Assembly (NCBI RefSeq): GCF_016900315.1
Contig: NZ_JACSNQ010000001.1
Coordinates: forward strand, 1-64,000
Reading direction: 5' to 3'
From: Olsenella profusa
GTDB lineage: Bacteria; Actinomycetota; Coriobacteriia; Coriobacteriales; Atopobiaceae
DNA: 64,000 nt
The notes under the pieces were generated by a model. The model was given only the letters and a program-made list of their open reading frames with translations, ran no database searches and had not been told where the DNA came from. A program made the position numbers and the translations under genes. Below are positions 1 to 64,000 of this stretch, one piece after another (position 1 is the first letter of the stretch; each line of letters opens with the position of its first letter).

Positions 1-23
1 CCCGCAAACACCCCCCACCCGCA

Positions 24-36
24 GGTTCTTCTCGCC
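24..36 (-). repeat. GGCGAGAAGRAC motif copy
   Basis: Exact reverse-strand copy of GGCGAGAAGAACC in the short intergenic edge upstream of the corA-like gene. It belongs to the dispersed family described in the findings. Confidence 0.8.
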
Positions 37-174
37 TGACCCCCGTCTGCTCCCTGCGACGCCCCCCGTGTAAGGATTTGACAAGTCCGCGAACTTCCCG
101 CCCCGGGACGCGCCCCCCATGCGATAACGTAATGACGCATATGGGACCGCGAGACGCGCAAGGGACGGTGGAAC

Positions 175-1149
175 ATGATCGAGTGCCTGCTGACCGGGAC
201 AAACGGAACCATGGAGAGAGTTGACGCCCCGTGTCCGGGCTGTTGGGTAAACGTCGTGGCCCCCACCGAGGAGGAGCGCTCGCGCCTTGAGACCGAGGTC
301 GGCGTGCTGCCGGAGTTCATGCGCTCGGCGCTCGACGAGGAGGAGACCTCGCGCATCGACTACGACGAGGACGCGCGCCAGACCTTCGTCATCGTGGACT
401 ACCCGATGGTGGACGAGGACGGCGCCACCGTGCGCGGCTCGCTGCCCTTGCAGTACGACACGATGCCGCTCACCATGGTGTTCCTCCCCGAGAAGAGCAT
501 GTTCGTGACCATCTCGATCTTCGAGAACCCCGTGGTCGGCGACTTCGCCGGCGGGCGCGTCCGCAACGTCGACACGCGCTACCGCACGCGCTTCCTGCTC
601 CAGCTCCTTCTGCACATCAGCCAGCTCTACCTCGTCTACCTGCGGCGCATTGACCGCCTCTCGTCGAGCGTGGAGGCAAAGCTGCACGCCTCGGTGCGAA
701 ACGAGGAGCTCATCAAGATGCTCAACTTGGAGAAGTCGCTCGTGTACTTCTCCACCTCGCTCAAGGGCGACGAGGTCACCCTCAACAAGATCGCCCAGGG
801 CCGCATCATCCCGCTCTACGAGGAGGACCAGGACCTGCTCGAGGACGTGCTCGTCGAGATCCACCAGGCCATCGAGATGGCCAACATCTACTCAAACACG
901 CTCTCCGGCACCATGGACGCCTTCGCGAGCATCATCTCCAACAACCTCAACATCGTGATGAAGGTGCTCTCGGTCATCACGATCGTCATGGCCATCCCCA
1001 ACATCGTCTTCGGCTTCTACGGCATGAACGTGGCGCTGCCCCTCGAGGGCGCCCCGCTCTTTGACAACTGGGTGTTCCCGCTGCTTCTGGCCGCGGTTGC
1101 GTGCCTGGTGGCCGCCTGGATCTTCAAGCGCAAGGGCATGTGGCACTAA
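175..1149 (+). CDS. corA: CorA-family magnesium/divalent cation channel
   Basis: Predicted pentameric Mg2+ channel of the cytoplasmic membrane, 324 residues, a normal length for the CorA family. A long soluble N-terminal part with a helical stretch near residues 140-250 is followed by two hydrophobic segments at about 262-281 and 300-317. The family signature Gly-Met-Asn is present as YGMN at residues 282-285, directly after the first segment. The ATG follows an AGGGACGG ribosome site. It stands alone, separated from queA by 99 bp that carry one motif copy. Family assignment is firm. Which metal it carries cannot be read from sequence. Confidence 0.9.
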   Translation: MIECLLTGTNGTMERVDAPCPGCWVNVVAPTEEERSRLETEVGVLPEFMRSALDEEETSRIDYDEDARQTFVIVDYPMVDEDGATVRGSLPLQYDTMPLTMVFLPEKSMFVTISIFENPVVGDFAGGRVRNVDTRYRTRFLLQLLLHISQLYLVYLRRIDRLSSSVEAKLHASVRNEELIKMLNLEKSLVYFSTSLKGDEVTLNKIAQGRIIPLYEEDQDLLEDVLVEIHQAIEMANIYSNTLSGTMDAFASIISNNLNIVMKVLSVITIVMAIPNIVFGFYGMNVALPLEGAPLFDNWVFPLLLAAVACLVAAWIFKRKGMWH

Positions 1150-1153
1150 ATCT

Positions 1154-1166
1154 GGCGAGAAGAACC
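1154..1166 (+). repeat. GGCGAGAAGRAC motif copy
   Basis: Exact GGCGAGAAGAACC four bases after the corA-like stop codon, between corA and queA. Confidence 0.8.
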
Positions 1167-1248
1167 TCGAGATAGTCGGCCTGCCGGGCCGCCCGCCGGC
1201 GGCCTGCCGCGCGCGTGCTATCGTAGTGCGCCGGACAGAGGAGGACCC

Positions 1249-2433
1249 ATGCGTACCGACGACTTTGACTACCCGCTTCCCGACGAGCTCATCGCCCAGG
1301 CTCCGGCCGAGCCGCGCGACTCCTGCCGGCTGCTCGTGCTGCACCGCGAGGACGGCCGCGTGGAGCACCGCCGCTTCACCGACGTCCTCGACTACCTCGA
1401 GCCCGGCGACCTGCTCGTGGCCAACCAGACCCGCGTCATGCCGGCGCGCCTCGTGGGGCGCAAGCGCGGGACCGGCGGTGTGTGCGAGACGCTGTTGCTC
1501 AAGCGGCGCGAGGACGTGGACCCGCTCGGCGGCGTGTGGGAGTGCCTCGTCAACCCGGGCAAGCGCCTGCGCCAGCCGGGCATCGTGATCGAGTACCGCG
1601 CCGGCGGCGCGCACGCGCCGGAGTCGGCGCCGGTGGTGCTGACCGGTGAGATCCTGGACTTCGTCGAGGACAGCAAGGGCGGCCGCCTCGTGCGCTTCTC
1701 GCCGCAGGGCGCGGGTGCCGACGGGCGTCCCCGCACGCTCGACGAGGCCATCCACGCGGCGGGCCACGTGCCCCTGCCGCCATACATCACCTCCTACGAG
1801 GGCGACTCGGAGAAGTACCAGACCGTCTACGCCATGCACGAGGAGCACTCCGCGGCGGCGCCCACGGCCGGGCTCCACTTCACGCCCGAGCTCATCGAGC
1901 GGATTCGCGAGAAGGGCGTGGGCTGGGCGACCGTGGAGCTGGAGGTGGGCATCGACACCTTCCGCCTGGTCACCGAGGACGACCCCACCCAGCACGTCAT
2001 GCACACCGAGCGCTACCACGTGCCGCAGGCGGTCGTCGATGCCGTCCACGCCACCAAGGCGGCCGGGCACCGCGTGATCGCGGTGGGCACCACCTCAGTC
2101 CGCTCGCTGGAGAGCGCGTGGGAGGCCGGCGCCGCGCCGAGCGAGCCGCCCGTGACCGCGCGTCGCTTCGAGGGCGCGCCCGACTCGGCGGCCGTCGCGG
2201 GCTCGGGCGACATCGTGGCGCGCGAGAACGCCACGACCAACCTCTACCTCATGCCGGGCTCTACGTTCCACGTGGTGGACGCGCTGATCACCAACTTCCA
2301 CGTGCCGCGCTCCACGCTCATGATGCTCGTCTCGGCCTTCGCCACGCGCGAGCAGATCATGGCCGCCTACCAGGCGGCAATCGACGAGCGCTACCGCTTC
2401 CTCAGCTTCGGCGACGCGATGCTCATTGAGTAG
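1249..2433 (+). CDS. queA: S-adenosylmethionine:tRNA ribosyltransferase-isomerase
   Basis: QueA transfers and rearranges the ribosyl part of S-adenosylmethionine onto preQ1 in the anticodon of Tyr, His, Asn and Asp tRNAs, giving epoxyqueuosine. The 394-residue protein shows the family's N-terminal DFDYPLPDELIAQ and the conserved VANQTRVMPARL, the HSAAAPTAGLHFT block near residue 200, and TNLYLMPG and NFHVPRSTLMMLVSAF near the end. It is somewhat longer than the usual 340-360 residues, mainly through internal insertions. tgt, the enzyme one step earlier, lies 2 kb downstream, so most of the late queuosine pathway is local. Confidence 0.95.
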   Translation: MRTDDFDYPLPDELIAQAPAEPRDSCRLLVLHREDGRVEHRRFTDVLDYLEPGDLLVANQTRVMPARLVGRKRGTGGVCETLLLKRREDVDPLGGVWECLVNPGKRLRQPGIVIEYRAGGAHAPESAPVVLTGEILDFVEDSKGGRLVRFSPQGAGADGRPRTLDEAIHAAGHVPLPPYITSYEGDSEKYQTVYAMHEEHSAAAPTAGLHFTPELIERIREKGVGWATVELEVGIDTFRLVTEDDPTQHVMHTERYHVPQAVVDAVHATKAAGHRVIAVGTTSVRSLESAWEAGAAPSEPPVTARRFEGAPDSAAVAGSGDIVARENATTNLYLMPGSTFHVVDALITNFHVPRSTLMMLVSAFATREQIMAAYQAAIDERYRFLSFGDAMLIE

Positions 2434-2484
2434 GCCTGCCGCCGCCCGGCGACCGCCGGCCCCGGCGCGCGGGCCCCGCCGCCC

Positions 2485-3774
2485 CTATCGCGTGGCGAGA
2501 ACCACCACGAGCACGACAAGCGCCACCACGACGAGTGCCGCGGCGAGAAGCGCCAGGCGCGCCCCGCGCGTGCTCGTGCGCAGGCTGCGCTCGCCCTCGG
2601 CGAGGTGGTCGACCTCGGCCTGCTGGGCTTCGGCCTCGGAGCGCTGGCGTTCGATGTCGGCGCGCAGCTCGGCGGTCCGCTCGGGCGTGGCGTGGACGTC
2701 CTCGGCCTCGTCGAGCAGCGCCTGTGCGTCGTCGTGGCGCTCGGCGGCATCGTCGTAGGCCGCCTTGGCCTCGTCCGCCCCGCCCTTCAGCCCGTCGATT
2801 TGGTCCTCGAGGTCCTTCTCGGCGGCCTGCGCCTTGGCCAGCAGGTCGTCATACTCCTTCTTGCGCTTCTCGTACTCGTCCCTGGCCTCCTCGGCCTCGC
2901 GCTGGGCCCCCTCGAGGGACTGCTTCTGGGTCCAGAGGTGGGTCTGGGCGGCGTCTACGGTGGCCTGCGCCTCGCGCGTGGTCGCGCCCACGTCGGAGCG
3001 GGCGGCCTCGACCCGGGCGAGCTCGGTGGTCACCTCGTCCTGGAGCTGGCGGATCGCCTTGGCGTCCGAGCGCGCCTCCTGGGCCCGCCGCAGCTCGTCC
3101 TGGACCTTGCGCAGGCGAGCCTGCGAGGAGTCGACGGCGCGGTTTGCCGACCCGATGGCCTGCTCGCGTCGCTCGGTGGCGTCCTTGACCTGCCCCTCGG
3201 CGGTGCGCACCGCGCGCTTCGCCTCGGAGACGCCCCGGTTGGCCTCCTCGGAGCGGCCGCGCGTGGTCTCGGCGATGCGCTTGTAGGGACGCAGCTCCTG
3301 CTCGTGGTCGGCGCGCATCTGGGCGAGACGGGCTTCGAGCTCCCTCGCCTGCGCCTCGAGGCGCTCGACCTCGGCCTGCTGTCGCTCGAGCTCGGCGTTG
3401 GCCTCCTCGACCACGCGGCCCTGCTCGGCCACGATCTCCTCGTAGCCGGCCTCGACCTCCTCGCGTCGGGCGAGCGTCGCCTCGTCGGCCGCGAGCCGCT
3501 CGTGCATCTCGCGCAGGCGGGCGCGGGCGGAGGAGTGGCGGCGGGAGGCGTCGTGGACGTCGCGCACGGCAGAGAGGCCGCTTCTGAGCGTGGACACGGC
3601 GGAGCTGGCGGCCCCGCGGGCTGCGGCGAGCGCGGCCTCGGCGCGCTCGGGCTTCTCAGCCTGCTCGCCCTGGTCGGCCCGCTCGGGCTTCTCAGCCTGT
3701 TCAGACTGCACGGCCTGCTCGGGCTTCTCGTCCTGCCCGTCCCCGTCGACCTGGTGTGTCTGCTCGTCCGCCAT
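2485..3774 (-). CDS. Coiled-coil protein with C-terminal membrane anchor (unknown function)
   Basis: I do not recognise a named family. The 429-residue protein starts with an acidic low-complexity stretch containing the imperfect repeat QAEKPERA three times (residues about 25-45). A very long Ala/Glu/Arg/Gln-rich coiled coil follows, at about 85-400, and one hydrophobic segment sits at the extreme C-terminus (about 405-427) with no cytoplasmic tail. It is therefore a tail-anchored protein with its coiled coil probably in the cytoplasm. It is convergent with queA and 51 bp away. A much smaller protein of the same build (coiled coil plus terminal anchor) lies at 30957-31265. A structural or scaffolding role is only a guess. 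Confidence 0.75.
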   Translation of the reverse strand: MADEQTHQVDGDGQDEKPEQAVQSEQAEKPERADQGEQAEKPERAEAALAAARGAASSAVSTLRSGLSAVRDVHDASRRHSSARARLREMHERLAADEATLARREEVEAGYEEIVAEQGRVVEEANAELERQQAEVERLEAQARELEARLAQMRADHEQELRPYKRIAETTRGRSEEANRGVSEAKRAVRTAEGQVKDATERREQAIGSANRAVDSSQARLRKVQDELRRAQEARSDAKAIRQLQDEVTTELARVEAARSDVGATTREAQATVDAAQTHLWTQKQSLEGAQREAEEARDEYEKRKKEYDDLLAKAQAAEKDLEDQIDGLKGGADEAKAAYDDAAERHDDAQALLDEAEDVHATPERTAELRADIERQRSEAEAQQAEVDHLAEGERSLRTSTRGARLALLAAALVVVALVVLVVVLATR

Positions 3775-3903
3775 CGCGCGCTCCCTTCCGTCTGCGCGCC
3801 GCAGCGGGCCGCGCGCACCTCCCCATTGTGCCGCAAGCTACCGCGCACGGCCCGGAACAAGTCCGCTTATCCCATATCTCTGCACCCTCGCAAGAACATT
3901 GTG

Positions 3904-3931
3904 TTCACAGAACTTCCCTTTTTGCTAGGAT
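3904..3931 (+). promoter_or_regulatory. Likely ptsH promoter
   Basis: A TTCACA -35-like box (3904-3909) is followed after 16 bp by TAGGAT (3926-3931). The stretch is markedly more AT-rich than its surroundings. It lies about 65 bp before the ptsH start codon and opposite the start of the coiled-coil gene. Confidence 0.45.
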
Positions 3932-3995
3932 AGGTACGTCTTGGGGGGAACCCGTGTGTCCCCACTGTTGGGAATTCGGAAAGGAAGTTCGTAAC

Positions 3996-4268
3996 ATGGT
4001 TTCTAAGCAGACGAGCATCATCAACGCCACCGGCCTTCACGCCCGTCCCGCGTCCGTCTTCGTGACCGAGGCCAAGAAGTATCAGTGCAACGTCACCATC
4101 AAGAACGTTGACAAGGACTCCGCTCCCGTCAACGCCAAGTCCATCATGATGATCCTGGCCGCCGGCCTCGGCACCGGCACCAAGGTCGAGGTTGCCTGCG
4201 ACGGCGCTGACGAGCAGGAGGCCCTTGACGCCCTCATCGCCCTCATCGACTCCGGCTTCGGCGAGTAG
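3996..4268 (+). CDS. ptsH: Phosphocarrier protein HPr of the PTS
   Basis: HPr accepts phosphate from enzyme I (ptsI at 59370-61073) on His15 and hands it to sugar-specific EIIA proteins. The 90-residue length is typical. GLHARPAS carries His15 and Arg17, and AKSIM contains a serine (residue 49) at the place of the regulatory serine phosphorylated by HPr kinase in many Gram-positive bacteria. The ATG follows AAAGGAAG. An in-frame upstream extension exists but lacks homology. It is monocistronic, with its own promoter and a strong terminator. Confidence 0.95.
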   Translation: MVSKQTSIINATGLHARPASVFVTEAKKYQCNVTIKNVDKDSAPVNAKSIMMILAAGLGTGTKVEVACDGADEQEALDALIALIDSGFGE

Positions 4269-4307
4269 TCAAGAGCGGCACCAGAATCTCGGTTCTTACC
4301 GAATTGG

Positions 4308-4336
4308 CCCGGCGCCCGCGCGACGCCGGGCTTTTT
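4308..4336 (+). terminator. Intrinsic terminator of ptsH
   Basis: Stem CCCGGCG (4308-4314) with CGCCGGG (4324-4330), followed by CTTTTT. Confidence 0.85.
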
Positions 4337-4371
4337 GTGTACGATGGGCCATGCGCCAGCCACGTACGTGA

Positions 4372-4459
4372 GAGGCTGGCGAGAAGACCCGCCGCGAGTT
4401 CTGCAGGCGCGCTCTGTGCGCCGAAGCTGTCCGAGCGCCGGGTTCTTCTCGCCAGCCTC
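4372..4459. repeat. Inverted pair of motif copies upstream of tgt
   Basis: The left arm (4372-4390) contains GGCGAGAAGACC. The right arm (4440-4459) contains GGTTCTTCTCGCC. With their flanks GAGGCTGG and CCAGCCTC they are complementary over 16 bp plus 3 bp around a single bulge, enclosing about 50 nt. No T-run follows, so it is not a classical terminator. Confidence 0.7.
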
Positions 4460-4482
4460 CGCCCGTCAGGGAGAGGTCTTTC

Positions 4483-5622
4483 TTGGACACCAGCCTTTTC
4501 ACCTATGACATCCTTGCCGAGGACCCCGGCACCCACGCGCGCACTGGCGTCCTCCACACGCCCCACGGCGACGTCCCCACGCCGATCTTCATGCCGGTGG
4601 GCACCAAGGCCACGGTCAAGGGGCTCATGCCCTCCACGCTGGAGCAGCTCGGCACCAAGATCCTGCTGGCCAACACCTACCACCTCTCCATGCGCCCCGG
4701 GGCCGACCTCGTGGCCGAGATGGGCGGCCTCCACGACTTCATGGCCTGGCACGGCCCCATTCTCACGGACTCGGGCGGCTTCCAGGTCTTCTCGCACGAG
4801 GAGTTCTGCCGGCTCTCGGCGGACGGCGTGCGGTTCCGCGCGGTCGACTACGACGGCAAGTGGGTCTCCTGGACGCCCGAGGAGAACATGGCCATAGCCC
4901 AGAAGCTCGGCGCCGACATCGTGATGCAGCTCGACCAGTGCGTGGGCTACCCGGCGCCGCGCTCCAAGGTGGAGCGCTCCGTGGAGCTCTCGAGCCGCTG
5001 GGCCGAGCGCTGCTACGCCGCGCACACCCGCCCGGACCAGGCGCTCTTTGGCATCGTCCAGGGCGGGATGCACCTGGACCTGCGCCTGAGGAGCCTGAGC
5101 CACCTGACCCAGATCGGCGACTTCCCGGGCTTCGGCATCGGTGGCTATTCGGTGGGGGAGGACCACGACACCATGTTCGAGACGCTCGCTCCGCTGGTGA
5201 GCGAGCACATGCCACGCAGCAAGCCCCGCTACCTCATGGGCGTGGGCAACCCCACCACGCTCGTGCGCGCCGTGGCCTGCGGCGTAGACATGTTCGACTG
5301 CGTCCTGCCCACGCGCACGGCCCGCACCGGCTCGGCCTTCTCGAGCGAGGGGCGCCTCAACTTCCGCCACGCCCGCTTCGCGCACGACCACGGCCCGCTG
5401 GACCCGGCGTGCTCCTGCCCCACCTGCACCGGAGGCTTCTCGCGCGCCTACCTCCACCACCTGGTCCGCCAGCACGAGATGCTCGGCTCGATCCTCATCT
5501 CGCAGCACAACATCTTCTACCTGCTCGACCTCATGCGCCGCGTGCGCGAGTCCGTGGCGGCGGGCACCTACGCCGCCTTCGTCGAGGACTGGATGGCCTC
5601 CCCGGCGGCGCAGGACTGGTAG
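4483..5622 (+). CDS. tgt: tRNA-guanine transglycosylase
   Basis: Exchanges the guanine at position 34 of GUN anticodon tRNAs for preQ1, the entry to queuosine on tRNA. The 379 residues show PIFMPVGTKATVKG, the substrate-site aspartate in LTDSGGFQVFS, GIVQGG, GIGGYSVGE, the nucleophile region VDMFDCVLPTRTAR and a zinc site CSCPTC with a downstream His. The start is a TTG at 4483 preceded by GGGAGAGG, and I see no better ATG. It lies in the same direction as queA. The genes that make preQ1 are not in the window, so preQ1 may be salvaged or made elsewhere. Confidence 0.95.
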   Translation: MDTSLFTYDILAEDPGTHARTGVLHTPHGDVPTPIFMPVGTKATVKGLMPSTLEQLGTKILLANTYHLSMRPGADLVAEMGGLHDFMAWHGPILTDSGGFQVFSHEEFCRLSADGVRFRAVDYDGKWVSWTPEENMAIAQKLGADIVMQLDQCVGYPAPRSKVERSVELSSRWAERCYAAHTRPDQALFGIVQGGMHLDLRLRSLSHLTQIGDFPGFGIGGYSVGEDHDTMFETLAPLVSEHMPRSKPRYLMGVGNPTTLVRAVACGVDMFDCVLPTRTARTGSAFSSEGRLNFRHARFAHDHGPLDPACSCPTCTGGFSRAYLHHLVRQHEMLGSILISQHNIFYLLDLMRRVRESVAAGTYAAFVEDWMASPAAQDW

Positions 5623-5715
5623 GCGCGGGCGACGGAGGGGCCGCGGCGGGCTGGTATCGCCTGGCCCCAGGGTGCGTGCCCGGACGTCCCGGCGCGGGCC
5701 GCGTCCGGCCGGCGT

Positions 5716-5723
5716 GCTACAAT
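5716..5723 (+). promoter_or_regulatory. Possible extended -10 promoter for the recJ-relA cluster
   Basis: TGCTACAAT gives a TACAAT -10 box (5718-5723) with the extended TGn element. No good -35 box is visible. Similar TGCTA-type boxes precede other genes here, for example at 32798-32805. Confidence 0.4.
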
Positions 5724-5776
5724 CACGTCGATCAACAGCCGGCGCGCCGCGCCACCCCGCAGGAGACCTGAGCGAC

Positions 5777-5893
5777 ATGACAGACGAGAAGAACCTGGCC
5801 CCGGCCGTCCGCGCCGGGCGTCCCGCCCTATCCGTGCACCCCGCCTCCGGCAGCCGCCCCGCGCTGCTCGCCCTCCTCGCGAGGGAGCTCTGA
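5777..5893 (+). CDS. 38-residue ORF translationally coupled to recJ
   Basis: A small ORF, possibly a leader, with a fair ribosome site (AGGAG about 12 bases upstream). It begins MTDEKNLAPAV and ends LLALLAREL. Its TGA overlaps the recJ ATG as TGATG, so ribosomes finishing it could start recJ directly. The EKNL part is encoded by a one-mismatch copy of the window-wide motif (GACGAGAAGAACC, 5783-5795). I know no homologue. It may exist only to set recJ translation. Confidence 0.45.
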   Translation: MTDEKNLAPAVRAGRPALSVHPASGSRPALLALLAREL

Positions 5894-8800
5894 TGGCCGG
5901 CCTCAGGGAGAGCCGGCGCTGGTCGGTCCTGCCGGCCAGCCCCGCCGCCGAGCGCGCGCTCGCGGACGCGCTCGGGGTGCCGCCGCTCGTGGCGCGCGTG
6001 CTCGTCGCCCGCGGCCACGCCGACCCTGACGACGCCCGCGCGTTTCTCGCCCCCTCGCTCGAGCGCGACTGGGCGGACCCGCTCTGCATCCCCGGCATGG
6101 CGGAGGCCGTGGCGCGCGTTGAGGCCGCGCTGGACGCGCACGAGACCATCGCCGTCTTCGGGGACTTCGACGTCGACGGCATGACCTCGACCTGCCTGCT
6201 CACGCTTGCACTGCGCCGCCTCGGCGCCACCGTGCACCCCTTCATCCCGCGCCGCTTCGGCGAGGGCTACGGCCTCTCGCGCGAGGCGCTCGACCGCGTG
6301 CGCGCCGCGTGCGCGCCCGACCTCGTGGTCACCGTCGACAACGGTATCGCCGCCGCCCACGAGGTCTCCTGGCTCGTGGGCCAGGGCGTCGACGTGGTGG
6401 TGACCGACCACCACGAGCCGGCCGACCTCGTGCCCGCCGGCGTCCCCGTGACTGACCCCAAGCTCTCGGCGGACTGCCCCTCGCGCGAGCTCGCCGGGGC
6501 CGGCGTGGCCCTGAAGCTCGTCTGCGAGCTGGGGCGCCGTCGCGGGGCCCCGGACCTCTGGCGCGACTACGTCGACGTCGCGGCCCTCGGGACCCTTTCC
6601 GACATGATGCTGCTCGAGGGCGAGAACCGCGCCCTCGTGGCGGAGGGCGTAGCCCGCATGCGCGTCCGCACGCGCCCGGGCCTCGTGGCGCTCGCCGCCA
6701 CGGCGGGGGTCGACCTCGCCGCCGTGACCCCCGACGGCCTGCCCTTCTCGCTCATCCCGCGCCTCAACGCCGCCGGCCGAATGGGCTCCACCGACGTGGC
6801 CCTCAAGCTGCTGCTCACCGACGACCCGGCGGAGGCCGCCGAGCTCGCCGGGCAGCTCGAGGCCGTCAACGCCGAGCGCCGCGAGACCGAGGCCGCGCTC
6901 GCCGAGGCCGCCCTCGAGCAGGCCGAGCGCACCTACGACGGCGGCCGCGCGGTGGTGGTGGCCGGCGAGGGCTGGCACGAGGGCGTCAAGGGCATCGTGG
7001 CCTCGCGCCTCGTCAACCGCTACCACGTGCCGGCCATCGTGTTCAGTGTGAAGGACGGCGTCGCGCGCGGGTCGGGCCGCTCGGTGGGCTCGGTGGACCT
7101 CTTCCACGCCGTCGAGCAGTGCTCGGACGTGCTCCTGCGCTTTGGCGGGCACGCGGGCGCGGTGGGCGTGACCTGTGAGGCCGACCGCGTGGACGAGTTC
7201 CGCGCGCGCCTGGCCGCGGCCCTGGCTGAGCTGCCCGCCGAGCAGTTCGAGGACACCGGGGAGGTGGCTGCCGTGGTCAGGCTCGGCGAGCTCACCGTTG
7301 ACTCCATCGAGGCCCTGGAGCGCCTCCAGCCCTTCGGCCAGGGCAACAAGCGACCGCTGCTGGCCGTCACCGGCGTGACCATGCGCAACCGCGCGCTCGT
7401 GGGCGCCGATGCCTCCCACATGCGCTTCGTTGCCACCGACGGCGCCAGCTCGGTGCCTGCCATCATGTTCCGCGCGCCCGAGCCCGAGCGCGCCGTGGCC
7501 TGGGACGGCGCCGTGGACGTGGTCTTCGAGGCCATCAACGAGACCTGGCAGGGCCGCACCAAGCCCAAGCTGATGGTCAAGGACGTCATCCTGCGCGACG
7601 CCGCGCCAGCGGGCCCCGACTGCCTGGCGGACGAGCTCATGGCGGCTGCGGACAAGGCCGACGCCGCGTCCGCGGACGGGGAGGGCGCCTTGCGTCCCGG
7701 CGCGCCCGCAGGAGAGAAGAACCCGGCGGCCGCGGTGCCCACACCCACCGCCGCCGCGCCCGCCGACGCCGCCCGCTCCCGCCGTGCCGGGCTCGCGGCG
7801 CTTCCCGCCGACGAGCTCACCGACGCCCTGCGCCGCCAGATGATCGGCGAGCATGCCCTGCTCCCCGCCCAGGCCGCGGCTCTCGAGCGGCTGGCCGCCG
7901 GGCGCTCCTGCCTGGCTGTCATGGCCACCGGCCGCGGCAAGTCCCTCGTCTTCCACCTGCACGCCGCCCGCGAGGCCATCGCGCGCGGCCGCGCGAGCGT
8001 CTTCGTCTACCCGCTCCGCGCCCTCGTGGCCGACCAGGCCTTCCACCTGCGCGAGGCCCTCGCGCCCCTCGGCGTCGTCGTGGAGGTCCTGACCGGCGAG
8101 ACCCCCGGCCCCGAGCGCGCCCGCATCTTCTCGGCGCTCGCATCGGGCGCGGCGGACGTGGTGCTGACCACGCCCGAGTTTCTCGCCATCCACCGGGCGC
8201 GCTTCGCCGAGTCCGGCCGCGTCGGCTTCCTCGTGATCGACGAGGCCCACCACGCGGGGGAGGCCGGGCCCGGCTCGCGCTCGGCCTACCTCGAACTGCC
8301 GGCCGTGCTCGCCGACCTCGGGCATCCCGTCGCGCTCGCCGTGACCGCCACCGCAGACCCCGAGTCGGCCCGCAACATCTGCCGCCTTCTGGGAGTTGCG
8401 GCCGAGGACGTGATCTGCGACGACTCCCGGCGCGACAACCTCCTGCTTGACGACGAGCGCAACCTGCGCGACCGCGAAGCCGCCCTCGTCTCCATCGTCG
8501 CGCGCGGCGAGAAGTGCGTGGTCTACGTGAGCTCGCGCGACCAGGCCGTCACCCTCGTGCGGATGCTGCGCCACCGCGTGCCCGAGCTCGCCGCGCGCAC
8601 GGCCTTCTACCACGCCGGCCTCACCCGCGCGGTGCGTGGCCGGGTGGAGCGTGCCTTCCGCTCCGACGAGCTCACCTGCATCGTCTCCACGAGCGCCTTC
8701 GGCGAGGGCGTGAACCTCCCTGGCATCCGCCACGTGGTGCTCTACGGCCTTCCGCTCGACCAGGTGGAGTTCAACCAGATGAGCGGTCGGGCCGGCCGCG

Positions 8801-9276
8801 ACGGCGCGCCCGCCACCATCCACCTGCTCTTCGGCTCGCGCGACGTGCGCCCCTCCGAGCACATCCTCTCGGCCGCCGCGCCGCCGCGCACCGACCTCGT
8901 GGCGCTCTACCGCACGCTCGTCTCGCTCTTTCGAGCCTCCGGGCCCATCGGCCTCGACGACGAGGCGATCGCCGAGGCCGCGCGCGCCGCGAACCCGCGC
9001 TGCGCCCTCGACGCCCGGGAGGTGGCCTCCGGGCTCACGGTCTTCTCTGAGCTTGGCTTTCTGGCCGTCACGGGCTTCGGGGAGGCCCGGCGCGTGGAGA
9101 TGGCCGCGGCCCCGGAGCACATGGAGCTCACGCAGTCGGCCTGCTACCTCGAGGGGCTGAGCCTCCAGGAGGCCTTCGCGCGGTTCTGCGGGTGGGCGCT
9201 CGACGCGCCGGCCGAGGAGCTTCTCGCCCGCGTCAACCGACCCATTGCGCCGGACTTCGGTATCATCGTGCGCTGA
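5893..9276 (+). CDS. recJ: RecJ exonuclease fused to a RecQ-like SF2 helicase
   Basis: A 1127-residue fusion. Residues 1 to about 570 are RecJ, a 5'-3' single-strand DNA exonuclease: FGDFDVDG near 89, VDNG near 150, the DHH core VVTDHH near 168 and the DHHA1 GGHAGAVGV near 418, all metal-binding signatures. An Ala/Pro-rich linker at about 575-640 contains GEKNP, from a near-copy of the motif. Residues about 650-1127 are a superfamily 2 helicase: Walker A ATGRGKS near 677, DEAH near 782, and motif VI QMSGRAGRDG near 961. Standard RecJ is about 550-800 residues with no helicase. Joining both should let one protein unwind and degrade. It is followed 14 bp later by relA. Confidence 0.93.
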   Translation: MAGLRESRRWSVLPASPAAERALADALGVPPLVARVLVARGHADPDDARAFLAPSLERDWADPLCIPGMAEAVARVEAALDAHETIAVFGDFDVDGMTSTCLLTLALRRLGATVHPFIPRRFGEGYGLSREALDRVRAACAPDLVVTVDNGIAAAHEVSWLVGQGVDVVVTDHHEPADLVPAGVPVTDPKLSADCPSRELAGAGVALKLVCELGRRRGAPDLWRDYVDVAALGTLSDMMLLEGENRALVAEGVARMRVRTRPGLVALAATAGVDLAAVTPDGLPFSLIPRLNAAGRMGSTDVALKLLLTDDPAEAAELAGQLEAVNAERRETEAALAEAALEQAERTYDGGRAVVVAGEGWHEGVKGIVASRLVNRYHVPAIVFSVKDGVARGSGRSVGSVDLFHAVEQCSDVLLRFGGHAGAVGVTCEADRVDEFRARLAAALAELPAEQFEDTGEVAAVVRLGELTVDSIEALERLQPFGQGNKRPLLAVTGVTMRNRALVGADASHMRFVATDGASSVPAIMFRAPEPERAVAWDGAVDVVFEAINETWQGRTKPKLMVKDVILRDAAPAGPDCLADELMAAADKADAASADGEGALRPGAPAGEKNPAAAVPTPTAAAPADAARSRRAGLAALPADELTDALRRQMIGEHALLPAQAAALERLAAGRSCLAVMATGRGKSLVFHLHAAREAIARGRASVFVYPLRALVADQAFHLREALAPLGVVVEVLTGETPGPERARIFSALASGAADVVLTTPEFLAIHRARFAESGRVGFLVIDEAHHAGEAGPGSRSAYLELPAVLADLGHPVALAVTATADPESARNICRLLGVAAEDVICDDSRRDNLLLDDERNLRDREAALVSIVARGEKCVVYVSSRDQAVTLVRMLRHRVPELAARTAFYHAGLTRAVRGRVERAFRSDELTCIVSTSAFGEGVNLPGIRHVVLYGLPLDQVEFNQMSGRAGRDGAPATIHLLFGSRDVRPSEHILSAAAPPRTDLVALYRTLVSLFRASGPIGLDDEAIAEAARAANPRCALDAREVASGLTVFSELGFLAVTGFGEARRVEMAAAPEHMELTQSACYLEGLSLQEAFARFCGWALDAPAEELLARVNRPIAPDFGIIVR

Positions 9277-9290
9277 GAGGGGTTGAGAGC

Positions 9291-11714
9291 ATGAGCAACG
9301 AGAAGGACCAGAAGGCCCAGAGGGACCTCGTCACGGAGCCGGCCGCGCCTAAGGGGGGAGCCCCCGCGCCGGGCCCCGCGCCCGCGCCGGCGCCCAAGCC
9401 CAAGAAGGGCGTCCCCGAGGCCGCCAACTACCGCCTGCTGCAGGCCGCCTGCGAGGCCTACCTCGACGAGGAGGGTCGCGCCAAGGTCGACCGCGCCTAC
9501 CGCTTTGCCGCTGACTACCACCGCGACCAGCGCCGCCGCTCCGGCGAGCCCTACATCAACCACCCCGTGGAGGTGGCCCTCATCCTGGCGCACGACCTGC
9601 GCATGGACGAGGACACCATCTGCGCCGCGCTGCTGCACGACACGGTGGAGGACACCCCCGCCACCAAGGACCAGATCGCTGAGCTCTTCGGCCAGACGGT
9701 GGCCGACCTCGTTGACGGCGTGACCAAGCTCACCTCCATCCAGGTCTCCTCGATGGACGCCAAGCAGGCCTGGAACCTGCGCAAGATGTTTCTGGCCATG
9801 AGCCGCGACATCCGCGTGGTCATCATCAAGCTCGCCGACCGCCTGCACAACATGCGCACGCTCGCCGCGCTGCCGCCGGACCGCCGCCTGTTCAAGGCCC
9901 GCGAGACGATGGACGTCTACGCCCCGCTCGCCGACCGCCTGGGCATCTCCTCGGTCAAGTGGGAGCTCGAGGACCTCGCGTTCTTCTGGCTCGAGCCGGA
10001 GGAGTACCAGCGCATCGCCCGCATGGTCCAGGACTCCCGCGCCCAGCGCGAGGACGACACCGAGCGCGCCATCAAGACGCTCGACGACGAGCTCAAGCGC
10101 GCCGGGCTCACCGGCTACCAGATCACCGGCCGCCCCAAGCACCTCTGGAGCATCTACCAGAAGATGACGCGCAAGGGCCGCGAGTTCTCCGACATCTACG
10201 ACCTCATCGCCCTGCGCGTGATCACGCAGACGGTGGGGGACTGCTACTCCGCGCTCGGCGCGGTGCACTCGCTGTGGAACCCCATCCCCGGCCGCTTCAA
10301 GGACTACATCGCCACGCCCAAGGCCAACCTCTACCAGAGCCTGCACACCACGGTGGTCGGCCCGGACGGCAAGCCCATCGAGATCCAGATCCGCACCGTG
10401 GAGATGCACGAGGCCTCCGAGTACGGCATCGCCGCCCACTGGCTCTACAAGAAGGAGGGCAACTCCCGCGGGCGCATGAGCGCCGAGGACCGCGCTATCG
10501 ACTCCACGATCAACTGGATCCGCAAGACCCTCGACTGGGCTACCGAGGACGACATCGACGACCCGCACGAGTTCCTCGACAACCTGCGCGTGGACCTCTT
10601 CGAGCATGAGATCTTCGTGTTCACGCCCAAGGGAGAGGTCATGAGCCTGCGCCGCGACGCCACGCCGCTCGACTTCGCCTACGCGGTGCACACCGAGGTG
10701 GGCAACCACTGCGTGGGCGCCAAGGTCAACGGCAGCGTGGTGCCGCTCTCCACCAAGCTCCAGATGGGCGACCGCGTGGAGATCCTCACCAACAAGAACG
10801 CCAAGCCCAGCCGCGACTGGATGAACCTCGTGGTCATGCCGTCCACGCGCGCAAAGATCCGCAAGTACTTCTCCACCCAGACCAAAAACGACGACGCCGA
10901 GCAGGGCAGGACCGAGCTCGCCCACGAGCTGCGCAAGCGCGGCTACGGCATCTCCACGCGCCGCACCACCAAGGCCATCGAGCGCGTGTGCGAGGGTTTC
11001 GAGCTTCGCGGCGCCGACGACCTCTTCGCCGCGGTCCACACGGGCAAGATTTCGGTCAAGCAGGCGGCCAATCGCATCGAGGAGATCCTCGAGGAGGGCT
11101 CGCCCGAGCAGCTCGCCGCCGCGGCTGCGCAGGCCGAGAAGCAGGCCGAGCACGACCGTGCCATGGCCACCGGCGCCCCGGTCATGACTTCCTACGCGCT
11201 CACGCAGGCCGCCAAGGGCCGACGGCGGCGCACCAACTGCGGCGTGGTGGTCAAGGGGGACCCCGACCTCGCCGTGCACCTGGCGCACTGCTGCAACCCC
11301 GTGGCAGGCGACGAGATCGTGGGCTTCATCACCCGCGGCCGCGGCGTCTCCGTGCACCGGGCCAGCTGCCCCAACGTGGCCGACCTCAAGAGGAACCCCG
11401 AGCGGATGATCGAGGTCGCCTGGGACACCTCGGGCGCCACCGAGTTCCGCGTGGAGATCGTCGTGGAGGCCACCGACCGCATGGGCCTTCTCAAGGACGT
11501 CACGGTGGCCATCGGCGACGCGGGGGCCAACATCCTCTCCGCCGCCACCCAGACGAGCTCGCAGGGCGTGGCGCGCCTGCGCTTCCTCGTGGCCATCTCC
11601 GACGCGAGCCTGCTCGACACGCTGCTCGCCGCCGTGAGCCGCGTGCCCTCGGTCTACGACGCCCGCCGCATCATGCCCGGCGAGGGCGCCAACCAGATGA
11701 AGCGCCGCGTCTAG
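9291..11714 (+). CDS. relA: Bifunctional (p)ppGpp synthetase/hydrolase
   Basis: RelA/SpoT-family (Rel) stringent-response enzyme of 807 residues. It makes (p)ppGpp from ATP and GTP/GDP on starved ribosomes and hydrolyses it. The order is a Pro/Ala-rich N-terminus, a hydrolase HD domain with intact HDTVEDT (about 115), a synthetase domain containing RPKHLWSIYQKM and LYQSLHTTV, a TGS domain near 440-500, a zinc-finger-like region with HCCNPV, and a C-terminal ACT domain. The intact HD residues indicate a bifunctional protein. I chose the ATG at 9291, in frame and 14 bp after recJ, over the upstream in-frame region inside recJ. Co-transcription with recJ is likely. Confidence 0.95.
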   Translation: MSNEKDQKAQRDLVTEPAAPKGGAPAPGPAPAPAPKPKKGVPEAANYRLLQAACEAYLDEEGRAKVDRAYRFAADYHRDQRRRSGEPYINHPVEVALILAHDLRMDEDTICAALLHDTVEDTPATKDQIAELFGQTVADLVDGVTKLTSIQVSSMDAKQAWNLRKMFLAMSRDIRVVIIKLADRLHNMRTLAALPPDRRLFKARETMDVYAPLADRLGISSVKWELEDLAFFWLEPEEYQRIARMVQDSRAQREDDTERAIKTLDDELKRAGLTGYQITGRPKHLWSIYQKMTRKGREFSDIYDLIALRVITQTVGDCYSALGAVHSLWNPIPGRFKDYIATPKANLYQSLHTTVVGPDGKPIEIQIRTVEMHEASEYGIAAHWLYKKEGNSRGRMSAEDRAIDSTINWIRKTLDWATEDDIDDPHEFLDNLRVDLFEHEIFVFTPKGEVMSLRRDATPLDFAYAVHTEVGNHCVGAKVNGSVVPLSTKLQMGDRVEILTNKNAKPSRDWMNLVVMPSTRAKIRKYFSTQTKNDDAEQGRTELAHELRKRGYGISTRRTTKAIERVCEGFELRGADDLFAAVHTGKISVKQAANRIEEILEEGSPEQLAAAAAQAEKQAEHDRAMATGAPVMTSYALTQAAKGRRRRTNCGVVVKGDPDLAVHLAHCCNPVAGDEIVGFITRGRGVSVHRASCPNVADLKRNPERMIEVAWDTSGATEFRVEIVVEATDRMGLLKDVTVAIGDAGANILSAATQTSSQGVARLRFLVAISDASLLDTLLAAVSRVPSVYDARRIMPGEGANQMKRRV

Positions 11715-11769
11715 GCCCCCAGAAGTCCAGAAAAGCCCCGTCCCCTTCCGGGACGCAAGGAGGTGCGTG

Positions 11770-12405
11770 ATGGCCGAGAACAACGATGAGTTGCGCCGCT
11801 TTGTGGTGACGCCGCTGCAGACCAACTGCTACGCCTACGTGAGCGCGGGGGAGTGCCTCGTGGTGGACCCCGGTGGCTCGGGCGCCGAGATCGCCTCTCG
11901 CCTGGGTGACGTGCGCGTGGCCTGCGTGGCGGCCACGCACGGCCACGGCGACCACGTGGGCGGCGTGGCGGCGCTCGTGCGCGCGACGGGGGCGCCGTTT
12001 GCCATCAGTCTCGCCGACGCCGCGCTTGCGGCGCGCGCCGGGCAGATGAGCGAGGTGGGCCGCAGCTACGACGAGGACGCCCCCGCTCCCGACCGCGCGC
12101 TCGCGGAGGGCGACGTGCTCACCGTGGGCACGGCCACGTTCACCGTGATGGAGACGCCGGGGCACACCCCGGGCGGCGTCACGCTCATGGGCGGCGGCTC
12201 GGCCAGGGGAATCGCCTTCGTGGGCGACACGCTCTTCCCTGGCAGCCACGGTCGCACGGACCTCTCCGGCGGCGACGAGGCTACGATCATGGCCTCGCTC
12301 GCCCGCATGGCCTCAGAGATCGACCCGGACACGACGCTTCTCTGCGGTCACGGCCCCTCGACCACGATGGCCCGCGAGCTTGCCACCAACCCGTTCCTGC
12401 GGTAG
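11770..12405 (+). CDS. Metallo-beta-lactamase-fold hydrolase (glyoxalase II-like)
   Basis: Cytoplasmic MBL-fold hydrolase of about 211 residues. The metal-binding motif is HGHGDHVGG, then ETPGHTPGG, GDTLF and a final CGHGPSTT. This is the pattern of YcbL/GloB-type hydrolases that cleave thioesters such as hydroxyacyl-glutathione analogues. The true substrate is unknown. A GTG three bases upstream is also possible, but the ATG at 11770 sits at better spacing from AAGGAGG. It is probably the last gene of the recJ-relA cluster. Confidence 0.85.
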   Translation: MAENNDELRRFVVTPLQTNCYAYVSAGECLVVDPGGSGAEIASRLGDVRVACVAATHGHGDHVGGVAALVRATGAPFAISLADAALAARAGQMSEVGRSYDEDAPAPDRALAEGDVLTVGTATFTVMETPGHTPGGVTLMGGGSARGIAFVGDTLFPGSHGRTDLSGGDEATIMASLARMASEIDPDTTLLCGHGPSTTMARELATNPFLR

Positions 12406-12420
12406 GCGGCTGCGGCTGCA

Positions 12421-12433
12421 GGTTCTTCTCGCC
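12421..12433 (-). repeat. GGCGAGAAGRAC motif copy
   Basis: Exact reverse copy just after the hydrolase gene, between it and the convergent tRNA-Leu. Confidence 0.8.
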
Positions 12434-12479
12434 TGCGGCTTGTCGTCGGGAGCGCGATCAGCTGTTACGTTCAAGGTGA

Positions 12480-12564
12480 TGGTGCCCGAGGCGGGGCTCG
12501 AACCCGCACGAGTTTCCTCAACGGTTTTTGAGACCGTCGCGTCTGCCAATTCCGCCACTCGGGC
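12480..12564 (-). tRNA. tRNA-Leu (anticodon CAA)
   Basis: Full cloverleaf of 85 nt on the minus strand with an encoded CCA. The acceptor stem pairs GCCCGAG with CUCGGGC, a long variable arm of the leucine class is present, and the anticodon loop CUCAAAA reads UUG codons. Confidence 0.95.
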
Positions 12565-12585
12565 CTGCCCGGACGTCGCGCGCCC

Positions 12586-12601
12586 GGCGAGAAGAACTAT
12601 A
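12586..12601 (-). promoter_or_regulatory. tRNA-Leu -10 box overlapping a motif copy
   Basis: On the minus strand TATAGT (12596-12601) is a good -10 box for tRNA-Leu, whose 5' end lies about 32 bp downstream. The bases right after it, 12586-12597, are an exact motif copy, so the motif occupies the start of the transcript. No clear -35 box is seen. Confidence 0.45.
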
Positions 12602-12865
12602 CCAGACCTGCTCCCGTCCCCGGCGACTCGTCAAGCGTCTCAAGATGGGTGAGGGCGTCGCTCACGCTGAGCGCGGCCGCTGGCGCGCGGCACCGCAGCC
12701 GCTCAGACTCGTTGAGCAGGCGTGCCACTAGGCTCCAGAGGGCATACCGCCTGCGTGGGCGTGAGGCCCGCTGCGGCGAGGCCCTCGTCGCGGCGGCGCT
12801 TGAGCTCGGGGTCGATCCGTGCGTTCACCTGGGCCGTCGCAGGAGCTGTCGTTGCCGTACGGCAC
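12597..12865 (-). pseudogene. Broken RelB/DinJ-family antitoxin
   Basis: On the minus strand GGAGG precedes a GTG at 12865 that starts VPYGNDSS. A frame change leads to AQVNARIDPELKRR and LAAAGLTPTQA, and a second frame change to RYALWSLVARLLNESERL, ending at TAG 12597. The middle block matches the RelB/DinJ antitoxin N-terminus, which binds DNA as a ribbon-helix-helix. At least two frameshifts break the frame. No partner RelE/YafQ toxin follows. It looks like the decayed remnant of a toxin-antitoxin pair. Confidence 0.6.
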
Positions 12866-12982
12866 CTCCGCTCTTCTCGGCGCCTTCATCGAATCCAGCA
12901 ACGTAAAGCACGCAAGGCAGAGATGTCCTGGCCTGGTGTGTCTAGCCGGCCGAAGCGGTGCCCGTGTCGCGTCGTCTCGTGA

Positions 12983-13041
12983 CCGCCCCGTCCCAGTTCC
13001 GGATTTGGGGCGGCAATTTGCCTCAGTTCCGGATTTGAGGC
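12983..13041. repeat. Two tandem copies of a CAGTTCCGGATTTG hairpin
   Basis: CAGTTCCGGATTTG occurs at 12994-13007 and 13024-13037 (30 bp apart). Each copy sits in the loop of its own stem: CCGCCCC/GGGGCGG (12983-13013) and GCCTC/GAGGC (13020-13041). The 426 bp from the pseudogene start to ferritin otherwise hold only a motif copy and stop-filled, gene-like debris on the minus strand that I cannot name. Confidence 0.6.
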
Positions 13042-13058
13042 GGGGCCTGGATGCGCTC

Positions 13059-13070
13059 GGCGAGAAGAAC
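13059..13070 (+). repeat. GGCGAGAAGRAC motif copy
   Basis: Exact GGCGAGAAGAAC in the non-coding stretch before ferritin. Confidence 0.8.
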
Positions 13071-13291
13071 GTCGATCAGCACGTTTTCTACCTGGGGAAA
13101 CAATGTCGTTGGAGACGTGCGGGCCTCCAGCTCCTTCTCGTTGCCCAAGAATCGGGGGCTGTTTCACCACAGTCCGCGAATTGAGGCCAGCACTCGTGTG
13201 CGCCGCGGCCCCGTCCAGCGCCGTCTCGCGGTTAGCCGACGCAAACTTGGGTAGAATCCAACCAGTGCAACCCCCGAGGGAAGGAACGAAC

Positions 13292-13810
13292 ATGGCACTC
13301 ACTGAGCAGGTCACCTCCGTCCTGAACGACCAGATCAACAAGGAGCTCTACTCCAGCTACCTCTACCTCACCTTCGCCGACTACTACGAGGACCGCGGCC
13401 TCAAGGGCTTTGCCAACTGGTACGAGATCCAGGCCAAGGAGGAGCTCGACCACGCGCTGACCATCCGCCGCTACCTCCTGGACAATGACTTCACGCCTAC
13501 GATGGAGGCCATCGCCAAGCCGGACAAGACCTTCTCGAGCGATCTCGAGCCGCTTGAGGCGGGCCTCGAGCACGAGGAGTACGTCACGAGCCTCATCCAC
13601 CACTGCTACGAGGTTGCCCACGAGGTCCACGACGTGCGCACGATGAAGTTCCTCGACTGGTTCGTCTCCGAGCAGGGTGAGGAGGAGACCAACGCGCGCG
13701 ACATGATCACCAACATGAAGCTCTTCGGCTGCGACCCCAAGGGCCTCTACGACCTCGACCGCGAGTACCAGGCGCGCACCTACGTCCAGCAGACCGCCCT
13801 CCCGATGTAG
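13292..13810 (+). CDS. ftnA: Ferritin (iron storage)
   Basis: A non-heme ferritin of 172 residues that forms a 24-subunit cage, oxidises Fe(II) and stores the mineral. The ferroxidase ligands are visible: Glu in NKELYSSY (about 17), Glu-x-x-His in AKEELDH (about 50-53), Glu in LEHEEY (about 94) and the final EQGEEE (about 130). The ATG follows GAGGGAAGG. It stands alone, between the antitoxin remnant and the infC leader. No Fur-like operator is obvious. Confidence 0.93.
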   Translation: MALTEQVTSVLNDQINKELYSSYLYLTFADYYEDRGLKGFANWYEIQAKEELDHALTIRRYLLDNDFTPTMEAIAKPDKTFSSDLEPLEAGLEHEEYVTSLIHHCYEVAHEVHDVRTMKFLDWFVSEQGEEETNARDMITNMKLFGCDPKGLYDLDREYQARTYVQQTALPM

Positions 13811-13919
13811 CGGGCCAGAGGGGGCAGAGCGTCTCTGGTGCAGCGCCCCCGGCTCCTCGGCCCTTCTCGTGGAGAAACTCTGGAGCCTGACCGCGCCGGG
13901 CGTCGGCAGGAAAAACTCC

Positions 13920-13948
13920 TTGCCCGCGTCCGGCGCGGATGCTATTCT
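13920..13948 (+). promoter_or_regulatory. Promoter of the infC-rpmI-rplT operon
   Basis: TTGCCC (13920-13925), a 17-bp spacer, then TATTCT (13943-13948). It lies about 175 bp before infC and leaves a long leader. Confidence 0.6.
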
Positions 13949-14037
13949 CACCAAGTGTGCTTTTGCGAAGCGGGACGGAGACGTCCCCACCTGAACGGCG
14001 CCCACGGGTTGCTGTCTGGTCAGACAACGTATGCTAT

Positions 14038-14095
14038 CTCGCCTGCGGGCGAGCGATGTCTCCCGGACGCTGCCTTGACGTGCCGGGAGTTTTTT
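14038..14095 (+). terminator. Attenuator in the infC leader
   Basis: A small hairpin CTCGC...GCGAG (14038-14053) precedes a strong intrinsic terminator: stem CTCCCGG (14060-14066) with CCGGGAG (14083-14089), then six T. It ends only about 30 bases before the infC start, so it must be read through to express the operon. This fits the known L20- or IF3-type leader control of this operon in other bacteria. I see no specific L20-binding mimic by eye. Confidence 0.75.
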
Positions 14096-14123
14096 GTGCG
14101 ACTGACGTCGTGATGAGAGGAAG

Positions 14124-14705
14124 GTGTTCGACATAGCCAGAAAAGACGGTCCCCGCATCAACGAGGAGATCACTTCGCGCACGTGCCGCCTGATCGGCAT
14201 CGACGGTTCCCAGATGGGCCTCTTCGGCGTGCGTGACGCCCTGCGCATCGCGCGTGACCAGGGGCTCGACCTCGTGGAGATTGCGCCCAACGCGGAGCCT
14301 CCCGTCTGCAAGATGCTCGACTACAAGAAGTACAAGTACGAGCAGGACCGCAAGGCCAAGGCCGCGCGCAAGAACCAGGCCAGGGTCGAGATCAAGGAGA
14401 TGAAGTTCCGTCCCAAGATCGACGTGGGCGACTACGAGACCAAGAAGGGTCACGTCATCCGCTTCCTCAAGAAGGGCGCCCGCGTCAAGATCACGATCAT
14501 GTTCCGCGGCCGTGAGATGGCCCACCCGGAGCAGGGACGGCTCGTTCTGGATCGTCTGGCCGAGGACCTCAAGGACGTCGCCACGGTCGAGCAGAAGCCC
14601 CTCATGGAGGGTCGCAACATGCACATGACCATCGTCCCGATCAAGGGCGCCTTCGACAAGAAGGCTGAGGAGGACGAGAACGTCACCACGGAGAAGGAGA
14701 ACTAG
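14124..14705 (+). CDS. infC: Translation initiation factor IF-3
   Basis: IF-3 binds the 30S subunit, prevents premature 50S joining and checks start-codon choice. The 193 residues show [27 protein letters not shown], the basic linker [17 protein letters not shown] and the C-domain [12 protein letters not shown]. The start is GTG at 14124 behind GAGAGG. Rare infC starts are often autoregulatory, but GTG is common here. The Lys/Glu-rich tail ([15 protein letters not shown]) ends one base before rpmI. Confidence 0.95.
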
Positions 14706-14706
14706 C

Positions 14707-14904
14707 ATGCCCAAGATGAAGACGCACAAGGGTACGGCGAAGCGCTTCCGCCGCACCGGCTCTGGCAAGATCATGCGCGCCAAGGCGTTCAAGAGCCACA
14801 TTCTGACCAAGAAGTCCCCCAAGCGCATCCGTGGCTTCCGTCAGGAGACCGTCATCGCCCCCTCCGACGTCAAGACCGTCTCGCAGCGCATGGGCTCCAA
14901 GTAG
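14707..14904 (+). CDS. rpmI: 50S ribosomal protein L35
   Basis: A 65-residue basic ribosomal protein with the classic start [15 protein letters not shown] and the [10 protein letters not shown] motif. Second gene of the conserved infC-rpmI-rplT operon. GGAGAAC at the infC end serves as its ribosome site. Confidence 0.97.
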
Positions 14905-14949
14905 TCCCACGGCGTTCCAAGTACCCACCCAACGAGGAGTTGATCAGAT

Positions 14950-15315
14950 ATGGCACGAGTCAAGCGCGCCGTCGCCGGCCGTAAGAAGCGTCAGACGCTC
15001 GTCGAGCGCACCAAGGGCTACTACGGAGTCCGTTCCCGCACCTTCCGTGGCATGAAGGAGCAGGCCCAGCACTCCGGCCAGTATGCCTACCGTGACCGTC
15101 GCGCCAAGAAGCGCGAGTTCCGTGGCCTGTGGATCCAGCGCATCAACGCTGCCGCCCGCATGAACGGCCTGTCCTACAGCCGCCTCATGCACGGCCTCAA
15201 GCTCGCCGGCGTCGAGCTCGACCGCAAGGTCCTCGCCGAGATCGCCTACAGCGACGAGCAGACCTTCGCCGAGATTGCCGAGGTCGCCAAGAAGGCCCTC
15301 GCCGACGCCGAGTAG
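14950..15315 (+). CDS. rplT: 50S ribosomal protein L20
   Basis: A 121-residue 23S rRNA-binding protein needed early in 50S assembly, and often the autogenous repressor of this operon. It begins MARVKRAV and contains [21 protein letters not shown] and [11 protein letters not shown]. It is preceded by GAGGAG and followed by a strong terminator. Confidence 0.97.
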
Positions 15316-15340
15316 CGTCTCCCCACACGGCTTTTCCTGC

Positions 15341-15368
15341 GCCCCGGGCCGCGCGCCCGGGGCTTTTT
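15341..15368 (+). terminator. Terminator of the infC-rpmI-rplT operon
   Basis: GCCCCGGGC (15341-15349) pairs with GCCCGGGGC (15355-15363), then TTTTT. Confidence 0.9.
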
Positions 15369-15465
15369 CGTCTGTCGAGAGAGCTGCATAGCGTCCACGA
15401 CGTGACAGGGCGCCGTCCCCGGCCCTACGATGCTGGCATCGAGACCATGAGAGAGGGGAGCCCCT

Positions 15466-16845
15466 ATGGCAGCGTCAGACGTTCAGGCGAGAAGAACCTG
15501 GCGGGTGGTGGCCCGCGCCGTGACGTGGGTGCTCTGGGGCGCGGCGCTTGCCATGGTCCCAGCGGTTTCGAGCTGGGTGAGCGAGACCGCACGGGTGCCC
15601 GTGGGCTGGGCCGCTCTGGCGCCGGGCCTTTGGTTCTACGTCTCTCAGCAGGCCTCTGCGGCGACGTTCTCGCTCGTCGCAATGGCGCTTGCCCATGCGG
15701 TGCGCGGCCGGCTGGAGACTCGTGTGCGAGCGCTCGGGATCGCCGCGGTAGCGACGTCTGTTGCCTATCTTGCACTGTGCGTGTCCGGAGACGTCCTGCT
15801 CCGCGGCCCTCTGGTGAGCGTTCCCAACCTTCTGCTCATGGTGAGTCGGTTCACGCGGCTCCTGAAGTGGGTGGTCTGGTCGCTCTGGGGCATGCAGCTC
15901 TCGCTTTGGGTCCTGCCGGGCCGGGACGCGACGGCCTCCGCTCCCTCCTCGCCGATCGACGGGCTGGCCGGCGCAGACGGTCTTACGGCACGCGAGCGCG
16001 AGGTGGCCGAGCTCCTGGTCTCCGGCAGCACGCAGGCCCAGGCGGCCGAGGTCCTGGGCATCAGCGCGTCCTCGGTCTCCACGTACCGCTCGCGCGCCTG
16101 CGAAAAGCTCGGCCTGGTCTCCCTTGACGAGCTTGTGGAGCCGGCGCCTGGCGCGGCGGCGCCCCCGCGCCCGATCGGCGTGGGCACGCCTGGCTCGGTG
16201 CCGCTCATGGGGATTGCGCTCACCGGCTCGCTGACGCTTAGGCTGCTTCTGGGCTCGTCGCACTACGGCGTGGGGGCAGTGCTCGCGACGGCCGTCTTGC
16301 TAGGTGTCCCGTGGCTGGTCCTCTTTTCCTACGCCGCCTGGCGTGGCATGAGGGTCCGTGCTCGCGAGCTCACGCGCGACCTGGTGCTCGTGATGGCGGC
16401 GCTTGCTGCCTTTGGCCTGCTCGTGCAGGCGGGAAATGACCTGGCTGTCACGTTGGGGCGCACGATGGTGGGCGTCGGGTTTCCCGCCGCCGTGGCCCAC
16501 GCGGCGTTTCTTGTGGCGTTTGCCCCGCACCTCCTGTGGCCGCGCATGCGGGAGGAGCGCTCGCTTGACGAGGAGCGGTGCGTGCTCTACCTGCGAGGAC
16601 GCGGGGCAGGGGAGCTGCAGGCGCGTGTGCTGACCGAGATTGCGCTTGGACGCTCCACGCCGGAGGTCTGTGAGAACCTGAACGTGGCGCGGGGCACCGT
16701 GAACGCGTATCGGGCGCAGGGCTACGGGCTGCTCGGCGTGCACTCAAGCCGCGAGCTCGCCGACCTTCTCGCCCGCGACGTGGGGTATGTGCCGTCTGCC
16801 GGCAAAAAGATACCGTCTGCAGACGATGGGAAAATGACGGAATAG
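15466..16845 (+). CDS. Membrane protein with two LuxR-type HTH domains
   Basis: An unusual 459-residue protein. Residues about 15-150 hold several hydrophobic segments. A first LuxR-type helix-turn-helix lies at about 172-218 (LTAREREVAELLVSG, AAEVLGISASSVSTYRS). A second set of hydrophobic segments follows at about 240-350. A second, more diverged LuxR HTH lies at about 371-440 (ARVLTEIALGRSTPEVCENLNVARGTVNAYRA). It looks like an internal duplication of a membrane-bound HTH regulator. Coriobacteria have many single-unit membrane LuxR proteins; I know of no standard doubled one. Residues 7-11 are encoded by an exact motif copy (15486-15498). Ligand and targets are unknown. Confidence 0.75.
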   Translation: MAASDVQARRTWRVVARAVTWVLWGAALAMVPAVSSWVSETARVPVGWAALAPGLWFYVSQQASAATFSLVAMALAHAVRGRLETRVRALGIAAVATSVAYLALCVSGDVLLRGPLVSVPNLLLMVSRFTRLLKWVVWSLWGMQLSLWVLPGRDATASAPSSPIDGLAGADGLTAREREVAELLVSGSTQAQAAEVLGISASSVSTYRSRACEKLGLVSLDELVEPAPGAAAPPRPIGVGTPGSVPLMGIALTGSLTLRLLLGSSHYGVGAVLATAVLLGVPWLVLFSYAAWRGMRVRARELTRDLVLVMAALAAFGLLVQAGNDLAVTLGRTMVGVGFPAAVAHAAFLVAFAPHLLWPRMREERSLDEERCVLYLRGRGAGELQARVLTEIALGRSTPEVCENLNVARGTVNAYRAQGYGLLGVHSSRELADLLARDVGYVPSAGKKIPSADDGKMTE

Positions 16846-16948
16846 CTGGGTGCGTGCGGGGAACAAGCAGAGTAAGCAAAGGCAGTCGCTACTCATAAAG
16901 CGACCGGCAGAGGGAGGCGAGTCCAGTGAACACAGAAGAGATAGCAGG

Positions 16949-17071
16949 GTTTGGACCCGCCGACCGCGCGACCGAGGCCCTCTACAGGTAGGGCGAGCGC
17001 ACTCGCCAACGTTCTCCGACATGAGCATTGGAACGGGCCGTTGAAGGAAAGTCTACGGGGCGGGTCCAAAC
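16949..17071 (+). ncRNA. Candidate structured RNA or palindromic element
   Basis: Perfect 13-bp arms GTTTGGACCCGCC (16949-16961) and GGCGGGTCCAAAC (17059-17071) enclose about 100 nt containing small hairpins such as GGCGAGCGCACTCGCC. A strong terminator lies 65 nt further on (17137-17168), and no ORF spans the stretch. Together these suggest a short non-coding transcript. It could also be a decayed mobile element. I matched no known RNA family by eye. Confidence 0.35.
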
Positions 17072-17136
17072 ATTGAATCGCAGTTGTCCATCTTCCACGC
17101 AGAGACACGGGTGATTCCAAAGTATTAATTCGAGGA

Positions 17137-17168
17137 GGGGCGGCGCAATGGGGCGCCGCCCCTGTTTT
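17137..17168 (+). terminator. Strong intrinsic terminator without an upstream gene
   Basis: GGGGCGGCGC (17137-17146) pairs with GCGCCGCCCC (17153-17162), followed by TGTTTTT. It is about 290 bp from the LuxR-type gene, so it may end that transcript or a small RNA. Confidence 0.8.
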
Positions 17169-17259
17169 TGTGTCGATGGGGCATGGGAGCGTGCCCGTCA
17201 AGCGCGTCGTTACCATGCGCTTATAGCGAACATGCGCCGGATATGGGCGCCTCCGTCAG

Positions 17260-17585
17260 GTGCACTCCTCAGGAGCACCTCTCAGGTGCACCGCTCAGGT
17301 GCACCGCCAAGAGCGCTCAGGTGCACTCCCTGGGTGCATTCCACAGGCGTACTCCTCAAGTGCACCGCCGAGAGCGCCAATCTTGCGTTAAGTGCACCGA
17401 GATTGACGTATTTCTCGTCAAGTGCACTGGGGGTCGGGTGCACTTGAGGAGTGCACTTAGGCAGTGGGGTACACCTGAGGCGTGCGCTTGGGCAGTCCGG
17501 CGCACCTGGCGAGTGCACTTAAGCAGCCGGGTGCGCCAAAGCAGCCAGGTGCACCTGAACGACCTGACACACGTGCGGAGTGCAT
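17260..17585. repeat. Dense array of GTGCAC palindromes
   Basis: GTGCAC occurs exactly at 17260, 17286, 17299, 17321, 17360, 17392, 17422, 17438, 17451, 17513 and 17549. Near-copies (GTGCAT, GTGCGC, GTACAC) lie at 17334, 17469, 17482, 17531 and 17580. Flanks often extend the palindrome, for example CAGGTGCACCTG at 17547-17558 and AGTGCACTT. It fills the 360 bp directly before the acyltransferase gene. Confidence 0.85.
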
Positions 17586-17623
17586 AATGGGGGAGCAGGA
17601 AAGCCCGCGACCGTGAGGAGACC

Positions 17624-18802
17624 ATGAGCGAAGCCCAGAAGACCTCGGAGAGAATCCACTCGCTCGACGGGCTGCGCGGCGTGGCGAGCCTTGCCGTCCT
17701 GCTTCTGCACGTGGCGATGATGCTCGAGCTCTGGGGGCCGGACGGCCCGTACCCCCTCGTTCCGGGGACGCCGGCGGTCGTCGTGTTCTTTGTGCTCTCG
17801 GGCGTGGTGCTCTCGCTCGGGCCGCTCGCGCGCCTGCGCTCGGGGCGCGCCTACGACTGGCTCGCGTACTACCCGCGCCGCGTGGTCCGACTCTGCGCGC
17901 CGCTCTTCGTGGCCATCGCGCTCGGCGTCCTGGCCGGCTACGTCGCCTGGCACATGGGCTCGATGTCGCGCTCGGCCACGGCAATCGACTTCCCCGGCGG
18001 GCCCGAGCGCGTCGTGCACGACCTCCTTATGCAGTTTGACCTGCTCTTCTTTGTCTCTGACGACACGCGCACGATCTTTGGCGAGCCCCTCGTGCGCGTG
18101 GACTCGCCCGTGTGGTCGATGGGCTGGGAGCTCTGGTTCTCCCTTACGCTGCCGCTGGCGATCGCCTGTCTCACGCGGGTGCGCCGGGACGGCGCGGCGG
18201 CGCTCGCCATTCTTGCGGGAATCTTCGTGTCGTACTGGTGCGGGTACTTTCCGCTGCGCCTGTGCCTGACGTTCTGGCTCGGCGTGATCGTGGCCAAGCA
18301 CCTCCCGGAGCTGTCTCGCGTGCGGCTAGCCCCGGCGGCAGAGCTTGCGGCCCTGCTGGCTGCACTCGGGGCCATCGAGCTCGCGCAGGCGTCGGCGGCG
18401 GGGCTCCTTGGCCCACTGGACGCACTTGCGAGCGCCGCGCTCTCGACGCTCATGAACGTGGCATGTGCGGGGCTCGTGGTGCTTGCCGTGACCGACGGCA
18501 TCATGCGGCGTGCCCTCTCCACGCGGCCCGCGCGCTTTCTTGGCAGCGTGTCGTTTTCCCTCTACCTCACGCACGCTATCGTGATCGGCGGGCTCGAGGC
18601 GGTGCTGCCACGCTTGGGCGTCACGGCGCCGCTCGTGCAGGCAGGAGCGGCCGTGGTGGTGAGCCTTGCCTTCGGAACCCTCTTCTGGCGCGTGGTGGAG
18701 CGCCCGAGCATCGGCCTCTCGCGACGAGTGGGTGCCTCCCTTGCAGCACCGTCCGTCACGCGTCCCGGTGAGAAGAGCAAGCAGGGCGAGAAGAACGTAT
18801 AG
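17624..18802 (+). CDS. Acyltransferase 3 family membrane protein
   Basis: Integral membrane acyltransferase of 392 residues, the family that O-acetylates sugars of surface polysaccharides, peptidoglycan or lipids. The signature start SLDGLRGVASLAVLLLH (about 12-29) with its conserved Arg and His is present, followed by about ten hydrophobic segments and FLGSVSFSLYLTH near 312. The C-terminal tail RPGEKSKQGEKNV is encoded by one near and one exact motif copy (18768-18779, 18785-18796), so the motif has probably extended the reading frame. The acceptor is unknown. The repeat array upstream may regulate it. Confidence 0.85.
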   Translation: MSEAQKTSERIHSLDGLRGVASLAVLLLHVAMMLELWGPDGPYPLVPGTPAVVVFFVLSGVVLSLGPLARLRSGRAYDWLAYYPRRVVRLCAPLFVAIALGVLAGYVAWHMGSMSRSATAIDFPGGPERVVHDLLMQFDLLFFVSDDTRTIFGEPLVRVDSPVWSMGWELWFSLTLPLAIACLTRVRRDGAAALAILAGIFVSYWCGYFPLRLCLTFWLGVIVAKHLPELSRVRLAPAAELAALLAALGAIELAQASAAGLLGPLDALASAALSTLMNVACAGLVVLAVTDGIMRRALSTRPARFLGSVSFSLYLTHAIVIGGLEAVLPRLGVTAPLVQAGAAVVVSLAFGTLFWRVVERPSIGLSRRVGASLAAPSVTRPGEKSKQGEKNV

Positions 18803-18809
18803 AACGCAG

Positions 18810-18897
18810 GGCGAGAAGAACCTCTCACAGACATAAAGAAGGGCCCGGCGGCACCTGCCGCCGGGCCCCACGTACGGGCGTCCTGGTTCTTCTCGCC
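18810..18897. repeat. Inverted motif copies flanking a terminator
   Basis: GGCGAGAAGAACC at 18810-18822 and its reverse at 18885-18897 flank the bidirectional hairpin at 18841-18868, between the convergent acyltransferase and ilvC genes. With the two copies in the acyltransferase tail, this gives four copies in 130 bp. Confidence 0.8.
18841..18868 (-). terminator. Terminator of the ilvDBNC operon
   Basis: GGGCCCGGCGGCA and its complement form a 12-13 bp stem. On the minus strand it is followed by CTTCTTTATG, a T-rich tail, so it ends the ilv transcript. It may also stop the convergent acyltransferase. Confidence 0.75.
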
Positions 18898-18913
18898 GTT
18901 GAGCGCGTCTTGG

Positions 18914-19918
18914 CTAGTCGTCGCTCTTCTTGATCCAGGAGAACATCGAGCGGATCTTCTCGCCGGTCTTCTCGATCGGGTGGCTGTTGATCTCCTCGCG
19001 CTTTTCGAGCAGCCACTTGTGGCCGTTGTTGCAGTCGTCGACGAACTCCTGCGCGAAGGAGCCGTCCTGGATGCGGGCGAGGATCTCCTTCATGGCCGCG
19101 CGGCTCTGCTCGTTGATGACCTTGGGACCGGCGTAGTACTCACCGTACTCGGCGGTGTTGGAGATCGAGTAGTTCATGAAGTGGATGCCGCTCTCGTACA
19201 TGAGGTCGACGATCATCTTCATCTCGTGGTAGACCTCGAAGTAGGCGAGCTCCTCGGGGTAGCCCGCCTCGGTCAGGGTCTCGAAGCCGGCCTTCACGAG
19301 CTCGACGAGGCCGCCGCAGAGCACCGCCTGCTCACCGAAGAGGTCCTCCTCGGTCTCCTCCTTGAAGGTGGCCTTGATGATGCCGGAGCGGGCGCCGCCG
19401 ACGCCCCAGCAGTAGGAGAGCACGATGTCCCAGGCGTCGCCGGTGGCGTCCTGGTAGACGCAGGCGAGGTCGGGCACGCCGGAGCCCTCGGTGTACTGGC
19501 GGCGCACGATGTGGCCCGGGCCCTTGGGCGCGCACATGATGACGTTGACGTCCTCGGGGGCCTTGATGTAGCCGTAGTGGATGTTGAAGCCGTGCGCGAA
19601 GGCGAGGGTGTCGCCGGCCTTGAGGTGGTCCTTGATGTGCTCCTCGTAGACCTTGGGCTGGGTCTCGTCGGGGACGAGCATCATGATGACGTCGGCCTCC
19701 TCGGCGGCGTCGTCCATGCTCATGACCTTGAGGCCGGCCTCGCGGGCCTTCTCGGCGCTCTTGCTGCCCTCGCGCAGGCCAACGCGGACGTCGCAGCCGG
19801 AGTCCATGAGGTTGAGCGCGTGGGCGTGGCCCTGGGAGCCGTAGCCGATGATGGCGATCTTCTTGCCCTGGATGACGCTCGGGTCCACGTCCTTCTCGTA
19901 GTAGATGGTGACGGCCAT
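18914..19918 (-). CDS. ilvC: Ketol-acid reductoisomerase
   Basis: Converts acetolactate and acetohydroxybutyrate to dihydroxy acids with NADPH, the second common step of valine and isoleucine synthesis. The 334 residues, a class I length, include the Rossmann motif [31 protein letters not shown] and the acidic metal site in [13 protein letters not shown] chose the ATG giving [12 protein letters not shown], behind AAAGGAG. An in-frame upstream extension runs through the REP palindrome and is not plausible. Last gene of ilvD-ilvB-ilvN-ilvC. Confidence 0.96.
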
Positions 19919-19993
19919 GTTCTTCTCCTTTGCTTGCCGCTTGTATCTATGGGAACCGCCGGGCGAGACGCCCGTCGGGTGGTGCCTGGTGCA

Positions 19994-20022
19994 TGATACG
20001 AAGGGACTGTCCCTTCGTATCA
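19994..20022. repeat. REP palindrome overlapping the ilvN stop codon
   Basis: A perfect 29-bp palindrome: arms TGATACGAAGGGAC and GTCCCTTCGTATCA around a single base. Read on the minus strand its first three bases are the TGA stop of ilvN. Confidence 0.9.
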
Positions 20023-20499
20023 CTGGGAGCCGCGGGCCATGGCAATCTTGCCGGTGCGCGTGAGCTGCTTGATGCCGTAAGCGCGCAGCAGGTCCTCCAT
20101 GGCGTCGAGCTTGCTCGAGGCGCCGGTGGCCTCGACGGTGAGGGTGTTCTTGCCCACGTCGACGACCTTGGCGCGGAAGACGTTGGCGATCTCGATGATC
20201 TCGTGCCGGCGTTCGGGCGTGCTCTGCACCTTGAAGAGCACGAGCTCGCGCTCGACGGCGTCCTCGTAGGTGAGGTCGGAGATCTTGTAGACCGAGACGA
20301 GCTTGTGGAGCTGCTTGGTGATCTGCTCGAAGCCGATCTCGTCGGCCTCCACGATGATCGTCATGCGGGAGAGGCTTGCGTCCTCGGTGGGGGCCACCGT
20401 GAGGGACGCGATGTTGAAGCCGCGGCGGCTGATGTGCCCGGTGACGCGGGAGAGCACACCCGGCTTGTTCTCAACGAGCACGGAGAGCAGGTAGTTCAT
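20020..20499 (-). CDS. ilvN: Acetolactate synthase small (regulatory) subunit
   Basis: Regulatory subunit of 159 residues that activates IlvB and gives valine feedback inhibition. The N-terminal ACT domain ([27 protein letters not shown]) and the C-terminal domain ([26 protein letters not shown]) are complete. The start overlaps the end of ilvB by four bases, showing translational coupling. Its TGA stop is the first codon of a REP palindrome. Confidence 0.96.
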
Positions 20500-22379
20500 G
20501 ACTCGTCAACTCCTTCGTGGGACGGCTTCACGCGCGGCCGGCCCTTCTCGCCGAAGCCCTTCTCGGTGACGCGGACGCCGCCGAGGGTAACGTCGAGGGC
20601 GCCGATGATGTCGTCGATCGGGGCTCCGGGGGCGACCATCGGGTAGACGGTCTGCTCGGCGGGGATGCGCACGTCAAGCAGGTAGGGCTCGTCGGAGGCG
20701 AGCATCTCGTCGAGCGCGGCGTCGACCTCCTCGGGGCGGGTGATGCGCGTCGCGCGCCAGCCATAGGCATCGGCGAGCTTCACGAAGTCGGGGTTGTCCG
20801 CGAGCTCGGTGAACGAGAAGCGGTCGTGGTAGAAGAGGTGCTGCCACTGGTGGACCATGCCGAGCGCGCGGTTGTCGATGATGAGCACCTTGACGTTGAC
20901 CCCGTTGATCTTGGCCGTGGCCATCTCCTGGCTGTTCATCTGGAAGGAGCCGTCGCCGGCTACGCAGACCACCTGGTCCTCGGGGCAGCCGATCTTGGCG
21001 CCGATGGCGGCCGGGAACCCGAAGCCCATGGTGCCCAGGCCGCCGGAGCTGATGAAGGTGCGTGCGTGCTCGCGGTGGATGTTCTGGTGCGCCCACATCT
21101 GGTGCTGGCCTACCTCGGTGGTGACGATCGAGGCCTCGGGGTCGAGCTTGTCGGAGAGCTTGGAGAGGACGACCTCCGGGGCGATCTTGTCCGGGTAGTC
21201 GGCGAAGTCCGCCGTGTAGAACGGCCAGCGGTCGCGCCACGAGAAGACCTCGGCGGTCCACTCGTCGCAGGCCGGGGTGGTGCCCATCTTGTCCAGGCGC
21301 TCGTTGAGGGCGGCGAGCACGGACTTGGCGTCGCCGACGATGGGTACGGTGGGCTGGATGATCTTGCCGATCTCCGCCGGGTCGATGTCGATGTGGATGA
21401 CCTTGGCGTGCGGCGCGAACTCGTCCACCTTGCCGGTCACGCGGTCGGAGAAGCGCGCGCCCACGGCCACGAGCAGGTCGCACTCGGTGACGGCCATGTT
21501 GGCGTACTTGGAGCCATGCATGCCAACCGGGCCCAGGTTGAGCGGGTTGGAGCAGCGCATGGCGCCCTTGCCCATGAGGGTGGTGACCACGGGGATGTTC
21601 ATGCGCTCGGCGAGCCCGGTGAGCTCGGGGCAGGCGTGGCTGGAGACGATGCCGCCGCCGGCCATGATGAGCGGCCGTCGCGCCTCGGCGATAAGGGCCG
21701 CGGCCTGCTTGACCTGCTTGGCGTTGCCCTTGTAGGTGGGGCGGTAGCTCGCGATGCTCACGGTGTCGGGGTAGTGGAAGACCATCTCGGCGCCCGAGAG
21801 GTCGCTCGGGATGTCGATGAGCACGGGGCCGGGGCGCCCGGTGGAGGCGATGTAGAAGGCCTCGCGGAAGGTGCGGGTGAGGTCGTCGGTGGACTGGAGC
21901 AGGAAGCTGTGCTTGACGATGGGCATCGTGATGCCCACGATGTCGGACTCCTGGAAGGCGTCGGTGCCGATGACGCCGCGCGTGACCTGGCCCGTGATGA
22001 TCACAAGCGGCACGGAGTCCATGTAGGCCGTGGCGATGCCCGTGACCGTGTTGGTGGCGCCCGGGCCGCTTGTGACCAGGACCACGCCGACCTTGCCCGT
22101 GGCGCGGGCGTAGCCGTCGGCCATGTGGGTGGCGCCCTGCTCGTGGCGGGCGAGGATGTGACGGATCTTCTTGGAGTCGTAGAGGGCGTCGTAGATCTTG
22201 ATTGCCTGGCCACCGGGGTAGCCGAAGATCGTGTCCACCCCCTCGGCCTCGAGGCTGGCGATGATGGCCTGCGCCCCGGTCATGGTCTTGCCCTCGTGCT
22301 CGGTGTGGCTGCCCGGGCCGAGCGGGTGCCCCTCGATGGCGCGCCGCCGCCGGGCGACCTTCTCCTCGGTGGTCATCAT
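20496..22379 (-). CDS. ilvB: Acetolactate synthase large (catalytic) subunit
   Basis: Thiamine-diphosphate enzyme that condenses pyruvate with pyruvate or 2-oxobutyrate. Present are the catalytic Glu region [40 protein letters not shown] and the ThDP/Mg site GDGSFQMN followed by NNRALGMV-like [11 protein letters not shown]. The ATG at 22379 overlaps the ilvD stop and gives an N-terminal extension of about 32 residues before MTGAQAII. The ATG at 22283 is the alternative and gives a conventional start. The C-terminal tail [15 protein letters not shown] contains a near-motif sequence. Confidence 0.94.
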
Positions 22380-24040
22380 GAGAGGTATGCCCCCTTGTCT
22401 GCGCTCGTGACGAGCCTCGCGTAGCGCGAGAGCACGCCGGTGGTGTACTTGGGCGCGGGCGGCTGCCACGCGGCGCGGCGGCGTGCGAGCTCGTCGTCCG
22501 GCACGTCGAGCGTGAGCGTGCCGGCCTGGATGTCGATGGAGATGGTGTCGCCCTCGTGCACCAGGGCTATGGGGCCGCCGGCCGCGGCCTCCGGGGAGAC
22601 GTGGCCGATGCAGGGGCCCTTGGAGGCGCCGGAGAAGCGCCCGTCGGTGATCAGGGCCACCGAGGTGGCGAGCCCCATGCCGCAGATGGCGCTCGTGGGC
22701 GTGAGCATCTCGCGCATGCCCGGGCCGCCGGCCGGGCCCTCGTAGCGGATGACCACCACGTCGCCCGGGTTTATCGCCCCGCCGAAGATGGCCTCGCAGG
22801 CGGCCTCCTCGGAGTCGAAGACGCGGGCCGGGCCCGAGTGCTGCCACATGGACGGGTCCACGGCGCTCTTCTTGACCACGCCGCAGTCCGGCGCGAGGTT
22901 GCCGCGGACGACCTTGAGACCTCCGTCGGGGGAGTAGGCGTTGTCCACGCTGCGCACGATCTCGCCGTCGGGCGCGGGGCACGCGGCGACCCACTTGGCC
23001 ATGGTGCCGTGGCAGGTCACGGCCGTGAGGTCGAGATGCCCGGTGCGGCCGAGCTCGCCGATGATGGCCGAGACGCCGCCGACGTCGTTCAGGTCCTGGA
23101 TGTGGAGCGGGCCGGCCGGCGCGATTCGCACGATGTTGGGGGTCTCGGCGGAGGCGCGGTCCCAGTCCTCCATGGTGACGGGGCAGCCGGCCGCCTGCGC
23201 GATGGCCGTGAGGTGCAGCATCGTGTTGGTGGAGCCGCCGAAGGCCATGTCGAGCACCATGCCGTTGTGGATGGCGGCCGGCGTGAGGATGTCGCGCGCG
23301 CAGAGGTTCTTCTCGACGAGCTCCATGACCTTCATGCCGGCGTGCTTGGCCAGGCGGATGCGCTCGGCGTAGACGGCCGGCACGGTCCCGTTGCCGGGAA
23401 GGGCGATGCCGAGGGCCTCGGCCAGGCAGCAGATGGAGTTGGCGGTGAACATGCCCGAGCAGCTGCCGCAGGTGGGGCAGGCGGTCTTCTCGAGCCAGGA
23501 GCACTCCTCCTCGGTCATGGTGCCGGCGGTGACCTGGCCCACGGCGTCGAAGAGGGAGTTGAGGTCGGTCTGCTCGCCGTGGCGGCCGCGGCCGGCGAGC
23601 ATGGGGCCGCCGGATACGAGGACCGTGGGGATGTTCAGGCGCGCCGCGGCGATGAGCATGCCGGGGACGATCTTGTCGCAGGAGGGGATCAGGACCATCG
23701 CGTCGAACTGGTGGCCCTGGATGGCGCACTCGACGCTGTCGGCGATGACCTCGCGGCTGACGAGGCTGTAGTGCATTCCCTCGTGGTTCATGGCGATGCC
23801 GTCGCATACGCCGATGGTGTTGACCTGCAGTGGGGTGCCGCCGGCCATGCGCACGCCGGCCTTGACGGCGTCGGCGATCTGCTGGAGGTGGAGGTGTCCG
23901 GGGATGACCTCGTTCTGGGCGGAGACCACGGCGACGAGCGGGCGGTCGAGCTCCTCGTCGGTGAGGCCGTCGGCCGCAAGCAGGCTCCGGTGGGGGGCGC
24001 GTGCCAGGCCCCGCTTGATGGCATCGCTTCTCAGCTGCAC
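22376..24040 (-). CDS. ilvD: Dihydroxy-acid dehydratase
   Basis: Fe-S enzyme that dehydrates dihydroxy acids to 2-oxo acids, the third common step of branched-chain synthesis. The 554 residues show [24 protein letters not shown], the cysteine-rich [31 protein letters not shown] and the C-terminal [12 protein letters not shown]. The start is a GTG at 24040 behind a GAGG. First gene of the operon. The upstream 320 bp show no clear leader peptide rich in Val, Leu or Ile codons and no T-box. Confidence 0.96.
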
Positions 24041-24313
24041 GTTGTTGCCTCGCTTTCCCTCGAAGGTTCGCAGGTGGCGAGAAATACGGCGTGGGCGATG
24101 CCCTTGACGGCGGGTGCCGGCGCGCGGTACTGGTCGGCGGGCGCGGCAGGGGGGTGGCCCGGCGCGCGAGCGAGGTTCACGCGAGCTGCTCGAGGGAGTG
24201 TTCGGGGCCGTCCGCCGCGGGTTCTCACGCTGCCCGCTCGCTGGGGGACGGATGCGGCCCGTACTTGCCCTGTCGTCGCATTTGCTCAGTGCGCGCTACT
24301 CTACGCGCGGTGT

Positions 24314-24327
24314 GTTTCGGAAACGTA
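24314..24327. promoter_or_regulatory. Possible operator upstream of ilvD
   Basis: GTTTCGGAAAC is a perfect 11-bp palindrome about 275 bp upstream of ilvD, and read on the minus strand it is part of TACGTTTCCGAAAC. The block TACGTTTC recurs in the palindrome before gdhA (62569-62585). The rest of 24041-24363 shows nothing I can name. Confidence 0.3.
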
Positions 24328-24363
24328 ATCACCCGCGAACGGGCAGATTTCCCCCACCAGCGG

Positions 24364-24394
24364 TGAGACATTGGGGACAGGTTCATTTGTCTCA
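24364..24394 (+). repeat. REP palindrome upstream of the transposase
   Basis: Begins TGAGACATTGGGGACAGG and ends TTTGTCTCA. The outer TGAGACA and TGTCTCA pair. It is the inverted counterpart of the two copies downstream of the transposase. Confidence 0.9.
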
Positions 24395-24481
24395 TTCAAG
24401 TTTTGTTCATCTGCCTGGCCGGGTGCCGTTTGGGGTAGGAGGTTAGCTACATCCTGGCGGCGTTACGAGGGGGGGGCGGCG

Positions 24482-25225
24482 ATGGTGCGCGTGGCTCGGC
24501 AGGTCTCCGGCTCTGGCTACTATCACGTTGTCCTGCGGGGAAGCGGGCGGCAGGTCATCTTCGAGGACGACGCCGACCGCCGCGCCTTTCTTCTCGCCGC
24601 GCAGCGCTGCCTCGTGGGGGCCGGCGTCGCCGTGGTCGCCTGGTGCCTCATGGACAACCACGCCCACCTCATCGTTCGCGACGACGCCGATTGCCTGAGC
24701 GGGGCGGTCCATCGGCTCGCGACGACCTACGCCCGCCGCTACAACGTTCGGACCGGTCACGTTGGCCACGTGTTCCAGGAGCGTTTCCGCAGCTCGCCGA
24801 TCGAGGACGAGGCCTACCTGCTCGAGGCCGTTCGCTACGTTCACAACAATCCCGAGAAGGCGGGCGTGTGCCGCGCGGAGGAGTACCCATGGAGCAGCTA
24901 CCCCGACTACCGGGGCCGTCCGCACGAGGAGCTCGCGGTGGAGCGTGACGTCGTACTGGGGCTCCTCGGCGGCGAGGAGGGGTTCGCCGAGTTCTGCCGC
25001 GCCTCCGCCGGGCCGTACCGGCCGCCGTCGGGCGCCCGGCTGGACGATGGGGAGGCGCTGGAGGCCGCCCGCCGCGTGCTCGGGGAGGTCACGCTCGCCG
25101 AGGTGCAGACGCTGCCGCCGGCCCGGCGAAACGCGCTGCTGCGCGCCCTGCGGGACGAGGGGCTCTCGGTCAGGCAGGTGGAGCGCCTGACGGGCGTGGG
25201 GAGAAACATCGTGGCCCGTGCGTGA
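24482..25225 (+). CDS. REP-associated tyrosine transposase (RAYT, Y1_Tnp/IS200-like)
   Basis: A 247-residue HUH-type single-strand nuclease. The N-terminal SGYYHVVLRGSGRQVIFEDD and the metal-binding His-x-His in CLMDNHAHLIV (about 54-64) are intact, followed by RTGHVGHVFQERFRS and the tyrosine-bearing YLLEAVRYVHNNPEKAGV. The C-terminal part (about 195-247) ends in an HTH-like LSVRQVERLTGVGRNIVAR. RAYTs are usually single-copy, domesticated-looking genes that process REP palindromes. This one lies exactly between inverted TGAGACA...TGTCTCA elements. The frame is uninterrupted, so it may be active. Confidence 0.9.
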   Translation: MVRVARQVSGSGYYHVVLRGSGRQVIFEDDADRRAFLLAAQRCLVGAGVAVVAWCLMDNHAHLIVRDDADCLSGAVHRLATTYARRYNVRTGHVGHVFQERFRSSPIEDEAYLLEAVRYVHNNPEKAGVCRAEEYPWSSYPDYRGRPHEELAVERDVVLGLLGGEEGFAEFCRASAGPYRPPSGARLDDGEALEAARRVLGEVTLAEVQTLPPARRNALLRALRDEGLSVRQVERLTGVGRNIVARA

Positions 25226-25351
25226 GCGGTCGACGCGCGGCGGGCACGGCGTGCGCCGTGGGGGCGTCGCGCGGTGCCGCGGCGTGTGAGCTTCGGGCGC
25301 GTGAGCTCCGCAGAGACCGGGCCCTGCGGGGCATGAGCATCAGATATTCAA

Positions 25352-25416
25352 TGAGACAAAAGAACCTGTCCCCAATGTCTCCCAATGAGACAAAAGAACC
25401 TGTCCCCAATGTCTCA
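25352..25416 (-). repeat. Two tandem REP palindromes downstream of the transposase
   Basis: Two copies, 25352-25381 and 25386-25416 (34-bp period), beginning TGAGACAAAAGAACCTG and ending CCCCAATGTCTC. They are in reverse orientation to the copy at 24364. The second copy, read on the minus strand, begins with the TGA stop codon of ilvA. Confidence 0.9.
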
Positions 25417-26634
25417 CAGCGAGGTCTGGACAAGGGTGGGCGAGAAGCCCGCGGCCTCGAGGGCGTCCACGATCTCGCGCTTGTGGTCGGTGCCGAAGGC
25501 CTCGATCGTCACGCGCAGCTCCACGGCGGCGTTTCGGTTGGTGCTCACGAACTGGTTGTGCTCCAGCTTGATGACGTTGCCGTTCTTCTCGGCGATGACG
25601 CTCGCCACCTTGACGAGCATGCCGGGGCGGTCGGGCAGGAGCACGCTCACGGTGAAGATGCGGTCGCGCTGGATGAGGCCGTGCTGGACCACCGAGCTCA
25701 TCGTGATGACGTCCATGTTGCCGCCGGAGAGGATCGCCACCACGCGCTTGTTCTCGGCGGGCAGGTGCTTCAGGGCGGCCACGGTGAGAAGCCCCGAGTT
25801 CTCCACGATCATCTTGTGGTTCTCCACCATGTCGAGGAACGCCACTATGAGCTCCTCGTCCGGGACGCAGATGACGTCGTCGAGGTTGGCCTGGAGGTAC
25901 GGGAAGACCTGGTCTCCGCACTCCAGCACCGCGGTGCCGTCGGCGATGGTGTTGGCGCTCGGCAGCTTCACGGGGTGTCCCGCCTCGAGCGCCGCCGTGA
26001 GGCACGCCGCCCCCGCGGGCTCCACGCCGATCACGCGGATCTTGGGGTTGTAGAGCTTGGCGAAGGTGGAGACGCCGCAGGCCAGGCCGCCTCCACCCAC
26101 CGGCACGAGGATCGTATCCACAAGTGGCAGCTCCTGCACGACCTCCATGGCGATTGTGCCCTGGCCGGTGGCCACCGTCGGGTCGTTGAACGGGTGGATG
26201 AACGTGTAGCCGTTCTTCTCGGCGAGCTCGAGGGCGTGGTCGCAGGCCTCGTCGTAGACGTCGCCGTAGAGGACCACCTCGGCGCCGTAGTGCTTGGTGC
26301 GCTCCACCTTGATGAGCGGCGTGGTCTCGGGCATCACCACCACCGAGCGGGCGCCGGCGCGCGTGGCGGCAAAGGCCACGCCCTGCGCGTGGTTGCCGGC
26401 GCTGGCCGTGATGATGCCGCGGGAGAGCTCGTCGGGGGAGAGGCGGGAGATCTTGTAGTAGGCGCCGCGGACCTTGTAGGCGCCGGTGCGCTGGAGGTTC
26501 TCCGGCTTGAGCCAGACGCGGTTGCCCGTTGCGGCCGAGAAGTACGGGCTCTCCACGAGCTTGGTCTCAAGGGTGACCTCGCGGACCTTCTCGGAGGCCT
26601 CCTCGAAGGCCTCGAGCGTGAGCATCTCTGCCAT
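25414..26634 (-). CDS. ilvA: Threonine ammonia-lyase (dehydratase)
   Basis: PLP enzyme that deaminates threonine to 2-oxobutyrate, feeding isoleucine synthesis or catabolism. In 406 residues the PLP lysine lies in RTGAYKVRGAYYK (about 55), followed by ASAGNHAQGVA, the phosphate-binding VGGGGLACG and LSGGNMD. A single C-terminal ACT domain (RIFTVSVLLPDRPGMLVKVASVIA) makes it the short TdcB/IlvA type rather than the two-ACT E. coli IlvA. The ATG follows AAAGGAGC. The stop codon lies within a REP element. Confidence 0.94.
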   Translation of the reverse strand: MAEMLTLEAFEEASEKVREVTLETKLVESPYFSAATGNRVWLKPENLQRTGAYKVRGAYYKISRLSPDELSRGIITASAGNHAQGVAFAATRAGARSVVVMPETTPLIKVERTKHYGAEVVLYGDVYDEACDHALELAEKNGYTFIHPFNDPTVATGQGTIAMEVVQELPLVDTILVPVGGGGLACGVSTFAKLYNPKIRVIGVEPAGAACLTAALEAGHPVKLPSANTIADGTAVLECGDQVFPYLQANLDDVICVPDEELIVAFLDMVENHKMIVENSGLLTVAALKHLPAENKRVVAILSGGNMDVITMSSVVQHGLIQRDRIFTVSVLLPDRPGMLVKVASVIAEKNGNVIKLEHNQFVSTNRNAAVELRVTIEAFGTDHKREIVDALEAAGFSPTLVQTSL

Positions 26635-26807
26635 GACGTGCTCCTTTGCTAGTTGGTGACGGCGCGTGAAGCGACGCGCGCGGTTTGCCTATAGTAATCC
26701 TTGCCGCGCCCCGCCGGCGCGCACAACCGTGTCGCGCCGCGCCGCCAGCACCCGTCCTCCCGGCGAGGGCCCGCGTCCCGCGCGGCGCCGCAGACGAAGG
26801 GAGCCCC

Positions 26808-27611
26808 ATGACAAGCAACGAGCGCACCCCGCTCTTCCAGATCCACGAGGCGAGCGTGGTGCGCGCCGGCAAGACCATCCTGCACGTGGGGGACTTCCGC
26901 CTCGCCGAGGGCGAGCACGTGGCGCTGCTCGGCCCCAACGGCGCGGGCAAGTCCACGTTCATCCAGCTGCTCACCCGCGAGGTCTTCCCCGTGTGGCGCG
27001 AGGAGCCGCCCGTGCGCTTCCGCGGCGCCGCCCGCCCCGAGCTCGCCGAGGTCAAGCGCACGCTCGGCATCGTGAGCTCCACGATGCACGACCAGGTGCG
27101 CGTTCACCTGCCGGTGGCCGACATCGTCACGGGCGGGCTCTTCGGCACCCTCGGCCTCCCGCTGCACGGGGAGGTGACGCCCGCGGACCGCGCGCTTGCG
27201 ATGGACGCGCTCGGGCGCCTCGGGATCGCCGAGCTTGCCGAGCGCGACGTGATGACGCTCTCCACCGGCCAGGTCCGCCGCGTCCTCGTGGCCCGCGAGC
27301 TCGTGCGCGACCCGCAGGTCCTCATCTTCGACGAGCCGTGCACCGGGCTCGACCCCGAGGGCATGTACCACGTGCGCAAGACCATGGGGACGCTCGCCGC
27401 CGAGGGGCGCTCGGTGGTGCTCGTGACACACTACCCCGAGGACATCATCCCCGCCATCAGGCGCGTGCTGCTCATCAAGGACGGAGAGGTCTTCGCCGAC
27501 GGCCCCAAGGAGCGCCTGCTCACGAGCGAGGTCATGAGCGAGCTCTTCGGCGTGCCGCTCGTGGTGGGGGCCTCCGATGGCTGGTACTCGCTGCGCGGGT
27601 CCTACGCGTGA
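26808..27611 (+). CDS. ABC-type ATP-binding protein (ModF/PhrA-like)
   Basis: A 267-residue stand-alone ABC ATPase. Walker A is GPNGAGKST (about 45-53). The signature is LSTGQVRRV, with T where the usual motif has S or G. Walker B is VLIFDEP, and the H-loop is VTHYPEDI. The IVSSTMHDQV and HYPEDIIPAIRRVLLIKDGEV segments resemble molybdenum/phosphonate-like or PhrA-type ATPases. There is no permease or binding-protein gene beside it, so partner and substrate are unknown. The ATG follows GAAGGGAG. Its TGA stop opens a REP-like repeat. Confidence 0.8.
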   Translation: MTSNERTPLFQIHEASVVRAGKTILHVGDFRLAEGEHVALLGPNGAGKSTFIQLLTREVFPVWREEPPVRFRGAARPELAEVKRTLGIVSSTMHDQVRVHLPVADIVTGGLFGTLGLPLHGEVTPADRALAMDALGRLGIAELAERDVMTLSTGQVRRVLVARELVRDPQVLIFDEPCTGLDPEGMYHVRKTMGTLAAEGRSVVLVTHYPEDIIPAIRRVLLIKDGEVFADGPKERLLTSEVMSELFGVPLVVGASDGWYSLRGSYA

Positions 27612-27661
27612 TACGAAGGGGCGGTCCCCTCGCGTCGTGAAGGGGCGATCCCCTCGCGTCA
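27609..27661. repeat. Two degenerate REP copies overlapping a stop codon
   Basis: TGATACGAAGGGG begins on the TGA of the ABC ATPase gene. The palindromic cores AGGGGCGGTCCCCT (27618-27631) and AGGGGCGATCCCCT (27641-27654) are followed in each case by CGCGTC. Confidence 0.75.
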
Positions 27662-27671
27662 TCGCGGCGCG

Positions 27672-27684
27672 GGCGAGAAGAACC
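27672..27684 (+). repeat. GGCGAGAAGRAC motif copy
   Basis: Exact GGCGAGAAGAACC between the REP copies and the tRNA-Ala promoter. Confidence 0.8.
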
Positions 27685-27753
27685 TCTGCGCCGGACGTCG
27701 GCCATGCCGAGGGGCCGTGTGGGCGCGGGGCGCGCGGACTTCCGGATTGGCGC

Positions 27754-27782
27754 TTGACAGCCGCGCGGGCCGCTGCCACAAT
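27754..27782 (+). promoter_or_regulatory. tRNA-Ala promoter
   Basis: Consensus TTGACA (27754-27759), a 17-bp spacer and CACAAT (27777-27782), ending 20 bp before the tRNA. Confidence 0.75.
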
Positions 27783-27802
27783 ATCCAACGCGCGATGCGC
27801 CT

Positions 27803-27878
27803 GGGGACGTAGCTCAGCTGGGAGAGCGCTGCCTTCGCAAGGCAGAGGCCGGGGGTTCGAATCCCCTCGTCTCCACCA
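27803..27878 (+). tRNA. tRNA-Ala (anticodon CGC)
   Basis: A 76-nt cloverleaf with encoded CCA. The acceptor stem pairs GGGGACG with CGUCUCC, and the anticodon stem CUGCC/GGCAG holds loop UUCGCAA, reading GCG. Confidence 0.95.
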
Positions 27879-27887
27879 GGTATGTTC

Positions 27888-27914
27888 GGGGCCGTCCCTC
27901 GGGGCGGCCCTTTT
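27888..27914 (+). terminator. tRNA-Ala terminator
   Basis: GGGCCG pairs with CGGCCC (27888-27910), followed by TTTT. Confidence 0.75.
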
Positions 27915-27922
27915 GCGTGCAC

Positions 27923-27935
27923 GGTCCTTCTCGCC
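27923..27935 (-). repeat. GGCGAGAAGRAC motif copy
   Basis: Exact reverse copy of GGCGAGAAGGACC just after the tRNA-Ala terminator. Confidence 0.8.
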
Positions 27936-27977
27936 ACGCGGCGTTGCGGTTTCGCCGCGGCTCGGCCGCAGATGCCT

Positions 27978-28157
27978 CCGTTAGAAATTGCGGAACCCCA
28001 TGGCTGGAAACCGCGGAACCCCGCTGTTAGTAATTTCGGGACCTTTGGTTCGCGAGGGCAAAAGACGGTGCCGTTCCTAACCAAATGAGGGCCAAACGGC
28101 ATAAGATGCGGCGATTCCTAACGGCGGCGGCGAAGCGGCGCGGCGGCGAAGCGGCGC
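27978..28157. repeat. Mixed short-repeat island
   Basis: CCGTTAG (27978-27984) and CTAACGG (28118-28124) form the outer ends. Inside, GCGGAACCCC occurs at 27990 and 28013 and GTTAG recurs at 28026. It is followed by a perfect 16-bp tandem duplication of GGCGGCGAAGCGGCGC (28126-28141, 28142-28157). No ORF is credible here. Confidence 0.6.
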
Positions 28158-28197
28158 GGTGACAGGGCGGCGCAACGACGTAAACGGCGCGGCCCAC

Positions 28198-28210
28198 GGT
28201 GAGAAGAACC
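28198..28210 (+). repeat. One-mismatch motif copy
   Basis: GGTGAGAAGAACC, one base off the consensus. Together with CGGTTCTTCTCACCG-type symmetry it lies in a small inverted repeat (CACGG...CCGTG). Confidence 0.55.
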
Positions 28211-28253
28211 GTGCGCCCGCGGCCTCGCGGCACAAAAAAGCCGTCCCCTGCGG

Positions 28254-28262
28254 TGCGATAAT
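28254..28262 (+). promoter_or_regulatory. Extended -10 promoter before the candidate RNA
   Basis: TGCGATAAT gives GATAAT (28257-28262) with the TGn extension. It is the best promoter-like box in the 690 bp before the wecA-like gene. No -35 consensus is seen. Confidence 0.45.
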
Positions 28263-28265
28263 GAA

Positions 28266-28465
28266 CCCACCTCTCATAAGGTGGGTGTCCCCATCGCGCG
28301 TTCCGGCTTTCCCAGCAACGGGGAATCTCCGTACTGAACACGAGATATCGGACTCCCTAGTAACGCTTGTCGGTTCACCCAGTTTGCCCGCAGGGGAACG
28401 ACACCTCAACTATATCCGAGCCACCTGCGAAAACCAGTCTTGACTTGCGGGTTCTTCTCCGCAAG
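28266..28465 (+). ncRNA. Candidate structured RNA or long leader upstream of wecA-like gene
   Basis: The base composition drops clearly towards AT here and no ORF fits. The segment opens with a perfect hairpin CCCACCT/AGGTGGG (28266-28285), contains a long-range pairing GGTGTC (28284-28289) with GACACC (28400-28405) extended by CCC/GGG, and has internal hairpins such as ATCTC/GAGAT. It ends near CTTGCGG/CCGCAAG (28444-28465), whose loop is a partial motif copy. It could be a free-standing RNA or a cis-acting leader. I match it to no known family. Confidence 0.45.
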
Positions 28466-28600
28466 AGTTGGCGTAGACGTGCGTGCGCGCCCGTCCCGCA
28501 CGGCCTCCCCACAACCCCGGGAGCACCCTCCCTCGCAGCTGCCCTTTCCGCTATCATGGACGCAACCGTGTAGTGCGAGCGAGGCAAGGGGAGGAGCAAG

Positions 28601-29833
28601 GTGGTACCGAACTGGATACCCTACCTGTGTCTCTTTGTCGCGTCGCTCGTCGTCGCCCTTCTCGCCACGCCGCTCGCCCGAAAGATTGCCGTGGCCGTGG
28701 ACGCCGTGGACTACCCCAGCGCGCGTCGCATCAACACCAAGCCCGTCCCGCGCATGGGCGGAATCGCCATCTTCCTGGGGATTGTGGCCGCCTTCGCGGT
28801 GCAGTACCTGGGCACCACCTACCTCGGCTGGCCGGCGGTGCTTGTGCCCTCCCCCAAGATGCAGATTGACTACTGGCTGCTGGTCTGCGCCTTCCTCGTC
28901 GTCTTCTTCACGGGCCTGCTCGACGACTACCTCTCCCTCAAGCCCCTCCAGAAGCTCGCTGGGCAGGTCGTGGCGGCCGTCCTCGCCGTGTCCGGGGGGC
29001 TTGTGATCGGGGACATCTCCAACCCCTTCGCCCCGGGGTTCGTGAGCCTGGGCTGGCTCGCGTACCCCATCACGGTGGTCTACCTCGTCTCCTACAGCAA
29101 CATCATCAACCTCATAGACGGGCTGGACGGCCTGGCCGCCGGCATCTCCGCCATCGCGAGCCTCACGATGTTCGCCCTCTCGGTCCTTGCCGGCCGGCTG
29201 GACGCGGCGGCCCTCTCCATTGCCGTGGCGGGCTCCTCGCTCGGCTTCCTTCGTTACAACTTCCACCCCGCCTCCATCTTCATGGGGGACTCCGGCGCGC
29301 TCACGCTGGGCTTCGCCCTCGGCGTCTCATCGCTGCTCTCGGTGACGCGCATCGCCGGACTCACCACGATCATCGTGCCGCTCGTCATCGCCGCGGTACC
29401 CATCATCGACACCTTCTCCGCCATCGTGCGGCGCCTGCGCGGCCACGTGAGCATCGGTCACGCAGACCGCGGCCACATCCACCACCGCCTCATGGCGGAG
29501 GGCTTCGACCAACGCCAGGCAGCTCTGCTCATGTACGGGTGGACGGCGCTTCTGTGCGTGGGCTCGCTCGTCATGACGCAGGTGAACACCCTGCCACGCA
29601 TCGCGATCTTCTGCGTCCTGCTGGCGGTCTCGATGCTGCTGGCTCGCCACCTGCACCTCTTCGAGCCGGTGCTGCTGCACCACTATGACCCCAAGACGGG
29701 GGAGGACGAGCTCGTGACGCCTGCCGACGACGCCTTCGAGGAGGAGGCCGAGCGCCAGCTCCACGAGCACGGGCATCACGCGCGCGCCCATCGCCGCCGG
29801 CGTCGCTCCCGCCGAGGGGGCGGCCGCTCGTGA
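28601..29833 (+). CDS. Undecaprenyl-phosphate N-acetylglucosaminyl-1-phosphate transferase (WecA/TagO-like)
   Basis: Polytopic membrane enzyme of 410 residues that puts the first sugar phosphate on the lipid carrier for cell-wall polymers. MraY/WecA signatures are present: MGGIAIFLG, the Asp pair in GLLDDYLSLKP (about 106-116), NLIDGLDGLAAG (about 166-177), FMGDSGALTLG and the sugar-specificity loop HADRGHIHHRLM typical of the WecA/TagO branch. The start is GTG behind GGGGAGG. The tail is unusually basic (HHARAHRRRRRSRRGGGRS). Its stop overlaps the next gene by four bases. Confidence 0.92.
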   Translation: MVPNWIPYLCLFVASLVVALLATPLARKIAVAVDAVDYPSARRINTKPVPRMGGIAIFLGIVAAFAVQYLGTTYLGWPAVLVPSPKMQIDYWLLVCAFLVVFFTGLLDDYLSLKPLQKLAGQVVAAVLAVSGGLVIGDISNPFAPGFVSLGWLAYPITVVYLVSYSNIINLIDGLDGLAAGISAIASLTMFALSVLAGRLDAAALSIAVAGSSLGFLRYNFHPASIFMGDSGALTLGFALGVSSLLSVTRIAGLTTIIVPLVIAAVPIIDTFSAIVRRLRGHVSIGHADRGHIHHRLMAEGFDQRQAALLMYGWTALLCVGSLVMTQVNTLPRIAIFCVLLAVSMLLARHLHLFEPVLLHHYDPKTGEDELVTPADDAFEEEAERQLHEHGHHARAHRRRRRSRRGGGRS

Positions 29834-30921
29834 GCGTCCCGCACGGCGAGAAGGACCTGGCGTCGTTTGCCGCCTACGAGTCCTGCGAGCTCTGCCCGCG
29901 CCGCTGCGGCGCGCGGCGGCTGGAGGGGGCGCGCGGCGTCTGTGGCATGTCCTCCGAGCTCATGGTGGCGCGCTCGGCCCTGCACTTCTGGGAGGAGCCC
30001 CCGATCTCCGGCGAGGCCGGCTCGGGTGCGATCTTCTTCTCGGGGTGCCCGCTGCGCTGTGTCTTCTGCCAGAACCACGAGATCTCGAGCGGCGGCTTCG
30101 GCCTGCCCGTGAGCGCGGCGCGCCTTGCCGAGATGATGCTCGAGCTCCAGGGGCAGGGCGCGCTCAACGTGAACCTCGTCACGCCGTCCCACTTCTCGCC
30201 GCACGTGCGCGAGGCGGTGCTCATGGCCCGCGAGGCCGGGCTCAGCGTGCCCGTGGTCTGCAACACCTCCGGCTACGAGACCGTCGAGGGCGTCCGCGCG
30301 CTCGCCGAGGTGGTGGACGTGTGGCTCACCGACTTCAAGTACGCCTCGCCCGAGCTCGCTGGGAGGCTCTCCGGCGCCCCGGACTACCCGGAGGTGGCCG
30401 CCGCAGCGCTCGAGGATATGCTGGCCGCGGTGCGCGCCGCCGGCGGGCCCGCCACGGGCGAGGACGGGCGGATGCTCAGGGGTACCGTCGTGCGCCACCT
30501 GGTGCTGCCCGGCCAGGCGGAGGACTCCTGCGCGGTGCTCGACCGCGTGTGGGAGATCGCCGGGAACGAGGCGGACCTCTCCGTCATGAACCAGTACACG
30601 CCCAACGAGCGCTGCCGCCGCGCGGGCGGGGAGCTCTCCCACGGCGTCTCCGAGGAGGAGTACGAGCTCGTGCTCTGCCACGCCGACGACCTGGGCTTCG
30701 AGCGAATCTGGTGGCAGGAGGGCGGGACCGTCTCGGAGAGCTTCGTGCCGGCCTTCGACGCCACCGGCGTGGCCGGCCCCGAGCTGCGCGCGGGCCGCCC
30801 GTCCGGGCGCAACGCCGCTCCCTCCGACGGCGCGCCGGCCCCCGCGAGCGGCTTCGACGTCGACGGCGCGCCGGCCCCCGCGAGCGGCCCCGTTTCCGAC
30901 CGCGCGTCGCAAGGGGTATAA
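29830..30921 (+). CDS. Radical SAM protein, PflA-like
   Basis: A 363-residue radical SAM enzyme of the pyruvate-formate-lyase-activating-like group (COG1313 type). An N-terminal Cys cluster (CELCPRRCGARR and GVCG) precedes the SAM cluster CPLRCVFC (about 73-80). DFKY, the VRHLVLPG block and MNQYTPNERC are typical. The GTG start overlaps the wecA-like stop (GTGA). Residues 6-9 (GEKD) are encoded by an exact motif copy (29845-29857). The C-terminal tail carries a repeated DGAPAPASG from a 27-bp direct repeat with 33-bp period. The target protein is unknown, and no glycyl-radical enzyme is nearby. Confidence 0.85.
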   Translation: MSVPHGEKDLASFAAYESCELCPRRCGARRLEGARGVCGMSSELMVARSALHFWEEPPISGEAGSGAIFFSGCPLRCVFCQNHEISSGGFGLPVSAARLAEMMLELQGQGALNVNLVTPSHFSPHVREAVLMAREAGLSVPVVCNTSGYETVEGVRALAEVVDVWLTDFKYASPELAGRLSGAPDYPEVAAAALEDMLAAVRAAGGPATGEDGRMLRGTVVRHLVLPGQAEDSCAVLDRVWEIAGNEADLSVMNQYTPNERCRRAGGELSHGVSEEEYELVLCHADDLGFERIWWQEGGTVSESFVPAFDATGVAGPELRAGRPSGRNAAPSDGAPAPASGFDVDGAPAPASGPVSDRASQGV

Positions 30922-30956
30922 CAGTAGGAACTGCCGTACCGGACGACGGAGGACCC

Positions 30957-31265
30957 ATGGAGGACAGATCAGGCCTCACCGACGAGGAGCGCGCCGAGCT
31001 CGAGCAGCTGCGCGCCGAGAAGGCCGCCCGCGAGAGCGCCGCGCGCGACGCCGCAGAGCGCGCCGAGCTGGAGCGGCTGCGTGCGCAGCGGGCCGCAAGC
31101 GAGCAGGAGCGCGCCGTCGAGGAGCGCGACGCCGCAGCGCGCGAGCGGGGCCGCAGGCTGATGCAGCCCGACGAGGATCTCCGCATGCCCCTCGGCCAGA
31201 AGATCGTCATTCTCGCCGTGGTGGGCGTGGTCGCCGTGTGGCTGCTCGCCACGGTCCTCGGATAG
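30957..31265 (+). CDS. Small coiled-coil protein with C-terminal membrane anchor
   Basis: A 102-residue protein. Residues about 8-70 are an Ala/Glu/Arg-rich helical stretch (EERAELEQLRAEKAARES, then RAELERLRAQ) and about 83-101 are one hydrophobic segment at the very end. I chose the ATG at 30957 behind GGAGG. A long in-frame upstream extension lies in another frame of the radical SAM gene and is a shadow. It ends eight bases before pncB. In build it is a miniature of the coiled-coil protein at 2485-3774. Function unknown. Confidence 0.75.
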   Translation: MEDRSGLTDEERAELEQLRAEKAARESAARDAAERAELERLRAQRAASEQERAVEERDAAARERGRRLMQPDEDLRMPLGQKIVILAVVGVVAVWLLATVLG

Positions 31266-31273
31266 GAGGAGCC

Positions 31274-32761
31274 ATGTCCCTCACCGACCGCACCAAGCCC
31301 ACCGACGTCAGCCTCAACACCGACCTCTACGAGCTCACGATGGCCCAGGGGTTCTGGGAGAGCGGGCTCACGGGCACCGAGGCATGCTTTAACGCCTTCT
31401 TCCGCGACAACCCCTTCGACGGCGGCTACGCCGTGTGCTGCGGCACCGGGCAGCTCGCCGACCTGGTGGAGAACTTCGTTTTCGAGGACGACGACATCGA
31501 CTACCTCGCCGGGCTCGAGGCCCCCGGCGGCGGCCCCATGTTCAAGCCCGCCTTCCTGGAGTACCTGCGCGACCACCGCCTCGACCTCACGATCCACGCC
31601 GTGCCCGAGGGCCAGCTCGTCTTTGGCCGCGAGCCGATGGTGCGCGTGGAGGGCCCGATCATCGACTGCCAGCTCGTGGAGACGGCCCTGCTCAACCTCG
31701 TGAACTTCCAGACCCTCGTGGCCACCAAGACCGCCCGCGTGGTGCGCGCGGCGGAGGGCCGCCCGGTCTCCGACTTCGGCCTGCGTCGCGCCCAGGGCCC
31801 CGACGGCGGCCTCGCGGTGGCGCGCGCCTCCTACATCGCCGGCGCGAGCTCCACCTCCAACGTGCTCGCCGGCAAGATCTACGGGATCCCGGTCTTCGGG
31901 ACGCACGCCCACTCCTGGGTCATGGCCTTCCCGAGCGAGCTGGAGGCCTTCCGCGCCTTTGCGAAGTCGAGCCCCAAGAACTGCGTGCTGCTGCTCGACA
32001 CCTACGACGTGCGCCAAGGCATCGTCAACGCCATCACCGTGGCCAAGGAGATGGAGGACGCCGGCGAGCGGCTCTCCGCGGTGCGCCTTGACTCCGGCGA
32101 CCTCGCGCGCCTCTCCAAGGAGGCCCGCGCGGCCTTCGACGAGGCGGGGCTGCACTACGTCAAGATTTCCGTCTCCAACGACCTCGACGAGCTCACGATC
32201 CAGTCCCTGCTCGCCCAGGGCGCGCCGATCGACTCCTTCGGCGTGGGCACCAAGCTCGCCACGTGCGACCCGCAGCCCTCGCTCGGCGGCGTCTACAAGC
32301 TCTCCGCAACGCGTCCCGGCCCGGACGCCCCCTGGACGCCGGTGATCAAGCTCTCCGAGCAGTCCTACAAGCGGACCGTGCCGGGCGTGCAGCACGTGCT
32401 GCGCCACTACGACGCCTCGGGCTGCCCGGTGGCCGACATGATCGTGGTGGACTCGGTGGCCGGTCCCGCCCCGGCGCGCGAGATGGTCGACATCCTCGAC
32501 CCCTACGTCACTCACCGCCTCTCCGGCAATCCGGAGGAGCTGCTCGTGGAGATGGTGCGCCACGGCCGGCGCGTCGGCGGGCCGGAGGGCATCGAGGCCG
32601 CCCGTGCGCGCTGCAAGGACGCCCTCATGCGCCTCGACCCGGCGGTCGCGCGCTTCCTCAACCCGCAGACCTACCCGGTGGGCCTGGAGCCCGGCCTCGC
32701 CGACCTGCGCAGCCGCCTGGCCCGCGAGGAGCGCGCCGACTCCGGCCGCCCCACGGCGTAG
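31274..32761 (+). CDS. pncB: Nicotinate phosphoribosyltransferase
   Basis: Makes nicotinate mononucleotide from nicotinic acid and PRPP, the committed step of NAD salvage. The 495-residue protein has the family start TDLYELTMAQGFW, the catalytic region SDFGLRRAQGPDGG, GTHAHSWVMAF with the phosphorylated-His equivalent, LDTYDVRQGI, VRLDSGDLA and FGVGTKLATC. The ATG follows AGGAGG. It is probably co-transcribed with the small coiled-coil gene. Confidence 0.95.
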   Translation: MSLTDRTKPTDVSLNTDLYELTMAQGFWESGLTGTEACFNAFFRDNPFDGGYAVCCGTGQLADLVENFVFEDDDIDYLAGLEAPGGGPMFKPAFLEYLRDHRLDLTIHAVPEGQLVFGREPMVRVEGPIIDCQLVETALLNLVNFQTLVATKTARVVRAAEGRPVSDFGLRRAQGPDGGLAVARASYIAGASSTSNVLAGKIYGIPVFGTHAHSWVMAFPSELEAFRAFAKSSPKNCVLLLDTYDVRQGIVNAITVAKEMEDAGERLSAVRLDSGDLARLSKEARAAFDEAGLHYVKISVSNDLDELTIQSLLAQGAPIDSFGVGTKLATCDPQPSLGGVYKLSATRPGPDAPWTPVIKLSEQSYKRTVPGVQHVLRHYDASGCPVADMIVVDSVAGPAPAREMVDILDPYVTHRLSGNPEELLVEMVRHGRRVGGPEGIEAARARCKDALMRLDPAVARFLNPQTYPVGLEPGLADLRSRLAREERADSGRPTA

Positions 32762-32797
32762 GCCCTGCCGCCGCGCGTCACGGCCCCGCCCCGCTCT

Positions 32798-32805
32798 GCT
32801 ACACT
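32798..32805 (+). promoter_or_regulatory. Possible argS promoter (extended -10)
   Basis: TGCTACACT, with TACACT at 32800-32805, lies about 50 bp before argS. No -35 consensus is seen. Confidence 0.4.
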
Positions 32806-32856
32806 CGACCGGTTGGACACGCTGCCGCGCCGTGGGCGCGGAGGAGGGGAGACGCC

Positions 32857-34701
32857 ATGCCCGAGAAGATCGAGGAGCTCGTCCGAGCCGCCATCGCCGC
32901 CGCGCAGGAGGCCGGCGACCTGCCTGAGTTCGAGGTGAGCGACCTCGGTCTCGAGCGACCGGCCGACCCCGTGAACGGCGACTGGAGCTCCACGGTCGCC
33001 CTGCGCTCGGCAAAGCTCGCCCACCGCGCCCCGCGCCAGATCGCCGAGGCCATCGTCGCGCACCTCGTCGACGACCCCGCCCTCGCGCGCGTCGAGGTGG
33101 CGGGCCCCGGCTTCGTGAACTTCTACCTCGCCACCGCCTCGGCCAACGAGGTCTTCCGCACGGTCCGCACGCAGGGCGAGAACTACGCCCGCTCCGAGCT
33201 CGGCGCCGGGACCAAGGTCCAGGTGGAGTTCGTCTCCGCCAACCCCGTGGGCCCGCTGCACATCGGCCACGGCCGTTGGGCCGCCCTCGGCGACTCGCTC
33301 TGCCGCGTGCTGGAGCACGCCGGCTTTGACGTGGAGCGCGAGTACTACATCAACGACCACGGCTCCCAGATGGACGTGTTCGGCCACTCCATCTCGATGC
33401 GCTACCGGCAGCTCCTCGACGTGATGGACGAGCGCGGCTGCGACCTTTCCGCCGCGCGCGACGCGATCCTGGCCGACCGCGCCGCCTACGTTGCCGACGA
33501 GCAGGACGAGCACCCGGAGACCCACCCGCTCACCGACGCCTTCAACGAGGCCCTGGGCGGCAACGCCTACGGCGGCGACTACATCGTCGACCTCGCCGTG
33601 CGCTTCGTCGAGGAGGACGGGCCGCGCTGGCTCGCCTCCGAGGAGGACGAGCGCATGGCCGAGTTCCGCGAGCGCGCCTACCGGTGGATGCTCGACTCCA
33701 TCCGCGAGACCTGCCACAACGCCCGCTGCGACTTCGACGTGTGGTTCTCCGAGCGCAGCCTCTACGAGAAGGACGAGAGCGGCACCTCAGCGGTGGACCG
33801 CGCCCTCGCCGCCCTCGACGAGCTCGGCCACCTCTACCGCGACGAGGCGGGCGCGCTGTGGTTCCGCTCCACCACCTTCGGCGACGACAAGGACCGCGTC
33901 CTCATCAAGACCAACGGCGAGTACACCTACTTCGCCTCCGACGTGGCCTACCACTGGAACAAGTTCCAGCGCGTCGACCACGTGATCGACATCTGGGGCG
34001 CCGACCACCACGGCTACATCAAGCGCGTGGCGTCGGTCTGCGAGGCGCTCGGCTACCCCACGCAGTTCGAGGTCCTTCTCGGCCAGCTCGTGAACCTGCT
34101 GCGCGACGGCCAGCCGGTGCGCATGTCCAAGCGCAAGGGCACTATGGTCACCTTCGACGAGCTGCTCGAGGAGGTGGGCGCCGACGCCACGCGCTACACG
34201 CTCATCTCCAAGAGCTCCAACCAGATGATTGACTTCGACATCGAGCAGGCCAAGCGCCAGGACAACACCAACCCCGTCTACTACGTGCAGTACGCGCACG
34301 CCCGCATCTGCTCGATCCTGCGCCGCGGCGCCGGCGTCACCCTCGAGGAGGCCGCCGAGCTCGGCATGGACGAGGTCGCCGAGCGCGCGGTGGGGCAGAT
34401 CTACGACCTCGGCCTGCTCATCGACCCCGCCGAGGCCGCGCTCGCTCGCAAGCTCGGCGAGCTGCCGGGCCTGGTGGAGAGCTGCGCGCGCGACCGCGCC
34501 CCGTTCCGCCTCACGCACTACGCCGAGGAGCTCGCGGCCGAGTTCCACTCCTTCTACGCGGCCTGCCAGGTGCTCCCCGGCAAGGGCCGCCCGCTCGACG
34601 AGGCGCTCTCCCACGCGCGCCTGGCCGCGGTGGACGCCACGCGCCGCGTGCTCGCGCTCACGCTCGGCCTCATCGGCGTCTCTGCGCCCCAGAGCATGTA
34701 G
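32857..34701 (+). CDS. argS: Arginyl-tRNA synthetase
   Basis: Class I aminoacyl-tRNA synthetase of 614 residues. The N-terminal Add-1 domain (NGDWSSTVALRSAKLAHRAPRQIA), the HIGH motif in GPLHIGHGRW (about 131-140), YINDHGSQ, a KMSKS equivalent MSKRKGTMV and the C-terminal DALR domain are all visible. The ATG follows GAGGAGGGGAG. It is followed by a terminator made entirely from two inverted copies of the GGCGAGAAGGAC motif. Confidence 0.96.
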   Translation: MPEKIEELVRAAIAAAQEAGDLPEFEVSDLGLERPADPVNGDWSSTVALRSAKLAHRAPRQIAEAIVAHLVDDPALARVEVAGPGFVNFYLATASANEVFRTVRTQGENYARSELGAGTKVQVEFVSANPVGPLHIGHGRWAALGDSLCRVLEHAGFDVEREYYINDHGSQMDVFGHSISMRYRQLLDVMDERGCDLSAARDAILADRAAYVADEQDEHPETHPLTDAFNEALGGNAYGGDYIVDLAVRFVEEDGPRWLASEEDERMAEFRERAYRWMLDSIRETCHNARCDFDVWFSERSLYEKDESGTSAVDRALAALDELGHLYRDEAGALWFRSTTFGDDKDRVLIKTNGEYTYFASDVAYHWNKFQRVDHVIDIWGADHHGYIKRVASVCEALGYPTQFEVLLGQLVNLLRDGQPVRMSKRKGTMVTFDELLEEVGADATRYTLISKSSNQMIDFDIEQAKRQDNTNPVYYVQYAHARICSILRRGAGVTLEEAAELGMDEVAERAVGQIYDLGLLIDPAEAALARKLGELPGLVESCARDRAPFRLTHYAEELAAEFHSFYAACQVLPGKGRPLDEALSHARLAAVDATRRVLALTLGLIGVSAPQSM

Positions 34702-34730
34702 CCGACACATCCCGCCCGAAGGTCCAGGGA

Positions 34731-34776
34731 CGGCGAGAAGGACGACGTCGTGCGCGTCCTTCTCGCCGCTTTCTTT
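34731..34776 (+). terminator. argS terminator built from an inverted motif pair
   Basis: The 14-bp arms CGGCGAGAAGGACG (34731-34744) and CGTCCTTCTCGCCG (34755-34768) enclose a 10-nt loop and are followed by CTTTCTTT. Each arm is an exact motif copy, the same arrangement as paired uptake sequences serving as terminators in Neisseria. Confidence 0.85.
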
Positions 34777-34791
34777 GCGTCGGCGCTGCGC

Positions 34792-34844
34792 CCTTGTATA
34801 CAAACTCAGAAATTGTGTACGATTTTTTTAAATCACTCAATTTC
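34792..34844. promoter_or_regulatory. AT-rich palindromic region upstream of the tandem MarR gene
   Basis: TTGTATACAA (34794-34803) is a perfect 10-bp palindrome. A nested inverted repeat follows: GAAATTG (34809-34815) with CAATTTC (34838-34844), and inside it GATTT with AAATC. A TATACT -10 box lies at 34871-34876. This island of low GC between argS and the regulator is a good candidate for an autoregulatory operator. Confidence 0.5.
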
Positions 34845-34955
34845 TTTGCGCGGTGGGCCGCGCCGTCGGCTATACTGCGGCCAGATAAAGGAAGCAGCCT
34901 TACGACGCTGGCTTGCTGGCAATCATTGGACCTCAGAAGAACAGGGGCAGGGGCA

Positions 34956-35633
34956 GTGGACCTCAAGGAATTCATGTCCGTCAGAAGGGCGTACAACACG
35001 GTGCGCCAGATGGTCGAGGCTAAGGAGCGGCTCACCTTCGAGGAGTTCGCCATCCTCTGCCGCCTCTCGGAGGTCTCCGAGCCGGTCAAGACCTCGGCCA
35101 TAGCCGAGTACCAGGGCGCCCTGCGTCCGACGATGACGCACCGGACCAACCACCTTGCCAGCCTTGGGCTCATCGACCGCACCGAGGGCGAGGTCGACCG
35201 TCGCAACGTGGTCTGCTCCATCTCCGACGCGGGCCGTGAGCGCGTGGCCGAGCTTGCCGCGCTCACGCGCGCCCAGATCCCCACAGGTCGGGCGCTCTCC
35301 CGCACCTCCCCGGAGCGCATCGTCAAGTACGTCGACGCCATGGGCGCGCTCTTCTGCAAGGCCGGCGACCTCGTGCTCCTTGGTCTCTACTGCTCCGAGG
35401 AGCCCACGATGACGATCATGCAGATCGTCGACGCCCTTGGGTTGCTGCAGCCGACGGTCTCCATGTCCGTCTCCTCGCTTGGCGAGCGCGGCCTGGTCGA
35501 GCGTAGCCGCGAGGCCGAGGGCAGCCACACCACGAGCGTCTCGCTCACGGCAGCCGGGGTCGAGTGCGCTCGCGAGGTTGCTGAAAAGATCGAGGCCCTC
35601 GTCGTCCGCCGGAGGCTTCGCTCGGCGAACTAG
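34956..35633 (+). CDS. Tandem MarR-type winged-helix regulator
   Basis: A 225-residue cytoplasmic regulator with two winged-helix units. The first (about 20-105) has FEEFAILCRLSE, TSAIAEYQGALRPTMTHRTNHLASLGLIDR and a wing VDRRNVVCSISDAGRE. The second (about 125-215) has MTIMQIVDALGLLQPTVSMSVSSLGERGLVER and SVSLTAAG. MarR proteins normally have one unit and dimerise; this looks like a covalent dimer. The GTG at 34956 behind AGGGGCAGG is preferred. The in-frame extension back to 34794 runs through the operator-like region. Confidence 0.8.
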   Translation: MDLKEFMSVRRAYNTVRQMVEAKERLTFEEFAILCRLSEVSEPVKTSAIAEYQGALRPTMTHRTNHLASLGLIDRTEGEVDRRNVVCSISDAGRERVAELAALTRAQIPTGRALSRTSPERIVKYVDAMGALFCKAGDLVLLGLYCSEEPTMTIMQIVDALGLLQPTVSMSVSSLGERGLVERSREAEGSHTTSVSLTAAGVECAREVAEKIEALVVRRRLRSAN

Positions 35634-35681
35634 CCTCACTGCCCGTCGAGCCCCAGCTCGCGTGGCATGGCGGCAATGTGC

Positions 35682-35687
35682 TATAGT
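35682..35687 (+). promoter_or_regulatory. Possible rho promoter
   Basis: TGTGCTATAGT contains a TATAGT -10 box. It leaves a leader of about 150 nt before rho with a GGGCGGCC/GGTCGCCC-type hairpin, in line with known rho autoregulation through its leader. Confidence 0.4.
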
Positions 35688-35844
35688 GCATGGGCGGCCA
35701 CCGGGGCAGATGCCTGCGGGGTCGCCCAAGTTCTTATGCGAGCAGAGTGCTCGGACACGTCGCGCCATACAAGGTACGGTCCCTGAGGGGACGGCTGCCC
35801 CGAGGGGGCGTTGCGCGCGTGCGACAAACGAGAGGTAGACATAT

Positions 35845-37824
35845 ATGCCGGACGATGTGACCACCGCTCCCGCCCCGTCCGAGGGGCAGGCCAAGCCCGT
35901 CGAGCAGGCGCCCGCACCGGCGGACGCCGCGCCTGCCGACGCGCCCGCGGCGCCCAAGCCGCGTCGCCGCCGCCGGACGAAGGCCGAGATGGAGGCTGCC
36001 CGCGCCGCCGAGGCCGCTGCCAAGGCGGCCGCCGAGGCGGCTGGCGAGCCGTGGCCGCCCAAGCGCCGCCGTGGCCGCCCGCGCAAGAGCGAGCAGGCCG
36101 CCGCGGCTCAGACAGGCGAGGCTGCCGCGGAGCAGCCGGCCGACGGCACACGACCCGTTGACGCCGGCGCCGCCGCGTCCGTCAACGAGACCCCCGCGCC
36201 CGCGGCCCCCAAGCGCCGCCGCGGCCGCCCGCGCAAGAGCGAGCAGGCCGCCGCGCAGTCAGACGCCGAGGCGGCCACCCCGGCCGACGAGATGACGCGT
36301 GCCACGCAGGAGGCGACCAAGGCCAGCTCCGAGCCCGGTGATGCGCCCGTCCAGACGCTTGCCGCGGCAGACGCTGCCCCCGCGCAGCAGCCCGAGCCCG
36401 GCCATGGCGGCCGCAAGCGCCGTCACCCCGGCGACCACTCCGGCCAGCAGCAGGGCGGCAAGGGCGGCAACGGCAACGGCCAGCAGCAGGGCCGCCACCA
36501 GAACGGCCAGGGCCGCCGACGCAACCGCCGGCAGGACTTCTCCGCCGAGCCCTCCCTCACGCGCGACGAGCTCTCCGCCATGAAGGTCGCCGAGCTGCGC
36601 GCCAAGGCCTCCGAGCTCGGCGTGGAGTACGCGGGCGTACGCAAGGGCGACCTCGTGGAGGCGGTCTACGTGGCCGCCGCGGCCGCGGAGGGCTTCCGTC
36701 CCGTCGAGGGCATCCTCGAGATCGGCAACGAGGGCTACGGCTGGGTCCGCACCGGCAACTACATGGAGGGCGACGACGACGCCTTCGTGCACCAGCAGCT
36801 CATCCGCTCGCTCGGCCTGCGTCCGGGCGACCGCGTGGCCGGCACCGTGGGCCCGGGCCGCGCCGGCAGCAAATACCCGCCCCTCCAGAGCGTGAGCTCG
36901 GTCAACGGCCGTGCTCCCGAGGAGATGAAGGGCCGCCCGCGCTTCCGCGACCTCACCCCCGTCTATCCCAACGAGCGCCTGGTCATGGAATGTGGCAAGA
37001 CCTCGATCACTGGCCGTGCCATCGACCTGGTGAGCCCGATCGGCAAGGGCCAGCGCGGCCTTATCGTGAGCCCGCCCAAGGCCGGCAAGACCACCGTGCT
37101 CAAGAAGATCTGCCAGTCCATCGCCCACAACAACCCTGAGGTGCACCTCTTCTGCCTGCTGGTGGACGAGCGCCCCGAGGAGGTCACGGACATGGAGCGC
37201 TCCATCAGGGGCGAGGTCGTGGCCTCCACCTTCGACATGCCGGCAGACAACCACACCCACGTCTCCGAGCTCGTGATCGAGCACGCCAAGCGCCTCGTGG
37301 AGCTCGGCGAGGACGTCGTGGTGGTGCTCGACTCCATCACGCGCCTCGCACGCGCCTACAACCTCGCGCAGCCCGCCTCGGGTCGTATCCTCTCGGGCGG
37401 CGTCGACTCCGCGGCGCTCTACCCGCCCAAGAAGTTCCTCGGCGCGGCCCGCAACATCGAGAACGGCGGCTCGCTCACGATCATCGCCTCTGCGCTCGTC
37501 GACACCGGCTCCAAGATGGACGAGGTCATCTTCGAGGAGTTCAAGGGCACCGGCAACATGGAGCTCAAGCTGGACCGCGACCTCGCCGACAAGCGCATCT
37601 TCCCGGCCATCGACCCGGTGGCCTCCGGCACCCGAAACGAGGACCTGCTCATCGAGGCCGACTACCAGCCCCTGGTCTGGGGCCTGCGCCGCGTGCTCGC
37701 CAACATGAACAACGTGGAGCGCGCCGCAAACGCCCTGGTCAAGGGCCTCAAGGAGACGGACTCCAACCGCGACTTCCTCATCCGCAGCGCCAAGAAGGCC
37801 GCACAGACCGGATACGTCGCCTAG
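35845..37824 (+). CDS. rho: Transcription termination factor Rho
   Basis: Hexameric RNA-dependent ATPase of 659 residues. The C-terminal two thirds are canonical: RNA-binding domain with [18 protein letters not shown] (about 290-310), Walker [10 protein letters not shown] (about 409), [24 protein letters not shown], the Q-loop/R-loop [15 protein letters not shown] and the final [18 protein letters not shown]. The first 240 residues are an insert typical of high-GC Gram-positives: Ala/Pro-rich, with two copies of the AT-hook-like block [16 protein letters not shown] (about 72 and 118) and a Gly/Gln/Asn/Arg-rich stretch ([20 protein letters not shown]). The insert probably adds nucleic-acid affinity. 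Confidence 0.96.
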
Positions 37825-37866
37825 CGGCTGCGGCCTGCGCTTCGCGGTCTGTCATAGCGAGCCTTC

Positions 37867-37898
37867 GGGCGGCGTCGTCTGTGCGGACGGCGCCGCCC
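37867..37898 (+). terminator. Terminator of rho
   Basis: GGGCGGCG (37867-37874) pairs with CGCCGCCC (37891-37898), followed by TTCTCGTTT, a weak T-rich tail. Confidence 0.6.
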
Positions 37899-38029
37899 TT
37901 CTCGTTTGTGCGCTTGTTCGCTCGCTCGACCTGCGCCCCGGCCCGCCCGCGCTGCGTTTCTTGCACCCCGCTCTGCTCGCTCGCCCTTCTCGCCCCCCGT
38001 TCGCCCGCGCCGCGCTCTTCTCGCATCGC

Positions 38030-38134
38030 GCTTTGAAATGCGGACCTCTTTCGGCCGGGTGCTTTGAAATGCGGACCTCTTTCGGCCGGGTGCTTTGGGA
38101 TGCGGGCCGCTTTCGGCTGCCCGCTTTGAAAACC
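38030..38134. repeat. 31-bp tandem repeat starting GCTTTGAAA
   Basis: Units start at 38030, 38061 and 38092 (exact 31-bp period). The first two are identical, starting GCTTTGAAATGCGGACC and ending TCGGCCGGGT; the third has diverged. A fourth start, GCTTTGAAAACC, lies at 38123. It has no coding role that I can see. Confidence 0.9.
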
Positions 38135-38153
38135 GAGGTGGTTGTGCCTGAGG

Positions 38154-38174
38154 CCGCCTGTTTGGCGGGCTTTT
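38154..38174 (+). terminator. Hairpin at the centre of the two repeat arrays
   Basis: CCGCC (38154-38158) pairs with GGCGG (38164-38168), then GCTTTTGTG. The stem is short. It lies at the symmetry point between the forward 31-bp and the inverted 42-bp arrays. Confidence 0.4.
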
Positions 38175-38199
38175 GTGTCGGATTGAGTGCGACAGGTCA

Positions 38200-38343
38200 G
38201 GTTTTCAAAGCGCCGCCGTGTCCGTAGCGCGCAACAGGTTCGGTTTTCAAAGCGCCGCCAAACCGATCACGCGAAACGATCTCGGTTTTCAAAGCGCCGC
38301 CGGCCCGGCCATGCGCAACGCCCTCGTATATCAAAGCGCCACC
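38200..38343. repeat. 42-bp tandem repeat starting GGTTTTCAAAGCGCCGCC
   Basis: The 18-bp core GGTTTTCAAAGCGCCGCC is exact at 38200, 38242 and 38284 and degenerate at 38326 (GTATATCAAAGCGCCACC), with an exact 42-bp period. The 24-bp intervals vary but share GCGCAAC-like parts. GGTTTTCAAAGC is the reverse complement of the GCTTTGAAAACC in the array at 38030-38134. The period is a multiple of three and an open frame runs through it, but codon content and lack of a start argue against a gene. Confidence 0.9.
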
Positions 38344-38439
38344 AGCCCGGCCAGTCGAGAAGAGCCCAGCCGCACGCGCGCCGCGGCGCAGGCCCCGCGC
38401 AAACCGGGTGACGTGCGTAAACCGGTCGTTTCCGTCCCC

Positions 38440-38469
38440 TTGCACGGGGGGCGGAAAACCGGTTATATT
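38440..38469 (+). promoter_or_regulatory. Promoter of the unknown membrane protein gene
   Basis: TTGCAC (38440-38445), an 18-bp spacer and TATATT (38464-38469), about 145 bp before the start codon. Confidence 0.6.
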
Positions 38470-38613
38470 CTTTGTCGTCGAGCATTCGGCACAGTCACGG
38501 TACACGAAGATGAAACGCAGCCCACGCCGTCGACGCACCAGCCCCGCCATTGGGGCGCAATCTCATGGTTCGAGGGCCGTCTCGTCTTCCTTCCCCGGAA
38601 GGAGCGGGAGCGC

Positions 38614-39891
38614 ATGAACAGAAGAAACCCTGCCGTCGTTGCTGGCCTTGCCGGCACCCTGGCGCTCGGTGCGCCCCGGGCTGCCGGCGCCCTCTCGCTG
38701 ACCGAGGCCATCGACGGCCTCCTTCCCACCCCCACGATCGCCTTCTCCGCCGGCGTCATCGGCGGGGCGGTGCTCACCGGAGCCGTTATCGGCACGGCGA
38801 CGCTCGTCTCTCGTCGCCGAGCCCGTCGGGACGCCGAGGCGTCGAGTGCTTCTTCGCTCGTGCCCACGCCCGAAGCCGGGGGCTCGGCCTCTGCCGAGAA
38901 GGACCGGGACGCCGAGAGCGCGTCACCCGCGGAGCGCGGAGCCGCCGCCGGGTCGGCGAGAAGGCCACGCCACCTGCGCACCGACGTCCCCGACGACGAG
39001 CCGGAGGCCCCTCGCGCTGCCGCGCCCAGGGCTGACGCCGCGCCTGCAGACGCCGACGCCCCCTCAGCCCCCGCTCGCCCCGGCGCCCGCCACGCCGCGA
39101 CCGACTACGAGCAGATTGCCACCAACTACGTGGGCTGCGCGAGCTTCCGCGAGCGGATGGCGCACCGCGCTGCCGGCGTGGCGGCCACGCTGCGCGAGCG
39201 CATGGGAGCAAGCCGGATGGAGGGCGTGCCCGTGATCGAGCGCGCGGACGGGTCCGTTGGCGACGTGGGCACCTCATGGTGGGAGCTGGCGGTGGGCTCT
39301 GCGCCCGCCCCGTCCGTCACCATGAGCGACCTCGCCTCGGCGGCGGCGTCCGCCGCCATCCCGTCGGACTTCTCGGTGACTGACGCCGAACGCCTGGCAG
39401 CGGCGGCACGTCGCTCCGCAGACATCTCCCGGCGCGTCGCCCTTGTGGACGAGGGCGCCTACCCCGAGCACCGGACCGTGGACGACCTCTCCGCCGACGA
39501 CGACTGGGCGGCGGCGCTCCGCTCGCTCGACGAGCGCATTGCGGAGGAGGGCCCGACTCAGGACCCCATTGGCTTTATCGACGTTGCCGGCGGCGCCGAC
39601 ACCCTCGACGAGCCCGACGGCCTCGAGCCGGACACCTCCTTCATCCCGTTCAAGACCCCGGCGGGCCACCCCGAGGTCGTGGACACGGACTCCTACGTCG
39701 ACTACCTCATCCAGGACGAGTTCTCCAAGAACTCCTCGACCGCCGCGCGTCGGAGCTCGCGCCGCTTCCTGCGGGTCCTCGAGGGCGGCACCCAGGCCAC
39801 GCAGGGCGCCTCGCGTCACCTGGCGGACGCCGAGCCGCGGACGGGACACGCCGCCAAGCACTTCCCGGCGCCAGAGGCGGCAGAGGCGTAA
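38614..39891 (+). CDS. Unknown membrane-anchored protein with a large disordered region
   Basis: I do not recognise a family. In 425 residues there is an N-terminal hydrophobic signal-like segment (VVAGLAGTLALGAPRAAGAL, about 7-26) and a second one (IAFSAGVIGGAVLTGAVIGTATLV, about 39-62) followed by RRRARRD. Next comes a long Ala/Glu/Asp/Pro-rich disordered stretch to about 160, then two more ordered blocks: DYEQIATNYVGCASFRERM and a C-terminal SYVDYLIQDEFSKNSS. I chose the ATG at 38614 behind GGAAGGAG. The open frame extends upstream through the repeat array but without a credible start. It overlaps the VanZ gene by one base (TAATG), so they are co-translated. Confidence 0.7.
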   Translation: MNRRNPAVVAGLAGTLALGAPRAAGALSLTEAIDGLLPTPTIAFSAGVIGGAVLTGAVIGTATLVSRRRARRDAEASSASSLVPTPEAGGSASAEKDRDAESASPAERGAAAGSARRPRHLRTDVPDDEPEAPRAAAPRADAAPADADAPSAPARPGARHAATDYEQIATNYVGCASFRERMAHRAAGVAATLRERMGASRMEGVPVIERADGSVGDVGTSWWELAVGSAPAPSVTMSDLASAAASAAIPSDFSVTDAERLAAAARRSADISRRVALVDEGAYPEHRTVDDLSADDDWAAALRSLDERIAEEGPTQDPIGFIDVAGGADTLDEPDGLEPDTSFIPFKTPAGHPEVVDTDSYVDYLIQDEFSKNSSTAARRSSRRFLRVLEGGTQATQGASRHLADAEPRTGHAAKHFPAPEAAEA

Positions 39892-40361
39892 TGGTCCGAC
39901 GCGACGACCGGGCGCGTCGGGCCCGCTGGTGGGCCGTCGCGCTTGCGTGCTGGGTGGCCTTCATCTGGTGTCACTCGCTCGTGCAGGGGCCGCAGTCCTC
40001 GCTTGAGAGCGGCATGGTGGTCTCCCTCGTCCGTCCGCTCTTCGAGACGCTCGGCGTGACCGACGCCGACCTCATGTCCTTCGTGGTGCGCAAGTGTGCG
40101 CACTTCTCGGAGTACGCGGTGCTCGGCGTTCTCTCGAGCGGGCTGCTGCGCGCCCGGCGGCGCGAGACGGGCGCCCGCCCGCTCCCGGCGGGCCTCGCCG
40201 TGGCCCTTGTGCCGGTCGTCGACGAGTGCATCCAGCTTGGCATTCCCGGGCGCACGGGCCAGCCGACCGACGTGCTCATCGACCTCTCCGGGCTTCTCGC
40301 CGGGGCGCTTCTGGCGACGCTCGTGGCACGCCTTCGCTCACGCCGCGCGCCAGCGGGCTAA
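39891..40361 (+). CDS. VanZ-family membrane protein
   Basis: A 156-residue VanZ-like protein with about four membrane segments. Family landmarks are the N-terminal WVAFIWCHSLVQG, RKCAHFSEYAVLGVLSSGLL (about 66-85), the conserved VDECIQLGIPGRTGQ (about 109-123) and DVLIDLSGLLAG. VanZ gives low-level teicoplanin resistance in some enterococci, but most family members have unknown envelope roles. It is translationally coupled to the upstream unknown protein through TAATG. Confidence 0.85.
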   Translation: MVRRDDRARRARWWAVALACWVAFIWCHSLVQGPQSSLESGMVVSLVRPLFETLGVTDADLMSFVVRKCAHFSEYAVLGVLSSGLLRARRRETGARPLPAGLAVALVPVVDECIQLGIPGRTGQPTDVLIDLSGLLAGALLATLVARLRSRRAPAG

Positions 40362-40490
40362 GTATTGTTTCAGCTCTGTTAGCTGCATCACGGCTCGGTT
40401 AACAAACCCTCCACATCGCTTTTGCCCGCCTGCGCAGGAGCGTACGGTGAACCCACGCTTTTACCAGAAAAGCGACGGGAGGAGATAATC

Positions 40491-41687
40491 ATGTTCAAGA
40501 GCGTTTCCAGGCGTCAGTTCGTCCAGGCATCCGCCGTCGCGGCGGTCGGCCTTGGCCTGGTCGGTTGCAGCGGTGGCGGCGAGTCGACCTCCGAGGGCGG
40601 CTCCGACACCATCAAGGTCGGCATCCTCGGCCCGCAGACCGGCTCCGTCTCCAACTACGGCATCGCCTGCGCCAACGGCGCCAAGCTCTACTTCGACCAG
40701 CTCAACGCCAACGGCGGCATCAACGGCAAGCAGGTCGAGTACACCGTCGAGGACGAGAAGGGCGACGCCACCGAGGCCGTCAACGCCTACAACATGCTCG
40801 TCGAGAACGGCGTCGTGGGCATCGTCGGCGACGTGACCACCGGCCCGACCGTGGCCGTGGCCCAGGCCTCCGTGGCCGACAACATGCCCTGCGTGACCCC
40901 GTCCGCCACCGCGGCCGACGTCGTCACCTACGGCTCCAACTACTTCCGCGCCTGCGTGACCGACCCTGAGCAGGGCCGCGTTATGGCCGACTTCGCCGCG
41001 GAGCAGGGCTACAAGACCATCGGCACCATCTACCTCAACGGCGACGACTACTCCCAGGGCGTCAACGACGCCTTCGTCGAGGAGGCCGAGGCCAAGGGCA
41101 TCACCATCGCCGCACAGGAGGCCTACGCCGACGGCGACGTTTCCTTCTCCGGCCAGATCACCAACCTCATGGCCGCAAACGTCGAAGCGATCCTGTGCCC
41201 CAACTACTACGAGGACGACGGCATGATCGTCACCCAGGCGCGCGCCGCGGGCTATGACGGCGTGTTCCTCGGCGTCGACGGCTGGTCGGGCATCGTCGGC
41301 GGCGACTCCGACTACGCCTCCGCGGCTGACCTCCACGACTGCTACTACTGCTGCGCCTTCTCGGCCTCTAACACCGACGAGGCCGTCCAGCAGTTCATTT
41401 CCGACTACACCGACGCCTATGGCGAGGCGCCTACCAACTTCTGCGCGCTCGGCTACGACGCCGCCATGGTGCTTGCCGCCGGCATCACCTCCGCCGAGGA
41501 GGCGGGCCTGGAGGCCGGCTCCGAGGACTACAAGCAGGCCGTGATCGACGGCATCGCAAACGGCACCGTCAAGGGCATCACCGGCTCCATCTCCTACGAC
41601 GGCACCGGCGACCCGGTCAAGTCCTCACTGATCCTGACCTTCGACGCCGAGGGCAAGGAGCAGGTCCAGGAGACCATCGAGGCCTAG
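40491..41687 (+). CDS. livJ: Branched-chain amino acid ABC transporter, substrate-binding lipoprotein
   Basis: Periplasmic-binding-protein type I lipoprotein of 398 residues. Tat/Sec-like signal with SRRQF, a hydrophobic core and the lipobox LGLVGC (Cys about 22) anchors it outside the membrane. Mature-domain landmarks are IKVGILGPQTGSVSNYG, NANGGINGKQVEY, VVGIVGDVTTGPTVAVAQ and TPSATAADV, as in LivJ/LivK. The ATG is preceded by GGGAGGAG. First gene of livJHMGF. A hairpin between livJ and livH probably lowers expression of the later genes. Confidence 0.94.
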   Translation: MFKSVSRRQFVQASAVAAVGLGLVGCSGGGESTSEGGSDTIKVGILGPQTGSVSNYGIACANGAKLYFDQLNANGGINGKQVEYTVEDEKGDATEAVNAYNMLVENGVVGIVGDVTTGPTVAVAQASVADNMPCVTPSATAADVVTYGSNYFRACVTDPEQGRVMADFAAEQGYKTIGTIYLNGDDYSQGVNDAFVEEAEAKGITIAAQEAYADGDVSFSGQITNLMAANVEAILCPNYYEDDGMIVTQARAAGYDGVFLGVDGWSGIVGGDSDYASAADLHDCYYCCAFSASNTDEAVQQFISDYTDAYGEAPTNFCALGYDAAMVLAAGITSAEEAGLEAGSEDYKQAVIDGIANGTVKGITGSISYDGTGDPVKSSLILTFDAEGKEQVQETIEA

Positions 41688-41715
41688 GGGCCGTTCCTCT
41701 GACCGCTGTCTCGTC

Positions 41716-41759
41716 CGGGGGCATCGGGCGCGCGCTGCCCGGTGCCCCCGTCCGGTTTT
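41716..41759 (+). terminator. Hairpin between livJ and livH
   Basis: CGGGGGCA (41716-41723) pairs with TGCCCCCG (41743-41750), with further pairing inside (CGGGC/GCCCG), followed by TCCGGTTTT. It is strong enough to act as a partial terminator, giving more binding protein than permease. Confidence 0.7.
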
Positions 41760-41811
41760 GCGAGCGGACACACGACCTCTGGAACCGACCGCAGAAAGGA
41801 AGTGACGTGTC

Positions 41812-42687
41812 GTGCAAGTTCTGATGCAGGTGCTCAACGGCCTGCAGCTCGGCAGCATCTACGCGCTCGTGGCGCTGGGCTACACGATGGTCTACGGCAT
41901 CATCCTGCTGCTCAACTTCGCCCACGGCGACATCATCATGGTGGGCGCCTACATATCCTGGCTCGTCATGGCGCAGCTCGGGATGCCTCCCGTCCTCGCC
42001 ATGATCTTGTCCGTGCTCGGCTGCACGCTGCTCGGTGTCATCATCGACAAGGTGGCCTACGCGCCCCTGAGAAACGCGCCGCGCCTCTCGATCCTCATCA
42101 CTGCCATCGGCGTCTCCTACTTCCTGGAGAACGGCGCACAGCTCGTCTTTGGTGCCGACGCCAAGGTGGTCCCGGCCTTCACCGACGTCTCCACCATCCA
42201 GGTGGGCGGGGTCTCGGTTTCCTTTGCCGCCGTGGCAACCGTCGTGGTCACCGCGGTGGCCACCGTGGTGCTGACGCTGCTGGTGCAGAAGACCAAGCTC
42301 GGCAAGGCCATGCGCGCCGTCTCCGAGGACATGGGTGCCGCCCGCCTCATGGGCATCAACGTCAACAACACCATCTCGTTCACCTTTGCGGTGGGCTCGG
42401 CTCTCGCCGGCATCGGTGCGGTGCTCTACGCGATGGCCTACACCCAGGCAACGCCGACGATGGGCATGATGCTCGGCACCAAGGCCTTCGTGGCGGCGGT
42501 GCTCGGCGGCATCGGCTCGATTCCGGGCGCCGTCGTGGGCGGCCTGCTCGTCGGCTTCGCCGAGGTCATCGTCACCGCGCTCGGCCTCTCCGTCTGGAAG
42601 GACGCCGTGGTGTTCCTGCTGCTCATCATCGTGCTCATCGTGCGACCCACCGGCATCTTCGGCCGTACCATGAGCGAGAAGGTCTAG
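41812..42687 (+). CDS. livH: Branched-chain amino acid ABC transporter permease
   Basis: Polytopic permease of 291 residues: start QVLNGLQLGSIYALVALGYTMVYGII, then NFAHGDIIMVGAY, FLENGAQLVFG and the ATPase-contact region DMGAARLMGINVNNTISFTFAVGSALAGI. About eight hydrophobic segments. The GTG at 41812 sits nine bases after AAGGAAG. The ATG at 41824 is an alternative. The C-terminus is FGRTMSEKV. Confidence 0.94.
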   Translation: MQVLMQVLNGLQLGSIYALVALGYTMVYGIILLLNFAHGDIIMVGAYISWLVMAQLGMPPVLAMILSVLGCTLLGVIIDKVAYAPLRNAPRLSILITAIGVSYFLENGAQLVFGADAKVVPAFTDVSTIQVGGVSVSFAAVATVVVTAVATVVLTLLVQKTKLGKAMRAVSEDMGAARLMGINVNNTISFTFAVGSALAGIGAVLYAMAYTQATPTMGMMLGTKAFVAAVLGGIGSIPGAVVGGLLVGFAEVIVTALGLSVWKDAVVFLLLIIVLIVRPTGIFGRTMSEKV

Positions 42688-42700
42688 GGGGGTGCAGAAC

Positions 42701-43906
42701 ATGGCTAACAACACTCCCGACACCGAGGCGCGCCCGGTCATCTCCGCCAGCGCCTCCAAGGGCAACACCGGCGTCTACCGCCGCCTGCCCATGCCGGCCC
42801 GCTATGCGATCAACGCGGTGCTCGTCCTGGTGTTTCTCGTCGTGGGCGAGCTCATGATCGACGGCGGCGCCATCACGCGCTACCAGTCCACGGTGCTCGA
42901 GCAGGTGGGCATCTACATCATCCTTGCGGTCTCGCTCAACATCGCCACCGGCTACCTGGGCCAGCTCCCGCTCGGTCACGCCGGCTTCATGTCGGTGGGC
43001 GGCTACGGCTGCGCGATCTTCATCATGCACATGATGGAGACGCTCGGCGTCACCGCGCGCGACTTCGTGACCGGCTCGCCGGTCTGCGGCCTGCTCTTCG
43101 TGGGCGGCATCATCGTGGGCGGCCTCTGCGCCGCGATCTGCGGCCTCATCATCGGCATCCCGGCCCTGCGCCTCAAGGGCGACTACCTCGCCATCATCAC
43201 GCTGGCCTTCTCCGAGATCATCCGCGTGGTCATGCTCAACATCGACGACGTGCTCGGCTTCAAGCTCACCGGCGGCGCCGCGGGCCTCACCGGCATCCCC
43301 GGCTACACGAGCTTCCTCAACGTGTTTCTCGTCGTGGCGGTGGTGTGCTTCCTCATCCACACGATGATGAAGTCCCGCCACGGCCGGGCGATCCTGGCCA
43401 TCCGCGACAACGAGATTGCGGCCGAGGCCACCGGTGTCAACACCACCTACTACAAGACGCTCGCCTTCGTGGTGTCGGCCTTCTTCGCCGGCGTGGCCGG
43501 CGGCCTCTACGCGGGGTGCATCGGCGTCCTGCAGCCGGCCGTCTTCGGCTTCATGAAGTCCATCGAGATCCTCGTCATGGTGGTTCTCGGTGGCATGGGC
43601 TCGATGCTCGGCTCAGTGATTTCCGCCACCTTCCTGACGATCCTGCCCGAGGCGCTGCGCGCCTTCTCCGAGTACCGCATGATCGTCTACGCCGTCGTCC
43701 TCATCCTCGTGATGATCTTCCGCCCGCAGGGCCTTCTCGGCTCCTACGACTTCTCGCTCTCCCGCGTGATCGAGCGCGTGATGAACCGGGACTTCCCCTG
43801 GAGCCACCGCTCCGACAAGGGCGAGAAGGACCTCCCGCAGGGGCGGGGTCGCTCGCAGGAAAGCGACGACGACGCGAAGGAGGTGAGCGCCGATGCCAGC
43901 CGATAA
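42701..43906 (+). CDS. livM: Branched-chain amino acid ABC transporter permease
   Basis: Second permease, 401 residues. Landmarks: NIATGYLGQLPLGHAGFMSVGGYG, IPALRLKGDYLAIITLAFSEIIRVV, the ATPase-contact region GRAILAIRDNEIAAEATGVN and FRPQGLLG. I prefer the ATG at 42701 over the GTG at 42692 for its ribosome-site spacing. After FRPQGLLGSYDF comes a charged cytoplasmic tail, about 40 residues longer than usual, that includes GEKDLPQG from an exact motif copy (43820-43832). It overlaps livG by 14 bp. Confidence 0.94.
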   Translation: MANNTPDTEARPVISASASKGNTGVYRRLPMPARYAINAVLVLVFLVVGELMIDGGAITRYQSTVLEQVGIYIILAVSLNIATGYLGQLPLGHAGFMSVGGYGCAIFIMHMMETLGVTARDFVTGSPVCGLLFVGGIIVGGLCAAICGLIIGIPALRLKGDYLAIITLAFSEIIRVVMLNIDDVLGFKLTGGAAGLTGIPGYTSFLNVFLVVAVVCFLIHTMMKSRHGRAILAIRDNEIAAEATGVNTTYYKTLAFVVSAFFAGVAGGLYAGCIGVLQPAVFGFMKSIEILVMVVLGGMGSMLGSVISATFLTILPEALRAFSEYRMIVYAVVLILVMIFRPQGLLGSYDFSLSRVIERVMNRDFPWSHRSDKGEKDLPQGRGRSQESDDDAKEVSADASR

Positions 43907-44744
43907 GAAGCGCCGTCCCGTGCTCGTCCAGGTTGAGACGCCCAACCTCATCCCCGAGCGCGACCTGGGGCAGATTCCCGTCCTGCAGGCCGAGCACCTC
44001 GGCATCGATTTCGGCGGCCTGACCGCCGTGGACGACTTCAACATCGCCATGGGCCGCACGGAGATCTCCGGCCTGATCGGCCCCAACGGCGCCGGCAAGA
44101 CCACGATCTTCAACCTGCTCACCAACGTCTACAAGCCCACCCGCGGCACCGTGCTGCTTGACGGCTACGACACGGCGGGCAAGTCCGTGGCCGAGGTCAA
44201 CCACATGGGCATCGCCCGCACGTTCCAGAACATCCGCCTGTTCTCCCAGATGACGGTCGAGCAGAACGTGCTCGTGGGCTTTGGCAACCAGATGAAGACC
44301 CACCTGCTGACCGACATGTTCCGCCTGCCCGCCCACTGGCGCCAGGAGGCCGAGTACCACGACAAGGCGCTCGAGCTGCTCGACATCTTCGACATGCGCC
44401 GCTATGCGGACACGCTGGCGGGCAACCTTCCCTACGGTGCCCAGCGCCGCCTGGAGATCCTGCGCGCGCTGGCCACCTCCCCGAAGGTGCTGCTGCTCGA
44501 CGAGCCCGCGGCCGGCATGAACCCGGCCGAGACCGAGGAGCTGATGGAGAACATCCAGAAGATTCGCGACGAGTTCCAGATCGCCATCCTCCTGATCGAG
44601 CACGACATGTCGCTCGTCATGGGCGTGTGCGAGGTCGTGGGCGTGCTCGACTACGGTCGCATCATCGCCAAGGGCACCCCGGAGGAGATCCAGAACGACC
44701 CGAAGGTCATCGAGGCCTACCTCGGCAAGCAGGGGGTGAAGTAG
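43893..44744 (+). CDS. livG: Branched-chain amino acid ABC transporter ATP-binding protein
   Basis: ATPase of 283 residues. Walker A GPNGAGKTT (about 68-76), the Liv-specific GIARTFQNIRLF, signature NLPYGAQRRLEI (Leu-Pro-Tyr-Gly as usual in LivG), Walker B VLLLDEPAAGMNP and H-loop IEHDM. The start overlaps the end of livM and the stop is immediately before livF. Confidence 0.95.
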   Translation: MPADKKRRPVLVQVETPNLIPERDLGQIPVLQAEHLGIDFGGLTAVDDFNIAMGRTEISGLIGPNGAGKTTIFNLLTNVYKPTRGTVLLDGYDTAGKSVAEVNHMGIARTFQNIRLFSQMTVEQNVLVGFGNQMKTHLLTDMFRLPAHWRQEAEYHDKALELLDIFDMRRYADTLAGNLPYGAQRRLEILRALATSPKVLLLDEPAAGMNPAETEELMENIQKIRDEFQIAILLIEHDMSLVMGVCEVVGVLDYGRIIAKGTPEEIQNDPKVIEAYLGKQGVK

Positions 44745-45452
44745 ATGGCTATGCTCTCCGTGCAGGACCTGCACGTCTCCTACGGCGCCATCAAGGCGGT
44801 CCGCGGCATCTCCTTTGACATCGACGAGGGTGAGATCGTCACGCTGATCGGCGCCAACGGCGCGGGCAAGTCCACCACGCTCAACACGGTGGCGGGCCTG
44901 CTCAAGCCCGAGAGCGGCACGATCGAGTTCGACGGTGCCTCCATCGCCGGTGTGCAGGCCCACAAGGTGGTTCAGTGCGGGCTTGCGCTCTGCCCCGAGG
45001 GCCGGCGTGTGTTCACGCAGATGAGCGTGGCCGAGAACCTCGAGATGGGCGGCTACACCCGCTCCGACGCCGAGAACCGCGAGACGCTCGAGAAGGTCTA
45101 CGAGCACTTCCCGCGCCTCAAGGAGCGCCGCGGGCAGGTTGCCGGCACGCTCTCCGGCGGCGAGCAGCAGATGCTAGCGATGGGCCGCGCCCTCATGAGC
45201 AAGCCCCGGCTGCTCATGCTCGACGAGCCCTCGATGGGTCTCGCGCCGATCCTGGTGGAGGAGATCTTCAGCATCATCAAGCAGCTCAACGAGTCCGGCA
45301 CCACGGTGCTCCTGGTCGAGCAGAACGCCAACATGGCGCTCAAGATCGCCGACCGCGCCTACGTGCTGGAGACCGGCACCATCAAGAAGACCGGCACGGG
45401 TGCCGAGCTGCTCGTGGACGACGACGTGCGCAAGGCCTACCTGGGCGGGTAG
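44745..45452 (+). CDS. livF: Branched-chain amino acid ABC transporter ATP-binding protein
   Basis: Second ATPase, 235 residues. Walker A GANGAGKST (about 36-44), CPEGRRVFTQMSVAENL typical of LivF, signature LSGGEQQMLA, Walker B LLMLDEPSMGLAP and VEQNANMAL in place of the usual H-loop. It follows livG without a gap and is followed by the operon terminator. Confidence 0.95.
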   Translation: MAMLSVQDLHVSYGAIKAVRGISFDIDEGEIVTLIGANGAGKSTTLNTVAGLLKPESGTIEFDGASIAGVQAHKVVQCGLALCPEGRRVFTQMSVAENLEMGGYTRSDAENRETLEKVYEHFPRLKERRGQVAGTLSGGEQQMLAMGRALMSKPRLLMLDEPSMGLAPILVEEIFSIIKQLNESGTTVLLVEQNANMALKIADRAYVLETGTIKKTGTGAELLVDDDVRKAYLGG

Positions 45453-45495
45453 GGGGCGCGTCCCGACCACAGACCACAGACGCTGGCGTCACCGG

Positions 45496-45527
45496 CGGCG
45501 GGCCTCCTCCCGGGCCCGCCGTCGTTT
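45496..45527 (+). terminator. Terminator of the liv operon
   Basis: CGGCGGGC (45496-45503) pairs with GCCCGCCG (45514-45521), then TCGTTTT. Confidence 0.8.
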
Positions 45528-45541
45528 TGTTGGCGCGCCGT

Positions 45542-45659
45542 GCGCACCATCTCTGGACGTTCTGTCAGGCCAAAGTGTCCGGAAACGGTACTTAAAAGTT
45601 TTGACGCACCGCCTCCGGACGTTTTTGGCGAGAAGAACGTCCGAAAACGGTGCGTCAAA
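45542..45659. repeat. Twin hairpin elements between livF and thrB
   Basis: Two related units. The second has long arms TTTGACGCACCG (45600-45611) and CGGTGCGTCAAA (45648-45659), inner arms CGGACGTT and AACGTCCG, and an exact motif copy (45627-45638) whose last bases form part of the right inner arm. The first, 45542-45590, has the same order (GCACC, CTCTGGACGTT, then GTGTCCGGAAACGGT) but with a different loop and more mismatches. Confidence 0.7.
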
Positions 45660-45664
45660 CCAAG

Positions 45665-46573
45665 CTAGTGCACCTCGACGGTGGTGCCGAGGGTGTTGGC
45701 GGGGAGGGTCTGGAGCCAGTAGCCGGGGCAGGTCTGGGCGAACGCCTCGGCCACGCGGGCGGCGGCCTCGTCCCCGTCGGCCACGGCGAGCATCGTGGAG
45801 CCGGACCCGGAGATCATGAAGGCACAGGCGCCGGCCTCAAGCGCCGCGGCGCGCAGCGGCTCGTAGTCGGGGATGAGGCGCGCGCGGTACGGCTCGTGCA
45901 GGCGGTCGTGGCAGGCGGCGCCCAGGAGTGCGGCGTCCCCGGTCTCAAGCGCGCGTACCACGGCCACGCAGCGGCCCATCTGCCAGACGGCCGTCTCGCG
46001 GGAGACCTCGGTGGGAAGCACGCGCCGCGCGTCGGCCGTGCGCACCTCATAGGGCGGCGCCACGGCAACGAAGCGCAGGTTGTCCGCCACGTCCATGCGG
46101 GTGGACGTGGTCGTCTCGCCCTCCACGAAGGAGCTCACGAGCCCGCCCAGAAGCGCCGGGGCGACGTTGTCCGGGTGCCCCTCGAGGCGCACGGCGAGCT
46201 CGAGCGCCCGCGCGCGGTCGAAGCCGTTCGGCGAGAGGGCCATCGCCGCGCCGATGCCGGCGATGACGCAGGCCGAGCTCGAGCCGAGGCCGCCGGAGAG
46301 TGGGATGGGGGAGAGGATCGTGATGCGCAGCGGGCGCGCCTCGAGCCCCAGCTCACGGCAGGCGTCGAGGTAGCTCTGCCAGACGAGGTTGTCCTCGCCG
46401 CGGAAGCGCTCCTCGCAGCCGTCGACCTCGAGCCGCTCGGCGGGCGTCATCAGGAAGGTCGCCGTGAGGTCGAGCGCCAGGCCCAGGCAGTCAAAGCCCA
46501 CGCCCACGTTGGCACTCGTGGCCGGGACGCGCACGATGACAATGGGCCGCTCGCGGCCGTCCGCCCCGATCAC
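45665..46573 (-). CDS. thrB: Homoserine kinase
   Basis: GHMP-family kinase that phosphorylates homoserine on the way to threonine. The 302 residues have VPATSANVGVGFDCLGLAL, the ATP-binding PLSGGLGSSSACVIAG (about 88-103) and the C-terminal ISGSGSTMLAV. The GTG start overlaps the thrC stop as GTGA, so translation is coupled. A much longer open frame upstream lies inside thrC and is a shadow. Confidence 0.95.
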   Translation of the reverse strand: MIGADGRERPIVIVRVPATSANVGVGFDCLGLALDLTATFLMTPAERLEVDGCEERFRGEDNLVWQSYLDACRELGLEARPLRITILSPIPLSGGLGSSSACVIAGIGAAMALSPNGFDRARALELAVRLEGHPDNVAPALLGGLVSSFVEGETTTSTRMDVADNLRFVAVAPPYEVRTADARRVLPTEVSRETAVWQMGRCVAVVRALETGDAALLGAACHDRLHEPYRARLIPDYEPLRAAALEAGACAFMISGSGSTMLAVADGDEAAARVAEAFAQTCPGYWLQTLPANTLGTTVEVH

Positions 46574-48054
46574 AGGAACACCCGCGCGCAGGAGGACTCC
46601 ACGAAGGCGCCCATGCGGTCGCGGTCGCAGACGTCCTCGTGCAGGATCGGCTCGGCGCGCAGCCCCGCGAGCTGCCGCGGCGCCACGGTGCCCGTGAGCC
46701 GCTCGAGCACGTCCATGCAGGCAAACCCGTTCATGCCGTCCGTGACCTCGCCGAGCGCGCCGAGCACGTCGGCGGAGAACTTGTAGGGGCTCGCCGTGGA
46801 GAGGCACACGCGGGCACTGCCGTCATCCTCGATGCCGTCGAGCACGCACTTGGCCACGGCGGTGTGCGGGTCGATGAGCACGCCGAGCTCGTCCCAGGTG
46901 GACTTGATCGCGGCCCGCGTCGCCGCGTCGTCGGCGCGCCCGCACGCAAAGATTGCGCGAATCTTGCCCATGACGGGCTCGGGCACCGTGTAGACGCCCT
47001 TCTCGCCGAGGTCGGCCATGAGGCGCGCGACGAGCTCGCAGTCTCCGTCCGAGGCAAAGTAGAGCAGGCGCTCGAGGTTGGAGGACACGAGGATGTCCAT
47101 CGACGGCGAGATGGTCTTGTGGAACGTGCGCCGGCGGTCGTAGGTGCCGGTGGTGAGGAAGTCGGTGAGGACGTCGTTGGCGTTGGAGGCCACGACGAGA
47201 CGGCGCACGGGCAGGCCCATCCGCCGTGCGTAGTAGCCGGCGAGCACGTCGCCGAAGTTGCCGGTGGGCACGCAGAAGGTGACCTCGTCGCCCATCTCCA
47301 CGGCGCCGCGGCGCACGAGCTGGGCGTACGCGTCGAAGTAGTAGGTGACCTGCGGGGCCAGCCGGCCCACGTTGATGGAGTTGGCGCTCGAGAGGGCCAC
47401 GCCGCGCGCGCCCAGCCGCTCGGCGAGCGCGCGGTCGGCGAAGATGCGCTTGACCTCGCCCTGGCAGTCGTCGAAGGTGCCGCGCACCGCGCACACCGCC
47501 ACGTTGGAGCCGAGCTGCGTCACCATCTGGAGGCGCTGGACGTCGGACACCTTGCCGTCGGGGTAGAACACTGTGACGCCGGTGCCCTCCACGCCCGCGA
47601 AGCCGTCGAGCGCGGCCTTGCCGGTGTCCCCGGAGGTGGCGGTCACGATCATCACGCGCCGGCCGTCCGCGCCGCGCGCCACGCTCATGAGGCGCGGCAG
47701 CATCTGCAGCGCCACGTCCTTGAAGGCGCAGGTGGGGCCGTGGTAGAGCTCGAGCAGCCAGTCGTCTCCCAGCGGCGTCACCGGGCAGACGGCGGGGGAG
47801 TCCCACTGCGGGCCGTAGGCGCCCTCCACGCAGCCGGCAAGCTCGGGCTCCGTGTAGTCGGAGAGCAGCGTCCCCAGCACGAGGCGGGCGGTGTCGTGGA
47901 AGCCCTGGGTGCACACGCCGGCCAGGTCGAGGCTCTTCTCGCCGAGCTCGTCGGAGACGTAGAGGCCGCCGTCGGGTGCGATTCCGGCCATGATAGCTTG
48001 CTTGCTTGTTACGGGATTATCAGCCGAGCGCGTGCTGTGGTAGAACGTGGTCAC
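46570..48054 (-). CDS. thrC: Threonine synthase
   Basis: PLP enzyme that converts phosphohomoserine to threonine. The 494-residue protein is of the long type: STRSADNPVTSKQAIMAGIAPDGGLYV, the PLP lysine in HGPTCAFKDVALQ (about 110), TATSGDTGKAAL, PTGNFGDVLAGYYARRMG and KFSADVL. The GTG start follows AAGGAG. The N-terminal DELGEKSLDL comes from a one-mismatch motif copy (47931-47943). It is divergent from hom, with about 125 bp for both promoters. Confidence 0.95.
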   Translation of the reverse strand: MTTFYHSTRSADNPVTSKQAIMAGIAPDGGLYVSDELGEKSLDLAGVCTQGFHDTARLVLGTLLSDYTEPELAGCVEGAYGPQWDSPAVCPVTPLGDDWLLELYHGPTCAFKDVALQMLPRLMSVARGADGRRVMIVTATSGDTGKAALDGFAGVEGTGVTVFYPDGKVSDVQRLQMVTQLGSNVAVCAVRGTFDDCQGEVKRIFADRALAERLGARGVALSSANSINVGRLAPQVTYYFDAYAQLVRRGAVEMGDEVTFCVPTGNFGDVLAGYYARRMGLPVRRLVVASNANDVLTDFLTTGTYDRRRTFHKTISPSMDILVSSNLERLLYFASDGDCELVARLMADLGEKGVYTVPEPVMGKIRAIFACGRADDAATRAAIKSTWDELGVLIDPHTAVAKCVLDGIEDDGSARVCLSTASPYKFSADVLGALGEVTDGMNGFACMDVLERLTGTVAPRQLAGLRAEPILHEDVCDRDRMGAFVESSCARVFL

Positions 48055-48180
48055 GGTTGCTCCTTGCGTCCGGGCCTGGGCTTGGTCAATCCGGCTTCGT
48101 CAGAGCCTTGGATGCAAGTATCATAGCCTCCGAGGGGCGCGCCCCGCGCGCCGGACACATATTCGAAAGATTGGACGTCA

Positions 48181-49347
48181 ATGAAGATCGCCCTTCTCGG
48201 CTACGGCACGGTCGGTCGCGGCGTGGACGAGATCATCTCCACGCGCGTGAGCGAGGTCGAGGTCGCACGCATCCTCGAGCTCCCCGACCGGCTGAGCGAC
48301 CCCCGCATGACCGCCAGCATCGACGACATCCTGAACGACGACTCCATCGAGCTCGTGGTGGAGTGCATGGGCGGCCTCGAGCCGGCGCGGACCTACATCA
48401 TGGGTGCGCTGGAGGCCGGCAAGCACGTCGTCACCTCCAACAAGGCGGTGGTCGCGGCCAACTTCGCGCGCTTCGCCGCCACGGCGGCCTCGACGGGCGC
48501 GGGCCTCTACATCGAGGCGTCGGTCGGCGGCGGCATCCCGTGGATCGCGAGCATCGAGAAGGTCCGTCGCATCGACGAGGTGACCTCCTTCTCCGGCATC
48601 ATGAACGGCACCACCAACTACATCGTCGACGCCATGCGCCACGCGGGCGAGGACTTCGACGCGGTGCTCGCGCGCGCCCAGGAGCTCGGCTACGCGGAGC
48701 GCGACCCCTCCGCCGACATCGACGGCGTCGACGTGCTCAACAAGACCATCATCACGGCCTCCGTCGCCTTTGACGTGGCATGCGAGAAGAACCTCCCCAC
48801 GTCGGGCATCCGCAACCTGCGCGCCTCCGACCTGGAGCTCTTTGCCGGCCACGGGCGCACGGTGAAGCTGCTCGGCCGCGGCGTGTGCGCGGACGGGCGC
48901 TACGCGGCCGCCGTCGAGCCGGTGGCCGTGGCGGCCGACTCGCTCGAGGCCAACGTGCCGTCCAACTTCAACCTCGTGACGCTCGACGCCACCACGGTCG
49001 GCGAGCTCAAGTTCTACGGCCAGGGCGCCGGCAGCCTGCCCACGGGCAACGCGATCGTCCAGGACGTGCTCGACTGCGCGCGCGGCTTGCGCCGGCCCGT
49101 CTACGACTTCTCGCGCCCGCTCGCCTACGATCCGTCGCTTCTGCGCGGCGACTACGTGCTGCGCACCGAGGCGCGCCTCGGCGACGCGGAGCCCTTCGGG
49201 ACGGGCGCCGTCCTCGTGCGCGACCTCACGGCCGAGGGTGCCCGCGCGCTGCTCGACGAGGCGCTTGCCGCCGACCCCACGACGTTCATGGCCGCGCTTC
49301 CCGCCAGCCCCTCGTCCTTCTCGCCAGACTCCGCCCAGGAAGGCTAG
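48181..49347 (+). CDS. hom: Homoserine dehydrogenase with a reduced C-terminal domain
   Basis: Reduces aspartate semialdehyde to homoserine. The 388 residues show the nucleotide site LLGYGTVGRGV, SNKAVVAANF, EASVGGGIPWI, the catalytic SGIMNGTTNYI and DPSADIDGVDVLNK. Usual bacterial enzymes have about 430 residues with a full ACT domain for threonine feedback. Here only about 55 residues (YVLRTEARLGDAEPFGTG and following) remain, without a recognisable effector loop. The tail PSSFSPDSAQEG is encoded through an exact motif copy (49314-49325). CEKNLPTSG comes from a near-copy at 48781. Confidence 0.92.
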   Translation: MKIALLGYGTVGRGVDEIISTRVSEVEVARILELPDRLSDPRMTASIDDILNDDSIELVVECMGGLEPARTYIMGALEAGKHVVTSNKAVVAANFARFAATAASTGAGLYIEASVGGGIPWIASIEKVRRIDEVTSFSGIMNGTTNYIVDAMRHAGEDFDAVLARAQELGYAERDPSADIDGVDVLNKTIITASVAFDVACEKNLPTSGIRNLRASDLELFAGHGRTVKLLGRGVCADGRYAAAVEPVAVAADSLEANVPSNFNLVTLDATTVGELKFYGQGAGSLPTGNAIVQDVLDCARGLRRPVYDFSRPLAYDPSLLRGDYVLRTEARLGDAEPFGTGAVLVRDLTAEGARALLDEALAADPTTFMAALPASPSSFSPDSAQEG

Positions 49348-49354
49348 GTCACCC

Positions 49355-50677
49355 ATGATCAAGATCGCCAAGTTCGGCGGCTCGTCCGTCGCCTCCGCCG
49401 AGCAGTTCCGCAAGGTCAAGGGCATCGTCGAGGCCGACCCCGACCGCCGCTTCGTGGTGGTGTCGGCCGTGGGCAAGCGCTTCTCGGCGGACAACAAGAT
49501 CACCGACCTCCTGCTGCTCGTGAACGCCCACATCCAGTACCACGTGGACTGCAGCGCGCTGCTCGCCGACATCGAGCAGCGCTTCCTCGACATCGCCGAG
49601 GAGCTCGGGCTCAAGTGGCCGGTGAGGGAGCGCTTCGAGACCTTCGCCAAGAACATCAAGAAGCACTCGCCGGAGTACATCGTGTCTCGCGGCGAGTGGT
49701 TCACGGCGCACCTCATGGCCGAGTACCTGGGGATGCCCTTCGTGGACGCCGCCGACGTGGTGGTCTTTCACCACGACGGCAACGTGGACATGGAGCGCAC
49801 CGCCGTGCGCCTCAAGGACGTGATGGCGCGCCAGGGCTGCTTCGTGCTGCCCGGCTTCTACGGCGCCACGGTCGACGGCCAGATCAAGCTCTTCCAGCGC
49901 GGCGGCGGCGACATCACGGGCGCCATCCTCGCGCGCTGCATCGACGCCGGGCTCTACGAGAACTGGACCGACGTCTCCGGCTTCCTCTCCGCCGACCCGC
50001 GCATCGTGGACCACCCGCGCTCGATCCGCCGCATCACCTTCGACGAGATGCGCGAGCTCTCCTACATGGGCGCCTCGGTGCTGCAGGAGGAGGCCATCTT
50101 CCCGGTGCGCGAGGTCAACATCCCCATCCAGATTAAGAACACCAACCGTCCCGAGGACGAGGGCACGATCATCCGCGAGAAGGCGGCTGCCGGCGAGGAC
50201 GAGCACCTCCTCACCGGCATCGCCGGCAAGCGCGACTTCATCTCCGTGCACATCAAGAAGGCGCACATGTCCGGCGAGGTGGGCGTGGTGCGCCGCGCGC
50301 TCTCCATCTTCGAGCGCTACGGCGTCTCCGTGGAGCACATCCCCACGGGCGTCGACTCGTTCTCCGTGGTGGTCAACGGCGCGGACGTGCGCGACTCGAT
50401 CTACTCGATCGTGGCCGACATCCGCCGCGAGCTCGAGCCCGACGACATCACGATGATCGACAACCTGGCCCTGCTGTCCGTGGTTGGCCGCAACATGTCC
50501 AAGCGCTCCGGCACCTCGGGCAAGATCTTCGGGGCCCTCGGCGACGCGGGCATCAACATCCGCATGATCACGCAGAGCTCCCAGGAGATCTCCATCATCA
50601 TGGGCGTGGAGAACGAGGACTTCGAGCACGCCGTCCGCGTGATCTACGACCGCTTCGTCCGCGACGAGATGGTCTGA
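49355..50677 (+). CDS. lysC: Aspartate kinase
   Basis: First enzyme of the aspartate family (lysine, threonine, methionine), 440 residues. IAKFGGSSVASAEQFRKVK begins the catalytic domain, with FVVVSAVGKR, SRGEWFTAHLMAEYLG and GGGDITGAILARC following. Two C-terminal ACT domains (about 300-440, ending MIDNLALLSVVGRNM and INIRMITQSSQEISIIMGVE) provide feedback control. The ATG at 49355 lies eight bases after the hom stop. The TGA stop begins a REP-like palindrome. Confidence 0.95.
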   Translation: MIKIAKFGGSSVASAEQFRKVKGIVEADPDRRFVVVSAVGKRFSADNKITDLLLLVNAHIQYHVDCSALLADIEQRFLDIAEELGLKWPVRERFETFAKNIKKHSPEYIVSRGEWFTAHLMAEYLGMPFVDAADVVVFHHDGNVDMERTAVRLKDVMARQGCFVLPGFYGATVDGQIKLFQRGGGDITGAILARCIDAGLYENWTDVSGFLSADPRIVDHPRSIRRITFDEMRELSYMGASVLQEEAIFPVREVNIPIQIKNTNRPEDEGTIIREKAAAGEDEHLLTGIAGKRDFISVHIKKAHMSGEVGVVRRALSIFERYGVSVEHIPTGVDSFSVVVNGADVRDSIYSIVADIRRELEPDDITMIDNLALLSVVGRNMSKRSGTSGKIFGALGDAGINIRMITQSSQEISIIMGVENEDFEHAVRVIYDRFVRDEMV

Positions 50678-50703
50678 TACGAAGGGACAGTCCCTTTGTC
50701 TCA
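50675..50703. repeat. Hybrid REP palindrome starting on the lysC stop codon
   Basis: The left half TGATACGAAGGGAC matches the REP at 19994. The right end TTTGTCTCA matches the REP at 24364. The core AAGGGAC/GTCCCTT (50682-50696) is a perfect hairpin. It lies between lysC and asd. Confidence 0.8.
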
Positions 50704-50722
50704 TTCTGAGAAAGGAAGCGCC

Positions 50723-51733
50723 ATGAGCGAGAAGACCGTTGCGATCCTCGGCGCCACCGGCGTGGTGGGCCAGCAGATGCTCCAGTGCCTCGAGGAGCGG
50801 AACTTCCCGGTGGGCCGGCTCGTGCCGCTGGCAAGCGAGCGCTCCGTTGGCAAGACCGTCCGCTTTGTGGGCGAGGACGTCCCCTGCGAGGTGGCGCGCC
50901 CGGAGGCCTTCGAGGGCGTGGACATCGTGCTCGGTGCCGCCGACGACGCCACGGCCCGCGAGCTCCTGCCCGAGGCCGTCCGCCGCGGCGCGGTCTGCGT
51001 GGACAACTCCCACGCCTTCCGCCTGGAGCCCGACGTGCCGCTCGTGGTGCCGGAGATCAACGCCGCCGACATCGCGGGCCACCACGGCATCATCGCCAAC
51101 CCCAACTGCGCCACGATTATCGGCCTCGTGCCGGTGTGGCCGCTGCACCAGGCCGCGGGCGTGACGCGCCTCGTGGTCTCCACCTACCAGGCCGCCTCGG
51201 GCGCGGGCATCGCGGGCATGCGCGAGCTCGAACGCGAGCAGCGCGCCCTTGCCGCGGGCGAGGAGGTGGGGGAGACCGCCCCCTTCGCCTACCAGCTGGC
51301 CGAGAACCTCATCCCGCAGATCGGCGGCTTCAACGAGGAGGGCTACACCTCCGAAGAGATGAAGATGCTCAACGAGGGCCGCAAGATCATGCACCTGCCG
51401 AGCCTGCGCGTGAACTGCACCTGCGTGCGCGTGCCGGTGGTGCGCTCCCACTCCGAGTCCATCACGGCCGAGTTCGAGCGGCCGCTCTCGGTTGAGGAGG
51501 CGCGCGAGCTGCTTGCGGCCGCGCCCGGCGTGAAGGTGGTGGACGACCCGACGGCGCTGCGCTACCCGATGCCGCTCGACACGTCCGACCAGGACCTCAT
51601 CTACGTCGGCCGCATCCGCCGCGACCTCTCCGCGCCGGAGGGCGCAAGCTCGCTCACCTTCTGGTGCTGCGGCGACCAGATTCGCAAGGGCGCGGCGACC
51701 AACGCCGTGCAGATCGCGGAGTACCTGGTGTAG
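50723..51733 (+). CDS. asd: Aspartate-semialdehyde dehydrogenase
   Basis: Reduces aspartyl phosphate to the semialdehyde. The 336 residues show the Rossmann motif ILGATGVVGQQML, the catalytic cysteine in ANPNCATIIGLV (about 131), QAASGAGIAGM, the second active-site block INCTCVRVPVVRSHSES-like VNCTCVRVPVVRSHS and the final GAATNAVQIAEYL. I chose the ATG at 50723 behind AAAGGAAG, excluding an in-frame extension into the REP. Likely co-transcribed with lysC. Confidence 0.96.
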   Translation: MSEKTVAILGATGVVGQQMLQCLEERNFPVGRLVPLASERSVGKTVRFVGEDVPCEVARPEAFEGVDIVLGAADDATARELLPEAVRRGAVCVDNSHAFRLEPDVPLVVPEINAADIAGHHGIIANPNCATIIGLVPVWPLHQAAGVTRLVVSTYQAASGAGIAGMRELEREQRALAAGEEVGETAPFAYQLAENLIPQIGGFNEEGYTSEEMKMLNEGRKIMHLPSLRVNCTCVRVPVVRSHSESITAEFERPLSVEEARELLAAAPGVKVVDDPTALRYPMPLDTSDQDLIYVGRIRRDLSAPEGASSLTFWCCGDQIRKGAATNAVQIAEYLV

Positions 51734-51764
51734 GACGCTCCCTTGCGCGCAGGCCCGTGCAGCC

Positions 51765-51813
51765 GGCGGTACCCCCCTTGCGGACGGCGTCCGCCGGGGG
51801 TGCCGCCTTTTTT
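51765..51813 (+). terminator. Terminator of hom-lysC-asd
   Basis: GGCGGTACCCCC (51765-51776) pairs with GGGGGTGCCGCC (51796-51807), then TTTTTT. Confidence 0.9.
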
Positions 51814-51832
51814 GTTTGAGGTTCATACGTTG

Positions 51833-51865
51833 AGGTCCTTCTCGCCATGATGGCGAGAAGGACCT
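51833..51865. repeat. Perfect palindrome of two motif copies
   Basis: The 16-bp arms AGGTCCTTCTCGCCAT and ATGGCGAGAAGGACCT meet around a single base. It lies after the asd terminator and before the convergent M42 peptidase. A further near-copy (GGCGAGAAGGGCC) sits at 51904-51916. No T-run follows. Confidence 0.9.
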
Positions 51866-51915
51866 GGGGGTGAGCGGGGGGTCTGGGAAGGAGGGCGGCG
51901 GCTGGCGAGAAGGGC

Positions 51916-52989
51916 CTAGAACCCGGCGACGACCTCCGGCGTGAGCCGCCTGGCCACCGTTACGGCGAGCTCGGCCGTGGCCTTGACGTCCTCGAGCGCG
52001 CAGATCGCGGTGCCGGCGTGGACGTGGCGGCAGGGCACGCCGGCCACCACGCACGGCACGTCGAGCAGGTGGGTCGGGCCGCCGTCGGTGCCGCCGCCCA
52101 CGCGCACCGACGTCTGGGCGGGCAGCCCCGCCTCGGCCGCCACCTGCAGAACGAAGCGCTGGTAGCGCGGGTTGGTGATCATGCAGCGGTCGAAGTAGCG
52201 AAGCATCGGGCCCTGACGCAGCGCGGCCTGGACCTCGTCGGGCGCGGAGAAGGTGTCGTCCGCCGGGCACCCCTCGAACATGAACGCCACGCTCGGCGAG
52301 AAGTGCCGCACGGCCGCGGCCACCCCGCGCTCGCCGACCTCCTCCTGTGCCGACACCGACGCCACCACGTCAAAGGGGAGGTCGCCCTTGCCGGAGAGCT
52401 CGCGCAGGGTGAGCAGCATCGCACACACGCCCGCCCGGCAGTCGAAGGCCTTGCCCAGCGCCACGCCCGTGCGCGCGTCAAACGAGAACGAGGTCGCGGG
52501 CACAAACGGCTCGCCCATCCCCATGTGGAAGCGCCCGACGGCGTCCTCGCGCGAGGTGGCGCCCACGTCGAGCACGAGCGGCGCCTTGCCGGAGGCCCGC
52601 TCGGCCTCGCTCCAGAAGTGGGGCGGCTTCACGCCGATGACGCCGCGCACCCACGAGCCGTCCGTCGCGCGCACCCACACGTCCTGCCCGGCGAGCACGT
52701 TCGGCGAGAAGCCGCCGAGCTCGACGAAGCTCATCGTGCCGTTGGAGCGGATGGCGCGCACCATGCCGCCCACCTCGTCGCCGTGGGCGTCCAGCATGAG
52801 CACGGGCTTCTCCCCGGTGAAGCTTCCCAGCGTGATGAGGCCGTCGCGCAGGGTGTTCTCCTCCACGCGCGCCCAGCCCGTGCAGAAGCGCCGGACCACG
52901 TCAAGGACCTCGTCCTCGAAGCCCGAGGGTCCCTTCGCCTCGGACAGCGCGCCCAGAAGCGCGACCACCTCGGTATCGTCAAAGCGCAT
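51916..52989 (-). CDS. M42-family zinc aminopeptidase
   Basis: Peptidase M42 (glutamyl aminopeptidase/FrvX-like), 357 residues, a dinuclear zinc enzyme that forms large cages and trims short peptides. Metal and catalytic residues appear in MLDAHGDEVGGM (about 68), FDCRAGVCAML (about 183), the catalytic Glu pair in SAQEEVGERG (about 215) and HVHAGTAICALED near the end. The ATG giving MRFDDTEV follows GGAGGAACC. An in-frame upstream extension lacks support. Confidence 0.92.
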   Translation of the reverse strand: MRFDDTEVVALLGALSEAKGPSGFEDEVLDVVRRFCTGWARVEENTLRDGLITLGSFTGEKPVLMLDAHGDEVGGMVRAIRSNGTMSFVELGGFSPNVLAGQDVWVRATDGSWVRGVIGVKPPHFWSEAERASGKAPLVLDVGATSREDAVGRFHMGMGEPFVPATSFSFDARTGVALGKAFDCRAGVCAMLLTLRELSGKGDLPFDVVASVSAQEEVGERGVAAAVRHFSPSVAFMFEGCPADDTFSAPDEVQAALRQGPMLRYFDRCMITNPRYQRFVLQVAAEAGLPAQTSVRVGGGTDGGPTHLLDVPCVVAGVPCRHVHAGTAICALEDVKATAELAVTVARRLTPEVVAGF

Positions 52990-53051
52990 GGTTCCTCCTG
53001 TCGCCGTGGGCGGGCCCCTGCAGCGGGGCCTCGGTTGGCAGTATAGGCCTT

Positions 53052-53063
53052 GGCGAGAAGGAC
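53052..53063 (+). repeat. GGCGAGAAGRAC motif copy
   Basis: Exact GGCGAGAAGGAC between the divergent M42 peptidase and the alpha/beta hydrolase genes. Confidence 0.8.
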
Positions 53064-53252
53064 GGGCGGGGTGCAGGGCGGGGCGGGTGTGGGGTGCCCG
53101 CGACCTGCCAACCGCGTCTGCTCGAACCCGCGGGGCGGGCCGCGCGTCGCCCGCGACCCCGTCCGACCGCGTCTGCTCGCGCCCGTGGGGTGCTAAGCTG
53201 GTTGCAGACAATCGCCCTGCCCCGCGCCCGCGGCCCGATCAAGGAGCACCCC

Positions 53253-54704
53253 ATGGCCCTTCTCGCCAGCTATCACCTGCCCGGACTCTTCGTGGAGGAC
53301 CGCTCGATCGAGGTCCCGCTTGACTGGCGGGGCACCACGCCGGCTCGGCTTGCCGGATGCAGGCAGGCCGCTCCGGACTCGGCGCTCCTGTCCGCGTCCG
53401 CGGCGGCAGCGCTCGACCCCGCGCTGGAGGGCCGCTCGCTCTCCCTCTTCTACCGCGTGGTCTGCGCGCCTGAGAACGTGGGGCGCGATCTTCCCTACCT
53501 CGTCTTTCTTCAGGGCGGCCCGGGTGGGGCGGGGCCGCGCCTCACCTCTCCCACAAGTGACGGCTGGGTTGCGGAGGCCGTGCGTCACTTTTGCGTGATC
53601 CTTCCGGACCAGCGCGGCACCGGGCGCTCCAGTCGCGTGGACGGCGTCTCCATCGCTCGCGAGGGCGACGCTGCGGCACAGGCCCGCTTCCTCAAGTGCT
53701 TCCTGGCCGACTCGATCGTACGTGACTTCGAGTACCTGCGCCTGACCGAGCTCGGTGGCGCGCGCTGGGTCACGCTCGGCCAGAGCTACGGCGGGTTTCT
53801 CACCCTCACGTACCTCTCGACCTTCCCCGGGGCGGCCTGTGCGAGCTTCACCTGCGGCGGCATCCCGCACGTGCCCGCGAGCGCCGACGAGGTCTACGCG
53901 CACACCTTCGGGCGCATGGCGTCAAAGACGCGCCTGCTCTACGAGCGCTACCCGGAGGACGAGAGGCGCGTGGGGCTGCTTGCCGACCGCCTGGCCGCGG
54001 GCGAGGCGCCGGTGCTGCCGGACGGCTCGCCGATGACGGTGCGGCGCCTGCAGTCGCTGGGCCAGGGCCTGGGCATGAAGCCTGGTCACGAGCGCCTTCA
54101 CAACCTCCTCGATCTCGCCTTCTCCGCAGGCGACGGCAGTGCGGACGCGGCACTCGCGGCTGCCGGGGGTGACGTCGCGCGCGTGGAGGTCTCCGATGCG
54201 TTCCTTGCCGGGGTGTGGTCAGCCGCGAACGTGCGCGCGAATCCGCTTTATTGGGTGCTCCAGGAGCTCATCTACGCCGACGGCGAGCTGGACGCCCCGA
54301 TCGCATGGGCGGCCGAGCGCGCGTGGCAGGCGCGCTCGGAGTTTTCCGAGGGCGCGCGGCCGTTCATGCTGACAGGGGAGGCGTGCTTCCCGTGGATGTT
54401 TGAGCAGCAGCCGGAGCTTGCGTCCTTTGCCGGCGCGATGGATGCGCTCATGGCGGACACGAGCTTCGGCCGGCTCTACGACGAGGTACAGCTTGCCGCA
54501 AACGAGACGCCGCTCACGGCTGCCGTCTACTTCGACGATCTCTACGTTGACTCAGGCCTGCAGCTTGACACGCTCTCCCGCGTGGGTGCAAGCCACGCCT
54601 GGGTGACCAACGAGTTTGAGCACGACGGCCTCCACGGTGACCGCGTGTTCAAGCACCTCCTGGGGCTGGCCCGCGACCGCGGCGACCTCGACGGGGTGCT
54701 GTAG
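53253..54704 (+). CDS. Alpha/beta hydrolase, proline iminopeptidase-like (S33)
   Basis: A 483-residue serine peptidase-like hydrolase. The oxyanion motif LVFLQGGPGGAGP (about 84-96, HGGPG type), DQRGTGRSS, the nucleophile GQSYGGFLTL (about 172-181) and a late His in FEHDGLHGDRVFKHLL match prolyl iminopeptidases that release N-terminal proline. The ATG follows AAGGAG. No signal peptide is seen, so it is cytoplasmic. With the adjacent divergent M42 peptidase it forms a small peptide-recycling locus. Confidence 0.87.
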   Translation: MALLASYHLPGLFVEDRSIEVPLDWRGTTPARLAGCRQAAPDSALLSASAAAALDPALEGRSLSLFYRVVCAPENVGRDLPYLVFLQGGPGGAGPRLTSPTSDGWVAEAVRHFCVILPDQRGTGRSSRVDGVSIAREGDAAAQARFLKCFLADSIVRDFEYLRLTELGGARWVTLGQSYGGFLTLTYLSTFPGAACASFTCGGIPHVPASADEVYAHTFGRMASKTRLLYERYPEDERRVGLLADRLAAGEAPVLPDGSPMTVRRLQSLGQGLGMKPGHERLHNLLDLAFSAGDGSADAALAAAGGDVARVEVSDAFLAGVWSAANVRANPLYWVLQELIYADGELDAPIAWAAERAWQARSEFSEGARPFMLTGEACFPWMFEQQPELASFAGAMDALMADTSFGRLYDEVQLAANETPLTAAVYFDDLYVDSGLQLDTLSRVGASHAWVTNEFEHDGLHGDRVFKHLLGLARDRGDLDGVL

Positions 54705-54714
54705 GGGCTGAGTT

Positions 54715-54757
54715 GCAACAGTGTACGTACCCTCCCATCGGTTACGTACACTGTTGC
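54715..54757. repeat. 15-bp inverted repeat after the hydrolase gene
   Basis: GCAACAGTGTACGTA (54715-54729) and TACGTACACTGTTGC (54743-54757) with a 13-nt loop. It is followed by TATCTTG, so it may serve as a weak terminator. Its TGTACGTA core recurs downstream. A one-mismatch motif (GACGAGAAGAAC) follows at 54768. Confidence 0.75.
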
Positions 54758-54831
54758 TATCTTGATGACGAGAAGAACAACGCAGTGACCTGCGGTTTCC
54801 TCGAAACTGAGGTGACGCCGGCTTCTGAAAA

Positions 54832-54883
54832 GTGTACGTAACCGGTGGGGGTGTACGTAACCGGCGGGGAGCGTACGTAATCG
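54832..54883. repeat. Tandem GTGTACGTAACCGG repeats
   Basis: GTGTACGTAACCGG at 54832-54845 and 54851-54864, and GCGTACGTAATCG at 54871-54883 (periods 19 and 20 bp). The palindromic TACGTA core is shared with the inverted repeat at 54715-54757. They lie about 210 bp before the fic gene. The rest of 54884-55089 shows nothing I can name. Confidence 0.75.
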
Positions 54884-55089
54884 ACGACTGGCGACGAGCA
54901 CGCACTGCAAGCCGCTCCCTCGTATGGCCCTGCCGCTGTGCCGCATGCATCCTTTGCACCCATGGACAGTCGACCCGCTCCCTCGCCCCTTCCGCCGACG
55001 CGGGGCCACCGCTGCCGGAGCGACCGGCCCTGCGCCGGAGAGGGGGCTCTAGAATTCCCGTAAGCATTTTGCCGACGGGAGGTGCTTCA

Positions 55090-55848
55090 ATGTCCGACTC
55101 CATCACACAGACCTACCACGATCTTCGCGACCAGTGGGACGCCCTCACCGACGAGCGGCGCGAGGTTCTTCTCGCCGGCTTTGTGCCCGACTATGTCTAC
55201 AACTCTGAGAAGATAGAGAACCCCGAGCTCACGTTTGCCACCGCCCGGGAGGTCGTCGAGCGCGGCGCCGTCACCGGCTACACCGGAGACTGCCAGCTCC
55301 TCACCGAGACCTACAACCTCAAGGTCTCCTGGGAGCTTGCGCGTGCCAAGCTCGCCGAGGACCCGTGCCTCTCCGAGGAGCTCGTCTGCCAGGCCCAGGA
55401 GCTCGTGACCATGGGAACCTACAGCGAGAAGCTCCTGCTGGCGGGGGAGCGCCCGGGCCTCTTCAAGCTCGGGAACTACGTGGGCGGCCCGGCGAGCGTG
55501 GGCATACCTGCGGTCAAGGTGCCCCATGAGGTGGGGGTGCTCGCCGACGACGTGAACACCTATCTGGAGGAGGGCCGCCGCTCCCTCACCATAGCCGCGT
55601 TCCTTCACGCCAAGATCTTTGACATCCACCCGTTCGCGGATGGCAACGGGCGCACCGCGCGCCTGCTCATGAACGGCGTGCTGCTTGCGATGGGCATGCC
55701 GCCAATCGTGATTCACGCGCAGAACCACGCCGCCTACCACGCCGCGCTCGACGTCTTCCATCTTGAGGGGGACCTCAACCCGCTCAAGCGCTTCCTCATG
55801 ACCGAGGCGGTCCTCACCTGGGAGGGCCTGCTCGGGGAGGACGCCTAG
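55090..55848 (+). CDS. fic: Fic-domain AMPylation protein
   Basis: A 252-residue Fic protein that probably transfers AMP to a target hydroxyl. The full active-site motif HPFADGNGRTARLL is at about 179-192. An N-terminal inhibitory helix with the class II pattern S-x-x-x-E-N is present as SEKIEN (39-44), so activity is probably self-restrained and no separate antitoxin is needed; none is seen. The ATG at 55090 follows GGGAGGTG. Residues 25-29 (EVLLA) are encoded by an exact motif copy (55164-55176). Confidence 0.93.
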   Translation: MSDSITQTYHDLRDQWDALTDERREVLLAGFVPDYVYNSEKIENPELTFATAREVVERGAVTGYTGDCQLLTETYNLKVSWELARAKLAEDPCLSEELVCQAQELVTMGTYSEKLLLAGERPGLFKLGNYVGGPASVGIPAVKVPHEVGVLADDVNTYLEEGRRSLTIAAFLHAKIFDIHPFADGNGRTARLLMNGVLLAMGMPPIVIHAQNHAAYHAALDVFHLEGDLNPLKRFLMTEAVLTWEGLLGEDA

Positions 55849-55891
55849 CAGCTGGGTGCGGCTCGCGGCTCGCGGTGGGCGTAAGGTGGGC

Positions 55892-55903
55892 GTTCTTCTC
55901 GCC
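55892..55903 (-). repeat. GGCGAGAAGRAC motif copy
   Basis: Exact reverse copy about 45 bp after fic, before the tRNA cluster promoter. Confidence 0.8.
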
Positions 55904-55972
55904 GGCGCGGCGGGACGGGACGTCGAGGCACCGCTGCACTTCGTGAAAATGCGAATTCGCCAAAAAAAGTCC

Positions 55973-56001
55973 TTGCATCGAGCCGCGGGGTAGTGCAGAA
56001 T
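55973..56001 (+). promoter_or_regulatory. Promoter of the tRNA-His/Lys/Lys cluster
   Basis: TTGCAT (55973-55978), a 17-bp spacer and CAGAAT (55996-56001), about 30 bp before tRNA-His. It is similar in form to the tRNA-Ala promoter. Confidence 0.65.
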
Positions 56002-56032
56002 AGTCGAGCCGCCTGAAGAGGTTCGCAAAAAT

Positions 56033-56109
56033 GGTGGGTGTAGCTCAGTTGGTAGAGCGACGGACTGTGGCTCCGTAGGTCGAGGGTTCGAGACCCTTCG
56101 CCCACCCCA
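56033..56109 (+). tRNA. tRNA-His (anticodon GTG)
   Basis: Cloverleaf with the extra G-1 opposite C73 typical of histidine tRNA. The acceptor stem pairs GUGGGUG with CGCCCAC, the anticodon loop is CUGUGGC and CCA is encoded. Confidence 0.95.
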
Positions 56110-56123
56110 TTTCAACTGAATAT

Positions 56124-56199
56124 GGATCGTTAGCTCAGCTGGTAGAGCAGGGGACTCTTAATCCCAAGGTCCAGGGTTCGAACCCCTGACGATCCACCA
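56124..56199 (+). tRNA. tRNA-Lys (anticodon CTT), copy 1
   Basis: A 76-nt cloverleaf with encoded CCA and anticodon loop CUCUUAA. The anticodon stem has an apparent G-A end pair (27-43). Identical to copy 2. Confidence 0.95.
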
Positions 56200-56204
56200 T
56201 CTTT

Positions 56205-56280
56205 GGATCGTTAGCTCAGCTGGTAGAGCAGGGGACTCTTAATCCCAAGGTCCAGGGTTCGAACCCCTGACGATCCACCA
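56205..56280 (+). tRNA. tRNA-Lys (anticodon CTT), copy 2
   Basis: Exact duplicate of the tRNA at 56124-56199, five bases further on. It is followed by the cluster terminator. Confidence 0.95.
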
Positions 56281-56290
56281 CGATAGCTTC

Positions 56291-56323
56291 GGCCGGGCGT
56301 CTCTGGATGCCCGGCCGTTTTTT
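56291..56323 (+). terminator. Terminator of the tRNA cluster
   Basis: GGCCGGGC (56291-56298) pairs with GCCCGGCC (56309-56316), then GTTTTTT. Confidence 0.9.
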
Positions 56324-56504
56324 GTCTTGTCCCGGGTCTGGGACCGCGGTCGGCCGCGCGGGCGGCGACTGCGCAGCTGGGTCTCTGGCCGCGCGGGCGG
56401 CGGCCGCGTGACTGGGTCCCCGGCTCCGGCTTCGCGTCCTCTCGGCGGTGTCGCCTTGTGTCCGCGCGCCGTGATACGCTGTCACGGTCAGGGGGGAGGC
56501 TTGC

Positions 56505-57317
56505 ATGGCGTACAGAGGACTGAGGCCACGGGCCGGCGCGCCCAGCGCGGGAAGGCTGCGGGCGCGCAGCCCGCTTGCACTGGTCTTTGCGCTGGCGGTC
56601 ACGCTTACCGCTGGCATCGGGACCGGGGCGCTGCCCTCGCTCGGCTCGATGCCGACGCCCGCCACGAGTGTTCCGGCCTCCGCCTCGTTTGACGAGGGGG
56701 TTCCCGGCACCTGGGACGCCGAGGCCTACCCCGAGTACTACCGCGTCCTCGGCCCCGCCGTCGTGAGCGACGAGCCCGCCCCCGGCGAGGCCCGCTACGA
56801 GGGGCTTGACGACCTCGGGCGCACCGGTGCCGTCACGGCCACGGTGACCTACGACATGATGGAGGCCGGCAGCGACCGCGAGCGCGCCGACATCTCGGAC
56901 ATCCACCCCTCGGGCTGGGGCCACAACGAGGAGGTCGACATCCCCATGCCGGACGGCACCTCCTACCATGGCTACCTCTTCAACCGCAGCCACCTGCTCG
57001 CCAAGTCGCTCGGCGGGGCGGACGCGGCGGAGAACCTCGTGACCGGCACGCGTACCCAAAACGTCGGCGACAACCACGGTCAGGACGGGGGCATGGCCTA
57101 CGCCGAGGGCCTCGCGCGCGAGTGGCTGCGCGCCCACCCGGACGGCACCGTCTACTACCGCGCCACCCCCGTCTACGTGGGCTCCGAGCTCGTGCCCCGG
57201 AGCGTAGTGGTGGACGTGCGCTCCTCGGACGGCTCGCTTGACCAGGAGGTCGAGGTCTTCAACGCCGCGACTGGCTTCAAGATCGACTACGCCACCGGCG
57301 CGTTCACGGCAGACTGA
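56505..57317 (+). CDS. Secreted or membrane-anchored DNA/RNA non-specific nuclease (EndA/Spd-like)
   Basis: A 270-residue predicted extracellular nuclease of the beta-beta-alpha metal family. A basic start and hydrophobic segment (LALVFALAVTLTAGIGTGAL, about 24-43) form a signal peptide or anchor. The catalytic region is GYLFNRSHLLAKSLGG (about 157-172), where the usual DRGH appears as NRSH with the general-base His kept. NLVTGTRTQNVGDNHGQDGGM follows, with the metal-binding Asn, as in EndA, the pneumococcal DNA-entry nuclease, and streptococcal DNases. It could feed on DNA or take part in uptake. The substrate is not shown by sequence. Confidence 0.85.
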   Translation: MAYRGLRPRAGAPSAGRLRARSPLALVFALAVTLTAGIGTGALPSLGSMPTPATSVPASASFDEGVPGTWDAEAYPEYYRVLGPAVVSDEPAPGEARYEGLDDLGRTGAVTATVTYDMMEAGSDRERADISDIHPSGWGHNEEVDIPMPDGTSYHGYLFNRSHLLAKSLGGADAAENLVTGTRTQNVGDNHGQDGGMAYAEGLAREWLRAHPDGTVYYRATPVYVGSELVPRSVVVDVRSSDGSLDQEVEVFNAATGFKIDYATGAFTAD

Positions 57318-57366
57318 GGCTGCGGGCGGCCCACGTGCGGGTCCGCCGCAAGGAGGGAGAGAACCC

Positions 57367-58005
57367 ATGCAGGAGGCAAGACCAGGCGAGAAGAACGACC
57401 AGTGCGCCCCTTCGGGCGAGAGGGACGTGCCCTCGGGGCTCGACGCCGTCCGTGCAGCCCTTGAGCCGGACCCCGCGCTCGTCGAGCGCGTTACCTCGTC
57501 CACGCGGCCGTGGGAGGGGAGGATCTTCTCGGTTGAGCAGCTGGACGTGGAGCTCGCGGACGGCTCCCACGGCTGGCGCGACCTCGTGCGCCACCACGGC
57601 GGCGCCGGAGTGGTGGCCGTGCGCGACGGGAAGGTCTGCCTGGTGCGGCAGTGGCGCGTGGCCCTGGGGCGCATGACGCTCGAGATCCCCGCCGGCAAGG
57701 TGGACGGCGACGAGCCACGCGAGGCCTGCGCCGCGCGCGAGCTCACCGAGGAGACCGGTCTTGTCGCCGAGCGGCTCGAGCTTTTGGCCGAGTCCTACGG
57801 CGCCCCCGGCTTCACCGACGAGCACACCTCGGTCTACCTCGCCCACGGCCTTACGCAGGGCCCTGCCTGCCCAGATGCGGGCGAGCTCGTTAACGTGGTC
57901 TGGGTGGACCTGGACTGCGCGCTGGAGGCCATCCGGCTTGGGCTGCTCGACGACGCCAAGACCGTAACGGGCATTCTCGCGGCCAAGACGTTCGGTATGC
58001 TATAA
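57367..58005 (+). CDS. NUDIX hydrolase, ADP-ribose pyrophosphatase-like
   Basis: A 212-residue NUDIX enzyme. The Nudix box is complete: GKVDGDEPREACAARELTEETGLVAE (about 120-145), preceded by VRQWRVALGRMTLEIPAG and followed by APGFTDEHTSVYLA, typical of ADP-ribose pyrophosphatase (NudF-like). The N-terminal extension of about 30 residues before the fold contains PGEKND from an exact motif copy (57385-57396). It lies 49 bp after the nuclease gene and may be co-transcribed with it. Confidence 0.9.
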   Translation: MQEARPGEKNDQCAPSGERDVPSGLDAVRAALEPDPALVERVTSSTRPWEGRIFSVEQLDVELADGSHGWRDLVRHHGGAGVVAVRDGKVCLVRQWRVALGRMTLEIPAGKVDGDEPREACAARELTEETGLVAERLELLAESYGAPGFTDEHTSVYLAHGLTQGPACPDAGELVNVVWVDLDCALEAIRLGLLDDAKTVTGILAAKTFGML

Positions 58006-58008
58006 AAT
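58001..58008 (+). promoter_or_regulatory. Possible tRNA-Arg promoter
   Basis: TATGCTATAAAAT contains an extended -10 box (TATAAA from 58001) that overlaps the end of the NUDIX gene, about 18 bp before tRNA-Arg. No -35 box is clear. Confidence 0.45.
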
Positions 58009-58025
58009 GTGGGCGCTTGACCATC

Positions 58026-58102
58026 GCGCCCTTAGCTCAGTTGGATAGAGCCGCGGACTTCTAATCCGAAGGTCGGGGGTTCGAATCCCTCAGGGCGCAC
58101 CA
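58026..58102 (+). tRNA. tRNA-Arg (anticodon TCT)
   Basis: A 77-nt cloverleaf with encoded CCA. The acceptor stem pairs GCGCCCU with AGGGCGC, and the anticodon loop CUUCUAA reads AGA/AGG, codons that are rare in this GC-rich genome. Confidence 0.95.
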
Positions 58103-58113
58103 GTGGGCCTGGT

Positions 58114-58145
58114 CGGGCCGGGCACCCCGAGGGGTGTCCGGCCCG
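58114..58145 (+). terminator. Hairpin after tRNA-Arg
   Basis: CGGGCCGGGCACCCC pairs with GGGGTGTCCGGCCCG (one G-U pair, two-base loop). The T-rich tail is weak. Confidence 0.6.
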
Positions 58146-58257
58146 TGTCATGCCTCTGGCCGCGTGGAACGGCGCGCTCGCGTAAATCTCGCGCGGGCGG
58201 AAGGTGTCATGAAGGCATACTGAACAGGTGTGGTCTGCTCGTTGGAAGGAGCGCACG

Positions 58258-59274
58258 TTGATCTACACGATGACGTTGAACCCTGCCCTTGACTATGTCA
58301 TGCACCCGCTGACCCTCGACATGGGCTTCACGAACAGGTCCTCTTCCGAGGAGCTCCACTGCGGTGGAAACGGAATCAACATCTCCACGCTGCTCAACGA
58401 GCTCGACGTCCCGAGCATCGCCATGGGCATCGCCGCCGGCTTCACCGGCGACTACCTCCTGCGCCGTCTGCAGGAGAAGGGCATCGCGAGCAACTTCGTG
58501 TGCCTGGACCGCGGCTACACCCGCATCAACATCAAGCTCAACGGCATCGTCATGACGATGGTCAATGGCATGGGCCCCAAGATTCCCGAGAAGAAGGTCG
58601 ACGAGCTGCTCGGCCGCATGGACATCGTGGGCGCCGGTGACACGCTCGTCCTGACGGGCTCCATCCCCAACTCGCTTCCCGAGGACATGTACTCCCAGGT
58701 CATGCGCCGCCTCGGCGGCCGCGGCATCCAGTTCGTCGTGGACGCCCCGGGTCAGCTCCTCATGGAGGCCCTGGAGATGCACCCGTTCCTCATCAAGCCG
58801 AACAACCACGAGGTCGGCCGCATCTACGGCGTCAACATCGAGGAGCCCGAGGAGTGCATGCCCTACGCGCACAAGCTCCAGGAGGCCGGCGCCCGCAACG
58901 TCATCATCTCCTGCGGAGGCCACGGCTCGCTCCTGCTTGACGAGAACGGCGCCGAGCACATCGTCCCCACCGCCAAGATCAAGCTCGTCAACGCCACCGG
59001 CGCGGGCGACTCCATGGTGGCGGGCTTCCTCGCGCAGGTCACGCGCGGCGTCGACTACGAGACGGCGCTGATCTTCGCGTCCGCCTGCGGCACCGCCACG
59101 GCGGCAAGCAAGGGCATCGCCAAGCGCGCCACGATCGACCGCGTGGTGTCCGCGCTCTACAAGAAGATGGGCCGTGCCATCCCGGGCACCATCGCGCAGG
59201 CCATGGAGAACAACCGTGCGCGCGAGGCGGCCGTGGCTGCGGCAGAGGCGGCGGACCAGGGCGAGAAGAACTAG
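58258..59274 (+). CDS. PfkB-family sugar kinase, probably 1-phosphofructokinase
   Basis: Ribokinase/PfkB kinase of 338 residues. The start IYTMTLNPALDYVM with GGNGINIS (about 42) is typical of FruK, LacC and PfkB phosphosugar kinases. The ATP/catalytic block is NATGAGDSMVAGF (about 245-257). TTG is the start, behind GGAAGGA. The C-terminus is extended by about 25 residues (AREAAVAAAEAADQGEKN), and the final GEKN plus stop comes from an exact motif copy (59260-59271). Enzyme I follows 95 bp later, which supports a role with a PTS-imported sugar phosphate such as fructose-1-phosphate. Confidence 0.87.
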   Translation: MIYTMTLNPALDYVMHPLTLDMGFTNRSSSEELHCGGNGINISTLLNELDVPSIAMGIAAGFTGDYLLRRLQEKGIASNFVCLDRGYTRINIKLNGIVMTMVNGMGPKIPEKKVDELLGRMDIVGAGDTLVLTGSIPNSLPEDMYSQVMRRLGGRGIQFVVDAPGQLLMEALEMHPFLIKPNNHEVGRIYGVNIEEPEECMPYAHKLQEAGARNVIISCGGHGSLLLDENGAEHIVPTAKIKLVNATGAGDSMVAGFLAQVTRGVDYETALIFASACGTATAASKGIAKRATIDRVVSALYKKMGRAIPGTIAQAMENNRAREAAVAAAEAADQGEKN

Positions 59275-59369
59275 TCGCGCCGCGCTGAGATTGGGTTTCT
59301 CGTCCCCTCGGGGGCGTGAACAAGTTGTAATGAGGCCGCCATCCGGCCTGGGACGTAGGGGGATAGAAC

Positions 59370-61073
59370 ATGTACGAGGGAGTCAACGCATCTGACGGCA
59401 TCGGCATCGGCGTGGCGCGCGTCGCCGTCGAGCCCGACCTCAGCTTCACTCCGCACAAGCCCGATGACACGGGCGACGAGAAGCAGCGCTACGCCGCCGC
59501 CGTCGCCAAGTTCATCGAGCAGACCAACGCGCAGATCGAGCGCATGAAGGTCACGGTGGGCGAGGAGGCCGCCGCCATCATGGGCGCCCACATCGAGTTC
59601 GCCGAGGACGAGGGCATCCAGGAGATGGTCAACGGCTCGATTGACTCCGGCATGTGCGCCGAGCAGGCCGTCTCCGAGGCGTACGACATGTACTACAACA
59701 TGTTCTCCAACATGGAGGACGAGCTCTTCCGCGAGCGCGCCGCCGACGTCGCCGACGTCAAGACCGGCCTTCTCGCCGACCTGCTGGGCAAGGAGGTCGT
59801 CGACCTCTCCACGCTGCCGGAGAACTCCATCGTCGTGGTGCACGAGCTCACCCCGTCCATGACGGCCGACATCGACAAGGACAACGTCGCCGGCATCGTC
59901 ACCGAGACCGGCGGCCGCACCTCCCACTCCGCGATCATCGCCCGCGCGCTCGAGATCCCGGCCGTGCTCTCCGTGGCCGACGTCACCAAGACCATCAAGA
60001 CCGGCGACATGGTCATCGTCGACGGCTCCCGCGGCCGCGTGCTCGCCAACCCGAGCGACGACGAGCTCTCCCACTACCGCGCCAAGGCTAAGCAGTTCGC
60101 CGAGGAGAAGCAGGCGCTCGAGGCCTACCGCGGCAAGGAGACCGTGACCGGCGACGGCGAGAAGGTCCTTCTCGTTGCCAACATCGGCAACCCGGACGAC
60201 GCCAACGTCGCAGCCGAGCACGACTGCGAGGGCGTGGGCCTGTTCCGCTCCGAGTTCCTGTTCATGGACGCCAAGGAGCTCCCGACCGAGGACGAGCAGT
60301 TCGCCGCGTACCAGAAGGTCGCCCTGCGCATGAAGGGCCAGCCCGTCATCATCCGCACGCTCGACGTGGGCGGCGACAAGGAGATCCCGTACCTGAACCT
60401 CCAGAAGGAGGAGAACCCCTTCATGGGCTTCAGGGCCGTGCGCTACTGCCTGAACAACCCGGACCAGTACAAGGTCCAGCTCACCGCGCTGCTGCGCGCA
60501 TCGGCCTTCGGCGACATCAAGATCATGATTCCGCTTGTCACCAACATCGACGAGATTCGCCAGGTCAAGGCCCTCGTGGAGGAGTGCAAGGCTGACCTTG
60601 ACGCCCGCGGCGTCGCCTACAACAAGGACATCGAGGTCGGTACCATGATCGAGACGCCCGCCGCGTCGCTGATCGCCGATGACCTCGCCGCCGAGTGCGA
60701 CTTCTTCTCCATCGGCACCAACGACCTCATCGGCTACACCATGTGCGCCGACCGCGGCAACGACCGCGTGAGCTACCTCTATGAGGTCTACCAGCCCGCC
60801 GTCCTGCGCTCGCTCAAGCGCATCATCGAGGAGGGCAACAAGGCCGGTATCATGGTCGGCATGTGCGGCGAGGCCGCGGCCGACCCGCTGCTGATCCCGG
60901 TGCTGATCTCCTTCGGCCTGAACGAGTTCTCCGTGTCCGCGCCGTCGATCCTGCGCACGCGCCGCATCATCTCCGAGTGGACCAAGGCCGACGCCGACGC
61001 CCTGACCGAGAAGGTCATGAAGCTCAAGACCGCCACCGAGGTCAAGGCCATGCTCCAGGCTGCTGCCCGCTAG
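59370..61073 (+). CDS. ptsI: PTS enzyme I (PEP-protein phosphotransferase)
   Basis: Transfers phosphate from PEP to HPr. In 567 residues the HPr-binding N-domain is followed by the active His in TETGGRTSHSAIIARAL (about 188), the linker, and the PEP-binding barrel with DGEGVGLFRSEFLFM-like CEGVGLFRSEFLFM, TLDVGGDKEIPYL, MIETPAASLIAD, FFSIGTNDLIGYTM and GMCGEAAADPLLIPVL containing the catalytic Cys. It lies near a PfkB kinase but 55 kb from ptsH, instead of the usual ptsHI pair. Confidence 0.96.
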   Translation: MYEGVNASDGIGIGVARVAVEPDLSFTPHKPDDTGDEKQRYAAAVAKFIEQTNAQIERMKVTVGEEAAAIMGAHIEFAEDEGIQEMVNGSIDSGMCAEQAVSEAYDMYYNMFSNMEDELFRERAADVADVKTGLLADLLGKEVVDLSTLPENSIVVVHELTPSMTADIDKDNVAGIVTETGGRTSHSAIIARALEIPAVLSVADVTKTIKTGDMVIVDGSRGRVLANPSDDELSHYRAKAKQFAEEKQALEAYRGKETVTGDGEKVLLVANIGNPDDANVAAEHDCEGVGLFRSEFLFMDAKELPTEDEQFAAYQKVALRMKGQPVIIRTLDVGGDKEIPYLNLQKEENPFMGFRAVRYCLNNPDQYKVQLTALLRASAFGDIKIMIPLVTNIDEIRQVKALVEECKADLDARGVAYNKDIEVGTMIETPAASLIADDLAAECDFFSIGTNDLIGYTMCADRGNDRVSYLYEVYQPAVLRSLKRIIEEGNKAGIMVGMCGEAAADPLLIPVLISFGLNEFSVSAPSILRTRRIISEWTKADADALTEKVMKLKTATEVKAMLQAAAR

Positions 61074-61110
61074 GTCTTTCGCTTTTAGCTCACAGCAAGG
61101 CGACTTGGGT

Positions 61111-61143
61111 GCCCCGGCTCCACGCGAGTCGGGGCGCTTTTTT
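61111..61143 (+). terminator. Terminator of ptsI
   Basis: GCCCCG (61111-61116) pairs with CGGGGC (61130-61135), with added pairing inside, followed by GCTTTTTT. Confidence 0.85.
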
Positions 61144-61187
61144 GGCGGATTGATGCTGGACCGAGCGACGCTGGTCCGCCCAGCGCA

Positions 61188-61200
61188 GGCGAGAAGAGCC
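61188..61200 (+). repeat. One-mismatch motif copy
   Basis: GGCGAGAAGAGCC in the convergent gap between ptsI and the lipid kinase. Confidence 0.5.
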
Positions 61201-61251
61201 AGTGGCTGTGACACGCTGCCGCGACGTGCTGCCGCAGCTTGCACCCGCGTC

Positions 61252-62181
61252 CTAGCGCGGGAAGATGACGCGCAGCGCCCCCGGAACGACCTCCACCGAG
61301 AAGTGCGTGCCCTCGAGGCGCTCGCCATCCACCTGGCAGGGCGGCGCGACGGCAAAGTCGAGCTCGGCGCGGCGCACGCGGCGCAGACACACGGCGGAGG
61401 AGCCGGCGTGGCGCCACCACCGCGCGAGGCCGAAGAGCGCGAGCAGGTGGGGGAGGGCCGGGACGCGCACGTTGTAGCAGACGTCGAGCTGGCCGTCGGT
61501 GGGGTCGGCGTCCGGGCAGACGCAGAAGCCGCCGCCGTAGCTCGGCCCCACCTGGATGGCAAAGATGAGTGTGGAGAGCTCGAGCGGCGCCTCGTCGTCA
61601 AAGCGGGCCGTGCAGGCAAAGCCGCCCTTGGCATGGGAGAGGATCTTGAGCCCGGAGGTCACGAAGAGCGCCTCGCCCTCCTGCGAGGTGTCGGCGGCGC
61701 GCCGGTCGGTGGTGTCAAGCGCGATGGCGGCGTCCAGCCCGAAGGAGAGCGTCTGCATGAAGTGGACCCCGTTGACCCGGCCCACCTCGACGCTGCGCGC
61801 GGACCCGCGCACGAGCTGGGCGAGCGCCGCCTCGACGTCGTTTTTCGCCATGCCGAGGGTGCGCGCGTAGTCGTTCCCGGAGCCGAGCGGGATCACCCCA
61901 AGCTGCGGGCGGTCCGCGGCCGGCCGCGCCATGAGGCCGTTCACCACCTCGTGGATGACCCCGTCGCCGCCGAGCGCCACCACCGTGTCGAAGCCGTCCG
62001 CCGCTTCCGCCATGCCCACGGCCTCGCCCGGGCCCGTCGTACGGCGCACCTCGAAGCCGCGCGTGGCCGAGCCCCAGCTTGCCAGGAAGCGCTCGGCAAA
62101 GTCCGCGCCCTCCGCGCCGCGGCCGCTGTGGGCCGCCGGGTTGGCGATGACGAGCGTGCGGCCAAGAGGGGAGTCTGCCAT
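61252..62181 (-). CDS. Diacylglycerol/sphingosine kinase-like lipid kinase (YegS/DgkB type)
   Basis: A 309-residue cytoplasmic lipid kinase of the DAGK catalytic family. IANPAAHSGRG, the nucleotide loop ALGGDGVIHEVVNG (about 68-81), IPLGSGNDYARTLG (about 95-108) and the C-terminal CQVDGERL are the family signatures. It probably recycles diacylglycerol from lipoteichoic or similar polymer synthesis to phosphatidate. It lies just downstream of tRNA-Gly on the same strand and may be read from the tRNA promoter. Confidence 0.9.
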   Translation of the reverse strand: MADSPLGRTLVIANPAAHSGRGAEGADFAERFLASWGSATRGFEVRRTTGPGEAVGMAEAADGFDTVVALGGDGVIHEVVNGLMARPAADRPQLGVIPLGSGNDYARTLGMAKNDVEAALAQLVRGSARSVEVGRVNGVHFMQTLSFGLDAAIALDTTDRRAADTSQEGEALFVTSGLKILSHAKGGFACTARFDDEAPLELSTLIFAIQVGPSYGGGFCVCPDADPTDGQLDVCYNVRVPALPHLLALFGLARWWRHAGSSAVCLRRVRRAELDFAVAPPCQVDGERLEGTHFSVEVVPGALRVIFPR

Positions 62182-62233
62182 GGCGTCCTTCTTACGGAAA
62201 GGCCCGGACGCATGGCCCGGGCCTTGACTCTCA

Positions 62234-62307
<74 letters not shown>

Positions 62308-62313
62308 GTGCGA

Positions 62314-62390
62314 TGGTCGGGGCGGCGAGATTCGAACCCGCGACCCCCTGCTCCCAAAGCAGGTGCGCTACCAAGCTGCGCCACGCCCCG
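62314..62390 (-). tRNA. tRNA-Pro (anticodon TGG)
   Basis: A 77-nt cloverleaf on the minus strand with encoded CCA. The acceptor stem pairs CGGGGCG with CGCCCCG, and the anticodon loop UUUGGGA reads CCA. Six bases separate it from tRNA-Gly, so both share one transcript. Confidence 0.95.
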
Positions 62391-62403
62391 GTCGCAGGAA
62401 GAA

Positions 62404-63994
<1,591 letters not shown>

Positions 63995-64000
63995 GCGAGA

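Follow-up and report, generated by a model that had tools for sequence, protein, structure and literature searches.

Helix-phased convergent repeat arrays between the genes of Olsenella profusa and its relatives, candidate sites of a DNA-binding protein

What is the repeat island that lies downstream of rho in the 64,000-nucleotide stretch of DNA analyzed here (the window)? An earlier note had described it as two tandem arrays that face each other and share one inverted 12-bp core. We observed that positions 38029–38338 contain eight copies of a 25-bp motif, four on the + strand followed by four on the − strand, and that this island sits between the likely rho terminator and the promoter-like element and leader of the next gene. 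The downstream gene, taken in the note to encode an unknown membrane protein, has no Pfam match, and the gene after it is VanZ-like. The features of the island and its flanks are listed below, with the scores given in bits of a matrix for the 25-bp unit.

37867..37898 (+), hairpin that is likely the terminator of rho; lies upstream of the island
38014..38024 (−), GCGAGAAGAGC, one mismatch from the core of a dispersed 12-mer (described further below); just outside the + arm
38029..38053 (+), + arm unit 1; left half GCTTTGAAAT strong, right half weak; 18 bits, or 16.6 bits with the window left out of the matrix (leave-out score)
38060..38084 (+), + arm unit 2; 31 bp, or three helical turns, from unit 1; leave-out score 17.4 bits
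38091..38115 (+), + arm unit 3, the weakest, with core GCTTTGGGAT; leave-out score 9.4 bits
38122..38146 (+), + arm unit 4, innermost; leave-out score 22.5 bits
38147..38187, island centre, between the arms; the core-to-core distance across it, 88 bp, is one of the quantized values
38154–38168, small, terminator-like hairpin in the island centre
38188..38212 (−), − arm unit 1, innermost; leave-out score 22.7 bits
38230..38254 (−), − arm unit 2; a step of 42 bp, or four turns; exact fit to the genome-wide pattern; leave-out score 28.3 bits
38272..38296 (−), − arm unit 3; leave-out score 27.0 bits
38314..38338 (−), − arm unit 4, outermost; left half degenerate; leave-out score 23.0 bits
38355..38365 (+), TCGAGAAGAGC, two mismatches from the core of the dispersed 12-mer; just outside the − arm and inverted relative to GCGAGAAGAGC
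38460..38517 (+), promoter-like GGTTATATTC (TATATTC) and conserved leader ACGAAGATGAAACG of the next gene

The core starts reported earlier (38030, 38061, 38092 and 38123 on the + strand; 38200, 38242, 38284 and 38326 for the inverted cores) were recovered exactly, and a small hairpin is indeed present between the arms. The inverted core is shared by both arms as had been claimed, but its length of 12 bp was an underestimate: the repeated unit is 25 bp long, with a GCTT..RAW half followed by a conserved second half, GRcYGTTGCR. Its consensus in the home genome (the genome from which the window comes) is YGCTTAsRRAWtsSsGRcYGTTGCR. The differing 24-bp intervals noted in the second array were in part an effect of taking the unit too short, since only about 16–17 bp after each 25-bp unit are actually unconserved. 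The cores are spaced 31, 31 and 31 bp apart in the + arm, 88 bp across the centre and 42, 42 and 42 bp in the − arm, where the inverted cores end at 38211, 38253, 38295 and 38337 and the last one is degenerate (GCTTTGATATAC).

With at most one mismatch allowed, GCTTTGAAA matched eight times in the 64 kb, and seven of these eight matches fell inside the 310-bp island; the whole-window mean after shuffling was 3.2. When the window was withheld and a 25-bp matrix was trained on the remaining islands of the home genome, all eight window units still scored more than 9 bits, as did just one further site in the window. The reversed window gave zero matches at 11 bits with the full matrix.

Does the motif occur elsewhere? 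A genome-wide search and a comparison among relatives, both suggested by the earlier note, were clearly positive. A pattern derived from the first few loci, GCTTNNNRAWNNNNNNNNGNTGC, produced 138 exact matches in the home genome compared with 3 for the reversed pattern, and the matrix produced 273 matches in 326 kb chosen around the pattern matches compared with 9 in the reversed sequence. We counted at least 34 islands (about 40) with three or more units and 268 units in all, the count of 34 being a lower bound from the roughly 16% of the genome, around islands, that was read. The islands contain 3 to 12 units each, and the layout is ++..−− in 34 of 34. Conservation is confined to the 25 bp (mean unit identity within an arm, 0.67), and the spacers are near background (0.35 within an arm and 0.31 between arms). 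Selection on the motif is indicated, as the information lies in the 25 bp while the spacers stay near background.

The islands are dispersed over many contigs and are intergenic. By simple in-house gene calls, none of the 34 lies inside a called gene, and the 31 islands with both neighbours called lie between converging (11), tandem (16) or diverging (4) genes. Ordinary genes, among them rho, clpX, pth and yebC, adjoin the islands; genes flanking the islands or lying between them were considered as cargo or as the reader of the motif and rejected, being ordinary genes only.

Units are separated by whole helical turns, whether they lie in the same arm or in opposite arms. Of 200 steps between units of one arm, 187 measure 41 or 42 bp (four turns), and the remainder are 31 bp (three turns), 51–52 bp (five), 83 bp (eight), 40 bp or 43 bp. 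There are three 31-bp steps in all, every one of them in the window island, and the 83-bp step probably hides a degenerate unit. Across the centres of the 34 islands, the distances are 57, 60, 66–68, 77–78, 87–88, 108–110, 130, 140 and 150–151 bp. Their best period is 10.4 bp (R = 0.918), a value reached by none of 20,000 random sets under a simple null in which distances are drawn uniformly; when the modal 66–68 class was removed, R was 0.88 and was again matched by no random set. Quantization at 10.4 bp is the signature of proteins bound to one face of double-stranded DNA.

Is this geometry shared by the relatives? Searching 31 congeners for two GCTT..RAW cores one period apart gave counts such as 196, 126 (the home genome), 87, 50, 49 and 47 in array-rich genomes, compared with 0–5 for the reversed pattern. 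The left half of the unit is mostly kept across congeners and the right half differs: it is GTTGCR in the home genome, RTCCGG in G006, TTATGGCA in G020, about GATGC in G022 and GTAGTTGTAG in both G040 and G004, and G001 holds two motif families, CGTCTCAG and GGTTGGAGGG. Most islands were located through the motif, and the arrays of two congeners through a motif-blind scan, which revealed arrays with other left halves, GCCGAGAAAA..CTGTACC in G014 and GGGCACGGATT..GGGCGTC in G009. A further 45 islands in seven congeners, built on other motifs, are all ++..−− with periods of 41–42 bp, so that 79 of 79 islands are convergent, and the phase of the centre distances is common to the congeners and the home genome (4.9 versus 4.8 bp at 10.4 bp). 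Thus, the architecture recurs in congeners, and its geometry is kept while the motifs are species-specific.

Beyond the genus, an order-level search gave scattered matches only, except for G214, a different genus of the same family with clear facing arms, steps of 41 and about 31 bp and another motif, and G105, a third genus with a one-sided array. Among the matches listed for a three-unit pattern in named genomes, arrays of this family were recognized in a single Atopobiaceae MAG, on two contigs.

From these regularities we infer a binding protein, a complex and a role. The window island likely belongs to a family of helix-phased convergent arrays, dispersed over the genome, that provide sites for a putative sequence-specific DNA-binding protein. 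Each 25-bp unit would be the site of a protein with two contact regions, which in the home species would be GCTTA-RAAW on the left and GRcYGTTGCR on the right. About eight proteins, 3, 4, 5 or 8 turns apart, would bind cooperatively in a row along a single face of the helix. Together, the two facing arms would form a symmetric nucleoprotein complex in which the centre is bridged or wrapped. Such a complex, without direction and placed between transcription units, might organize or insulate the DNA or copy the element itself; because it would be symmetric and lie between operons, we favour an organizing, insulating or self-copying role over promoter control.

Could the islands instead be mobile? 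A mobile element with multi-site ends is the serious remaining rival, possible though on balance unlikely: the arms would be transposase or recombinase sites at the ends of a very short, miniature element, which would spread by transposition or through the repair of breaks initiated at the centre. The relatives with a readable region downstream of rho have no such island there, and the leader of the next gene begins 128–307 bp after rho in most relatives where it was found, compared with 679 bp in the home genome. The window island is therefore extra DNA, and the lack of counterparts in relatives fits mobility; no closely related empty site could be aligned at base resolution. Near copies exist among the islands of G006 and G020, the best-aligned pair matching in the centre and inner units and differing in the outer ones. 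Several contigs of these two genomes stop within an array, as would happen if the copies were too long for the assembly to bridge. Two islands of G214, 435 kb apart, share a near-identical centre, and the ++/−− symmetry is itself compatible with transposon ends. On the other hand, the home genome has no island pair that are copies of each other, and similarity there is limited to the motif in phase; unit number is variable; no fixed ends were seen among the near copies compared; and neighbouring islands are separated by ordinary host genes rather than cargo. Nor was a carrier found among the viral contigs scored, where the two-unit pattern matched 29 times and the unit matrix gave a phased convergent array in none. 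The suggestion in the earlier note of a recombination or replication element lacks direct support, although in some relatives the centres of islands appear to have been copied from one locus to another. Islands come and go between species, and the islands as well as their specificity seem to turn over quickly. The gap downstream of rho holds other repeat-rich insertions in G014 and G020 (L228, L225), made of TTTTGGGCAA repeats and CCCCGTGG repeats, and may be an insertion hot spot.

Repeats of the REP/BIME/REPIN type, moved by RAYT (Y1_Tnp) transposases, are also dispersed, intergenic and inverted, and Y1_Tnp genes occur in 28 of the 31 congeners, with one in the window at 24515–24850. This explanation is nevertheless largely refuted and must be regarded as improbable. 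Helix phasing is not known from REP systems. Single units of the arrays are not palindromes, six of seven fold no better than shuffled sequences, and G020, which is 99% complete and rich in arrays, has no Y1_Tnp match. The non-palindromic units and the arrays of G020 indicate that these are not REP/RAYT elements, and the same genome rules out a RAYT as the reader. The earlier note had taken a core scattered widely as ordinary REP elements to speak against its proposal; the core is widespread, but the islands made from it do not track RAYT transposases. The likeness to REP, BIME and REPIN repeats thus extends to dispersal, intergenic position, inverted pairs and lineage-specific sequence, whereas a 25-bp non-palindrome, helix phasing and arms of several direct units set the arrays apart (PMC3116915, PMC2817692).

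An RNA element, in which the arms would pair in the transcript as a long hairpin and act as a terminator or processing site, is quite improbable. The window island does fold slightly better than shuffled sequences (z = −2.3). However, opposed units of the same island are hardly more alike (0.627) than units of different islands (0.615), which argues that arm pairing is not conserved, and the arms of the window have different periods (31 and 42). Quantization of the centre by the DNA helix would be unnecessary for an RNA, and an Rfam search of the window returned tRNAs only, the island matching no known structured RNA family.

Tandem duplication by slippage, without function, is refuted for the family and very improbable as a general explanation. 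It does account for some of the copies: unit 2 of the + arm is a near-identical 31-bp copy of unit 1, which points to a local tandem duplication, and this, together with the weak right halves of that arm, indicates that slippage contributes in the window island, as it does in a few other units that are local copies. The divergence of the spacers, however, excludes slippage as the main cause, the motif is common to tens of loci, the arms converge without exception, and the phase is kept between species with different motifs. The preference of the earlier note for paired binding sites over slippage alone is therefore strongly supported by a motif that is conserved without its spacers and by helical phasing within and between arms. 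Translation of the open frame at 38173–39891 into a 14-residue peptide repeat (GFQSAA...RN) is scarcely credible, for although the frame is open and 42 bp divides evenly into codons, 41-bp steps, which break any reading frame, are common elsewhere (53 of 200 in the home genome and most steps in G006), and the islands lie between genes.

How do the candidate protein-binding arrays compare with other known systems? The sopC centromere of plasmid F is an array of tandem 43-bp repeats bound by SopB into a large complex. It resembles the islands in having tandem units about four helical turns apart that are read by a DNA-binding protein, here a putative one, but sopC is a single site beside the par operon without two facing arms, whereas the arrays described here form tens of islands between ordinary genes and differ in motif from species to species. 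A centromere (parS or sopC), expected beside parA/parB or near the origin, fits poorly, as the islands are spread over many contigs beside ordinary genes. Tn7-like ends carry several TnsB sites, direct within each end and inverted between ends, an arrangement shared by the arms, with a site length that is roughly similar; the islands differ in their variable unit number, and no transposase gene, cargo or fixed ends were seen. CRISPR arrays combine a conserved repeat with unique spacers of constant length, as the islands do; in the islands, however, the repeats are degenerate, the arms are two and face each other, and the spacing follows helical turns. A CRISPR array was rejected because the mean within-arm identity is too low for one and no cas genes were seen beside the islands, whose sampled immediate neighbours are ordinary. 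The TAACTGA repeats of Beggiatoaceae also form many sets of intergenic direct repeats with a putative reader, but the heptamers lie mostly just upstream of start codons, in a single orientation in nearly all sets, and are described without two facing arms (PMC4679880).

Among the bacterial repeat classes considered, none combines helical-turn spacing at tens of loci, strictly facing arms and a motif that changes between species. In a search of open-access papers, arrays of this kind were not found described.

A second motif accompanies the arrays. The dispersed 12-mer GGCGAGAAGAAC occurs 506 times in the home genome (16 exact copies in the window), compared with 0 for the reversed pattern, and about 100–360 times in each of seven congeners searched; copies are plentiful in the genus and moderately numerous in some other genera of the family. 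The 200 kb read of the complete genome of the relative G041 contain zero copies and also zero arrays. The 11-mer core of GGCGAGAAGAAC is 6–7 times denser between genes than within them. In island centres, its density rises by a further factor of about 12, to 13 exact copies in 1.3 kb, spread over 12 of the 34 islands. A functional link between GGCGAGAAGAAC and the arrays is possible, and the 12-mer resembles a DNA uptake or chromosome-orienting signal.

The window holds other repeats. At 17256–17560 is a second facing-repeat island, in which TCAGGTGCACC is followed by its reverse complement with steps of about 13–16 and 31 bp. About 500 bp from the RAYT-like Y1_Tnp match, a perfect 34-bp tandem repeat with inverted GAGACA/TGTCTC ends lies at 25349–25415; the two are possibly a RAYT with its own REPs. 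A perfect 81-bp tandem duplication at 56123–56280 carries a tRNA gene twice.

Returning to the arrays as protein-binding sites, the candidate reader protein and its motif appear to co-evolve. We tentatively suggest a system that spans the genus, and probably the whole family Atopobiaceae, in which a fast-evolving putative DNA-binding protein may mark tens of inter-operon boundaries with symmetric helix-phased complexes, the protein and the motif changing together. The boundary complexes might, for example, anchor loops or act as barriers to SMC complexes or polymerases, and the joint change of protein and motif might be driven by self-copying of the sites through homing or gene conversion from the centre. 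The architecture by itself predicts a specific kind of protein complex and offers hundreds of candidate sites with which to fish for the binder. If the suggestion is correct, the arrays would represent a new chromosome-organizing or self-spreading system in Actinomycetota and would offer a natural experiment on how a DNA-binding protein and its sites evolve together.
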